Shown: one piece after another, positions 1-37,808 of the stretch | How positions within the stretch are numbered: the first letter of the stretch is position 1 | How the letters are laid out: each line of letters opens with the position of its first letter | IMG/VR virus record: IMGVR_UViG_3300049847_000280 | Coordinates: 1 to 37,808 of that record | Strand: one strand, 5' to 3' | Origin: a virus | Length of the DNA stretch: 37,808 bases | Made by a program: the position numbers and the translations under genes | Notes under the pieces: model-generated | The model's input: only the letters and a program-made list of their open reading frames with translations | Database searches by the model: none | What the model was told of the DNA's origin: nothing

Positions 1-165
1 GAATATAGGAATCGTGGCGAACGACATCATCAAGGTCGAGGCCATCGGGACCAACATTTCGGTCTACAAGAACGGCTCTCTCGTTGAGACGGTCTCAGAT
101 GCTACTTACGCCAGCGGCCAGCCGGGGATGCTTTACAACTGGACCAACGTTAGAGCCACGACTCT
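1..165. repeat. Terminal redundancy, left copy (circle junction)
   Basis: These 165 bases recur at the right end (37644-37808). The only difference seen is base 38 (G here, A at 37681), which changes a GAG codon to AAG. A reading frame runs through the junction without interruption, so the window is one full circle with a 165-base overlap. This may reflect a circularly permuted genome or a contig closed by assembly. It does not look like a true direct terminal repeat, because it lies inside a gene. Confidence 0.95.
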
Positions 166-247
166 CGATGACTTTAACGCGACTGATAGTGGCGGCGGCG
201 GCTCCCCTCCCGCGAGCTACAACCTCGACTCGGCTGTGTATTTTTAA
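2..247 (+). CDS. Jelly-roll/lectin-like structural protein, C-terminal part
   Basis: This is the 3' part of a gene that begins at 37294 at the other end of the window. Joined through the 165-base overlap, the complete protein has about 198 residues. The whole protein opens with an F-x-D-D-F motif and alternates short beta-strand-like segments, including one around SVYKNGSLVETV. This is the pattern of LamG/concanavalin-like beta-sandwich proteins that bind or cleave sugars. The last 25 residues contain a Gly4-Ser linker and a short tail. It sits between a sulfotransferase-like gene and another structural gene, so a role on the virion surface is inferred. No catalytic residues can be assigned. 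The stop is TAA at 245-247. Confidence 0.7.
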   Translation, partial: NIGIVANDIIKVEAIGTNISVYKNGSLVETVSDATYASGQPGMLYNWTNVRATTLDDFNATDSGGGGSPPASYNLDSAVYF

Positions 248-259
248 GAGGACATCAAC

Positions 260-811
260 ATGGACAGTCAGTTTTATCGAGACCTGCGCGCGCCGTTCAT
301 GACGGTCGCGCCCGCGGCGGTCACGCTCGCGGCGACGAACAAGGCGCTGTTCACCGTCGCCGCCGTGCCCGCGATGGGCAAGGATTACTGGTGGGCCGGC
401 AAGACCGTGGAGCACCGAGCGTTCGGCCAGATCACCACGGCCGCGACGCCGGGCAACCTTACGGTGGCGCTGCTATACGGCACGGGCGCAGACAACACCG
501 GCGTGTCGCTCGCGGCGACCGCGGCGCTGACGCTCATCGCCTCGCAGACGAATATCTCGTGGGAGATCGTGCTGCGTACCCGCTGCATCACGGTCGGCGC
601 CACGGGCACGCTGTTCACGACGGGGCGCATGCAGATCGGCACGGCCGTCGTCGCGGTCGGCACGGTGCTGATCCCCGCCTCGGCGCCCGCGGTCTCGGGC
701 TCGTGCGACCTCACCGTGGCCGGCAACATCCTGAGCTTGCAGGCGCTACGCTCGGGCTCGACGGCGGAGACGATGCAGGTCGTTGACTTGCAGGTCGAAG
801 CGCTGAACTAG
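260..811 (+). CDS. Hypothetical virion protein
   Basis: The gene encodes 183 residues from an ATG preceded by GAGGAC at proper spacing. The product is rich in Ala, Thr, Val and Gly with alternating hydrophobic residues, which suggests an all-beta fold. No signal peptide or membrane segment is visible. It begins 12 bases after the jelly-roll gene, and a gene for an Asp/Trp-repeat protein follows after 10 bases, so it is probably part of the same late operon. I do not recognise the family. Composition and position suggest a minor capsid, decoration or tail-associated protein, but that is inference only. Confidence 0.6.
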   Translation: MDSQFYRDLRAPFMTVAPAAVTLAATNKALFTVAAVPAMGKDYWWAGKTVEHRAFGQITTAATPGNLTVALLYGTGADNTGVSLAATAALTLIASQTNISWEIVLRTRCITVGATGTLFTTGRMQIGTAVVAVGTVLIPASAPAVSGSCDLTVAGNILSLQALRSGSTAETMQVVDLQVEALN

Positions 812-821
812 GGAGTAGCGC

Positions 822-2267
822 GTGGCCAAGCCTATCCGGCCGGGGCCACGGAGTCGCGGACCATTTATTGGTTCGTCGCGACTCACGACCAATGGGCTGC
901 TCGGTCGCCAGCAGTTCGAGGACGGTGGGGACTGGTTCCAAGACGAGCTAGGGGCCGAGTCGCCGATCCAGCTCGGCAGCCAGCAGAGCGAGCACCCACC
1001 ACGCCAAGCCAACGACGATCTCGGGTACTTCTTCGACGAGGGGATGGTCGAGGAGGAGGTATGGGCCGAGGTCGAGGCCCGCGCCACGGTGGTCGCCGCG
1101 CAGCCCGCACTCCCTGTCGGCGATCAGGACTACGACTGGAACGAGAACTACGACGACCCGGTGCTCGCCGACATCGAGTGGTCGCCGATCCAGCCCAACG
1201 CGCCGCCGACAGGCGATCAGCCGCCTGACGACGCATTCGATTGGGGTAGCGTTGACCTTGACGATGACTGGTCGACGCTCATCGACGACGACGATGACGC
1301 GAACCAATCGAATGCGCCGGTCTCGCAGGACCAGCCGCCTGACGACGCCTGGCCGTGGCTCGACGACGAGCAGGACGAGTTCCTACCCGACGACCCCGTA
1401 GCGCCCGCGCTGCCTGCCAACGGCATCGACGACGCGTGGGACTGGGACACCGACCACGACGACTGGGCGCCGGTCGACGAGGCGCAGAGCCAGAACCCCG
1501 GCCCCGCGCTCGACGACGCCTGGCCGCTCGAGGCCGACGAGCAAGACGACTGGCAGCTCGACGACTTCGTACATGGCACCGTGGTCGCGGGTGCTGCCGA
1601 ACTCTCTCCTCCCGACGCATGGGAGTGGGACGACTACGCGGACAGCGACTCGATCTCGCTCGGCAGCCAGCAATCCGACGCCGCACCGCTGCTCCCGTAC
1701 ACGGCCGAGGACGCATGGCCGTGGGATGACGTCACCGACGACCAGCCGGACTGGCTGCAGGGCACCGACGACCCGGTAGGCGCCAACGCGCCGGCCCAGC
1801 TCCCCTACGTCAGCGCGCACGAGTGGGACGACTCGCAGGACGACTTCGACGACGACTTCTTCGATCACTTCGGCAACGAAGACGTCGAGATGGCCGGCGA
1901 CGACGCCTGGCCGTGGGATCAGGCCGACGAGGATCTCGACGACTGGTCGGTGTGGCTGCCGCTCGAGGCGCAGGGCACGAGCTTCGTGCAGCTCGCGGGC
2001 TTGGGGCCGGATGACGCATGGCCGCATGACGACACGACCGATGACATCACCGACTGGTACGCCGGCGCCGATGATCCCGTGGGGCCTGATGCGCCGGTGC
2101 CTCTACCGTACGTCAGTGAAGATGCTTGGCCGCACGATGATGTGACCGACGACACTCCTGACTGGTTCGCGGGCAACGATGATGCCGTTGGGCCAGATAA
2201 GCCGTTCGTGACCGGCACGCGTAAGCTACGCGTGATCGGCTCCATGATCGTCAGGAGATTACGGTGA
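822..2267 (+). CDS. Asp/Trp-repeat, extremely acidic protein of unknown function
   Basis: The 481-residue product starts at GTG with AGGGAG upstream. From about residue 130 it consists of degenerate repeats around a D-D-A-W-P-W core, with versions such as PPDDAWPW, DDAWDW, DDAWPL, PDAWEW, EDAWPW and DDAWPH. About nine units alternate with Asp/Glu-rich spacers that often end in DDW or DW. The C-terminal half shows a longer period: a DAWPW or DAWPH core, then V/T-TDD, a DW, an ADDPVG-type turn, and PLPYVS before the next core. The N-terminal 50 residues are less acidic, and the last 15 are basic (TRKLRVIGSMIVRRLR). The charge is overwhelmingly negative, with many Trp. It is embedded in the virion gene block. 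It could be a decoration, scaffold-like or DNA-mimic protein, but I cannot assign a function. It overlaps the next gene by 4 bases (GTGA). Confidence 0.85.
   Translation: MAKPIRPGPRSRGPFIGSSRLTTNGLLGRQQFEDGGDWFQDELGAESPIQLGSQQSEHPPRQANDDLGYFFDEGMVEEEVWAEVEARATVVAAQPALPVGDQDYDWNENYDDPVLADIEWSPIQPNAPPTGDQPPDDAFDWGSVDLDDDWSTLIDDDDDANQSNAPVSQDQPPDDAWPWLDDEQDEFLPDDPVAPALPANGIDDAWDWDTDHDDWAPVDEAQSQNPGPALDDAWPLEADEQDDWQLDDFVHGTVVAGAAELSPPDAWEWDDYADSDSISLGSQQSDAAPLLPYTAEDAWPWDDVTDDQPDWLQGTDDPVGANAPAQLPYVSAHEWDDSQDDFDDDFFDHFGNEDVEMAGDDAWPWDQADEDLDDWSVWLPLEAQGTSFVQLAGLGPDDAWPHDDTTDDITDWYAGADDPVGPDAPVPLPYVSEDAWPHDDVTDDTPDWFAGNDDAVGPDKPFVTGTRKLRVIGSMIVRRLR
1222..2201 (+). repeat. Degenerate tandem repeats encoding DDAWPW units
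   Basis: The repeats are visible mainly at protein level. About nine copies of a D-D-A-W core recur at irregular spacing, and near-identical DNA such as GACGACGCCTGGCCGTGG occurs at several places. The last two long units (about 2010-2200) are the most alike, including matching TACGTCAG-GA-GA blocks, which points to recent duplication. Codon choice differs between copies (GCCTGG, GCATGG, GCTTGG), so older copies have diverged while the amino-acid core was kept. Confidence 0.8.
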
Positions 2268-2764
2268 ACCTAGTCAAGCTCGGCGACATCGTGGCGATCG
2301 GATTCTCGACGGCGAGTAGCGCGTCCGGCGCTGCTCAGAACGCCGACGCGACGCCAACGATCCTGCTCTACGAGGATGGCGTGGTGATGGGCTACGCGCC
2401 CGTGCCTACGAACCTCGGCACTGGGCGCTATCAGGTGCAGGTCGACTGCTCCGGCGCTAACGGTTTCTCGGCCGACAAGCAGTATCGAGTCGACGTCACA
2501 GCGGCCGTCGATGCTATTCCTGGCGCTGAGACCATTGCGCAGATCCACGTGCTGAACAACCAGCTCGACGACGTGAATACCCGCCTCGTGCTCGTGCAGA
2601 AGCTGCTGCGCAACAAGTTCATCACCGACCCCGTGACCGGCATCGCGACGCTCTACGACGACGACAACGTGACGCCGCTGCTCTCCGGCCAGCTCTACGA
2701 GAATTCGGCCGGCACGCAGGCATACCGAGGCCAGGGCGCCGAGCGGCGCGAGCGGATGACGTGA
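2264..2764 (+). CDS. Hypothetical structural protein
   Basis: A 166-residue protein starts at GTG (2264) that overlaps the preceding TGA. An AGGAG lies 6 bases upstream and supports this start. The N-terminal half is beta-rich (DIVAIGFST, TILLYEDGV, GRYQVQVDC), with short strands and turns like a small immunoglobulin- or adhesin-like domain. The C-terminal part contains LLRNKFITDPVTG and TLYDDDN-TPLL segments of a kind seen in tail or baseplate-associated phage proteins. It is part of the late virion operon. The exact role is not known. Confidence 0.65.
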   Translation: MNLVKLGDIVAIGFSTASSASGAAQNADATPTILLYEDGVVMGYAPVPTNLGTGRYQVQVDCSGANGFSADKQYRVDVTAAVDAIPGAETIAQIHVLNNQLDDVNTRLVLVQKLLRNKFITDPVTGIATLYDDDNVTPLLSGQLYENSAGTQAYRGQGAERRERMT

Positions 2765-3165
2765 CGATCGTCGTCTCTGGGTTCGCGCTGCCGCGCGTCA
2801 ATACCTACGCCGGAGCACCGTCGGTCTACGGGTTTACGCTCAAGGCCGGCCAGCAGCCCACCGTAGCCGTGCTGCTCAATTCGTCCATCGAGCAGTGGTA
2901 CGCGATCGACTTTCGGGTCAAGCGGCGCCGTCCAATCACGAAGATGGAATGGACGCTCGTGCGCGAGTGGCTGGCTATTGCGAAGCGCGCCAAAAAGAAA
3001 TACGCCGCCGACCAGGCCGAGAACGAGAAGCTCGAGCGGATCTTCACGACTACGCTCGTCGGGCGCAAGGCGCGCACGCCGACGCAAAAGCCGTTGAAAC
3101 CCCTCTACGGCGACCCGTCTGGACTGCGGCCCGTCAAACGTAGAGAATCACGGCGCACCGCATGA
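2761..3165 (+). CDS. Hypothetical basic protein in virion module
   Basis: A 134-residue protein starts at GTG overlapping the previous stop. Its C-terminal two thirds are strongly basic: residues about 50-100 hold RVKRRRP and KRAKKKYA, followed by a Lys/Arg-rich tail. The central part looks helical. It overlaps the next gene by 4 bases (ATGA), so it belongs to a translationally coupled set. No family is recognised. The basic composition fits nucleic-acid contact or packing inside the head, but this is inference. Confidence 0.6.
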   Translation: MTIVVSGFALPRVNTYAGAPSVYGFTLKAGQQPTVAVLLNSSIEQWYAIDFRVKRRRPITKMEWTLVREWLAIAKRAKKKYAADQAENEKLERIFTTTLVGRKARTPTQKPLKPLYGDPSGLRPVKRRESRRTA

Positions 3166-3422
3166 AAGCCCAGCCGCACCCACTCCCCGTCGAATCGTTG
3201 CCGCCAGAGGCGTATGCGCGCGTGTTCGAAAACTCCCCCGACGGCGCCGCGGTGCTCGAGGAGCTGGTCCGCCGCTTTGCCCGCCCTCACGTACGCACGG
3301 GCGGCATCGACGGCATTCGCGAGTCGGATTTCCGTGCTGGACAAAGGTCAGTGACCGAGTTCATTGTCGGGCGCATCAATACCTCGACGGGCTACCCCGA
3401 CCCGCCGACAGAGGAGACTTAA
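3162..3422 (+). CDS. Bbp19-like small phage protein
   Basis: The 86-residue product has the arrangement VFEN-x-G-x2-VLEELV-x2-F followed by a Phe/Arg-x-Gly-Gln-Arg-Ser-Val motif and a hydrophobic FIVGRI. This matches the small family typified by Bbp19 of Bordetella phage BPP-1, whose gene lies near the capsid genes in podoviruses. The function of that family is unknown to me. The start is an ATG overlapping the previous TGA. The position just before scaffold and capsid agrees with the family's usual place. Confidence 0.65.
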   Translation: MKAQPHPLPVESLPPEAYARVFENSPDGAAVLEELVRRFARPHVRTGGIDGIRESDFRAGQRSVTEFIVGRINTSTGYPDPPTEET

Positions 3423-3425
3423 GCC

Positions 3426-3689
3426 ATGCTCGTGCGAGTGATTACAGGTGTAACCGGCGATCAAGCGTTCCCCGCATGCTGGCTGCGCAACGTGCGCGTC
3501 GGCGGTACTGCTGCGCTGGTCGGCGCCGTGCAGATCAAGCAGGGGTCGAACGTCCTCGAGACGCTCGCGGCGGCGACCGCGGTCGGCGTCGAGCGCGACT
3601 TCGATGATACGAAGTTCGACGCCAACAACGGAATCCTCAACATCAACATGGCCAACGCTGGCGATACCGTCATCGTCACCTACAACTAG
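3426..3689 (+). CDS. Hypothetical small beta-rich virion protein
   Basis: The gene encodes 87 residues from an ATG with GAGGAG upstream. The protein is a run of short beta strands without charged clusters, resembling small head decoration or head-completion proteins in size and texture. It lies 8 bases before the scaffold gene. No family is recognised. Confidence 0.55.
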   Translation: MLVRVITGVTGDQAFPACWLRNVRVGGTAALVGAVQIKQGSNVLETLAAATAVGVERDFDDTKFDANNGILNINMANAGDTVIVTYN

Positions 3690-3697
3690 GAGCGCGT

Positions 3698-4570
3698 ATG
3701 TCTGCTGCCGCCGCTGATACTGGAGCCCAGGCCGCCGCCGATGCCGCAGCCGCGGCCGACGCAAGCGCCGCTGCCGCGAAGGGTGACAAGGGCAAGTCTG
3801 CTCTCGCGTCCGGCCAAGAGAAGCCAGAGACGTGGATTCCAGAGAAGTACCACGTCCGCGCTGAAGGCAAGAAGGACGGCCCGATTGATGAGGCCGCATC
3901 ACTGCGCGCTCTCGCCAAGGGCTACACCGAACTCAACAAGCGGATGATCGACGTCGGCCTGCCGCCGGAGGACGCCGAGAAGTACGAAATCGAAGGGCTG
4001 CCGAAAGACTTCGACGTCGCGGAGTTTCGCAAAGACCCGGAAATGGCGAACTTCCTGAAGGGCGCGCACTCGCTCGGACTTACCAATAAGCAGGTCAACT
4101 ACGTCATCGGCCAGTACCTGAAAGTGGCGCCGGAGATCGCAGGCGCAGCGCAGGAACTGTCGGGCGAGGAATGCACGGCGCAACTGAAGCTCGTGTGGAA
4201 AAGTGACGCGGAGCTTGCAACCGCGATCAAGAGCAGCTTCAACGCCGCGACCAAGCTCGCCGACGTGGCCGGCCTCACGTACGACCAGCTCGACGCCCGC
4301 TACGGCAACGATCCGACTTTTATCCGCCTGATGGCCGCGCTCGCCAAGCAGATGGGCGAGGACGTGCCGCCGCATGGCTCACCCGGCAGCGACGCCGCGG
4401 GCGACTTCGACACGCAGGTCAAGGCGCTGCGTGCTGAGCTTGACCAGATTCCGGAGCGCAACACGAAGGAGCGCGGTGCCGTGCGCGCCAAGCTCGATGC
4501 GCTGTACTCCAAACGCTTCGGCAACGCGCAGCGCGCGCCGCTGCTCACGATCAACCCAGGGAAGAAATAG
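3698..4570 (+). CDS. Scaffolding protein, T7 gp9-like by position
   Basis: The protein has 290 residues. It begins with an Ala-rich low-complexity stretch (residues 3-28), followed by a helical, charged body with a W-I-P-E-K-Y element at about residues 46-51. The C terminus is an Arg/Lys-rich helix ending in KSK-like turns, as expected for a scaffold that contacts capsid. The gene lies between the portal region and the major capsid gene, as in T7-like and BPP-1-like podoviruses. AGGAG precedes the ATG. Scaffolds direct procapsid assembly and leave before or during DNA packaging. The assignment rests on order, length and composition rather than on conserved residues. Confidence 0.75.
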   Translation: MSAAAADTGAQAAADAAAAADASAAAAKGDKGKSALASGQEKPETWIPEKYHVRAEGKKDGPIDEAASLRALAKGYTELNKRMIDVGLPPEDAEKYEIEGLPKDFDVAEFRKDPEMANFLKGAHSLGLTNKQVNYVIGQYLKVAPEIAGAAQELSGEECTAQLKLVWKSDAELATAIKSSFNAATKLADVAGLTYDQLDARYGNDPTFIRLMAALAKQMGEDVPPHGSPGSDAAGDFDTQVKALRAELDQIPERNTKERGAVRAKLDALYSKRFGNAQRAPLLTINPGKK

Positions 4571-4571
4571 C

Positions 4572-4733
4572 ATGGCCGCGAAGCTCGGGAGTGGTGAACG
4601 CTTCAAGAAGCTGAAGGGCTCGCTGATGCGCCAGGGCGGTGTGACGGACCCCGCAGCTTTGGCAGCGGCCATCGGTCGCAAGAAGTACGGCGCCAAGAAA
4701 ATGGCGAAGCTTGCGGCCGCAGGGAGAAGCTGA
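4572..4733 (+). CDS. Small basic conserved phage protein
   Basis: The gene encodes 53 residues starting at an ATG one base after the scaffold stop, with GGGAAG upstream. The pattern KLGSG-RFKKLK, then GGVTDPAALAAAIGRKKYG and a Lys/Ala-rich end, is a common small phage protein type that often lies between scaffold and capsid or elsewhere in structural modules. Its function is unknown. An intergenic gap of about 200 bases follows (4734-4931). It contains a weak hairpin (CCACCG at 4768-4773 with CGGTGG at 4784-4789) but no T-tract, and I see no clear promoter there. Confidence 0.6.
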   Translation: MAAKLGSGERFKKLKGSLMRQGGVTDPAALAAAIGRKKYGAKKMAKLAAAGRS

Positions 4734-4931
4734 TCGCTTGACTTAGTGCGCCGGCTTAGCGCAAATTCCACCGCATCGGCCGACGGTGGCTCGTCGATCA
4801 CCCGATTGAAAGCCCGCTTAGAGCGATAGCGCGCAAAGCCAGCGCATCGCAAAGCGACATCCAGGCCGGCACGTCAGTGCCGAACACCCTGCTAAGGCGA
4901 ACGAGAGTTCAACCTTCAGCGGGAGCCCGCC

Positions 4932-5789
4932 ATGTCGCAATTCGTTACCGAAGCCTTTGTCCAGCAATTCGCCGACAACTTCCTGCACGTCGCGCAGCAG
5001 AAGCTCTCACGCTTCCAGTCGTGCGTGCGTGAGGAGCCGAACATTGTCGGCATCAGCAAGTCCATCAACCGTCTTGGCCAGCGCACGGCGCAAAAGCGCA
5101 CCGTCCGCCACGGCGACACGCCGCTGAACGATCAGCCGCACTCGACCCGGTTCGTCGATCTGTTCGACTGGGAAGATGGCGACATGATCGACGACCAGGA
5201 CAAGGTTCGCATGCTGGTCGATCCGAAATCCGAGTACGTGCAGGCTCTCGTGCAGGGCCTAAACCGCGCCAAAGATGACGTGATCATCGCGGCGGCACTG
5301 GGCAACGCGCGCGCCACGTCCGGCAACGTCGCACTGATCGCGGGCCAGAAGATTGCCAACGGCGCCACGGGCCTCACGAAAGCCAAGGTCATCCAGACCA
5401 AGCAGCTCTTCCGCCAGAATGAGGCCGACGAGTATGTGGGCGAGGAGCTGTACTTCACGTACGGCAGCAAGCAGTTGAACGACATCCTGTCGGACACCAC
5501 GCTGACGAACGCCGATTTCATCCAGTTGCGGCTGCTCCAAGAGGGCAACATCAACACCAAGTGGATGGGCTTCAACTGGGTCCCGAGTGAACGGCTGCCG
5601 ATCTCCGGCGGTATCCGCTCCTGCTTCGCGTGGGCGAAGTCCGGCCTCGTGCTCGGCACCGCTGAGAACATCATGACGCGGGTCGGTGAAGACCCCGGCA
5701 AGTCGTTCAACGTGCGCGTGTACGCGAAAATGTCCATCGGCTCGGTGCGAGTCGAGGAAGAAAAAGTCGTTCAGGTTGACTGCGCGTAA
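4932..5789 (+). CDS. Major capsid protein
   Basis: The protein has 285 residues and starts at ATG with GCGGGAG at good spacing. Features typical of the compact podovirus major capsid family (as in BPP-1 and related phages) are a helical N terminus, an R-TAQKRTVRHGDTP segment followed by a long loop, a WEDGDMIDDQDK motif near residues 80-90, a spine-helix-like region, and a hydrophobic beta-rich C terminus with GLVLGTAENI and RVYAKMSIG-VRVEE. This fits the HK97 fold. It follows the scaffold and precedes the tail tube genes. It forms the icosahedral shell. The family call is fairly secure, the fold is inferred. Confidence 0.88.
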   Translation: MSQFVTEAFVQQFADNFLHVAQQKLSRFQSCVREEPNIVGISKSINRLGQRTAQKRTVRHGDTPLNDQPHSTRFVDLFDWEDGDMIDDQDKVRMLVDPKSEYVQALVQGLNRAKDDVIIAAALGNARATSGNVALIAGQKIANGATGLTKAKVIQTKQLFRQNEADEYVGEELYFTYGSKQLNDILSDTTLTNADFIQLRLLQEGNINTKWMGFNWVPSERLPISGGIRSCFAWAKSGLVLGTAENIMTRVGEDPGKSFNVRVYAKMSIGSVRVEEEKVVQVDCA

Positions 5790-5816
5790 TCGCAGCCGCA
5801 AACAGAGGAAACAGAC

Positions 5817-6290
5817 ATGGCTACGCAAAATGCTTCACTCTCGGCGGCTCGCGCAACGACCCCGCAGTCGCTCGTCAAGGGCAACCAGCAGGACGGCGAG
5901 CTGCGGATCTTTCGCAGCGTCTACAACGACGGCCTGACGCTGACGCTCGCAATCGCGGACATCATCAGTTGGGGGTATCTGCCGAAAGCCGCGGTGCTCG
6001 TCGGCGGGTATCTCACGTACACGGCCGGCACGGCCTCGTGTACCGCGAACCTGGGCGACTTGCAGTTGGCGACGCGGTACCTTGCGGCCACGGCGATCAA
6101 CGCCGCGGGCGTGACGTCGATCCAGCCGCCGCTCAACATCACGAGCGCCGCATCCGGCGGCTACGAGGTCGCGACCCCAGGGCCTGGCCTCACTACGGAC
6201 GACTCCGAAATCCGTTCGGTCATCGCTGGCGCCGGTTCTCCGGCCACGCAGCGCATTGTGTTGATGGGCTTCTACGTTCAGAACAACTGA
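5817..6290 (+). CDS. Putative capsid decoration/minor head protein
   Basis: The protein has 157 residues and begins 27 bases after the major capsid gene, with AGAGGAAA before the ATG. The sequence is beta-rich (LTLTLAIADII, AVLVGGYLTYTAG, RIVLMGFYVQ) without charged helices. Proteins of this size directly after the capsid gene in BPP-1-like podoviruses are minor head or decoration proteins. The gene is followed by a strong terminator, so head-gene transcripts probably end here in part. The role is inferred from position only. Confidence 0.6.
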   Translation: MATQNASLSAARATTPQSLVKGNQQDGELRIFRSVYNDGLTLTLAIADIISWGYLPKAAVLVGGYLTYTAGTASCTANLGDLQLATRYLAATAINAAGVTSIQPPLNITSAASGGYEVATPGPGLTTDDSEIRSVIAGAGSPATQRIVLMGFYVQNN

Positions 6291-6318
6291 GCGGGCGCCT
6301 TCTTAGCGGGTAGACTAG

Positions 6319-6346
6319 CGGGGCGCACGAGCGCCCCGTTTTTCTT
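6319..6346 (+). terminator. Rho-independent terminator after capsid genes
   Basis: A perfect 8-bp stem is formed by CGGGGCGC (6319-6326) and GCGCCCCG (6331-6338) with an ACGA loop, followed by TTTTTCTT. This is a textbook intrinsic terminator, placed between head and tail tube genes. It would reduce read-through to the tail genes unless antitermination or a second promoter operates. Confidence 0.9.
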
Positions 6347-6360
6347 GAAGGAGAAGGAAC

Positions 6361-6945
6361 ATCGCCACCGACGTTTCTATCTGCTCGAACGCGCTGCTCA
6401 TGCTCGGCGCGAAAACGATCAACTCGTTCGACGACGACAACGATCGGGCGCGTACCGTGTCGAACCTCTGGCCGCAGGTGCGAGACTGGCTCCTGCGATC
6501 GCATAACTGGAACTGCGCCGTCGCGCGCGTGCAGCTCGCCCCCGACGTAACCGTCCCGGCCTTCGACTGGGCGTATCAATACTCGATCCCGAACGACTGG
6601 ATTCGCACGCTCCAGGTCGGTGAGCTAGCGGCGCCCGTGCCCTATGCCCACGAGGGCCGAAAGATCCTCAGTGACGAGAATCCGCTCAATCTCGTGTACG
6701 TGTTCCGCCAGAACGAGGGCAGTTGGGACACGGCGCTTCAGTTCGCAGCGACGCTGGCGATGGCCGCCGTGTGCGCTTACTCGATCACTCTGTCGACATC
6801 GCTGGCGCAGTCTCAGTACGCGCTGCTGATGAACGAGCTGAAGAAGGTCCGCGCGGTCGACGGCCAGGACATTCCGCCAGAGACGCTCGGTGACTTCCGC
6901 ATGTTCTCTTCACGATTCACCACGAGCGCACCGTCCAACGTCTAA
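6361..6945 (+). CDS. Tail tubular protein A, T7 gp11-like (ATC start)
   Basis: The product is 194 residues if translation starts at ATC (6361). The sequence from there, ATDVSICSNALLMLGAKTIN, is the characteristic N terminus of T7 gp11-like tail tube/gatekeeper proteins. A near-perfect AAGGAG (6348-6353) lies 7 bases before this ATC. In frame upstream there is only AGG AGA AGG AAC and then a TGA at 6346, so no ATG, GTG or TTG is available. The first ATG (6400) would remove 13 conserved residues and sits far from the ribosome site. Later motifs include LRSHNWNCAVAR and a DWAYQYSIPNDWIR segment, both typical of the family. The protein connects portal and tail. A sequencing error ATG to ATC is the alternative. 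Confidence 0.85.
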   Translation: MATDVSICSNALLMLGAKTINSFDDDNDRARTVSNLWPQVRDWLLRSHNWNCAVARVQLAPDVTVPAFDWAYQYSIPNDWIRTLQVGELAAPVPYAHEGRKILSDENPLNLVYVFRQNEGSWDTALQFAATLAMAAVCAYSITLSTSLAQSQYALLMNELKKVRAVDGQDIPPETLGDFRMFSSRFTTSAPSNV

Positions 6946-6951
6946 AGCGTC

Positions 6952-9363
6952 ATGCCCCGCGTCACTACTGTCCAAACCAACTTCACGGCCGGCGAGGTAT
7001 CGCCGAGGATTCTCGGCCGCACGGACATGGAGCGCTACGCGGCCGGCTCCGAGACGCTAGAGAACGTCGTCATTCTGCTCCAGGGCGGCATCCGCCGACG
7101 GGATGGCCTGCGGTTCTCGGCCGCAGCGCGCTATCCCACGAAGGCCGCGAGGCTCATCCCGTTCGTGTTCTCGACCACCGACGCCTACGTCGTCGAGCTT
7201 GGCGATCAATACGCGCGGTTCTACAAGAACAACGCGCAGGTGCTCGAGACCACGTTCGCGATCTCCGCGGCCACCCAGGCGAATCCCGTGGTGGTCACCG
7301 CAGTCGGCCACAACTTTGCCAACGGCGACGAGGTGCACATCGAAGGCGTGCTCGGGATGCTCGAGCTGAACGGCCGGAGCTTCAAAGTCGCGGGCGTCGC
7401 CGGCAACAACTTCAACCTTCAGGACTTAAACGCAGTCAACGTGAACGGCAGTGGGTTTGGCGCGTACTCTTCCGCCGGTACGGTCGGGCGCGTGTACACG
7501 ATCTCGACCTCCGTGCTCGAGGCGCAGCTATTTGCGACGGGCTACGTGCAGGGCGCCGACACGATGGTCATTACCCACGCGTCTCTGCCCACGCAGCGCT
7601 TGCGCCGGTTTTCCGATACGAGCTGGTCACAGGACGCGATTCCGTTTGACGTGCAGCCGTTTGACGAAATCGGCGATAGCTTCGCAAACACGCTCACCCT
7701 GTCACTTGCCACCGTCGGCGCCGGCCGCACGGCGACCGCGAGCGCGGCCACGTTCTTGAATGGCGACGTCGGCCGCACGATCTACTACCAGGGCGGCTTT
7801 GCGACCATCACGGGGTTTACGAGCACGACGGTCGTCACGATCACGATCAGCGCCGCCTTCGCCTCGGTGAACATTCCGGCCAGCGTGTGGACGCTCGGCG
7901 GCTCACCGCAGGAAACTGTGACGCCTGGCGCTAAAGACCCGATCGAGACATCGACGACGCTGACATCGGCCGCGCTCAATATCTGGCGGTCGTCGGACGT
8001 CGGCAAGTGGGTGCGGATCAACGGCGGATTGATGCTAGTGACGTCCTACACGTCGGCGACCGTGGTACAGGCGACCGTCAAGGAGGCGCTCACGAGCGTC
8101 GTCGCAGCGCCTAAGAATTCATGGAGCCTCGAGGCGAACGTCTGGTCGGCGGCGAATGGTTACCCGCGCGCCTGCACGTTCTACCAGCAGCGTCTGGTGC
8201 TCGCGGGCTCCACGGCGTTCCCACAGACGGTCTGGGCCTCATCGACGGGGGCGTATCTTGATTTCACGCTCGGCCCATACGATGACGACGCGTTCGCGTA
8301 CACGTTGGCGTCTGATCAGATCAACCCGATTATCCACATGGCGTCGAGCAAGGCGCTGTTCGCGCTGACGTACGGCGGGGAGTTCACGATCCGTGGCGGT
8401 GTCGAGAAGGCCGTCACGCCGACCAGCGTGCAGGTCGATAGCCAAACCGCGTACGGCGCCGGGCAGCCGCGCCCGCTGCGTGCCGGCAAGAACATTCTCT
8501 TCGCGCAGCGCTCACTGCTGAAACTTCGCGCGATGGGCTACGACATTGATCGGGGCGAGTACGACGCGCCTGACATCACTGCATTCTCCGAGCACATCAC
8601 GTCCTCCGGCATCAAGGACATTGCGTTCGCGCAGGAGCCAGACCCGCTCGTGATCGTGCCGCGCGTCGATGGCGTGGTTGCGACGATGACGCTTTCGGAA
8701 AAGCAGGACGTTGCGGCGTGGTCGAGGCAGGTGGTCGACGGCGTGGTCGAGAGTGCCTGCACGATTCCGACCGCGACCGGGGACCAGATCTGGATGCTCA
8801 TCAAGCGCACGGTCAACGGTGCCACGGTGCGTTACGTCGAGTTCTTCGACCCGTCGATGGTCTACTCGCTCGACTGCGCGATCACCGGGACGTCTGGCGC
8901 TGGCACGGCTACGTGGTATGGTCTCGCGCATCTTGAGGGGCGCAGCGTGCAGTGCGTGGCCGATGGATTCTATCTGGGTGCCTTCACCGTCACGGGTGGC
9001 AAGATCACGCTGCCGCGCACCGCGAAGGCGGTCGTCATCGGGCTTGGGTTTTCGCACAAGGCGAAGCCACTGACACCTGAAATTCAGACCGGCACGGGCT
9101 CAGCACAAGGCAACGCGATGCGGACTTCAGAGGTCACCATCCGCTTCCTGAACACCTACAGTTGCGACGTCAACGGCGACACGATCGACTTCGCTGCGTT
9201 CGGCTCGTCGCTCCTGGGCGTCCCGCCGGCCAGCTTCACGGGGGTCAAGCGCGGCGAGGAACTTGGCTGGGAGCGCGGATCATCGGATCTTGAGATCGGC
9301 AGCTCGCTGCCATACCCGTGGCACGTGCTCTCGATCGTGCGCAAGTTCACCGTCAACGACTGA
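6952..9363 (+). CDS. Tail tubular protein B, T7 gp12-like
   Basis: The protein has 803 residues. The N terminus (TTVQTNFTAGEVSPRILGRTDMERYAAG, residues about 5-32) is diagnostic for the gp12-like tail nozzle protein, with the following GGIRRRDGLRF element also conserved. The rest is beta-rich and repetitive, as expected for the propeller-like nozzle. The gene follows tail tubular protein A by 6 bases and ends in a TGATG overlap with an acetyltransferase gene. The protein forms the distal tail tube and attaches the fibres. Confidence 0.9.
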   Translation: MPRVTTVQTNFTAGEVSPRILGRTDMERYAAGSETLENVVILLQGGIRRRDGLRFSAAARYPTKAARLIPFVFSTTDAYVVELGDQYARFYKNNAQVLETTFAISAATQANPVVVTAVGHNFANGDEVHIEGVLGMLELNGRSFKVAGVAGNNFNLQDLNAVNVNGSGFGAYSSAGTVGRVYTISTSVLEAQLFATGYVQGADTMVITHASLPTQRLRRFSDTSWSQDAIPFDVQPFDEIGDSFANTLTLSLATVGAGRTATASAATFLNGDVGRTIYYQGGFATITGFTSTTVVTITISAAFASVNIPASVWTLGGSPQETVTPGAKDPIETSTTLTSAALNIWRSSDVGKWVRINGGLMLVTSYTSATVVQATVKEALTSVVAAPKNSWSLEANVWSAANGYPRACTFYQQRLVLAGSTAFPQTVWASSTGAYLDFTLGPYDDDAFAYTLASDQINPIIHMASSKALFALTYGGEFTIRGGVEKAVTPTSVQVDSQTAYGAGQPRPLRAGKNILFAQRSLLKLRAMGYDIDRGEYDAPDITAFSEHITSSGIKDIAFAQEPDPLVIVPRVDGVVATMTLSEKQDVAAWSRQVVDGVVESACTIPTATGDQIWMLIKRTVNGATVRYVEFFDPSMVYSLDCAITGTSGAGTATWYGLAHLEGRSVQCVADGFYLGAFTVTGGKITLPRTAKAVVIGLGFSHKAKPLTPEIQTGTGSAQGNAMRTSEVTIRFLNTYSCDVNGDTIDFAAFGSSLLGVPPASFTGVKRGEELGWERGSSDLEIGSSLPYPWHVLSIVRKFTVND

Positions 9364-9818
9364 TGAGCATCCGCCCCGCCGATCGCGCCGACATTCCGAG
9401 GCTCCTCGAGTTCGGCCCGGCCATGCACGCCGAAAGCCCGTTCTGGTCGCGCTTGCCGTTCAGCGCCTCGCAACTCGTCGAGACGCTTGAGCTGCTGATC
9501 GGCCACGAGCTTGGGTTCGTCTGGGTCGCGGAACGCAACGGCGTGGTCGTGGGCGTGCTGCTTGGCAGTTGCGAGGATTACTGGATGAGCAGCGCTCGGG
9601 TGGCGATGGAGCGGGCGCTGTACGTCGAGCCCGCTGCGCGGGGTGGCCTGTATGCTGCCCGCCTGGTGACGGCGTTCGTGGCGTGGGCGAACGAGTACGG
9701 AGCGGCATTGATCTTCGCCGGTGTGTCGACGGGCGTTCACACCGAGCGTACCGTCGGGCTCTATGAGCGCCTGGGATTCGTCCGCAACGGCGCCGTCGCA
9801 CTGGAAAGGGTGGGCTAA
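9363..9818 (+). CDS. GNAT-family N-acetyltransferase
   Basis: The protein has 151 residues from an ATG overlapping the stop of the preceding gene (TGATG). An in-frame upstream start exists but would add residues inside the tail gene. The fold signature is visible: an N-terminal IRPADRADIPRLLEF (beta1-alpha1), a central VWVAERNGVVVGVLLG (beta2-beta4), the acetyl-CoA loop region near YVEPAARGGLYAARL, and a terminal ERTVGLYERLGFVRNGAV, the common GNAT ending. The target is unknown. Such genes are often found between tail and internal virion genes in T7-like phages, so it may modify a virion or host protein. Confidence 0.85.
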   Translation: MSIRPADRADIPRLLEFGPAMHAESPFWSRLPFSASQLVETLELLIGHELGFVWVAERNGVVVGVLLGSCEDYWMSSARVAMERALYVEPAARGGLYAARLVTAFVAWANEYGAALIFAGVSTGVHTERTVGLYERLGFVRNGAVALERVG

Positions 9819-9819
9819 A

Positions 9820-10245
9820 GTGGGATTCGTAGCACTGGTACCTCTGGCGATCGCGGCCGCGGGTTCGATCATGAAGGGCAACGCGGAGAAAAACGCGGCT
9901 TACGACCAGGCTTCGGCCGTTCAGACGACCGCCAAGATCCGCGCAGCGAACATCCGCAAGCTCGCGGCGCAAACGCGCGGCGCGGCGCGCGCGGACTATG
10001 CATCGTCCGGCGTCGTCGTCGACCAGGGTTCACCCGCGATCGCCGACGCTCAGATCACCCGCCAATCAGAGCTGGACGCGTTCTACAGCCTTCTGTCTGG
10101 CGAGCAGCAGGCCAAGTCGCTGCGCCAGAGCGGACGGGCGTCTGAGACCGGTGGGTATCTCAACGCCGCGGGCTCGGTGCTCGGTGGCTTTGCGAATCGA
10201 CCGCCGAAAACGACGCCGGCTCAGACCGGCACGGTGTGGCCGTAA
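9820..10245 (+). CDS. Internal virion protein, T7 gp14-like
   Basis: The protein has 141 residues starting at GTG (9820), just after the previous stop. It opens with a hydrophobic Ala/Gly-rich segment (GFVALVPLAIAAAGSIM, about residues 2-18) and continues as a helix rich in Ala, Gln and Arg, with the motif SSGVVVDQGSPA-ADA near residue 65-80. The layout matches small ejection proteins of T7-like phages, which leave the capsid during infection and insert in the outer membrane. The gene order tail tube B, small internal protein and two very large proteins supports this. Confidence 0.75.
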   Translation: MGFVALVPLAIAAAGSIMKGNAEKNAAYDQASAVQTTAKIRAANIRKLAAQTRGAARADYASSGVVVDQGSPAIADAQITRQSELDAFYSLLSGEQQAKSLRQSGRASETGGYLNAAGSVLGGFANRPPKTTPAQTGTVWP

Positions 10246-12320
10246 TGGCACGCATTTCGACCGGGAACTTTGGTTTCGACGCCCCTCAGGTGCCAAGCCC
10301 AGCGGACACGACGCCCGTCGGGCGCGGCCTCGAGAACCTTGCGAGTGGCGCTGAGGCGCTGGCCCACCGTTACTCCGAGGACGCGATCAACCGCGCGCGC
10401 GCCGCGGCAGCTCAGGCGTATCTCGATCACCAGCTTGCGACCAAGACCGCGGCGCAGGACATCACCGACCAGTTGGCGACCGGGCAGCTCGCGCCGGAAG
10501 CCGCGCCACAGGCGTACCAGAAGGCGACGAGCGCGATACCGCAGCCGAAAATCGGCGGCCTCCCGGTCACCGAACACGAGAACTTCGACCGGCAGTTACA
10601 GCGCACCGTGTTCGCCGGTGCCATCGACGTGCGCAAGGCGGCCGAAGTGGCCGACAAAGTGCGCTTCAAAGCGGACTTCAGCGCCGGCCTCGACAAGCTC
10701 GGGAAGCTCGCTGGCATGCCCGGCGCCAATATCGACACGATCAACCAGCAGGCCGGAATGTTCGCGCAAACCGGCATGCAGGCCGGCATCCCGAAAGATC
10801 AGGTCGACAAGGCGATTCAGGACTTCAAGGACAAGAACTGGCAGAACCACGCGACGCAGCGCGCGATGGAATCGGCCGATGATTTGCACGCGTTACAGGC
10901 GCTCCAGCACGATCTCACGGCGGCGGACGGCTACTACGCTGGCAAGCTCGACACCGACAAGCGCAATGCGGTGCTGCGCTCGGTATTGAACGACAAGGCG
11001 CAGCTCGAGGCGCGTCTCGAGCATCAAGCCGATCGGCGCGAGGCGCGGGCGGCGGTCGCCATGAACGAGATCGGCCGCCAGATCTCCTCGGGGGTGCCGG
11101 CCACCGCTCCGATGTGGGCGTCCTGGGCCGATGAGGTCAAAGGCACGTCTCAAGCCGAGGCGTTCACGGACGCCGTGGCGAACGAGGGCCACGTTCAGGA
11201 AGTGCTGAGTCAGCCCGCGCGCGATCAGGTGGCGTACGTGCAGGCCACCGAGGCTAAGCTCCTCTCTGGCGGCGGCTCACTGCGGGAGAAGGCCAACTTT
11301 GACCGCTTGAGGGAGGCCGTGATCAAGAATGTCAGCGTGCTCCATGAGGCGCCGCTGCTCTACAACGCGAACCGTACCGGCCAGAACGTGGTGCCGCTAG
11401 ACCTGGCCTCGCTGCTCGATCCGAACAGCACCCAGGTCGCCGCGCAGCTCCGCGACCGCACCGTGACGCTCGACGCGATGCGCAAGGCCGACCCGTCGGT
11501 GCGCGTGTTGCCGCTGCTGCCGCAGGAAACCCAGGTGCTCGCTGGCACGCTGAACGCCGCGACGCCGGTGCAAGCCACGCAACTGTTTGGCGCACTGCGC
11601 ACGGCTGCTGGCTCAGACCCGACGTATCTCGCGATCATGCAGCAGGTGGCGCCAGACTCTCCGGTCAAGGCGGTGGCCGGGATGTTGGCCGCGCAGCAGC
11701 GCTCGCTCACGCTTGAGCGGAACTGGTTCTCGAGCGACGTCGTGGCGAACAGCGTTGACGTCTCGAAAACCATCTTGAAGGGCGACTCGATCGTGAATCC
11801 GAGCAAGGAGGACGCAGCTACCAACGGGCATCCGAAGCTCGCGCTCTACCTGCCGCCAGGGGCCGTGACGGAGCTTCAGGCGAAGTTCAATGCGGTGGTC
11901 GGCGCGGCATTCGCAGATCGGGCGCCGGCGGCCGAGACGGCTTTCCAGGCCGTCCAGGCTTACTACGTCGGCGATGCGGTCGAGCACGGACGGCTAGCGG
12001 CCGACGCCAAAGACGTCAAGTCAGCGGACGTACGCCACGCCGTACAGGCGGTGATTGGCGAAATGGTCGACTACCACCAACGCGGCGAAGTGCTGGCGCC
12101 GTGGGGCATGGACGCGGCTACCTTCGAGGACCGAGCGCAGGCTGCGCTACGAGCCGCCCTGCCGCAACTCCCCCCTCACCAGATCGAGCTGCTCGGCCTC
12201 ATGAACCGGGACGACACGACCTACTACGTGAGCGACGGCCGCGGACCTTTGAGCGGTAAGGACGGCAAGCCGATCGTGATCGACGTAGGCGGCCTCGAGG
12301 GGGCCGGTGGCGGCTTCTGA
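10245..12320 (+). CDS. Internal virion/DNA ejection protein (large, helical)
   Basis: The protein has 691 residues and starts at ATG overlapping the previous stop (TAATG). It is dominated by long Ala/Gln/Asp-rich helices and has no signal peptide. The N terminus (FGFDAPQVPSP-DTTPVGRGLENL, residues about 9-33) is a start common among internal virion proteins that follow a gp14-like gene. It holds the place of T7 gp15 and probably forms part of the ejected channel complex. No enzymatic motif was seen. A TGATG overlap couples it to the next gene. Confidence 0.75.
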   Translation: MARISTGNFGFDAPQVPSPADTTPVGRGLENLASGAEALAHRYSEDAINRARAAAAQAYLDHQLATKTAAQDITDQLATGQLAPEAAPQAYQKATSAIPQPKIGGLPVTEHENFDRQLQRTVFAGAIDVRKAAEVADKVRFKADFSAGLDKLGKLAGMPGANIDTINQQAGMFAQTGMQAGIPKDQVDKAIQDFKDKNWQNHATQRAMESADDLHALQALQHDLTAADGYYAGKLDTDKRNAVLRSVLNDKAQLEARLEHQADRREARAAVAMNEIGRQISSGVPATAPMWASWADEVKGTSQAEAFTDAVANEGHVQEVLSQPARDQVAYVQATEAKLLSGGGSLREKANFDRLREAVIKNVSVLHEAPLLYNANRTGQNVVPLDLASLLDPNSTQVAAQLRDRTVTLDAMRKADPSVRVLPLLPQETQVLAGTLNAATPVQATQLFGALRTAAGSDPTYLAIMQQVAPDSPVKAVAGMLAAQQRSLTLERNWFSSDVVANSVDVSKTILKGDSIVNPSKEDAATNGHPKLALYLPPGAVTELQAKFNAVVGAAFADRAPAAETAFQAVQAYYVGDAVEHGRLAADAKDVKSADVRHAVQAVIGEMVDYHQRGEVLAPWGMDAATFEDRAQAALRAALPQLPPHQIELLGLMNRDDTTYYVSDGRGPLSGKDGKPIVIDVGGLEGAGGGF

Positions 12321-14440
12321 TGGGCGTATTCTCGATCGACCAGAAGGGACAGGCCGCGCTCGACGAGCTGGCCTCCTACAACCCCCTGGACGCGGCGGCA
12401 CTGCGGCCGAGCTGGTACTCGGGTGTTCCGACCGCGGTCGGGGCCGGCATCATGCGCGGCGGCGTCGAAGCGGCGCAGGCCGTCGAGACCTACGGTCGTC
12501 TGGCCTTTGATCCCCGCGCGGCCTATCACAAGGACACGACCGACGAGGCGTTTCAAAGCGCCATCAACTACTGGACGCCGACGCCTGGCACGGTCGGCGC
12601 GGCCGGCGAAGTCCTGGGCGGCCTTGCCAAAGTCGTCCTGCCGCTCGCAGCCACCGCGGGCAATCCTGCCCTCCTGGTCGGCGCGACCAATGTCAGCACG
12701 GTTCGCGAAGCGAAGCAGCGCGGCGTCGACGAGCAGACCGCGGGGAACTTGGGGGCCGCTTCCGCGTTGAGCGCGGCGATCGGGCTCAAGCTTCCGTTCC
12801 TCGGCAGCACTCTCGCGTCGAGACTGACGTCCGGCGCGATCGGAAACTTGGTGCTCGGCGCGGCCGATACCGCCGCACAGCGCGCGCTACTCGAGGGCTC
12901 TGGCTACCATGAGCTGGCCGCCCAGTATCATCCGCTCGACGTGCAGTCGCGCGCCGTTGATCTACTCACCGGCCTTGCCTTCGGCGCCGTGGCGCACGTC
13001 GCGATGCGGCCGTCGGATCGTGCCGCGGTCGCCTCGGCCGCCAACGCCAAGCATTTTCAGGTCGACACTGCGCCAGGCATGCCGGCGAACCTCGCGGCCT
13101 CCGTGTCGCACCAGGACGCGATGCATGCCGTAACGGAGCAGCTATTGCGCGGCGAGCCGGCGGTCGCCCCAGAGCCGCACCAGGGCGCCCTGTTCGAGCC
13201 GCGGCCAGATCAGGGACCGAGGCCGATCCCGTCGGAACTGACGGCGGTCGACGAGGCGCTGCCAGCCGAGCGCGCGCCGGGTGCGATCAGTCCGGCCGAA
13301 ATCCCGCGCGCCGCAAACCTCACGCCGGAACAACGTAGCGTAGAGACGGCAATCGCCGAGAAAATAGCGCGCGATCCAGCCGCCGCTGAAGCGGAGTACG
13401 CCAAACTCGAGGACGCTCAAGGCGGCAAGCTACTAAGCGCCGACACCGCTCGCGAGCTTTCTGATCACTATCTGAAGAAACGCAGCCTGTCGGAAGCGGT
13501 TCACGAGCCGGTGAGCTGGCTCATCAAACGCATGTACGCGCGGATGCTTGGCGAGGCTCCTGGGCCTGGTCAAGACCCGCTCGTGCTGTTCACTGGCGGC
13601 GGGACCGGAGCCGGCAAGACATCGGCTGTCCGCAACGCACTTCAGGAAATCTCCAAGCGCGCTCAGATCATCTACGACACGAATCTGGGAGATCTCTCCA
13701 GCGCGATTCGGAAGGTGAATCAGGCGCTCGACGCTGGAAAGCGCGTGCACATCGTTTACGTTTATCGCGAACCTGTCGATGCGCTCGTCGAGGGCGCGCT
13801 GGCTCGTGCCATGCGCCAGGAGAAAAAGCACGGCTCAGGACGCACTGTGCCGATGGAGGCCCACGCCGAGACGCACGCAAGTTCAAACGCCACGATCCGC
13901 AAGCTCGCAGAGCATTATGCCAATGATCCGCGGGTCGAGATCGGCGCCATTGATAACTCGCACGGGAAGGACAACGCCAGGCCGATACTGTTGTCAGATC
14001 TGGCAACAGTGGACTATAATTCCATTCGTGAAAGAGGATACAAGGCACTTGAGCAAGAGTACGCCGCAGGCCGAATCAGCGAGCCCGTCTACCGAGGCTT
14101 TGCCGGCTCCAAATCCGACGCCTCCGCAGCAGAAGCACCCGGAGTGGCTTCAGGAGCTGGTGGACAACCTAAACCGCAACGTCAAGAACAACGTCCTAAC
14201 GCCGTAGCAGCACCGAGCGCAGAAAGATCGGGCGCTCTCTTCGCAGTTGATTCCGCCCGTAAGGCGGCAGAGTCTCTAGACCTCAGAATGCCCACCGGCG
14301 AATTCAACGCCGACGGCTCTCCGGTCGCCATGACCGCGCGCGAGATCCTCGCCAGAGACGACGCCGAGATCGCCAAGGCCACCAACGACGCGAAAGCGTA
14401 CGACGCCGTGGCCGGATGCTTCTTGAGCGCTGGAGCCTAG
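12320..14440 (+). CDS. Ejection protein with embedded zeta-toxin-like P-loop kinase
   Basis: The protein has 706 residues. Residues 1 to about 240 are Ala/Gly-rich with hydrophobic helices, such as VLPLAATAGNPALLVGATNV, as in membrane-inserting internal virion proteins. Residues about 395-580 look like a zeta-toxin family kinase: Walker A GGGTGAGKT (426-434), then IIYDTNL (450-456), the strand VHIVYVYREPVDAL, and GRTVPMEAHAETH (508-519), then IDNS. In that family the domain phosphorylates UDP-sugar peptidoglycan precursors. The canonical Asp-x-Asp-x-Phe-Arg motif is replaced by YDTN, as in the branch found in mobile-element polyvalent proteins. A low-complexity linker and a C-terminal segment follow. 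A palindromic operator, a promoter and a nested ORF lie inside this gene. Around 13985-14060 the codons become unusual for the genome (ATA, TTG, TCA, AGA, GGA). Confidence 0.75.
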   Translation: MGVFSIDQKGQAALDELASYNPLDAAALRPSWYSGVPTAVGAGIMRGGVEAAQAVETYGRLAFDPRAAYHKDTTDEAFQSAINYWTPTPGTVGAAGEVLGGLAKVVLPLAATAGNPALLVGATNVSTVREAKQRGVDEQTAGNLGAASALSAAIGLKLPFLGSTLASRLTSGAIGNLVLGAADTAAQRALLEGSGYHELAAQYHPLDVQSRAVDLLTGLAFGAVAHVAMRPSDRAAVASAANAKHFQVDTAPGMPANLAASVSHQDAMHAVTEQLLRGEPAVAPEPHQGALFEPRPDQGPRPIPSELTAVDEALPAERAPGAISPAEIPRAANLTPEQRSVETAIAEKIARDPAAAEAEYAKLEDAQGGKLLSADTARELSDHYLKKRSLSEAVHEPVSWLIKRMYARMLGEAPGPGQDPLVLFTGGGTGAGKTSAVRNALQEISKRAQIIYDTNLGDLSSAIRKVNQALDAGKRVHIVYVYREPVDALVEGALARAMRQEKKHGSGRTVPMEAHAETHASSNATIRKLAEHYANDPRVEIGAIDNSHGKDNARPILLSDLATVDYNSIRERGYKALEQEYAAGRISEPVYRGFAGSKSDASAAEAPGVASGAGGQPKPQRQEQRPNAVAAPSAERSGALFAVDSARKAAESLDLRMPTGEFNADGSPVAMTAREILARDDAEIAKATNDAKAYDAVAGCFLSAGA
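13989..14008. promoter_or_regulatory. Operator 3, inside the zeta-kinase gene
   Basis: The sequence TGTTGTCAGATCTGGCAACA is a near-perfect palindrome with one mismatched pair of symmetry positions, and one more flanking base pair (C/G) extends it. Its halves TGTTGTCA and TGGCAACA, separated by four bases, match the two operators of the divergent control region (30496-30515 and 30584-30603) with only one base outside the shared TGTYGCCA half-site. The -35 box of the following promoter occupies positions 3-8 of the operator, as in the control region. Confidence 0.75.
13991..14020 (+). promoter_or_regulatory. Sigma70-type promoter nested in the ejection-protein gene
   Basis: The -35 box TTGTCA (13991-13996) and the perfect -10 box TATAAT (14015-14020) are 18 bases apart. 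TATAAT is rare in this GC-rich genome. The -35 box is buried in operator 3, so repressor binding would exclude RNA polymerase. The predicted transcription start, 7-8 bases after the -10 box, falls at 14027-14028, at the GTG of the nested ORF. Confidence 0.65.
14028..14207 (+). CDS. Nested out-of-frame ORF, predicted leaderless (speculative)
   Basis: This 59-residue ORF lies in another frame inside the zeta-kinase ejection-protein gene. It begins with GTG at the predicted start of the nested promoter, so the transcript would be leaderless. The N-terminal half is Ser/Pro/Ala-rich (STPQAESASPSTEALPAPNP), and the C-terminal part (KHPEWLQELVDNLNRN) looks like an amphipathic helix. The surrounding frame encodes a low-complexity linker, which leaves freedom for a second frame. 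No family is recognised. It could be an immunity or antitoxin-like peptide linked to the neighbouring kinase, or a chance ORF. The regulatory context is the main reason to list it. Confidence 0.4.
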   Translation: MKEDTRHLSKSTPQAESASPSTEALPAPNPTPPQQKHPEWLQELVDNLNRNVKNNVLTP

Positions 14441-14442
14441 CC

Positions 14443-16953
14443 GTGCAACCCGCTTGCGTACTCGCAGCCTCTCAAGCGATCGGTCGCCAGGTCACGGAGG
14501 CAGAAGCCAACGCGATCGAGAAGCGCATCGTGTCGACCATGCGCGTGCTGGCGCGCGAAGATCCGGCGGCCTGGGCAGCTAAGCCAGCAGCGCAGCGTCT
14601 CATCGAAGCATCGCAGGCGGCCGCGCAGCAGCTCGTCGCCGAGGCGCAACTGAAGCAGCGCCGCAACGCGCTATCAATTCTCGCGCAGGCCAGAATCAAG
14701 GGCCACATGCAGAACATGAGCGCGAAGGGGCTCTCGTCTCTCGACGCGCTTGATCGCGTGTCCGCTTTCCATGCCGACGGCAAGAGCGACTTCCTGTCGA
14801 TCGAGACGCACGGCAAGGCGGTCGAGCGCGACTCGTTGCGTCGCATGCTCGGCACCATCGAAGCGGCTCATCCAAAGTGGTTCGGCTTGTTCGAGAATGC
14901 CGAAGGTGTCCGCCAGATCGTGCAAGAACTGTTCGGCGAGGACTCTGGAAACGCCGAGGCTCGAGCCGGCGCCAAGGAATTCCACGCCGTCGCCGAAGAA
15001 CTGCGCCAGCGGTTCAACGCCGCTGGCGGCGACGTCGGGCGTCTTGAGGACTGGGCTATTCCGCAGCACCACTCGCAGATGAAAACGGCGAAGGCCGGGC
15101 GCGATACGTGGGTCGCCGACGTGATGCCAGCGCTCAAGCGCGAGCGCTACGTCAATCCCGACGGTTCACTGATGAATTCAGCAGAGCTGGCAGACTTTCT
15201 CGGTCATGCCTGGGAGTCGATCGCGACCGGCGGGGCGAACAAGATCGAGCCAGGGCAGTTCCGCAGAACCGGCGCGCGCGCCAATCGCGGCAACGAGCAC
15301 CGACAGATCCATTTCAAAGACGCGCAAGCGTACCTCGACTATCAGCGCAAGTACGGCGAGCGAGCCATGTACGAAGTCCTGGCCGGACATGTCTCTGCGC
15401 TGTCGAAGGACATAGCGCACGTTGAGATCCTCGGGCCGAATCCGGACGCGACCTTTCGGTTTCTGCGCGATCAGGCCGTGCAGGACGCCACACTTGCTAA
15501 CCCCACGAAGGCAGGCAAAATCGCCGAGCGCGCGGTGCGCTCCGATAACCTCTACAACGTCGTTTCCGGCAAGACCCAGCCGCTGGCTTCCGAGTGGCTC
15601 GCCAAGAGTTTCGACACGCTTCGCTCCTGGCTGATAGCGTCGCGGCTGGGCTCCGCAGTTGTCACGGCTTTCAGCGACGACGCCACGATGTACTTGACGG
15701 CGAAGCTGAACAACCTGCCGCAGATGCAACTCCTGTCCAACGAGCTGGCCGCGATGAACCCGGCCAACAGCATGGAGAAGCGCCTCGCGCAGCGCGCCGG
15801 CCTCGGCCTGCAAACCGTCGTGGCGGCGCTCAATCGTTTCGGCCAGGAAGGACTCGGCCGCAGTTGGTCCTCGAAACTCGCCAATGCGACCATCCGAGCA
15901 TCGCTGCTCGACGCCGTAACCGAGGCCCGCCGCAGGGCGTTTGGCACGACGTTCATGGGCGCGCTCGGGAGCGTCGTGAAGGAGCATCCAGACCTTGCCT
16001 CGCTCGACGCCACCGATCACCGGTTGCTGCTATCGAAGGGCGTGACAGAGAACGACTTTGCCGTATGGAAGCTCGCGAAGCTCGAGGACTGGGGTGGCGG
16101 CAACGACACGATGTTGACGCCCGAAAGCATCTACCGCGTTCCAGACTCGGCCCTCTCCTCGCTTGGCGACCCGGCAGCACTGAAGCGCCAGGCCGCGACG
16201 CGCCTCCTTGGCAGCGTGCTCGAGGAGACGGACGTCGCGATCGTCGAGCCCGGCGCCAGGGAACGCGTCCAGACCGGCTCGACGCTTCCACGCGGCACAT
16301 GGAAGGGCGAGCTGACTCGCAGCTTCTTCCTGTTCAAGTCGTTCCCGCTGGCCATGATCGAGCGTCACTGGGCGCGTGGCTTCGGGGTTCCATCGGTGGG
16401 CGGTAAGGCCGCCTACATCGCCGGACTGATCGCGTCTACAACGGTGCTCGGCATGGCCTCAAGACAGGTTCACGAACTACTCGCTGGACGCGACCCTAGG
16501 AAGATGTTCGGCGAGGGCAGTTGGAAAACCTGGCTATCTGCTGCGCTGACTGGCGGCTCTCTCGGCATCTACGGCGACTTTCTCTTCTCGCAGTCCACTC
16601 AGCACGGCGGCTCGCTCCTATCGACGATTGAGGGGCCTGTATTCGGCGTGGCCGAGGAATTCCTGAACCTGACGCAAGGCAACATCGTCGAAGCGATGCA
16701 AGGAAAGGACACGAACTTCGGAGCCGAAGCGACGAAATTCATCAAGGGAGTTACGCCTGGTGCGAGTCTCTGGTACGCCAAGGCGGCGCTCGATCACATG
16801 ATCTATCACCAGTTGATGGAATACTTCTCGCCTGGGTACCTGTCGAAGATGAAGCAACGCTTGCGGCGTGAGTTTGATCAACGCTATTGGTGGGAGCCTG
16901 GCAGAACGCTGCCCGACCGTCCTCCGGACCTGAAAGCGATCGCAGGAGATTGA
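14443..16953 (+). CDS. Very large internal virion/DNA ejection protein
   Basis: The protein has 836 residues from GTG (14443), which has GGAG 7 bases upstream. An ATG at 14416 in the same frame would add nine residues and overlap the previous gene. The start QPACVLAASQAIGRQVTEAE resembles the N termini of large phage ejection proteins (C-x-AA-x-ALGR-x-L-T-x-AE type). The N-terminal 200 residues are helical, and GRLEDWAIPQHHS near residues 202-214 is a motif of this protein class. The C-terminal part contains hydrophobic helices. It occupies the place of T7 gp16 before the terminase. No transglycosylase signature was found, in contrast to T7 gp16. Confidence 0.75.
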   Translation: MQPACVLAASQAIGRQVTEAEANAIEKRIVSTMRVLAREDPAAWAAKPAAQRLIEASQAAAQQLVAEAQLKQRRNALSILAQARIKGHMQNMSAKGLSSLDALDRVSAFHADGKSDFLSIETHGKAVERDSLRRMLGTIEAAHPKWFGLFENAEGVRQIVQELFGEDSGNAEARAGAKEFHAVAEELRQRFNAAGGDVGRLEDWAIPQHHSQMKTAKAGRDTWVADVMPALKRERYVNPDGSLMNSAELADFLGHAWESIATGGANKIEPGQFRRTGARANRGNEHRQIHFKDAQAYLDYQRKYGERAMYEVLAGHVSALSKDIAHVEILGPNPDATFRFLRDQAVQDATLANPTKAGKIAERAVRSDNLYNVVSGKTQPLASEWLAKSFDTLRSWLIASRLGSAVVTAFSDDATMYLTAKLNNLPQMQLLSNELAAMNPANSMEKRLAQRAGLGLQTVVAALNRFGQEGLGRSWSSKLANATIRASLLDAVTEARRRAFGTTFMGALGSVVKEHPDLASLDATDHRLLLSKGVTENDFAVWKLAKLEDWGGGNDTMLTPESIYRVPDSALSSLGDPAALKRQAATRLLGSVLEETDVAIVEPGARERVQTGSTLPRGTWKGELTRSFFLFKSFPLAMIERHWARGFGVPSVGGKAAYIAGLIASTTVLGMASRQVHELLAGRDPRKMFGEGSWKTWLSAALTGGSLGIYGDFLFSQSTQHGGSLLSTIEGPVFGVAEEFLNLTQGNIVEAMQGKDTNFGAEATKFIKGVTPGASLWYAKAALDHMIYHQLMEYFSPGYLSKMKQRLRREFDQRYWWEPGRTLPDRPPDLKAIAGD

Positions 16954-16954
16954 C

Positions 16955-17284
16955 ATGGAAGGACTCGACAAGCTTCAAGCTCTGCGCTCAAAGCTGACGG
17001 ATGCCGTGTTCTCTGAAGCGGATCCAGACAAGTGGGCCGGTGGCACCAAGGATCTAGAGTCGCTGACACAGCGCGAGCGCGGCGACCGCTACTGGTGCAA
17101 GAAGAATGCTGCGGCCAGCTTGTCTGTACTGACGAAGGTAGTTGCGCTCATTCAGACGCTAGAACGCGGGAGTTCTGCGCCTGGGTATGACCCAGAAGAC
17201 GATTTCGACGACGAGATCAAGACCGCCGAGGACGAAGCCTCGAAGATCCTGAAGCGGATCGCTGCCAGCCGTGACCGAGCCTAG
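16955..17284 (+). CDS. Possible small terminase subunit or packaging-associated protein
   Basis: The product has 109 residues, starting at an ATG with AGGAG 6 bases upstream, and its 3' end overlaps the terminase start by 14 bases. The protein is helical. It contains a Trp- and Cys-bearing central helix and an acidic segment (DPEDDFDDEIK) followed by a basic end. No helix-turn-helix is obvious. Its position directly before the large terminase fits a small terminase, but sequence evidence is lacking. Confidence 0.45.
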   Translation: MEGLDKLQALRSKLTDAVFSEADPDKWAGGTKDLESLTQRERGDRYWCKKNAAASLSVLTKVVALIQTLERGSSAPGYDPEDDFDDEIKTAEDEASKILKRIAASRDRA

Positions 17285-18908
17285 CCCGATTTCATTTCCC
17301 GCGTTCTTCTTGATGTGGGCGAAGCGTCAGGGCTGGGTGGTCCCAGACTTGCACTTACGCATTTGCGAGTGGCTCGAGGAGTGCGAGGCCCGCGTGCGCG
17401 TGCTCCTCGTGTTTCGTGGCGCGGCCAAGTCGACCATCTTCGGCGTGTACAAAGCTTGGCAGTTGCGCCGCGATTCCGCCGTGCGCAGCCAAGTGTGGGC
17501 GGCCGACGATAAGCTCGCCTACAAGATGACGCGCTACACACGCCACGTGCTGCTAACTCATCCGCTGTGCGCCGGGATGCTCGACAAGGCCGCCGGCACG
17601 CAGCAGTTTTGGGTACAGGGCGCTCCCGACATGCGCAACCCATCCATGTCGGCGAACGGTATCTTGAGCAACGCGACGGGCTCGCGCGCGGACGAGGCCG
17701 ACTTCGACGACATCGAAGTTCCGAAGAACATCCGCACCCCTGACGCTCGCGAGGCGGTACGCGTTCGCATCACTGAGACGACGCACATCCTGGTTCCTGG
17801 CGGCCGCAAGACGTTCATCGGCACGCCGCACACGCATAACTCGATCTACGAGGAGCAGTCGAGCACTGGCGCTGCGGTGCTGCGCATTCCGCTGTTTGAG
17901 TTCTCCAAGCGCTACGACCCATCGTCTGGGCAGAAGCGCTTTGCGATTCCGTTCCCGCTCGCGGCAGACGGACTCACGGTGTTGTCTGGTGTCGGCAAGG
18001 GTTCTCGAGTGCTCGAGCCTGGCGTCGATTACAACGTCATCAGAGATCACGTCGTGTTCTTCAAGCCGCCCAACGTGACTCTTGATCTTTGCTCCGGCAA
18101 TGCTTGGCCTGAGCGGTTCTCGCGCGCCGAGGTCGAGTTCAAGCGCAGCGAGTGTACGACGTTCAACGAGTGGGACTCGCAGTATCAGTTACACGCGAAA
18201 CCCGTGGGCAACGTGCGGCTCGATCCAGAGCGCATGCGTGTGTACCGCGACGAGCCAGTGGTGCGTGAGGCGAATGGCGAGGTCGGCATGTGGCTCGGCA
18301 ACACGCGGATCGTGGGCGCGTGCGCGTGGTGGGACTGCTCGCTCGGCAAGGTGAAGTCCGACGCGTCGGCTTTCGTGCTGGTACTTACCGATGAGCGCGG
18401 CGCGCTGTACTGGCACGTGGCGGAAGGCTTGACCGGAGACCTCGCGGACTTCGACCCCGATGGCAAGCTCGTCGGCGGCCAGTGCCTACAGATCCGCAAC
18501 CTCGTTCTGCGCTATCAAATCCCGGCGATCGACGTCGAGACCAACGGGCCAGGGGGCTTCGTCCCACCAATCTTGCGCCGAGCCCTCGCCGGTACTGGTT
18601 GCGGCGTGCGCGAACAGTTCTCCGTTCAGGACAAGCGCTCGAGGATTCTGGACGCGTTCGAGCCGGCGCTGTCGTCGCGATTCTTGTGGGCGCACGTATC
18701 GGTGACAGACGGTCCGGCGTGGGATCAGTTGAAAGACTTCAACCCCGGCGCGCGCAACCAGCCTGACGATTACATTGACGCGGGCGCTGGTGCTATCGCG
18801 CAGACTCCGGTACGGTTCGGCAAGGTCATCGGCCAGCCTGCCGACGGCCATCGTTCAGACTGGCGGCCAGCAAACGGCGTACATGAAGTGACGCTCGACA
18901 TGAGCTAG
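17271..18908 (+). CDS. Terminase large subunit, T7 gp19-like
   Basis: The product has 545 residues starting at GTG (17271) inside the end of the previous gene. The ATPase domain has a Walker A-like FRGAAKST (48-55), of the same form as T7 gp19, and an acidic SRADEADFDDIEVP segment near residues 140-155 in place of Walker B. A nuclease-type WWDCSLGKVKSDAS motif lies at about 352-365 with ETNGPGG downstream, typical of the RNase H-like nuclease. The protein packages DNA into the procapsid and cuts it. Packaging type (cos, pac or terminal repeat) cannot be decided from the sequence. Confidence 0.92.
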   Translation: MTEPSPISFPAFFLMWAKRQGWVVPDLHLRICEWLEECEARVRVLLVFRGAAKSTIFGVYKAWQLRRDSAVRSQVWAADDKLAYKMTRYTRHVLLTHPLCAGMLDKAAGTQQFWVQGAPDMRNPSMSANGILSNATGSRADEADFDDIEVPKNIRTPDAREAVRVRITETTHILVPGGRKTFIGTPHTHNSIYEEQSSTGAAVLRIPLFEFSKRYDPSSGQKRFAIPFPLAADGLTVLSGVGKGSRVLEPGVDYNVIRDHVVFFKPPNVTLDLCSGNAWPERFSRAEVEFKRSECTTFNEWDSQYQLHAKPVGNVRLDPERMRVYRDEPVVREANGEVGMWLGNTRIVGACAWWDCSLGKVKSDASAFVLVLTDERGALYWHVAEGLTGDLADFDPDGKLVGGQCLQIRNLVLRYQIPAIDVETNGPGGFVPPILRRALAGTGCGVREQFSVQDKRSRILDAFEPALSSRFLWAHVSVTDGPAWDQLKDFNPGARNQPDDYIDAGAGAIAQTPVRFGKVIGQPADGHRSDWRPANGVHEVTLDMS

Positions 18909-18917
18909 GGGAACCCC

Positions 18918-21362
18918 ATGACGGTAGCACAGCAAACATCGTACGCTCAGGCCACCGGCAACGGCGCCACCACGGTGTTCCCGTTCCAGTTCCTGACGCT
19001 CGTCAAGACCGACCTGTCGGTATATCTGGACGCGACGCTCAAGACGGTTGACGTCGACTACACGGTCTCTGGGCTTGGCGTCACGACGGGCGGTTCTGTC
19101 ACGTTCCTCGTGGCTCCAGGTAACGGTGTGATCGTTTCCATTCAGCGCACCATGCGCCGCGAGCGCACCACGGATTACCAGAACCTCGGCGACTTCGACG
19201 CCAACACCGTGAACCCTGATTTCGACCGCCCGATCCTGATCGAGCAGGACATCGACGTGCAGCTCGGTCGCTCGATTCGGACTCCTGCCAACGAGGTCGC
19301 CACCGTTCCGGTCCTGCCGTCGATCGCGAATCGGGCTGGCAAATACATTGCGTTCGATTCGAGCGGTCAGCCCACCGCATCGGCCGGCACCGGCAACGAT
19401 TCGGCGCTGCGCACAGATCTAGCCAACGGCACGGTGGGTCCAGGCACGACGCTCGTCGCCGTCAAGAAAACTACTGCTGAGACCACGGCCGGCATCACGC
19501 CGACGAACTACTACCGGATCCCGGAGCCCGTGTACGACTTGCTGCGCATCGGCCTGGTGCCGAACAGTACCGCGGAGCGCGCGGCCAACTCGACGAAGCT
19601 CAAAGCGTTGCTGAGCCCGCAGGTGACCGGCCCAGAGGGCTGGTTCATGTTCACGAACACCACGGGCGCCGACACGTACTACTTCGATTCCGTCACGATC
19701 GAGATCCGCGACGGCTGTCGTCTTAACCTCTGCGGCTGCACGGTCGACTTCGGCGGGGCGTACAACGTACTGAACAATTCATTCGGCTTCTTCACGTTCA
19801 TCCGCAACGTCGAGATCTGCAACGGCAAGATCAACGTCAACTACAACGGCACCGGAGGATTGGCCAACGGCATGGCCATGCGTATCGGCGGCCGAAGCGG
19901 ATCCGGCTTCGCGGGCGCTGCCGACATTCACGAGGAAGATTTCCCGACGAACCCGATGGGCAATATCTGGGTTCACGACCTCAACATCGTCACTAACAAC
20001 CCGAATCCGTCGGTCGTCGTCTTGCTGCTTGGTGGCCTGCGAAACACGCGTGTCGAGCGCATCTTCATTGACGGCGGAAGCGGCGCGAACACCGAAGACC
20101 TAATCTACTACGAGTTCGGCGACTGGCACTACGACGGAACCGTGCCGACGTACACGACGACGCATGCGACGCTCGAGTTCAGCGACATCGTAGGGAAGAA
20201 CATCAACAACGCGCTGGGCGGCGGCGTGCTCCACGTAGTTGGAGCGAACAGCGCGGTAGTGCGCAACATACATGGCGACGGCGTTGCCAACGTGGTTGCC
20301 TTCCGCTGCGGCGAGGCGCTGTTCTACAACGTCGGCCCGCCATTCGTCCTGGCGGGTAGCAGCCAGACCCGCTGGCACACTATCAGCAACATTACGGGCG
20401 TCAGTCTTACATCGCACCTAATGTCTCTGGTTGGCAGCGAGTCGAAAGCCGCCGGGTACTTGAATGGAACGGCTGGCGTGACCGAGCAAAAGCAGTGTGA
20501 CCTCCAAGGGTTCATCGTCAACGGTTTCAACGGCAACCGCGGTCTCTACTTCAACGGCCCAACAATCATCAATGGCGGAACCATCAAAGGCTCGACGGGC
20601 GACGGCATCATCGTTGGCGCGGACTGCGGCTGGTTCAGTGTCAACGGCGTGAACATCCTAGACAACGCCGCCGAAGGTTTCCGAGCCAACTTTGCCGATA
20701 GCCTGCGTGGCACTCCTCGAAAGCTCCGCGGTGAGGTCATTGGCTGTCGCATTTGCGGCAACGGTACCGAGGGCATCGCGTTCGACTCGACTGACGATAT
20801 CCTGATCGCCGACAACCAAGTCGGCTACACCACGGCGCGTGGCGACGCTGCCAACGAGACGGTACAGGGCACTGGGATAAATATCTCAAACACCAGCCTC
20901 GGTGTCCGCATAGTTGGCAACTACGTGACGACCAAGGGCGGCTCGTTCGCCTACGCGATCGCGAGCCCTGCGGACGCCACGATCTACAGCGCTTTCGGCC
21001 AGAAGAACATCACCGGCTCTGGCACGTTCAAGTGGGGCGGGGCGCAAATATCTGGTTCGATCACCTACTCGGCGTCGATGACGCCGGACCTGTTCGTGGC
21101 GAACAACTCAATCATCACCGCGACGAACGGCACGGCCTTCACGATCAACGCGCCGCTGAATCCGTTTCACAGCCAGATCAGCACTTACACGATCCGAAAC
21201 ACCGCGGGCGGCGCGCTCGGTGCGGCTACGTGGAACGCTGCGTTCAAGCTGGGCGCCGCCTGGACGCAGCCCGCCAACGGGTTTAGCCGTTCGGTAGGCT
21301 TCCGCTACGACGGAACGAACTATATCGAGCTGTGGCGCAGCGCTGCGGACGTGGCGAACTAG
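18918..21362 (+). CDS. Tail fibre/tailspike with T7-like N terminus and beta-helix
   Basis: The protein has 814 residues from an ATG preceded by GGGGAACCCC. Residues 1 to about 145 match the T7 gp17 tail-attachment domain (VAQQTSYAQATGNGATTVFP, later TMRRERTTDYQNLGDFDANT). After a short linker, residues about 210-700 show the repeated N-G, I-x-N-V and G-G-I-I patterns of a right-handed beta-helix, as in tailspike depolymerases. The C terminus has a small beta domain (RFYDGTNYIELWR-like end). It probably recognises and may degrade a surface polysaccharide. A catalytic pair is not identifiable by eye. Confidence 0.88.
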   Translation: MTVAQQTSYAQATGNGATTVFPFQFLTLVKTDLSVYLDATLKTVDVDYTVSGLGVTTGGSVTFLVAPGNGVIVSIQRTMRRERTTDYQNLGDFDANTVNPDFDRPILIEQDIDVQLGRSIRTPANEVATVPVLPSIANRAGKYIAFDSSGQPTASAGTGNDSALRTDLANGTVGPGTTLVAVKKTTAETTAGITPTNYYRIPEPVYDLLRIGLVPNSTAERAANSTKLKALLSPQVTGPEGWFMFTNTTGADTYYFDSVTIEIRDGCRLNLCGCTVDFGGAYNVLNNSFGFFTFIRNVEICNGKINVNYNGTGGLANGMAMRIGGRSGSGFAGAADIHEEDFPTNPMGNIWVHDLNIVTNNPNPSVVVLLLGGLRNTRVERIFIDGGSGANTEDLIYYEFGDWHYDGTVPTYTTTHATLEFSDIVGKNINNALGGGVLHVVGANSAVVRNIHGDGVANVVAFRCGEALFYNVGPPFVLAGSSQTRWHTISNITGVSLTSHLMSLVGSESKAAGYLNGTAGVTEQKQCDLQGFIVNGFNGNRGLYFNGPTIINGGTIKGSTGDGIIVGADCGWFSVNGVNILDNAAEGFRANFADSLRGTPRKLRGEVIGCRICGNGTEGIAFDSTDDILIADNQVGYTTARGDAANETVQGTGINISNTSLGVRIVGNYVTTKGGSFAYAIASPADATIYSAFGQKNITGSGTFKWGGAQISGSITYSASMTPDLFVANNSIITATNGTAFTINAPLNPFHSQISTYTIRNTAGGALGAATWNAAFKLGAAWTQPANGFSRSVGFRYDGTNYIELWRSAADVAN

Positions 21363-21401
21363 GGCGTGTACACACCGCGCCGAGAGTCGACGCGCCGGGC
21401 G

Positions 21402-21656
21402 ATGGAGGATTCCACCGCCAATCTTGAGAAACTGTCGCTCGATGAGTACCGCAGCGACATACAGGCGCTCGAGGCGTTGATCAGTAAGGTCGCCAAGCAA
21501 GCGACGATTACCAAGCGCTCGTTCGTGGAAATGGATAAAGCCGTTGCTGTGCTCGGAGAACGGATAAAATGGATTTGGTGGGTCGTGGCGGCGATACTCG
21601 GGGCTTTGGCCTACCTTGCACAAGGACTGTTTTCATGGGGACTTGGGAAGCTCTAA
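21402..21656 (+). CDS. Small membrane protein, XhlA-like, lysis cassette
   Basis: The protein has 84 residues from ATG (21402). A GTG at 21366 would add 12 residues. An acidic/helical N-terminal part with coiled-coil-like heptads is followed by a C-terminal transmembrane helix (IWWVVAAILGALAYLAQGLF). The arrangement resembles hemolysin XhlA-type phage lysis proteins. It lies directly after the tailspike and before other membrane proteins and the endolysin, so a lysis role is likely. The family match is by layout only. Confidence 0.55.
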   Translation: MEDSTANLEKLSLDEYRSDIQALEALISKVAKQATITKRSFVEMDKAVAVLGERIKWIWWVVAAILGALAYLAQGLFSWGLGKL

Positions 21657-21901
21657 CGCTCATCATCTTGGCGGCCATCTCAGTGCTGGCGCTGTTCATC
21701 GGCGCGTTGATGAAACGCTCCGAGAAGAAGCTCGATGACATCCACGACACGGCAAGGGGAATCCGGACGAAGCTCGAGGACCACGCGATGGGAGCCGAGC
21801 ATCACCGGCGCTCATGGTCCGACCGCTGGCGATCGTTCACAGTCCAGCTCGACTCGCTGATGGATGAAGTCAGGGGCAAGGACAAGAAGGAGGGCGAATG
21901 A
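21635..21901 (+). CDS. Small membrane protein with N-terminal TM helix
   Basis: The protein has 88 residues. The ATG at 21635 has AAGGA at good spacing, whereas the upstream in-frame ATG (21569) lies deep in the previous gene and was rejected. Residues about 5-26 form a transmembrane helix (WEALTLIILAAISVLALFIG), followed by a highly charged helix that would lie in the cytoplasm or periplasm. It overlaps both neighbours, which implies translational coupling. It may be a spanin or holin-associated protein, but the sequence does not decide this. Confidence 0.6.
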   Translation: MGTWEALTLIILAAISVLALFIGALMKRSEKKLDDIHDTARGIRTKLEDHAMGAEHHRRSWSDRWRSFTVQLDSLMDEVRGKDKKEGE

Positions 21902-22200
21902 TCTCGCTCGATGCCATCACCAAGATTGCAGGCGGCTCGACAGGAGGCGCCTCGCTGGCTCTGGTAGCCAGTTACGCGCTGTTCGTGCCTGAGCAACAGT
22001 TCGCAAGACACGTCGCCGAGGAGCGCACAGCGACCGTGCAGACGCTCATCGAGACGCTCGTGAAGGAACCTGAAGGCGCCTACCACGGCACGCTCTGTCG
22101 CACGCTCGAGCAGACGCTCGCGGCAATCTGCCTCGACTCTCCTTCGCATCCGTTTTGCGCCGATCGCATGGTGCTACTCGACAAGGCGGGGTGTAAGTGA
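21898..22200 (+). CDS. Putative membrane-anchored lysis-cassette protein
   Basis: The protein has 100 residues, starts at an ATG overlapping the previous stop (ATGA) and has an N-terminal Gly/Ala-rich hydrophobic segment (about residues 10-31). The C-terminal region carries four Cys residues (HGTLCRTLEQTLAAICLDS, then C-ADRM and a C near the end), which could form disulfides after export. The size and layout are compatible with an inner-membrane spanin component, but no partner lipoprotein was found. Its role is inferred from position. Confidence 0.5.
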   Translation: MISLDAITKIAGGSTGGASLALVASYALFVPEQQFARHVAEERTATVQTLIETLVKEPEGAYHGTLCRTLEQTLAAICLDSPSHPFCADRMVLLDKAGCK

Positions 22201-22682
22201 TGGCTGATCCTATTCTCGGCGGATTACTCGGCGGCGCCTTGCGCGTCGTGCCAGAAGTGTTCACGTTCTTCGACAAGCGCAACGCTCGCAAGCATGAGCT
22301 TGCGCTCGGCGAGCAGCAGGCCGAGCTGCTGAAGCTTCAAGCCTCGACGCACCTCGCGGAGATCGGAGCCCAAGGGCAGCAGGTACTCGACGCGGCCGGC
22401 ATGGAAGCGCTCGTCGCGTCGATCAAGGCACAGGGCACGCCGAGCGGCATCAAGTGGGTAGACGCGATCTCGGCGTCAGTTAGGCCGGTCTGGACCTATC
22501 TGGTGCTGCTGTCCTGGTTCACCGTCACGAAAGTGATCGCATCCGTGGTCTTGATCCAGTCAGGCGCCACCCTACAGCAATTCAGCGAGCGTATTTGGGT
22601 AGCCGATGACTCTGCGATGCTGTCCACGCTGATGACTTTTTGGTTTTTGGATAGGGTGCTTCGAAAGCAGCAGGTTAGGTAA
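22200..22682 (+). CDS. Holin, GTA 3-TM holin type
   Basis: The protein has 160 residues from ATG (22200), which overlaps the previous stop as TGATG; an upstream GTG at 22197 adds only one residue. It has an initial Gly/Leu-rich segment, a central charged coiled-coil-like helix with AEIGAQGQQ, then hydrophobic helices around residues 100-120 (VWTYLVLLSWFTVTKVIASV) and 140-152 (TLMTFWFLDRVL). The latter two and the WxxxxxRPxW-like start fit the 3-TM holin family of gene transfer agents and many phages. It would open the inner membrane for the endolysin. Confidence 0.7.
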   Translation: MADPILGGLLGGALRVVPEVFTFFDKRNARKHELALGEQQAELLKLQASTHLAEIGAQGQQVLDAAGMEALVASIKAQGTPSGIKWVDAISASVRPVWTYLVLLSWFTVTKVIASVVLIQSGATLQQFSERIWVADDSAMLSTLMTFWFLDRVLRKQQVR

Positions 22683-23180
22683 GTGGTCGTCCCGTACGCC
22701 GCCGTCGAGCTGTGCCGACGGTTCGAGGGCTTTCGGGCCGCACCTTACCGCTGTCCCGCCGGTATCCCGACGATCGGCTACGGCACGACGCACTACGATA
22801 ACGGCGCGCCGGTGAAGCTCACAGACCCGCAGATCACGCCCGCCGAAGCGTCCTGGCTGCTCGTGTCGGAGCTTGAGCGCTGCTCGGCAGGAGTCTTGCG
22901 TCTGTGTCCAGCGATCGCTGACGAGCCGGCCGGGAGGCTCGCAGCACTCGCTGATTTTTCCTACAACCTGGGCATCGGCCGGCTTCGAACGTCGACGCTG
23001 CGTGAGAAGGTGAACGCCGCAGACTGGGCTGGAGCGACCGACGAATTCGGCAAATGGGTATGGGCCGGTGGCCGAAAGCTCGCAGGCTTGGTCGCTCGGC
23101 GGGCCGCAGAGGCAGCGCTATTCGCGGCGCCTTCCGCCGGTAGCTATGCCGTCGACCAAGACGATCGCGACGGCCAGTAG
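22683..23180 (+). CDS. Endolysin, GH24 (T4-type) lysozyme
   Basis: The protein has 165 residues from GTG (22683), immediately after the holin stop. It is a glycoside hydrolase family 24 muramidase: E14 in RRFEGFR, C23 and T29 follow the family's E-8aa-D/C-5aa-T catalytic arrangement. In this copy the second position is Cys rather than Asp, a variant known in this family. GYGTT and FSYNLGIG are further family signatures. No signal peptide or SAR helix is present, so export must depend on the holin. Its 3' end overlaps a minus-strand ORF (23118-23201). Confidence 0.88.
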   Translation: MVVPYAAVELCRRFEGFRAAPYRCPAGIPTIGYGTTHYDNGAPVKLTDPQITPAEASWLLVSELERCSAGVLRLCPAIADEPAGRLAALADFSYNLGIGRLRTSTLREKVNAADWAGATDEFGKWVWAGGRKLAGLVARRAAEAALFAAPSAGSYAVDQDDRDGQ

Positions 23181-23201
23181 CAGCAGTGTCACCTCGATCA
23201 T
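23118..23201 (-). CDS. 27-residue membrane peptide antisense to the endolysin 3' end
   Basis: The ORF starts at an ATG overlapping the previous minus-strand stop (ATGA) and reads MIEVTLLLLAVAIVLVDGIA plus GGRRRE, which is a single transmembrane helix followed by a basic end. It is the last gene of the minus-strand operon, and its 3' half overlaps the end of the convergently transcribed endolysin gene. The overlap continues the habit of the operon, which is the main support. The function is unknown, and it may be a chance frame. Confidence 0.4.
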   Translation of the reverse strand: MIEVTLLLLAVAIVLVDGIATGGRRRE

Positions 23202-23350
23202 CGCTCGAGGAACGCGCGGGCGTCGGCCGCTAACTTGTCGTACTCGGTGCCGTGGCCTGAACCGCCTGGCGCCCACTCCACCAGCCTGCGAATGATCGCC
23301 CGTGCCGCCTCGCGTTTTGGGAGCAAGGGTTGTCGTTCTAGGGTGCGCAT
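23198..23350 (-). CDS. Small hypothetical protein downstream of methyltransferase
   Basis: The protein has 50 residues. Its ATG (23350) shares a base with the stop of the methyltransferase gene (TGATG). The composition, with Arg/Ala-rich helices and the segment VEWAPGGSGHGTEYDKLAADARAFL, looks like a real small helical protein. No family is recognised. It is translationally coupled to both neighbours. Confidence 0.55.
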   Translation of the reverse strand: MRTLERQPLLPKREAARAIIRRLVEWAPGGSGHGTEYDKLAADARAFLER

Positions 23351-23997
23351 CAGGCAAACAACCGAAGTTGAGCGTAAGCAGCGGTGATGCGTTCACACGC
23401 GATATCGAAGTATTTCCGCTCGATCTCGATGCCTATGAACTTTCTACCAGCAGCAACGGCCGCAATTCCTGTGGCCCCAGTGCCCATGAACGGATCAAGC
23501 ACCGAACCTGATTCTGGTGTCCACCATCCCACGAGCTGCGTCATATGCTCGTCAGCACGTGGCGATGGGTGGCCCGTAGACCGCTCTGCTTTGTGACTGG
23601 CAACCGTTCTGGCTCGACCTGGGATGACTCCGTGCCCCTTAGGTATCTCGCCAAAGCAATAGGCAACTTCGTCACCGCGGAGTAATCGTCCAGCATAGGC
23701 CGGAAAGGCGTAAGGGAGCTGCTGAGACCGAAGGAACTTCCAGCGCAGAGGAATGGCCGAAAGAAATCGAGGATCGCTGTCAAACCCAAGGACGACCACC
23801 AGCGTTGAAGCCTTGAGCCGTTCTATTGCGTCAGCTAAGAGCGAGAACGGATGCTCGCTCCCTATCAACATACCGGGCGGACAGTTCGGCCAAACTGGGT
23901 CGGTGATTGCCGCATCTACGCTAGGCAAGGTCTCTAGAATCTCCCTGCAATCCCCGCAGTAGAGCGTTGCATCACCGATTTGTACTGATTCAGTCAT
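23350..23997 (-). CDS. DNA adenine/cytosine-N4 methyltransferase, beta class
   Basis: The protein has 215 residues. Motif IV comes first as ITDPVWPN (residues about 32-39; the usual form is DPPY), and motif I follows near the C terminus as LDPFMGTGATGIAA, about 160-175. This order defines the beta class of N4/N6 amino-methyltransferases. The DPVW variant is also found in other phage methylases of this kind. It probably protects phage DNA from host restriction or alters regulation. No cognate nuclease gene was found nearby, so it is an orphan enzyme. It is the next-to-last conventional gene of the early operon. Confidence 0.85.
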   Translation of the reverse strand: MTESVQIGDATLYCGDCREILETLPSVDAAITDPVWPNCPPGMLIGSEHPFSLLADAIERLKASTLVVVLGFDSDPRFLSAIPLRWKFLRSQQLPYAFPAYAGRLLRGDEVAYCFGEIPKGHGVIPGRARTVASHKAERSTGHPSPRADEHMTQLVGWWTPESGSVLDPFMGTGATGIAAVAAGRKFIGIEIERKYFDIACERITAAYAQLRLFA

Positions 23998-24055
23998 GGG
24001 GTGCGCATCGCTGACACGTCTGCAAGCAGTCGCACGTTACGTTGTGGACTTTCAC
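23990..24055 (-). CDS. 21-residue Cys-rich micro-ORF
   Basis: The GTG (24055) overlaps the upstream stop as GTGA, and the ORF ends over the start of the methyltransferase gene. The peptide MKVHNVTCDCLQTCQRCAPH (plus one Asp) holds four cysteines as CxC and CxxC, a possible small zinc site. Its placement in a string of coupled genes is the evidence. It may also act as a translational bridge to the methyltransferase, whose own ribosome site is weak. Confidence 0.4.
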   Translation of the reverse strand: MKVHNVTCDCLQTCQRCAPHD

Positions 24056-24636
24056 TTCGACGGCTCCTCTGGCAGCGAGAACGTAGCGCCGCGCATTTGA
24101 TAGCGTAGCCGCTCGTTCTCCTCCTTAGCTGCTGCGAGCTGCTCCTGCAATGCTTGGTATCGATCCTGAGCAACGATGCGCGTCTCGGCTACGGCAGCTT
24201 CCCTGTACCGCTCGATGGCGGCGACGAGGGCGGCGCGGGCATCGTAGTGGACCTTGTGCGCCTCTGGCTTGAACTGCACGCAATACTCGGCCCACGCTTC
24301 GTTGCAGCGGTCGATCAGCGCCTCGTACTCCGGCAACGCCCCCGGCTTCGTGACCGGTTCCGTGTTCTTCTCGAAGTACGCTCGCGCGACGTACCACTGG
24401 TCGTCATGGTTGTCGGGATTGCGGGCGATCATGCCCATGTCGTTCGGCGGGTCGTCCTCGACGGACACGCTGATGCGGAACAAGTCCTCGCCGGCAACGT
24501 ACGGCCGCATCTCGACAACGCCCACACGTCGGTACAGCGTCCACTTCGCCTCCGGCTTCGTGGCTGGCGTGGGGGCTTCTAAGCCACCCCAGTAAGTCAT
24601 TGGCCGTCCCTTCTCGTCTGGCGTGGGGGTGGTCAT
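24052..24636 (-). CDS. Hypothetical protein with C-terminal coiled coil
   Basis: The protein has 194 residues and starts at an ATG overlapping the stop of the upstream gene (ATGA). The N-terminal 60 residues contain WTLYRRVGVVEMRPY and a DPPND segment, and the C-terminal half is helical with a heptad-rich coiled coil (YQALQEQLAAAKEENERLRY). It does not show a nuclease or helix-turn-helix motif. Its function in the early operon is unknown. Confidence 0.6.
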   Translation of the reverse strand: MTTPTPDEKGRPMTYWGGLEAPTPATKPEAKWTLYRRVGVVEMRPYVAGEDLFRISVSVEDDPPNDMGMIARNPDNHDDQWYVARAYFEKNTEPVTKPGALPEYEALIDRCNEAWAEYCVQFKPEAHKVHYDARAALVAAIERYREAAVAETRIVAQDRYQALQEQLAAAKEENERLRYQMRGATFSLPEEPSK

Positions 24637-24797
24637 GGCACGTCACCGCGTTTCATCGCTTCAAAGTCCACAGTTGGACGTTCGTCAGCTCGATAGGCAG
24701 CATCGGCGTGATCGATGCCGGTGCGTAGAAACCGCCTGTACGCATGTCCCCAGCTCGCTGCCTTGCGTTTGGGCTTCGTTGCTTCGTGGTGGGTCAT
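24633..24797 (-). CDS. Small basic hypothetical protein
   Basis: The protein has 54 residues from ATG (24797), coupled upstream by ATGA to the 53-residue gene and downstream by ATGA to the 194-residue gene. The first 15 residues are His- and Lys-rich (THHEATKPKRKAAS), followed by a helical region with Trp and Tyr. A longer in-frame start at 24926 was rejected because it would overlap the whole upstream gene. The function is unknown. Confidence 0.5.
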   Translation of the reverse strand: MTHHEATKPKRKAASWGHAYRRFLRTGIDHADAAYRADERPTVDFEAMKRGDVP

Positions 24798-24955
24798 GGC
24801 TTCCACGTCCTCCGCTTGTCCCAGGGCTTGCCACGTAGCTTTGCTATGCGGCTGAAATTCAAGCGTCCATCGGCTAGCCGTCTGTAGGGAGGGCGCCGCA
24901 ACTTCCAGCGCGGCACGTCGATGCACAGCACCTGGCGCACCTCATAGGCTGGCAT
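24794..24955 (-). CDS. 53-residue basic hypothetical protein
   Basis: The ORF starts at ATG (24955), six bases after the stop of the zinc-ribbon gene, and overlaps the next start as ATGA. The product is very basic (PRWKLRRPPYRRLADGR, and GKPWDKRRTWK near the end). The length is below 60 residues. The coupling pattern supports reality. It may bind nucleic acid, but that is only compatible with its charge. Confidence 0.5.
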   Translation of the reverse strand: MPAYEVRQVLCIDVPRWKLRRPPYRRLADGRLNFSRIAKLRGKPWDKRRTWKP

Positions 24956-24960
24956 GTAAC

Positions 24961-25290
24961 TCAGCTTGGAACAGCGCCGGCACTTGCGGGCGGCGTCTCA
25001 TCTGGAAAGAACACCGGCGACCCCGCAGCGGCGCGCCTGAACCGTTGCCTGGCCGCCTCGATGCTGCGCTGTCGCGACTGTGGAACGAAATCAAGCGGCA
25101 TCCATTCACAGTCGCTCCACGTTCGACCGCAGCGCAAGCACGTCATTGTCGTGCCGTACCATTCGTAACTCGCACCAACGAACCGCGTGCGACGCTTGCA
25201 GTCGAGGCATGTGCCAGCGTGAACCACCCGCCAGCCTTGCGGTGCGCAGATGTGCAGCGTGCCATCGGCGCTTGAATAGCAGCCGCTCAT
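24961..25290 (-). CDS. Zinc-ribbon protein, early operon
   Basis: The protein has 109 residues from ATG (25290). Two CxxC pairs, CLDC and CLRC, are separated by about 20 residues (TCLDC-KRRTRF-x-MTCLRCGRTW), the typical spacing of a four-Cys zinc ribbon. A basic helix follows (RQRSIEAARQRFRRAAAG). It is probably a small DNA- or RNA-contacting protein. No enzymatic domain is attached. A longer start (25332) exists but its extra residues have no support. Confidence 0.6.
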   Translation of the reverse strand: MSGCYSSADGTLHICAPQGWRVVHAGTCLDCKRRTRFVGASYEWYGTTMTCLRCGRTWSDCEWMPLDFVPQSRQRSIEAARQRFRRAAAGSPVFFPDETPPASAGAVPS

Positions 25291-25306
25291 GGCTTGCCGC
25301 TCTCCG

Positions 25307-25465
25307 TCATGTTGTGCACAAAGTGTCGCCACATCGTTTCGCGGCTCTCACTGTGGTGGTCGGTGAGCCGTTTAGAGTGATATCCCAGTACCTGTCCTTG
25401 GGTCCAGAATGTTTCACAAGGACAGAGCAACAAGCATTCTTACAGACGTATTGGATTGTTTTCAT
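25307..25465 (-). CDS. 52-residue Cys-rich hypothetical protein
   Basis: The ORF runs from ATG (25465) and contains an N-terminal CKNACC cluster and a C-terminal CGDTLC. Four to five Cys residues could bind a metal ion. It overlaps the 3' end of the preceding 46-residue gene by about 26 bases. This stretch (25310-25800) has lower GC than its surroundings, which suggests recent acquisition. There is no clear ribosome site, so the call is tentative. Confidence 0.4.
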   Translation of the reverse strand: MKTIQYVCKNACCSVLVKHSGPKDRYWDITLNGSPTTTVRAAKRCGDTLCTT

Positions 25466-25580
25466 TAGTTTCTGGTTTTTGTTTCGGCTTTTCCAATTCA
25501 ACATGCGGGCAATCGCACGGCTCCCTGGAATCACACCAAAGGCATACTGAAGGCCACTCTGATTTAGCTTGCTCCGTCAT
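25440..25580 (-). CDS. 46-residue Cys-rich microprotein
   Basis: The ATG (25580) has GAGG 8 bases upstream. The peptide contains a compact Cys cluster CLWCDSREPCDCPH followed by a Lys/Glu/Pro/Asn-rich tail. The spacing CxxC, CxC and H is compatible with a zinc-binding knuckle. It lies 10 bases after the stop of the preceding 40-residue ORF. The function is unknown. Confidence 0.5.
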   Translation of the reverse strand: MTEQAKSEWPSVCLWCDSREPCDCPHVELEKPKQKPETNENNPIRL

Positions 25581-25589
25581 CGGCCGGCC

Positions 25590-25712
25590 TCAAAAGGATT
25601 CAAGTGGATGGCTGTCACAGGTGCTACAAGCAGTCGGCCGACTGTCGCCCTTTCGGGTCTCTAGCTTTGACTGGCAACGCGGAACGCCCCCAGCCCACCT
25701 CACACAGCTCAT
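25590..25712 (-). CDS. 40-residue Cys-rich microprotein (start uncertain)
   Basis: The ORF from ATG (25712) encodes CVRWAGGVPRC and a later CSTCDSH, again a possible metal knuckle. The frame stays open upstream with several GTG codons, so the true start could be earlier, for instance near 25754. The preceding 100 bases (25713-25820) hold only a 12-codon ATG frame coupled to the upstream stop and a small GGCAC/GTGCC hairpin. Confidence 0.35.
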   Translation of the reverse strand: MSCVRWAGGVPRCQSKLETRKGDSRPTACSTCDSHPLESF

Positions 25713-25820
25713 CCCTTCAATCCTCTTGCTCCCAGTAGGAGGCACTAGCGGCACAACAACCACTGAAGTAACGGCACGAAGTGCCCTAGATTGATCTCGT
25801 GACGGTGACAGTGGCGTTAG

Positions 25821-26024
25821 TCATTGGCGCTGTAACCCTGCAATACGGGCCATTGATAAATGCTCGCCTACGCATTCGTTACCGTAACGCTTGATGGCGG
25901 CTTCTAGGGTGGCTTGAGAAAGCTCAACTAGATGCTTGCCGCTGCTGGCGGTGCCGTGCCAATAGGCGTTATCAGCATGTTCCTTGATAGCCGCAAGCAA
26001 ATACTCCGGCAGCTTCTCGCTCAT
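25821..26024 (-). CDS. Small hypothetical helical protein
   Basis: The protein has 67 residues from ATG (26024), overlapping the upstream stop as ATGA. The sequence has YLLAAIKEHADNAYWHGTA and ATLEAAIKRYG, both amphipathic helices. A GTG 12 bases upstream (26036) is possible but less supported. The function is unknown. Confidence 0.55.
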   Translation of the reverse strand: MSEKLPEYLLAAIKEHADNAYWHGTASSGKHLVELSQATLEAAIKRYGNECVGEHLSMARIAGLQRQ

Positions 26025-26212
26025 TGATCCCACCACTTAAAAGTGTCCTGCGCAGCTTCTCGATGTCCTGCCAGCTTCTCGTCCAAAGCTGCAAAGGCCA
26101 CGTCGGCGGCACTCTCGAGCGCTGCGACGATCTCGGCCCGGCGTGGCTCTAGGAATTCAGCGCCGCGCTTAGGGTCGGCGGTCCATTTCTCGGTTGTCAC
26201 TTCGTTCTCCAT
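26021..26212 (-). CDS. Small acidic helical hypothetical protein
   Basis: The protein has 63 residues and starts one base after the stop of the zinc-finger-like ORF. It is Glu/Ala-rich and helical (EIVAALESAADVAFAALDEK), ending in a Trp-Trp. It is coupled to the next gene by ATGA. No family is recognised. Confidence 0.55.
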   Translation of the reverse strand: MENEVTTEKWTADPKRGAEFLEPRRAEIVAALESAADVAFAALDEKLAGHREAAQDTFKWWDQ

Positions 26213-26213
26213 G

Positions 26214-26492
26214 TCATCGGTGAATCAATTCCGGCACGGCTCTGCTGCCCTCGCAGAGAACCCAGCCGCGTCCCGACTGCCAGGCGTTATGCGCGCGCAT
26301 AGTCCCGTCTTTATTTATCCTTCTCAAGGCGTCGCAGAGCGAGCATTCTCCAAGCGGACCAAGCCCAAGCATCCCAATCGGGGTCTTTCCAGAACTAATC
26401 GCTGCTCTAACTGATTCGGCGAGTATGAAAAACGGGGAATTTTTCTTTGTGCCTGGCCGTAGTGCGACGTGTGTTTGCGTCCTTTTGCACAC
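26214..26492 (-). CDS. Zinc-finger-like hypothetical protein (start uncertain)
   Basis: The frame gives up to 92 residues from GTG (26492). The convincing part is the C-terminal 52 residues after an internal ATG (26372): GECSLCDALRRINKDGTM, then a His, and GWVLCEGS. This C-x2-C, H, C layout resembles small phage zinc fingers of the CxxC-(R-T-x-D-G)-H-(C-x-G-S) type. Most of it overlaps another open frame (26324-26533), so either the start is internal or a frameshift joins the two. Confidence 0.45.
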   Translation of the reverse strand: MCKRTQTHVALRPGTKKNSPFFILAESVRAAISSGKTPIGMLGLGPLGECSLCDALRRINKDGTMRAHNAWQSGRGWVLCEGSRAVPELIHR

Positions 26493-26533
26493 AGCCAGCG
26501 CTCAATCGTCAGCACGATTTTCTGCGGCATCAT
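26324..26533 (-). CDS. Small ORF coupled to the Sak4-like gene, overlapping next frame
   Basis: The ORF of 69 residues begins at an ATG that overlaps the stop of the Sak4-like gene (ATGA), which is the rule in this operon. The N terminus is MMPQKIVLTIERWLCAKGRK. From about 26490 downward a second frame, containing a zinc-finger-like sequence, is also open. A run of A bases (AAAGAAAAATT on the minus strand, near 26450) lies in the overlap and could allow frameshifting. The two frames may form one protein. Confidence 0.4.
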   Translation of the reverse strand: MMPQKIVLTIERWLCAKGRKHTSHYGQAQRKIPRFSYSPNQLEQRLVLERPRLGCLGLVRLENARSATP

Positions 26534-27495
26534 CGAACAATCCTGCCTAACCGCTCTGCCGCCGCGTCGCTCGCTGCCTTGACGGCCGTTTTGTGCTCCT
26601 TCGGCATCAAGCGCCAGGTGTCGGCGCGCTCGGCCTCGAGGTCGTCGAACACCACGAGGTCGGTGCAGTTCGCGTACTTGTCGACGAGCGTCCACTCCCC
26701 ACTCACGGCCGCCTGTACGGGCGCTGTAGCGGGCTTCGCCGCGACCGTACCTCCAGCCGCCCACTCGGCCAATCGCTGGCCGCTCGCCTCGTCAATCGTC
26801 CGATCGGCCGGAAACAGCGATCGGTGCTGCTCCTCGAGCTTGATCGGCTTCGGGTAGCCAGGGCGGTCGGCCGTCAGCAAGAAGCTCGCGGTCATTTCGT
26901 ACGGCAACGACTTCTCTGCAATCGGCACCCAGCCATCGAGCCCGGTGAGAGTTTTCTTCGGCTGAATCTCCATCTTGCCGTTGACGCGCACCATTTCGAT
27001 TTTCTCCTCGGCCCGAAAGCAGAGGATAAGGTGCGCGCGAACTTGGAGCAGTCGCGAGGCCATGCGCTTGTGCGCCATCTTCGGCTTGATCCACGCCGCC
27101 ATTTTGCAGCTCTCGCGCTTCTTCCAGTCGTCGCCGGCCATGCGGTCGAGTTCGGCTTCCTGCCAGTCGAGAATGCCGCCCTCCCCGGCCCACTCGTGCG
27201 ACATGGAGTCGACGACGATCACCGGATACCCGGCCGTATCGGCCGCGTGGATCGCGTCAGCGTAGGCTCCAGGGCTAAACGGCGGGCGCAGATCCCCGTG
27301 GTCGAACTTGAAACGGTCGGCGTAGTGCTTGGCACGTCCGGCCTCGGTGTCGATGACCGCGAATGACTTGCCGCCACTCATCCCAGTAGCAAGGCGCATT
27401 GCGGTGTAAGTCTTGCCAGATCCAGATGCCCCGGCAAGGCCGATGATGAGCCCGATTTTCTCGCGTACGGCGGGTTTGAAAGCAAAGCCATTCAC
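26530..27495 (-). CDS. Sak4-like single-strand annealing/recombination ATPase
   Basis: The protein has 321 residues from GTG (27495), which overlaps the exonuclease stop as GTGA and has a G-rich ribosome site upstream. The P-loop is GASGSGKT (residues 22-29), and Walker B is VIVVD (92-96) followed by SMSHEW. A KPKMAHKRMASRLLQVRAHLILCFRAEEK segment continues the RecA-like fold. This resembles the phage nucleotide-binding AAA_24/Sak4 proteins, RecA-related single-strand annealing partners. The C-terminal 90 residues are probably separate. It pairs with the neighbouring RecE-like exonuclease in recombination and possibly recombination-dependent replication. Confidence 0.8.
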   Translation of the reverse strand: MNGFAFKPAVREKIGLIIGLAGASGSGKTYTAMRLATGMSGGKSFAVIDTEAGRAKHYADRFKFDHGDLRPPFSPGAYADAIHAADTAGYPVIVVDSMSHEWAGEGGILDWQEAELDRMAGDDWKKRESCKMAAWIKPKMAHKRMASRLLQVRAHLILCFRAEEKIEMVRVNGKMEIQPKKTLTGLDGWVPIAEKSLPYEMTASFLLTADRPGYPKPIKLEEQHRSLFPADRTIDEASGQRLAEWAAGGTVAAKPATAPVQAAVSGEWTLVDKYANCTDLVVFDDLEAERADTWRLMPKEHKTAVKAASDAAAERLGRIVR

Positions 27496-28325
27496 AGAGT
27501 GCCCCCCTCGTCGATGATCGCCCACGGTGGCGGTTCAAGCTCGCCCACGGTCGTGAGGTAGCCTGGCCACACGTCGGTCTCGAGGCAGCGCTTCCACGTG
27601 TCGACCGCGCGGCCCCAGCGCGAGTCGCCGAGTGCTCGCAACTGGCCGCTCGCGCGCAGCGGCACGACGGCGTACGGTGGCTCGATCTCGCAGAACGCGA
27701 AGATGAAATCAACGCGGCCCGCAAGCTCAGGCTTCAGAGCCTCGAGTGCCTGCACGTAGGCGGCGCGCTGTATGTCGTAGCCGTAATCGACGGCATGTCT
27801 CGAGCACGTGCGCGGGTCGGCCGACGTGATCGTTTTCAGGTCCACGATTCGCCCGCGCGCATGATTCAGGTTATCGAGCATCGAGCGGCACAGCACGCCA
27901 CCGGTCTCAAACTCTATCGGGACTTCGGACGCGCCGTCCTGCAAGTCGATGCCAAACTCGAGCAGGTTCACGTGTAGCGCATTCACCGTGAGCTGTAGTT
28001 CTGCATACCGCCTTGCTAGCACTGGCAGCCGTCCGGCCTCGATCGCCGCATCGCGCAGCTCCTGAGCCGCCTTCGTCCGGAAGTTATCGGCCTCGATCAC
28101 GTCGAGCTGTGGGCCTGAGCCGAGCAGCATCGCGTGAATGATCGAGCCGTCGCTCATTGCGTCGGTCGCCGCCGGCCGATGGTTGCCAAAGCGCGGGTGG
28201 TCGCTCCACGCGTGCAGCGCCGAGCGGCTCACGATGGTATGCGCCACCGACGATGACAAGGACGGTCGCTCGCAGGGGTCTGCGTGGTACTGAGCTGCCG
28301 TGACGTCGAGAATTCTGGCGCTCAT
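27492..28325 (-). CDS. RecE-like PD-(D/E)XK exonuclease
   Basis: The protein has 277 residues from ATG (28325), overlapping the previous stop (ATGA). A longer in-frame start was rejected because it reads through the upstream gene. The nuclease core is visible: MLDNL with D151, VDLKT with D162 and K164, and a Q-x3-Y motif at Q186/Y190 (YDIQRAAY). The N terminus ADPCERPSLSSSVAHTIVSR is typical of the PDDEXK-like domain of phage exodeoxyribonuclease VIII type. It would resect double-strand ends so that Sak4 can act. Confidence 0.85.
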   Translation of the reverse strand: MSARILDVTAAQYHADPCERPSLSSSVAHTIVSRSALHAWSDHPRFGNHRPAATDAMSDGSIIHAMLLGSGPQLDVIEADNFRTKAAQELRDAAIEAGRLPVLARRYAELQLTVNALHVNLLEFGIDLQDGASEVPIEFETGGVLCRSMLDNLNHARGRIVDLKTITSADPRTCSRHAVDYGYDIQRAAYVQALEALKPELAGRVDFIFAFCEIEPPYAVVPLRASGQLRALGDSRWGRAVDTWKRCLETDVWPGYLTTVGELEPPPWAIIDEGGTL

Positions 28326-28531
28326 TGCGTCGCCTCGGCATAGCTCTCGACCGCCGCGAGACGGCCAATGCGTCGGCGCTCCTTCACGTTCTGTGCGCTG
28401 GCGACTATTTCGACGTCGCGCAACCGGATCTCGCCGAGGCAAATGCACTTGCAGCCGTTGCCTTGCCGCGCGAGTTCGCGCAGATCCCAGGCTTGAGTGC
28501 CACGGCGCAGGATTTTCGCGCCGCCGCTCAC
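28322..28531 (-). CDS. Small basic Cys-containing hypothetical protein
   Basis: The product has 69 residues from GTG (28531), overlapping the upstream stop as GTGA. A C-x-C-x-C cluster (GCKCICLGE) lies in the middle, and the C-terminal third is helical. No family is recognised. It is coupled to the exonuclease by ATGA, so it may be made with it. Confidence 0.5.
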   Translation of the reverse strand: MSGGAKILRRGTQAWDLRELARQGNGCKCICLGEIRLRDVEIVASAQNVKERRRIGRLAAVESYAEATQ

Positions 28532-28725
28532 GAGTTGGCACCGTCGACGAGGTACGGAAACTCCATTGCGAGACGTGCGCGCTCGGCCTCGAACTGGCCA
28601 AGCTGAAGCTTCAGAGCGTGATTGCGGAACAGATCCTGTTTTTTGAATGACAGTTGCTTTTGCGTCGCGTCGATCGCGATCGAAAGCGCGGAGTAGAGGA
28701 CGGCGGGCGTTGCTTGATCGGACAT
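28528..28725 (-). CDS. Small helical hypothetical protein
   Basis: The product has 65 residues from ATG (28725), which has GAGG about 8 bases upstream. A longer start at 28761 would overlap the stop of the preceding gene. It is helical with a basic centre (QLSFKKQDLFRNHALKLQL). The function is unknown. Confidence 0.55.
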   Translation of the reverse strand: MSDQATPAVLYSALSIAIDATQKQLSFKKQDLFRNHALKLQLGQFEAERARLAMEFPYLVDGANS

Positions 28726-28738
28726 AGGTAGGGCCTCA

Positions 28739-28927
28739 TTACGTTGTGGATTGAAGAACACGGTCGGCGATCTGCGAGTGCTCGCGCAGGGAAACGGGTG
28801 CGCCGTCGATGAACAGCTCGCGGCGATCTAGGCTGCCCGGCCAGTTGCAGTCGGGCTCTGGTGCGCTGACTTCGCAGACGAGCGTCACGAGCTGATCGTC
28901 GATCCACGCTTCGTAGGTTTTACGCAT
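28739..28927 (-). CDS. Small hypothetical protein
   Basis: The product has 62 residues from ATG (28927), which lies inside the last codons of the upstream 37-residue membrane ORF. It is a mixed alpha/beta small protein (YEAWIDDQLVTLVCEV, RRELFIDGAPVSL). The longer frame to 28990 was rejected because the ATG fits the operon overlap. The function is unknown. Confidence 0.55.
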   Translation of the reverse strand: MRKTYEAWIDDQLVTLVCEVSAPEPDCNWPGSLDRRELFIDGAPVSLREHSQIADRVLQSTT

Positions 28928-29033
28928 CGTTGTGGCCTTCGAGCCAGTCAGCGACGAGGCATCCGATGGCAGCCACGAGGCAGCCCACACCGAGGATCAG
29001 AATCGTGGTTACCAGTGCGGCGAAGGGACTCAC
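28920..29033 (-). CDS. 37-residue single-TM membrane peptide
   Basis: The GTG (29033) overlaps the upstream stop as GTGA. The peptide has a hydrophobic stretch (ALVTTILILGVGCLVAAIGC) followed by DWLEGHND, thus a small one-pass membrane protein. Its end overlaps the start of the next gene by 8 bases. Small early membrane peptides of phages often take part in superinfection exclusion or host control, but nothing specific can be shown here. Confidence 0.55.
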   Translation of the reverse strand: MSPFAALVTTILILGVGCLVAAIGCLVADWLEGHNDA

Positions 29034-29410
29034 GACTGCGACTCCACTGCCGCGACGATCTCATCCCACGTGTCGCCATCTGCCTTGATGTGAAAGAGCG
29101 AGAAGCCGCTGGTGCCGGACATGGTGCCGACCGTGATGGGCTTCTGCCGAGCTTCGCTCGATGCCACGTCGGCCTGCTTGCGTAGCGCGTCCTGCTTCGC
29201 GCACAGCGCGCGGTACGTCGGATCGCTGAGCAACGCCTCGCGTCGCGCCACTGCCTCCGCCTTCACGGCGCGCTCCTGCTCTCGCAGATCGCACGCCAGA
29301 ACGTGTGCGGCCTCGCGCTTCTCCGCCGATAGCGCCCGCTCGTTTTCCTGCCAGACCACCCTCGGTCCGAGCAGCTTCTTCAGCCGCGCGACTGCTTGCT
29401 TGTTGTTCAC
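29030..29410 (-). CDS. Coiled-coil hypothetical protein
   Basis: The product has 126 residues from ATG (29410), overlapping the upstream stop as ATGA. A long charged helix (residues about 20-90; REQERAVKAEAVARREALL, ALCAKQDALRKQADVAS) suggests a coiled coil, followed by a beta-like GTSGFSLFHIKADGD end. No family is recognised. Confidence 0.6.
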   Translation of the reverse strand: MNNKQAVARLKKLLGPRVVWQENERALSAEKREAAHVLACDLREQERAVKAEAVARREALLSDPTYRALCAKQDALRKQADVASSEARQKPITVGTMSGTSGFSLFHIKADGDTWDEIVAAVESQS

Positions 29411-29589
29411 TTGCTTTCTCCGCTCAGTTGCCGGATGCGCTGCGCTCCGGCGCGAATGTCGTGCGCGATGCCGTGAAAACCCTTGACGTCGAGCAGTGCG
29501 GCTTGCACTTCGAGCATGGCCGAGAGTTCGGCGTCGTCGTAGCCTTCGTGGCTGGTGATCTCAGGGTCTATGTAGGGACGTTCGTTCAT
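29407..29589 (-). CDS. Small acidic hypothetical protein
   Basis: The product has 60 residues from ATG (29589). Its start overlaps the end of the 57-residue gene and its stop overlaps the next start (ATGA). It starts NERPYIDPEITSHEGYDDAEL and ends with a basic helix. The function is unknown. Confidence 0.55.
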   Translation of the reverse strand: MNERPYIDPEITSHEGYDDAELSAMLEVQAALLDVKGFHGIAHDIRAGAQRIRQLSGESK

Positions 29590-29759
29590 GGCAGTACCTC
29601 ACGTATTTCGATTGTGTCGCCGACGCTGTAGGTCCAATCCTCCAGCGCCTCGCTTACCTTCAGGTCGATAAACTCTTCGGCGTCCGTCTCGTAAACCGTA
29701 AACTCGACGCGATCAAGTTCGCCGCCTGGGCCACTCAAAATCACTGCGATGGTTCGCAT
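29586..29759 (-). CDS. 57-residue hypothetical protein
   Basis: The ORF from ATG (29759) runs MRTIAVILSGPGGELDRVEF and on to VGDTIEIREVLP, a small alternating beta pattern. It overlaps the preceding gene by 19 bases and the next by 4 (ATGA). Its length is under 60 residues. The overlaps make it likely to be real. No family is recognised. Confidence 0.55.
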   Translation of the reverse strand: MRTIAVILSGPGGELDRVEFTVYETDAEEFIDLKVSEALEDWTYSVGDTIEIREVLP

Positions 29760-30112
29760 GCGTCTGCCTCCAGTGTTTGCTCGTGCGCGTCCGCCCAGTC
29801 GACAAACCAGCCAAGATCCTCGGCCACGTCCTCGGCCTTAAGTGCGGCGCAGATGGTGTTGACGGCCTCGCGGATGGCGTCCGGCTCCCAGCCGTCGAGC
29901 ACCTCGGCGTTGTGCTCGTCGCCGTCCACAAATCCCATCCAATCGCCGCCCCACTCCCACACCAGGATGTAGTTGCTGGGCTTGCCGTTGCGATCGAGCA
30001 GCAGGGCCAGTGCAATCTGTCCCGTGGTGCCCACCTTGTCGGACGTGAGGATTGCCACCTGGCGCATGACGATGATCGCCGGGCCGACTTGTGTGGTCAC
30101 TTGTGTGGTCAT
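29741..30112 (-). CDS. Hypothetical early protein
   Basis: The product has 123 residues from ATG (30112), with AGTAGG before it; the longer GTG frame to 30157 would run into the previous gene. Trp-rich centre WEWGGDWMGFVDGDEHN and acidic C-terminal helix (AEDVAEDLGWFVDWADAH) are visible. No family is recognised. It lies 5 bases after the first gene of the operon. Confidence 0.6.
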   Translation of the reverse strand: MTTQVTTQVGPAIIVMRQVAILTSDKVGTTGQIALALLLDRNGKPSNYILVWEWGGDWMGFVDGDEHNAEVLDGWEPDAIREAVNTICAALKAEDVAEDLGWFVDWADAHEQTLEADACEPSQ

Positions 30113-30117
30113 GCGAC

Positions 30118-30447
30118 CTACTTCTCTTCGAGTTTGCTGTAGGCCCCGGCCGCCCAAGCTTCGACCGCGGTGCTCAAGTAGAGGACCGCCATGCCGGACC
30201 AGGACTCGTCATCGCTCGGCTTTGGCAGCTCGCCGAAAATGTCGTTGATGTAATCGAGGACGTCATCGCCGTAGCGGGCCATCGTCTGGCTGGCGTCGAA
30301 GTAGGTGACGGCGGGCATGTAGGCGCCGGACGCGCAACCGCCCTGGACGATCGCTGCCACGTCGGGGCAGCTAATGTCCTGGTCGATCCACGCGGGGACG
30401 TCGATATCGAAATCAGAAACTGGCTTGTCGGTGTTCCAAATGTCCAT
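30118..30447 (-). CDS. First gene of leftward operon, conserved phage protein
   Basis: The product has 109 residues from ATG (30447), with GGGAGAAC as ribosome site; the longer frame to 30765 crosses the control region and was rejected. PAWIDQDI, AAIVQGGCASGAYMPAVTY and SWSGMAVLYLSTAVEAWA are motifs I recall in a widespread small phage protein of unknown function, often first in early operons. It is transcribed from the leftward promoter next to operator 1. Confidence 0.7.
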   Translation of the reverse strand: MDIWNTDKPVSDFDIDVPAWIDQDISCPDVAAIVQGGCASGAYMPAVTYFDASQTMARYGDDVLDYINDIFGELPKPSDDESWSGMAVLYLSTAVEAWAAGAYSKLEEK

Positions 30448-30484
30448 TTCGTTCTCCCATCTGGTTCGGCTTTTCGATGGGTGT

Positions 30485-30513
30485 AGTCTGCGCTCTGTCG
30501 CCAAACTTGGCAA
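30485..30513 (-). promoter_or_regulatory. Candidate leftward early promoter
   Basis: The -35 box TTGCCA lies on the minus strand at 30513-30508 within operator 1, mirroring the rightward promoter. The -10 box is unclear: CAGACT at 17-base spacing (30490-30485) is a weak match, and TACACC lies too far. Transcription would start roughly 30-40 bases before the ATG at 30447. Confidence 0.4.
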
Positions 30514-30515
30514 CA
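30496..30515. promoter_or_regulatory. Operator 1, imperfect palindrome
   Basis: TGTCGCCAAACTTGGCAACA has half-sites TGTCGCCA and TGGCAACA around a 4-base spacer. Sixteen of 20 bases are self-complementary. It overlaps the -35 region of the leftward promoter. The centre is 88 bases from operator 2. It is the probable binding site of the helix-turn-helix protein encoded at 30621. Confidence 0.7.
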
Positions 30516-30583
30516 AGTTTAATCGGCGCTCAATCAGCCAGTTACGAACAATCGATCTTGACTGCGAGACGATAGGCGCGACC

Positions 30584-30603
30584 AGTTGCCAGGAATGGCG
30601 ACA
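30584..30603. promoter_or_regulatory. Operator 2, imperfect palindrome
   Basis: AGTTGCCAGGAATGGCGACA has half-sites GTTGCCA and TGGCGACA (reverse complement TGTCGCCA) with the same 4-base spacer as operator 1. The -35 box TTGCCA is positions 3-8. Binding here would turn off the repressor gene itself, a classical autoregulation. Confidence 0.7.
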
Positions 30604-30614
30604 AGCCCTACACT
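30586..30614 (+). promoter_or_regulatory. Repressor promoter (leaderless transcript predicted)
   Basis: The -35 box TTGCCA (30586-30591) and -10 box TACACT (30609-30614) are 17 bases apart. The start of transcription, about 7 bases after the -10 box, falls on or next to the ATG at 30621. No ribosome site precedes that ATG. Confidence 0.6.
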
Positions 30615-30620
30615 GCGCGC

Positions 30621-30806
30621 ATGAAAGCACCCGCTCGCATCCTGCGCACGCTGTTGCGCGATCGCACGTACCGGCAGCTCGCCTCCGAGCTTGGCTGCTC
30701 GGCGACGTACTTAAACCGCGTCGTGACCGGCAAGCGCGAAGCGGGGCCGAAGCTGATGATTGCACTCGGGCTCGAGCGTCAAACCCGCTACAGCGTCAAG
30801 CCGTGA
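30621..30806 (+). CDS. Small helix-turn-helix transcription regulator
   Basis: The protein has 61 residues. The core TYRQLASELGCSATYLNRVV (residues about 17-36) is a Cro/CI-type helix-turn-helix with the second helix starting after G-C-S. A basic end follows. It lies between two divergent promoters with two palindromic operators, and is predicted to be translated from a leaderless message. A dimer would fit 8-base half-sites spaced by 4 bases. It probably controls the leftward operon, itself, and the nested promoter at 13991. There is no dimerisation or RecA-cleavage domain like that of lambda CI, so an SOS-type switch is not expected. Confidence 0.75.
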   Translation: MKAPARILRTLLRDRTYRQLASELGCSATYLNRVVTGKREAGPKLMIALGLERQTRYSVKP

Positions 30807-30988
30807 CGAACCCGTGCATCGTGTACAACTGCGGCGAGCCCACCGGCAATGCCGATCACGTGTGCGATCGGTGCCGCGAGGAGCTTGAGGCGGGATCTCT
30901 CGGCCTGCGCCACTCCGTGACGTTCTATCGCGTCGTGGTCATCGGCGCACTCGCGGCCATCGTCGCGATCTACGTGTACCTCGTGTGA
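30803..30988 (+). CDS. Zinc-ribbon-like protein with C-terminal TM helix
   Basis: The product has 61 residues from GTG overlapping the repressor stop (GTGA). It has an N-terminal C-x4-C (CIVYNC) and a CDRC pair 14 bases later in protein, a probable zinc site, and a C-terminal hydrophobic helix (FYRVVVIGALAAIVAIYVYL). It is thus a membrane-anchored Cys-pair protein. It lies downstream of the repressor gene, so it would be expressed with it. A superinfection-exclusion or host-sensing role is possible, but unproven. Confidence 0.65.
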   Translation: MTNPCIVYNCGEPTGNADHVCDRCREELEAGSLGLRHSVTFYRVVVIGALAAIVAIYVYLV

Positions 30989-31176
30989 TCCGCGCAGCGC
31001 TCGCCAACGCCGTCGAGCGCCTCCTCGGCTACCCACCCTCGGGCTCCACGCTCGTGCTGCGCCCAGGCGCCGTCAGCGCCATCCCGCGCCGGCTCGCCAC
31101 TCGCCGCTTCCTCGAAGAACAACCCGACACGTTCAAACCCCCGGTCGACGTGCCAGAGCACTACCCGATCGGCTGA
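30985..31176 (+). CDS. Small basic hypothetical protein
   Basis: The product has 63 residues, GTG start overlapping the previous TGA (GTGA). It is rich in Arg, Pro and Ala (PRRLATRRFLEEQPDTFKPP) with no recognised domain. It belongs to the repressor operon by coupling. Confidence 0.5.
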   Translation: MIRAALANAVERLLGYPPSGSTLVLRPGAVSAIPRRLATRRFLEEQPDTFKPPVDVPEHYPIG

Positions 31177-31185
31177 AGGAGACCC

Positions 31186-31407
31186 ATGACGATATCCACC
31201 ACGCCGACCTGCGCCACGTGCCTCTACGCCGCGCGTACGGCCGCCCAAGGCGTGCAAGTGATCGGTGAGACGGCAAAGCTCGAGTGCCGCCGCTACCCGC
31301 CCACCGTGCACATTGTGCACAGCAGCAACGGCGGTATCGGCTTCATGTCGGCGTATCCGCCCGTCGAGCACGCCTGCTGGGAATGGAGCCCAGCCGAATC
31401 GCACTGA
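31186..31407 (+). CDS. Small Cys-rich phage protein
   Basis: The product has 73 residues from ATG with AAGGAGA upstream. An N-terminal CATC pair is followed by a CRRYPP motif and a C-terminal HACWEW, a known pattern of small phage zinc-finger-like proteins. The function is unknown. An exact 15-base palindrome GTGCACATTGTGCAC (31306-31320) lies in the coding sequence. Confidence 0.6.
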   Translation: MTISTTPTCATCLYAARTAAQGVQVIGETAKLECRRYPPTVHIVHSSNGGIGFMSAYPPVEHACWEWSPAESH

Positions 31408-31422
31408 GCCCAAAACGCGAAA

Positions 31423-31441
31423 CCCCACGTCTTAGGTGGGG
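31423..31441. terminator. Hairpin after the repressor operon, possible bidirectional terminator
   Basis: CCCCAC (31423-31428) pairs with GTGGGG (31436-31441) over a 7-base loop. On the minus strand it is followed by TTTCGCGTTTT, which would act as a terminator. On the plus strand the following bases are not T-rich. It lies 16 bases after the last gene of the small rightward operon. Confidence 0.45.
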
Positions 31442-31442
31442 C

Positions 31443-31471
31443 TTGCGACTACAGCGGGGGCGCTGTAGATT
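31443..31471 (+). promoter_or_regulatory. Candidate promoter for late transcription
   Basis: TTGCGA (31443-31448) and TAGATT (31466-31471) are 17 bases apart and match four of six consensus bases each. It would read toward the late genes through a long untranslated leader. It lies just downstream of the hairpin. Matches of this quality also occur by chance. Confidence 0.3.
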
Positions 31472-31736
31472 TGGTTCGTCGGTTCTGGAATTCGCGGTTC
31501 CAACCGGCAGAGTGGGTCAAGCACTAAGCCTTCACCGACTTGCCGAAAATCCTACCGCATTCCTGCCCCGGCCGCATCAGGCAGGTGCAAACTCTGTGCG
31601 TTTCCTGGTGCCGTCTCGCGAAAACCTCGAGACGGCGCGCACTTAGGAACGCGGGTTAAATGCCGGGAGTGCGTTAAAAGATCCCGACAGCTCCCAGCGA
31701 CGGCTTCGGCTCCGCAGGGTGTCTATCCAAGACAAC

Positions 31737-31764
31737 TAACTCCCAGGCTCACCCCTGGGGGTTA
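31737..31764. repeat. 11-bp stem hairpin
   Basis: TAACTCCCAGG (31737-31747) pairs with CCTGGGGGTTA (31754-31764) with one G-T pair and a loop of 6 bases. It overlaps the stop codon of the putative minus-strand ORF 31749-31958. It may be a transcript terminator on the minus strand or a protein-binding site. Confidence 0.5.
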
Positions 31765-31958
31765 GGGGGGCTCTTGCTCCAGCATTCCCACCGCGGTGTC
31801 AGGACACTCCCCCACGATGCGCCACAACGACACCTATACAGCGCAAAGGCGCGCCTCTTCTCTCCCAATTCGATGTAAATCGTCCCCCCGTCTGCACAAC
31901 CAACAGGCGCCACGAATCGAAGGTGGCAATCCACTGTGCGACTGCCCAACCTCTTCAC
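31749..31958 (-). CDS. Possible minus-strand Cys-rich protein
   Basis: A GTG (31958) opens a 69-residue frame that has features of a real protein: TIYIELGEKRRAFALYRCRC, then GASWGSVLTPRWECW. The CxC with nearby Cys suggests a small zinc ribbon. It would be the only leftward gene to the right of the switch. A TTG 6 bases upstream is also possible. The hairpin at its stop could be its terminator. Composition of this region is unlike that of neighbouring coding DNA, so confidence is low. Confidence 0.35.
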   Translation of the reverse strand: MKRLGSRTVDCHLRFVAPVGCADGGTIYIELGEKRRAFALYRCRCGASWGSVLTPRWECWSKSPPNPQG

Positions 31959-31973
31959 TCCCAATGCCCGAAG

Positions 31974-31982
31974 TTATCCACA
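31974..31982 (+). promoter_or_regulatory. Perfect DnaA box (TTATCCACA)
   Basis: The consensus 9-mer TTATCCACA occurs in the noncoding interval. One more exact copy (8330-8338) lies in a tail gene and is probably chance. Host DnaA could bind here, in agreement with the lack of a phage replication initiator in the genome. A single box does not make an origin. Confidence 0.35.
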
Positions 31983-32261
31983 GACCTTTACAAACTACGC
32001 GAGGTTTCGAGAACGTGGAACATCCCGAAGTCACTGATGCCGTCGCTATCTCCAAAGCTCTCCACGAGCTGCGCCTCGATCGCTGCGAAACCGTCCCTCT
32101 GCGCAGAGCCCACCGCAGAACGCCGAAACGACCCAAGACCCACTTGCTCACGCTCTGGGCTCAACGCGCGATCAACGAACGCATCACCATGCAGATAAAC
32201 GGCGGAAATGCTGAAGATATGCGCATAACTCCCTCCCCTCCCTCTCGCGCGCGCGTTTAGC

Positions 32262-32513
32262 GTGGCCGGCAAATCTGAGACCTGCGCGCACTGCGGGATC
32301 GAGGGCTACATCGGGCCTGAGATCGTGCCGTACAGCGTGCACTCGAGACGCGGCAAGGTGCGGATCCGCTGGCTGCACGGGCGCTGCTCTGAGGCGTGGC
32401 ACGCGCGGTATCGGGAGTGGTTGACGTCCTCGGCCGTCGACGCTGAGGATCCGGCCGAGCGCGCGCTGGCTCGAATGCGGGAGAAAGTCAGTGCGCCGAG
32501 CCGCGAGGACTGA
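32262..32513 (+). CDS. Small zinc-finger-like protein
   Basis: The product has 83 residues from GTG (32262), with weak ribosome site. CAHC-GIEGYIG and a later HGRC pattern (WLHGRCSEAWHARY) suggest a treble-clef-like metal site. The C-terminal part is a charged helix. It overlaps the following nuclease gene by 23 bases. The function is unknown, but an adjacent nuclease suggests nucleic-acid work. Confidence 0.55.
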   Translation: MAGKSETCAHCGIEGYIGPEIVPYSVHSRRGKVRIRWLHGRCSEAWHARYREWLTSSAVDAEDPAERALARMREKVSAPSRED

Positions 32514-32739
32514 CGCGAATCACGTTGAGATCGTGCGGGCGTTTCGGACCTGCGGGTATCTCGTCGCTGACACGTCCGGCGTTGGCGGCGGGTTTCCGGA
32601 TCTCCTCGTGAAGCGTCGAGGCGTCATCACGCTGGTCGAGATCAAGACCCAAGACGGGCGTCTCAACGCGCTACAGCTCGCGTTTCACGCATCGTGGGGT
32701 GAGGCCGCATCGTTGTACGTAATGTCGACGACGTGCTAG
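32491..32739 (+). CDS. VRR-NUC domain nuclease (small)
   Basis: The product has 82 residues from GTG (32491), with GGGAGAAA upstream. It is the size of single-domain VRR-NUC nucleases of phages: GVGGGFPDLLVKRRG (about 30-44), then LVEIKTQDGRLNALQLAFH (about 48-66), giving the D and E-x-K active-site residues and a conserved Gln. This family cuts branched DNA and could act as a Holliday-junction resolvase for packaging or recombination. It is placed at the start of the late operon. Confidence 0.8.
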   Translation: MRRAARTDANHVEIVRAFRTCGYLVADTSGVGGGFPDLLVKRRGVITLVEIKTQDGRLNALQLAFHASWGEAASLYVMSTTC

Positions 32740-32782
32740 CGTTCGCGCGAGCCTCAACTACCCAAAGGGAGATAGCGGCCCC

Positions 32783-32839
32783 ATGAACCGCCGGCGTTGT
32801 TTGCTGCAAGCCTCCACCGTTGTCGGTTCTTCCCTTTGA
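32783..32839 (+). CDS. 18-residue leader-like micro-ORF
   Basis: An ATG with AGGGAG upstream (spacing about 11 bases) opens an 18-codon frame MNRRRCLLQASTVVGSSL. It resembles a shortened twin-arginine signal (RRRCLL) and ends in TTGA, whose TTG is the probable start of the next gene. It may be a leader that couples translation. A frameshift joining it to the next gene is an alternative. Confidence 0.3.
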   Translation: MNRRRCLLQASTVVGSSL

Positions 32840-33126
32840 GCGGCATCAAACCCCTCGACGCGATCGCCGCCGATAAGCTCCAGGCAGCCTGCGTGCGCGA
32901 GATCCAGAGCGAGCGACCTCAGGACATCGCCGCCACCGCGTTTCTCGCCGCGACTTTCGCGCAGCACGCACTTCAGGCGTTGATCCGCCTGCTCGAGCAG
33001 AAGAACCTCATCAGCCCTCAAGAACTAGCCAAGGCTCTGGCCTCGGCGTACAACGAAGGCACCGACTTCAAACAGGCCGCCGGCCGGCTCATCGTGCCGA
33101 TGGCGCCACAGACGAGGCCCAACTGA
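32836..33126 (+). CDS. Hypothetical helical protein upstream of portal
   Basis: The frame from TTG (32836) gives 96 residues. An earlier TTG at 32797 has no support, and no ATG or GTG precedes the conserved-looking segment GIKPLDAIAADKLQ. The product is an Ala-rich helical protein with LAATFAQHALQALIRLLEQ. The lack of its own ribosome site suggests coupling to the leader-like ORF. The function is unknown. Confidence 0.5.
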   Translation: MSGIKPLDAIAADKLQAACVREIQSERPQDIAATAFLAATFAQHALQALIRLLEQKNLISPQELAKALASAYNEGTDFKQAAGRLIVPMAPQTRPN

Positions 33127-33485
33127 TGGCACCGAAACCCCCGCGCGACGTGAAGCTCGAAGTCCCTGGTGGGCAGACGTCGACCCCGGTTGAAACCGCG
33201 GTTGAAACCCCAGCCGCCGCGGCCTCCGACGCTGCGCTGACGCCGCAGCAAGATAGCGACCTGCGCTCGCAACTCATCGAGACCGCAAAGCTCGTCGGCG
33301 ACGGCAAGGCGCTCGATTGGTCATCGCTGAACCAGTCGGAAGCGATCGCCAAGGGCGGCAAGCTCGACCCTGACGCCGGCCTACCCGAAAGCGCCGACGC
33401 CGCGACGATCACCGAGCCCGTGCTCACTCGTAACGGCTGGGTGCTGCCGATCAACGATCCTCGCGCGCGCTTCGGGCAGCGGTAA
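33126..33485 (+). CDS. Hypothetical protein of late operon
   Basis: The product has 119 residues from an ATG overlapping the preceding stop (TGATG). The first 40 residues are Pro/Thr/Ala-rich and possibly disordered; the rest is mixed and ends with LTRNGWVLPINDPRARFG. No family is recognised. Small genes like this often precede the portal gene in T7-like and related podoviruses. Confidence 0.55.
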   Translation: MAPKPPRDVKLEVPGGQTSTPVETAVETPAAAASDAALTPQQDSDLRSQLIETAKLVGDGKALDWSSLNQSEAIAKGGKLDPDAGLPESADAATITEPVLTRNGWVLPINDPRARFGQR

Positions 33486-33488
33486 GCC

Positions 33489-33872
33489 GTGGGCGGTCTC
33501 ATCAAGGTGAGCGATAAGCTCAGCGGACTTAGCCACATCAATCACGGCAAGTACGCGCTCGCGAACCTCCTCGGCAGTCACGATGCCGAGTACTACCAAC
33601 GCCACAATCCCCCTCAGCAAGACCCGGCCGTGCTGGCGCAGATCGCGGCCGAGAGTGCGGCCAACGATCGGCTCGCGTCCTTGCGCAAGCGTCGGCGCAG
33701 CTCCACCCTCTTCGCCGGCGGTAACCGCGTGCTCGGCGCAGGCTCCGGCAGCGTGCTAGGTGCTGGCAGCGGCGGGGGCACGGGCGGCACGAGCACTGGC
33801 GCCGTGGGTGGCGGCGGCGGATCCGCGAGCGCTGGCGATTACGCGAATTCCTGGCGCACGGGCCTACCCTGA
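33489..33872 (+). CDS. Gly-rich hypothetical protein before portal
   Basis: The product has 127 residues from GTG (33489). The N-terminal 75 residues are helical and charged; the rest is a Gly/Ser/Ala low-complexity tail (GGGTGGTSTGAVGGGGGS). The gene ends two bases before the portal start. Proteins with Gly-rich tails in this position are known from other podoviruses, but I cannot name a role. Confidence 0.55.
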   Translation: MGGLIKVSDKLSGLSHINHGKYALANLLGSHDAEYYQRHNPPQQDPAVLAQIAAESAANDRLASLRKRRRSSTLFAGGNRVLGAGSGSVLGAGSGGGTGGTSTGAVGGGGGSASAGDYANSWRTGLP

Positions 33873-33874
33873 GC

Positions 33875-35476
33875 ATGGCGGCCGACGGCGCTACCTTGTG
33901 TCGGCGCTTGGACGCGCTGAAATCCTCGCGCTCGGTCCACGAGGCGGTCTGGCGCTCTTGCTTCGACATGACGTTTCCCTTGCGGGGCTCGGGCTTTCAG
34001 TCGACGGATCTCGACGCGCAGAGCGGCCAGAGCAAGCGCGCGGAGCTTCTCGATGGCACGGGCACGGACTCGGCCCGCATCCTGGCCTCTGGCCTCATGT
34101 CCGGTCTCACGCCGGCCAATAGTCTCTGGTTTCAACTCGAGGTCGACGACGCGACCGAGGACGAGGAGCGCTGGCTCGATGCCGTCGCGCCCGTGCTCTG
34201 GGGCTCGATCCACTCGGCGAACTTCGACTCCGAGGGCTTTGAAGCGCAGCTCGATCTCGTGGCCGCGGGCTGGTTCGCGCTCTACGTCGATGAGGACAAA
34301 GACACCGGTGCGCTGTCGTTCGAGCAGTGGCCGCTCGCGCAGACGTACGTCGCCTCGACCAAGCGCGGCGGCAAGATCGACGTCGTGTATCGGGATTACA
34401 AGCTCACGGCCGAGCAAGCGATAGAGGAATTTGGCGAGGACGCTCTGTCCGAGCAGACCCGCAAGCTCGCGGTCGACAAGCCCGACGAGTTCGTGTCGTT
34501 CGTGCACGCGATCTATCCGCGTGTCGGCGGGCATCCGGAGGCACTCCTCTCGGTCAAGCTGCCGTTCGCCTCGTGTCACTGCGAGGTCAAGTCGAAGAAG
34601 ATCGTGCGGGAGTCCGGCTACCACGAGTTCCCGGTGATCGTCGCGCGCTGGCAGCGACTGCCGAACAGTCCGTACGCGATCGGCCCCGCGTTCGATGCGC
34701 TGCCCGACATGCGGATGCTGAACACGCTTTCGTTCGATGAGCTGGCGCACGCTGACATCGCGATCAGCGGCATGTGGATCGCCGAGGACGATGGTGTCTT
34801 GAACCCGCGCACGGTCAAGGTCGGGCCGCGAAAGATCATCGTGGCGAATTCGGTCGACTCGATGAAGCCGCTCGTGACCGGCGGGGACTGGCAGCTCGCC
34901 GAGTACATCGTGAAGTCCAAGCAAGCGTCCATTCGCAAGATCTTCATGGCCGATCAGTTGCAGCCGCAGGACGCCCCAGGCGACACCACGGCGTACGAAG
35001 TCCACGTGCGCGTGAACCTCATCCGCCAGCTCCTCGGGCCGACGTACGGGCGCCTTCAGGCCGAGTACTTGCAGCCGCTGATTGATCGGACGTTCGGCTT
35101 GCGCTTTCGTGCAGGCAAGCTGCCTCCTGCCCCGCAGTCGCTGCGCGATAAGTCGTTCCGCGCGAAGTACATCAGCCCGCTCGCTCGAGCGCAGCGAGGC
35201 GAGGAGATAGCCGCGATGGATCAGTTTGAAACGGTGCTGCTCCAGCAATCGCAGATCAAGCCCGAAGTGCTGGATCTCTACAAGTTCGACGATGCCGATC
35301 GGGAGCGCAGCGAGCTGCTCGGGGTGAGCCAGGAATTGATTCGCACTGAGGACGAGATCGTTGCGCTACGCACCGCTCGGGCGGATGCTCAGCAGCAAGC
35401 CGCGCAGCAACAGTCGGTGCAAGTGGGCGCGGACAAGTTCGCCGAGGCCGCCGGCCAGAGGCTAGCGCAAGGGTAA
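33875..35476 (+). CDS. Portal (head-to-tail connector) protein, T7 gp8-like
   Basis: The protein has 533 residues. The length, the N-terminal RRLDALKSSRSVHEAVWRSC, the conserved GTGTDSARILASGLMSGLTP (about 60-80), and the C-terminal helical region with RLQAEYLQPLIDRTFGL and a Gln-rich tail match the head-tail connector family (PF12236). It forms the dodecameric gate through which DNA enters and leaves the capsid. It is followed by structural genes in the same direction. Confidence 0.92.
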   Translation: MAADGATLCRRLDALKSSRSVHEAVWRSCFDMTFPLRGSGFQSTDLDAQSGQSKRAELLDGTGTDSARILASGLMSGLTPANSLWFQLEVDDATEDEERWLDAVAPVLWGSIHSANFDSEGFEAQLDLVAAGWFALYVDEDKDTGALSFEQWPLAQTYVASTKRGGKIDVVYRDYKLTAEQAIEEFGEDALSEQTRKLAVDKPDEFVSFVHAIYPRVGGHPEALLSVKLPFASCHCEVKSKKIVRESGYHEFPVIVARWQRLPNSPYAIGPAFDALPDMRMLNTLSFDELAHADIAISGMWIAEDDGVLNPRTVKVGPRKIIVANSVDSMKPLVTGGDWQLAEYIVKSKQASIRKIFMADQLQPQDAPGDTTAYEVHVRVNLIRQLLGPTYGRLQAEYLQPLIDRTFGLRFRAGKLPPAPQSLRDKSFRAKYISPLARAQRGEEIAAMDQFETVLLQQSQIKPEVLDLYKFDDADRERSELLGVSQELIRTEDEIVALRTARADAQQQAAQQQSVQVGADKFAEAAGQRLAQG

Positions 35477-35510
35477 GTTTCGACAGTTCAAGCAACAGGA
35501 GTAGCAGCGC

Positions 35511-36032
35511 ATGCAAAAGTATAACTTCCGTATCCCGAAGTTCACGACCGCCTCGCTCGTCGCAGCGACCGGTGGTGTGACCACGGGCTCGGTCATCACG
35601 TTCATCGTGTTCCCGGGCACGAACCGCTCGTTCTTGCTGACGGAAATCGACCTGCAAGGCATGGGCACGAGTTCGGCCGATGCTGAGTTCGCGATCTTCC
35701 GCACGATCACGACAGCCGCAGTCGGCGCGTTGACGACGGTCATCGTCGGCCAGCCCACGTCCTCGGTGGCCACACCCCCGACGTTCAGCGGCTCGGCCGG
35801 TCAGGGATCGTTCGCGACGACGCAGCCGACCCTAGCCGGCGCCCCGCTCTACACGATCGGTGGCCCGAACGCGAACGGTCAGCGCTACTTCTGGCGCGCG
35901 AACCCGAACCTGGACAACGCGATCGACGTGCCCGGCACGGCGACTTCGCTGTTGAACGGTCTGGCCATCGTGCAGATCGGCGGCACCGCGGCGGTCGCCG
36001 CAGCCGGCCGCGTCCAGCTCTCCGAGATCTAA
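35511..36032 (+). CDS. Hypothetical virion protein
   Basis: The product has 173 residues from an ATG with CAGGAG 11 bases upstream. It is beta-rich with many Thr, Ser, Ala and Gly and a Pro-rich centre, without membrane helices. Composition is like that of the 183-residue protein at 260-811. It is followed by a strong terminator, so its transcription unit with the portal ends here. The role is unknown, perhaps a capsid decoration or tail protein. Confidence 0.6.
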   Translation: MQKYNFRIPKFTTASLVAATGGVTTGSVITFIVFPGTNRSFLLTEIDLQGMGTSSADAEFAIFRTITTAAVGALTTVIVGQPTSSVATPPTFSGSAGQGSFATTQPTLAGAPLYTIGGPNANGQRYFWRANPNLDNAIDVPGTATSLLNGLAIVQIGGTAAVAAAGRVQLSEI

Positions 36033-36049
36033 TCGGGGCAGGCGAATCG

Positions 36050-36079
36050 GGGGCGGCGCGGCGACAGCGCCGCCCCTTT
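36050..36079 (+). terminator. Rho-independent terminator after portal unit
   Basis: GGGGCGGCGC (36050-36059) pairs perfectly with GCGCCGCCCC (36067-36076) over a 7-base loop and is followed by TTTCGT. The 10-bp GC stem makes this a strong hairpin, with a short T-run. It separates the portal unit from the jelly-roll genes. Confidence 0.85.
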
Positions 36080-36089
36080 CGTCATTTGT

Positions 36090-36911
36090 ATGCACTTCCA
36101 GAGCTTCAGTTCGCGAAGGCGGGCGGCGCCCGCGGCGTCGGTCGGTGGCGGAAGTCCGCTCGTGTTCTTCGACTTCGACACAGGCGGTGTACCTTTCAAC
36201 GGCTACAACGACGGCGCCTCGATTCAGACGACGCAAGCCTACAGCGGCACCAAGAGCTGCCGGATCTCGGTTACTTCAGCGTCTACGCTTGGAGGAATAT
36301 CCCAGTACACGCCTGGCTACACGCCAACGGAAGGCGATGAAGTGTGGTTTCGCATTCGCACCTTCTTCCCGGCTGGGTTTGATTTCTCAGCCTCTCCGAA
36401 ACTGAAGTTCTTGCGCATCGACACGGGGTCAGCGCCGGACGGGCACGGCAGCCATCTGGATTGGTACATCCTGAACGCAGACGGCACGAATGCAGGCTAC
36501 TTCAACTGGATTCTCGAAGGCGTTGCATCGTGGTTGTGGACCGACAACCCCACCACGCCACTCGCTACCGGGATCGTCCGAGATACGTGGCAGACGTGGG
36601 AAGTCTATTACAAGCTGCACTCATCGGCCGGGAGCGCAGCTATTCGGCTGTGGCGTGACGGGGTGCTGATCTGCGACACGACTGCGAATCTTCCTTCAGG
36701 TACGCCTACTCGAGCGACGCTGAACGGCTCGACGCACATCATCGGCAACTCACCAGTCTTTCAACAGGGGTACATGCACGTCACGTATTGGAACGGCGGA
36801 GCCCCCGCGACCGAGTCGTGGTACGTGGACGACTTCACGGTCTACACCAGCCTATCCGGCCTTCCCAGCGCGTTTGATGCGGCGGGCAACCGCTACATAG
36901 GAATGTCGTGA
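36090..36911 (+). CDS. Jelly-roll polysaccharide-binding/lyase-like structural protein
   Basis: The product has 273 residues from ATG (36090). After a short basic N terminus the sequence is a beta-sandwich of the concanavalin A-like type: FFDFDTGGVPFNGYN, DEVWFRIRTFFP, KLKFLRIDTG, HLDWYILN, WQTWEVYYKLH, AAIRLWRDGVLICDTT, SWYVDDFTVYTS. Trp, Tyr and Arg positions in the D-T-W-x-x-W-E-x-Y segment resemble polysaccharide-lyase or heparin-lyase-like phage proteins. It could act on host surface glycans. The gene overlaps the sulfotransferase-like gene by 4 bases (GTGA). Confidence 0.75.
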   Translation: MHFQSFSSRRRAAPAASVGGGSPLVFFDFDTGGVPFNGYNDGASIQTTQAYSGTKSCRISVTSASTLGGISQYTPGYTPTEGDEVWFRIRTFFPAGFDFSASPKLKFLRIDTGSAPDGHGSHLDWYILNADGTNAGYFNWILEGVASWLWTDNPTTPLATGIVRDTWQTWEVYYKLHSSAGSAAIRLWRDGVLICDTTANLPSGTPTRATLNGSTHIIGNSPVFQQGYMHVTYWNGGAPATESWYVDDFTVYTSLSGLPSAFDAAGNRYIGMS

Positions 36912-37297
36912 GACCGCTCGCGGTTATCAGCGTGCCGCACTCTGGGACGATGTTTCTGTTTGACCTGTTGCCGGGAGTTCCCGGTCGCGGCACAGGGCCG
37001 TACCTTGATGGTCACAAGTACTACTGCCATGTGCGCGAGCCGCGCTTAGCATCGGTGATGCGTCAATGCGTGACTATCGCGCCGCTGCGAGAGCGCCACG
37101 AAGTGGAAGCAAGCTGGCTGCGTCGCGGGATGCGTGGGCTTGAGTCTCAGTGGGAAGAATTGCAACGCTTGCCGATTGACTTCCGGTTACAGATAGACGG
37201 AGCCGACAGAGACTCAAGGCTCGGGGAACTGTCCAAAATGCTGGGAGTGCAACTGCGAACCGACTGGAAGCCCAGCAACAGCGTGAGGCCGACATGA
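36908..37297 (+). CDS. Minimal sulfotransferase-like protein
   Basis: The product has 129 residues, GTG start overlapping the previous stop, and its end overlaps the next gene as ATGA. SVPHSGTMFLFDLL (residues 8-21) resembles the 5'-phosphosulfate loop of PAPS-dependent sulfotransferases (P-x-SGT). PLRERHEVEASWLRRG (59-74) resembles the 3'-phosphate-binding RxPxxxxxS motif, and LSKMLGVQL-x3-W-x5-N resembles the conserved C-terminal end. It is about half of the usual length of the family, so a reduced fold or loss of the acceptor region is likely. Activity is not certain. Confidence 0.6.
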   Translation: MRPLAVISVPHSGTMFLFDLLPGVPGRGTGPYLDGHKYYCHVREPRLASVMRQCVTIAPLRERHEVEASWLRRGMRGLESQWEELQRLPIDFRLQIDGADRDSRLGELSKMLGVQLRTDWKPSNSVRPT

Positions 37298-37808
37298 CGA
37301 CGTTTACCGATGACTTTGCAGGTACTGGGGCGCTGAGTGCTAGTTGGGAAACCCCCACGGGTGCAGCCGGGGCTCTGACTCGGAATAGCGACACTGCGTA
37401 CGCCACTAACTCAACAGACGTCAACGCCTCAAGTGTCACGACAGCCGCGGCGACCTTTGCTGCCGATCAATCGGCGCAGTTGACTTATAAGGCACTGGGA
37501 ACTGGCGATTTCGGAGGGCCGGCCGTGCGCGTCAATGCAGCGGCGGGTACTGGTTACGGCGTTCTATTGGATGGCGTCAGCGACACAGCTCGTCGGCTGG
37601 CTCGATTTACCGGAATTGTTACGCAGACCATTATTGGCACCGTGAATATAGGAATCGTGGCGAACGACATCATCAAGGTCAAGGCCATCGGGACCAACAT
37701 TTCGGTCTACAAGAACGGCTCTCTCGTTGAGACGGTCTCAGATGCTACTTACGCCAGCGGCCAGCCGGGGATGCTTTACAACTGGACCAACGTTAGAGCC
37801 ACGACTCT
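37294..37808 (+). CDS. Jelly-roll/lectin-like structural protein, N-terminal part
   Basis: This gene starts at ATG (37294) and runs off the window end. It continues at base 166 of the window after the overlap, giving about 198 residues in total. The N terminus MTTFTDDFAGTGALSASWE has the D-D-F and Trp pattern of LamG-like sugar-binding domains. It is the second such domain in three genes. Base 37681 is A here (Lys), whereas base 38 of the duplicate is G (Glu). Confidence 0.75.
   Translation, partial: MTTFTDDFAGTGALSASWETPTGAAGALTRNSDTAYATNSTDVNASSVTTAAATFAADQSAQLTYKALGTGDFGGPAVRVNAAAGTGYGVLLDGVSDTARRLARFTGIVTQTIIGTVNIGIVANDIIKVKAIGTNISVYKNGSLVETVSDATYASGQPGMLYNWTNVRATT
37644..37808. repeat. 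Terminal redundancy, right copy (circle junction)
   Basis: These bases equal 1-165 except A37681 (G38 in the left copy). The repeat lies inside the jelly-roll gene, so the ends of the window are arbitrary positions in the genome rather than physical ends. Confidence 0.95.

What the first reader, a model, noticed from the sequence alone, without database searches (positions are those of the whole stretch)
13985..14207. Third phage operator and strong promoter nested inside a zeta-kinase ejection gene, driving a leaderless out-of-frame ORF
The 20-mer TGTTGTCAGATCTGGCAACA (13989-14008) has the same half-site and 4-base spacer as the two operators of the divergent control region, 19 kb away on the map. 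It covers the -35 box of a promoter with a perfect TATAAT, rare in this GC-rich genome. The predicted start falls at the GTG of a 59-codon ORF in another frame. The repressor gene has the same geometry (operator over -35, start codon at +1). In the host frame this stretch uses unusual codons (ATA, TTG, TCA, AGA, GGA), as expected if DNA signals constrain it. This could be a hidden regulon member, such as an immunity or antidote peptide expressed from the dormant genome.
Basis: partly seen in the sequence, partly recalled or inferred. Interest (0 to 1): 0.85.

Follow-up and report, generated by a model that had tools for sequence, protein, structure and literature searches.

The report
Hidden antidote-like gene inside phage kinase
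Inside the gene for a zeta-toxin-like kinase, this phage and dozens of distinct relatives hide a second small gene in another reading frame, with its own conserved promoter and start site; it is probably the kinase's antidote or partner, and no library or record consulted here lists it.

Summary
Relatives settle most of the question. In 69 distinct zeta-kinase loci (<80% identical, mostly uncultivated phages) the frame +1 to the kinase carries a small gene overlapping the kinase's 3' end. A profile built without the window finds 14028-14207 at E=9e-7; the +1 ORF is top hit in 64 of 74 leave-one-out tests. Where the kinase stops early the small gene shows pN/pS 0.21. Start codons with Shine-Dalgarno sites, and a sigma-70 promoter at the same place, exceed synonymous-codon nulls (promoter p~1e-18; -10 final T, z=9.7; controls null). 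Contigs without zeta lack it. So this is a real, apparently undescribed overlapping gene with its own promoter. By analogy with AvrRxo1-Arc1 and mqsRA it is most likely the kinase's antitoxin or immunity partner; that is inferred, not shown. The operator is statistically real (P~0.002 per window, lying on the promoter) but occurs in no relative, so repressor control would be a local addition; dormant-state expression is plausible and untested.

The parts
12320..14440 (+). Host gene: 706-aa virion/ejection-type protein (epsilon15-like N-terminus, zeta kinase domain, 63-aa C-terminal part shared with zeta-less relatives)
13430..14107 (+). Zeta kinase domain (P-loop GGGTGAGKT, conserved YDTN, GRTVP, GRISEPVYRG end)
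   Evidence: PF06414; PDB profile match to gonococcal zeta_1; AlphaFold2 pLDDT 96 and Foldseek TM 0.79 to 6epg
13989..14008 (.). Third operator-like palindrome TGTTGTCA-GATC-TGGCAACA, private to this phage
13991..13996 (+). -35 box TTGTCA
14015..14020 (+). -10 box TATAAT; its last base is a wobble T conserved in 59 of 69 loci
14028..14207 (+). Hidden overlapping gene, 59 aa, frame +1 to the kinase; GTG start at the predicted +1 of the transcript
14049..14051 (+). Alternative TTG start with a better Shine-Dalgarno site (duplex -5.8 kcal/mol)
14085..14093 (+). Conserved Pro-Ser-Thr of the small protein; strongest synonymous constraint in the kinase frame (codons 14084, 14087)
14142..14189 (+). 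Predicted C-terminal helix with the family motif LVDNLNRNV
30496..30515 (.). Control-region operator 1
30584..30603 (.). Control-region operator 2, over the -35 of the HTH gene promoter (TTGCCA-N17-TACACT, 30586-30614)
30621..30806 (+). 61-aa HTH protein, presumed repressor and presumed ligand of the three sites
   Evidence: PF01381 / phrog_3642; binding is inferred

Best explanation
The stretch is a conserved overlapping gene module. A zeta-type kinase domain, carried here by a phage virion/ejection-type protein, encodes within the 3' end of its own gene a separate small protein in the +1 frame, with its own sigma-70 promoter and its own start codon. The small protein (about 35-65 aa; a disordered start and one amphipathic helix ending in LVDNLNRNV or similar) most likely binds the kinase and neutralises it: an antitoxin or immunity partner that can be made independently of transcription of the toxin gene. 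In this phage the promoter has in addition acquired an operator like those of the HTH repressor gene, so the antidote would be made together with the repressor at an autoregulated level. Shown by sequence evidence: the gene, its promoter, its starts and its linkage to zeta. Strongly indicated: the operator. Inferred: the antitoxin function, the identity of the repressor and expression from a dormant genome.
For: Profile without the window finds the ORF at E=8.7e-7, best of 1071 ORFs; leave-one-out rank 1 in 64 of 74 loci; the same DNA has no useful profile in the other two frames; pN/pS 0.21 in +1 where the kinase has stopped, above 1.6 in other frames; synonymous constraint at the -10 and in the overlap; starts in 68 of 69 loci against 41 expected, with Shine-Dalgarno site in 51 against 17; promoter at the same place, p 8e-19, and 7e-7 for 21 loci below 55% identity, controls null; zeta-less contigs lack it; free-standing zeta plus small gene exists; zeta fold confirmed; operator beyond chance. 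Analogy: Arc1 is an antitoxin encoded 3' of a zeta-fold kinase (PMC4938570); mqsA has its own promoters (PMC6918082).
Against: No experiment. No similarity of the small protein to epsilon or Arc1 was found; no Pfam or PHROG match. The operator is in no relative. In a few loci (L011, L051, L054, L108, L109) the +1 ORF is not recognised by the profile. Kinase activity and toxicity of this subfamily are unproven.
Confidence: 0.65

Rival explanations
1. The small gene is real but is a chaperone or packaging partner of the injected kinase rather than an antitoxin: it keeps the kinase inactive or in a packageable state until it is delivered.
For: Most loci have zeta inside large virion-type proteins; Arc1 was first named as a chaperone of a secreted zeta-fold effector (PMC4938570).
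Against: Free-standing zeta plus small gene in Acidobacteria contigs and in a phage locus next to the terminase do not obviously need packaging; a dedicated promoter that makes extra partner without the kinase suits an antidote better.
Confidence: 0.2
2. The +1 ORF is the C-terminal extension of the kinase made by programmed +1 frameshifting, not a separate protein.
For: The ORF is in the same +1 frame in every locus and continues past the end of the kinase.
Against: Start codons and Shine-Dalgarno sites in the +1 frame are in large excess, a promoter lies just upstream, +1 stop codons lie close upstream in several loci (for example 4 codons before the anchor in L094/L095, 9 in L022), and I saw no common slippery site in the printed junctions (by eye).
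Confidence: 0.04
3. The gene and promoter are real but the palindrome is chance or serves another protein; there is no repressor control.
For: Not conserved in relatives; one mismatch to the consensus; no footprint data.
Against: P=0.0017 per window for a site this good anywhere, and it falls exactly over the -35 with the geometry of the HTH gene.
Confidence: 0.25
4. Everything here is chance: a palindrome, a promoter-like string and an open frame in GC-rich coding DNA.
Against: All the cross-family tests.
Confidence: 0.02

Closest known systems
AvrRxo1-Arc1 (zeta-fold kinase effector with a small antitoxin encoded downstream; PMC4938570)
   Same: A zeta-fold kinase followed by a small helical partner on the same strand; the kinase can be part of a delivered protein; the fold search ranks AvrRxo1 next after gonococcal zeta_1.
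   Different: Arc1 is 81-98 aa with a KExFD...ExxYY motif and lies after the toxin gene; here the partner is about 35-65 aa with an LNRNV motif, starts inside the kinase gene out of frame and has an internal promoter.
epsilon-zeta / PezAT toxin-antitoxin systems (gonococcal epsilon_1/zeta_1, 6epg)
   Same: The kinase domain: sequence-profile and fold match.
   Different: From general knowledge, the epsilon/PezA antitoxin gene lies upstream of zeta; here the candidate lies at the 3' end in another frame and is much shorter. No epsilon-like domain was recognised.
Polyvalent proteins with zeta-toxin-like kinase (Iyer et al. 2017, PMC5512222)
   Different: No partner gene or internal promoter in the passages I read; here the domain carries its own hidden gene.
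mqsRA (toxin-first pair whose antitoxin has its own promoters; PMC6918082)
   Same: Toxin gene first; promoters that serve only the antitoxin uncouple the two.
   Different: Unrelated proteins; here the second gene begins inside the toxin gene in another frame, and this phage adds a repressor operator.

Membership tests
Zeta/PezT kinase family | P-loop kinase domain with zeta sequence signature | tested here: met
   PF06414 E=1.6e-11; GGTGAGK P-loop and conserved D83 and R126/R138 in 51 loci
Zeta/PezT kinase family | Zeta fold | tested here: met
   AlphaFold2 pLDDT 96; best PDB match gonococcal zeta_1, TM 0.79; then AvrRxo1 and epsilon/zeta
Zeta/PezT kinase family | Phosphorylates a UDP-sugar and stops growth | not testable with these tools
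   needs an enzyme and a growth assay
Epsilon/PezA antitoxin family | Homologous antitoxin domain | tested here: not met
   no Pfam match of the small proteins at any meaningful E-value; 59 aa with a single predicted helix
Type II toxin-antitoxin pair (functional class) | Two adjacent or overlapping genes that occur together | tested here: met
   +1 gene in most zeta loci, absent from 13 zeta-less contigs
Type II toxin-antitoxin pair (functional class) | The small protein neutralises the toxin by binding | not testable with these tools
   two-plasmid rescue and pull-down needed
Polyvalent / ejected phage protein | Effector domain inside a large multidomain virion-type protein | tested here: inconclusive
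   zeta lies between parts shared with zeta-less relatives, in a virion gene block; injection itself is not testable here
Regulon of the window's HTH protein | Operator matching the control-region sites, over a promoter | tested here: met
   one mismatch, over the -35
Regulon of the window's HTH protein | The protein binds the site; the site is kept in relatives that have the same repressor | tested here: inconclusive
   no relative with the repressor was found; binding needs a gel shift

The most novel reading that the evidence does not exclude
An undescribed antitoxin/immunity family, encoded out of frame inside the toxin gene with its own promoter, accompanies zeta kinases that phages carry in virion proteins. 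In this phage it is tied to the lysogeny-type repressor, so that a dormant genome makes the antidote and its host survives the kinase injected by related phages, or producing cells survive until lysis.
Probability: 0.5. Interest if true: 0.88.

Novelty: new variant of a known kind. Interest (0 to 1): 0.8.

Why it matters
A gene family found at dozens of distinct zeta-kinase loci appears to have been missed because it lies out of frame inside another gene: the one annotated phage record that carries it (MW202577.1) has no feature there. If the small protein is the antidote, it explains how phages can carry a zeta toxin in their virion proteins without harm, adds an antitoxin class, and gives a clear case in which a promoter, a ribosome-binding site and a second protein are all written into a toxin's coding sequence. 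It is directly testable with two plasmids in a laboratory E. coli strain.

Tried and rejected
Single-protein scans for close relatives of the 706-aa protein found nothing in viral or genome contigs; the neighbouring 845-aa gene and then an alignment of zeta domains opened the family. Repressor homologues: none convincing. Searches of the annotated phage and plasmid collections with other zeta domains gave only MW202577.1. The small protein alone gives only a helix (pLDDT 74, pTM 0.31), so its binding mode is open. A frameshift product was considered and rejected. Literature searches found no description of such a partner gene, but only open-licence papers are held.

Full report
What is there. 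The window is an uncultivated virus record of 37.8 kb with a podovirus gene set related to epsilon15 and the YeP phages: portal, major head, tail and terminase families. The gene 12320-14440 encodes a 706-aa protein whose N-terminus matches epsilon15-type proteins and which contains a zeta kinase domain (PF06414). One correction: the control region is 16.5 kb away in window coordinates.

Operator. The two control-region sites give TGTYGCCA-N4-TGGCRACA, and the third site has one mismatch to it. In windows simulated with the same third-order composition a site that good appears in 0.17%; it appears nowhere in 1.06 Mb of other loci; and no synonymous recoding of the kinase gene produced it. It lies over the -35 with the same two-base offset as the operator of the HTH gene. 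I take it as real, but it is private to this phage: relatives do not have it, dyads over the -35 are not a general feature, and no convincing homologue of the 61-aa HTH protein was found with which to test co-variation.

The hidden gene. The neighbouring 845-aa gene brought in relatives, some with the zeta domain and some without. An alignment of five zeta domains then reached 80 viral loci and 21 loci in prokaryote genome contigs. In nearly all of them the frame +1 to the kinase holds a short ORF that mostly ends 27-67 codons after the conserved kinase end (GRISEAVYRG), with a common tail such as ELVDNLNRNV, ALVDNLNRNV or ELADQLNRNV. A profile built from 73 of these, without the window, finds the window ORF at E=8.7e-7 as the best of 1071 ORFs. 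Leave-one-out searches put the +1 ORF first in 64 of 74 loci, 47 of them at E<1e-3. In the 47 loci where the kinase frame runs on, the same DNA gives a profile that finds the window's ORF in +1 (E=1.6e-5), but nothing in the kinase frame or in +2. In about a third of the loci the kinase stops 5-20 codons after its domain and the small gene continues alone; there pN/pS is 0.21 in the +1 frame and above 1.6 in the others. In the window, GC at host codon positions 1/2/3 is 0.82/0.62/0.30 over 14110-14207, against 0.72/0.51/0.77 over 12320-13984: the signature of the +1 frame taking over. This, and not only DNA signals, explains the unusual codons.

How it is started. 68 of 69 distinct loci have a +1 start codon in the last 26 codons of the kinase domain, against 41 expected from synonymous recoding; 51 have one with a Shine-Dalgarno duplex of -4 kcal/mol or better, against 17 expected. 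That argues for independent initiation and against a frameshift. In the window the choices are GTG 14028 (the predicted first base of the transcript) and TTG 14049 with a better Shine-Dalgarno site. A start at the GTG position is the only usable one in L023, L011 and L035. Where the kinase has arginine there followed by a codon with G, 12 of 18 codons are CGT and none is CGC or CGG, while in the background 70 of 499 are CGT and 319 are CGC or CGG. So the leaderless GTG is plausible, but not proven.

The promoter is conserved. In the stretch before that GTG the best sigma-70 match is at the same place in 43 of 69 loci, for example TTGTCA-N18-TATAAT in L060, TTGACA-N17-TACAGT in L039 and TTGACA-N18-GATAAT in L063. 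Against synonymous recoding the combined p is 8e-19, and 7e-7 after thinning to 21 loci below 55% identity; shifted control regions give nothing. The last base of the -10 box, a wobble base of the kinase frame, is T in 59 of 69 loci with 24 expected (z 9.7; asparagine there is AAT 39 times and AAC once), also in loci whose +1 ORF does not reach that far up. L060 shows the whole arrangement, -35, -10, AAGGAGG and ATG, all inside the kinase coding sequence.

What it probably does. The domain is a zeta kinase by profile, P-loop, conserved aspartate and predicted fold (pLDDT 96; TM 0.79 to gonococcal zeta_1, then AvrRxo1 and epsilon/zeta). The small gene is found with zeta and in none of 13 related contigs without a recognisable zeta domain (some of these are fragments). 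The pair occurs inside large virion-type proteins and also as a free-standing kinase of about 270 aa plus small gene, in a phage locus just before a terminase-like gene and in Acidobacteria contigs. A small helical partner encoded 3' of a zeta-fold kinase is the layout of AvrRxo1-Arc1, shown to be a toxin-antitoxin pair (PMC4938570), and promoters that serve only the second gene are known from mqsRA (PMC6918082). Hence the best explanation is an antitoxin or immunity partner made independently of the toxin. This step is inference. A chaperone role is the main rival.

Role of the operator. The presumed repressor gene at 30621 has an operator over its -35 and its start codon at about +1. The hidden gene here has the same geometry. 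If the HTH protein binds, the two genes would be expressed together at an autoregulated level, so that a dormant genome could supply the antidote. No integrase turned up among the proteins I scanned, and not all were scanned, so lysogeny itself is not shown.

Limits. The loci are related to each other, so p-values are indicative; thinning leaves the result intact. This zeta subfamily is almost absent from annotated phages: tblastn with three zeta queries reached it in one record, MW202577.1, where the small ORF is not annotated, and one query found nothing in plasmids. Zeta-like kinases in polyvalent proteins were described by Iyer et al. (PMC5512222); I read only the matching passages and found no partner gene there.

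Noticed in passing
L011, L012, L014, L015, L016 (845-aa gene, around residue 590): Relatives of the 14416-16953 gene carry insertions of roughly 0.55-0.93 kb at the same codon, as an intron, intein or homing element would.
   Followed up: no
window 14246-14437; L005, L006, L008, L014, L016: The last 63 residues of the 706-aa protein are shared with relatives that lack zeta, so zeta plus the small gene is a module set into an older protein; L009 has a further 1.9 kb insert at the same junction.
   Followed up: partly
MW202577.1 (L022:6815-6964): The annotated record leaves the small ORF after its 'thymidylate kinase' (a zeta-bearing 879-aa protein) unannotated.
   Followed up: partly
L115-L117, L119, L122: Acidobacteria contigs carry a free-standing zeta kinase of about 270-340 aa with the overlapping small gene and no large virion protein around it: a possible chromosomal toxin-antitoxin pair.
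   Followed up: partly
window 20903-20922: Next-best operator-like site (TGTCCGCATAGTTGGCAACT, 3 mismatches), inside the putative tail-fibre gene; within chance.
   Followed up: no
window 9318-9818: An acetyltransferase-like gene overlaps the end of the 803-aa tail protein gene and the next frame, in the virion block.
   Followed up: no
window 31400-32260: A stretch with no clear gene and a hairpin-like AACCCCACGTCTTAGGTGGGGC near 31422; no Rfam family and no tRNA in the window.
   Followed up: partly
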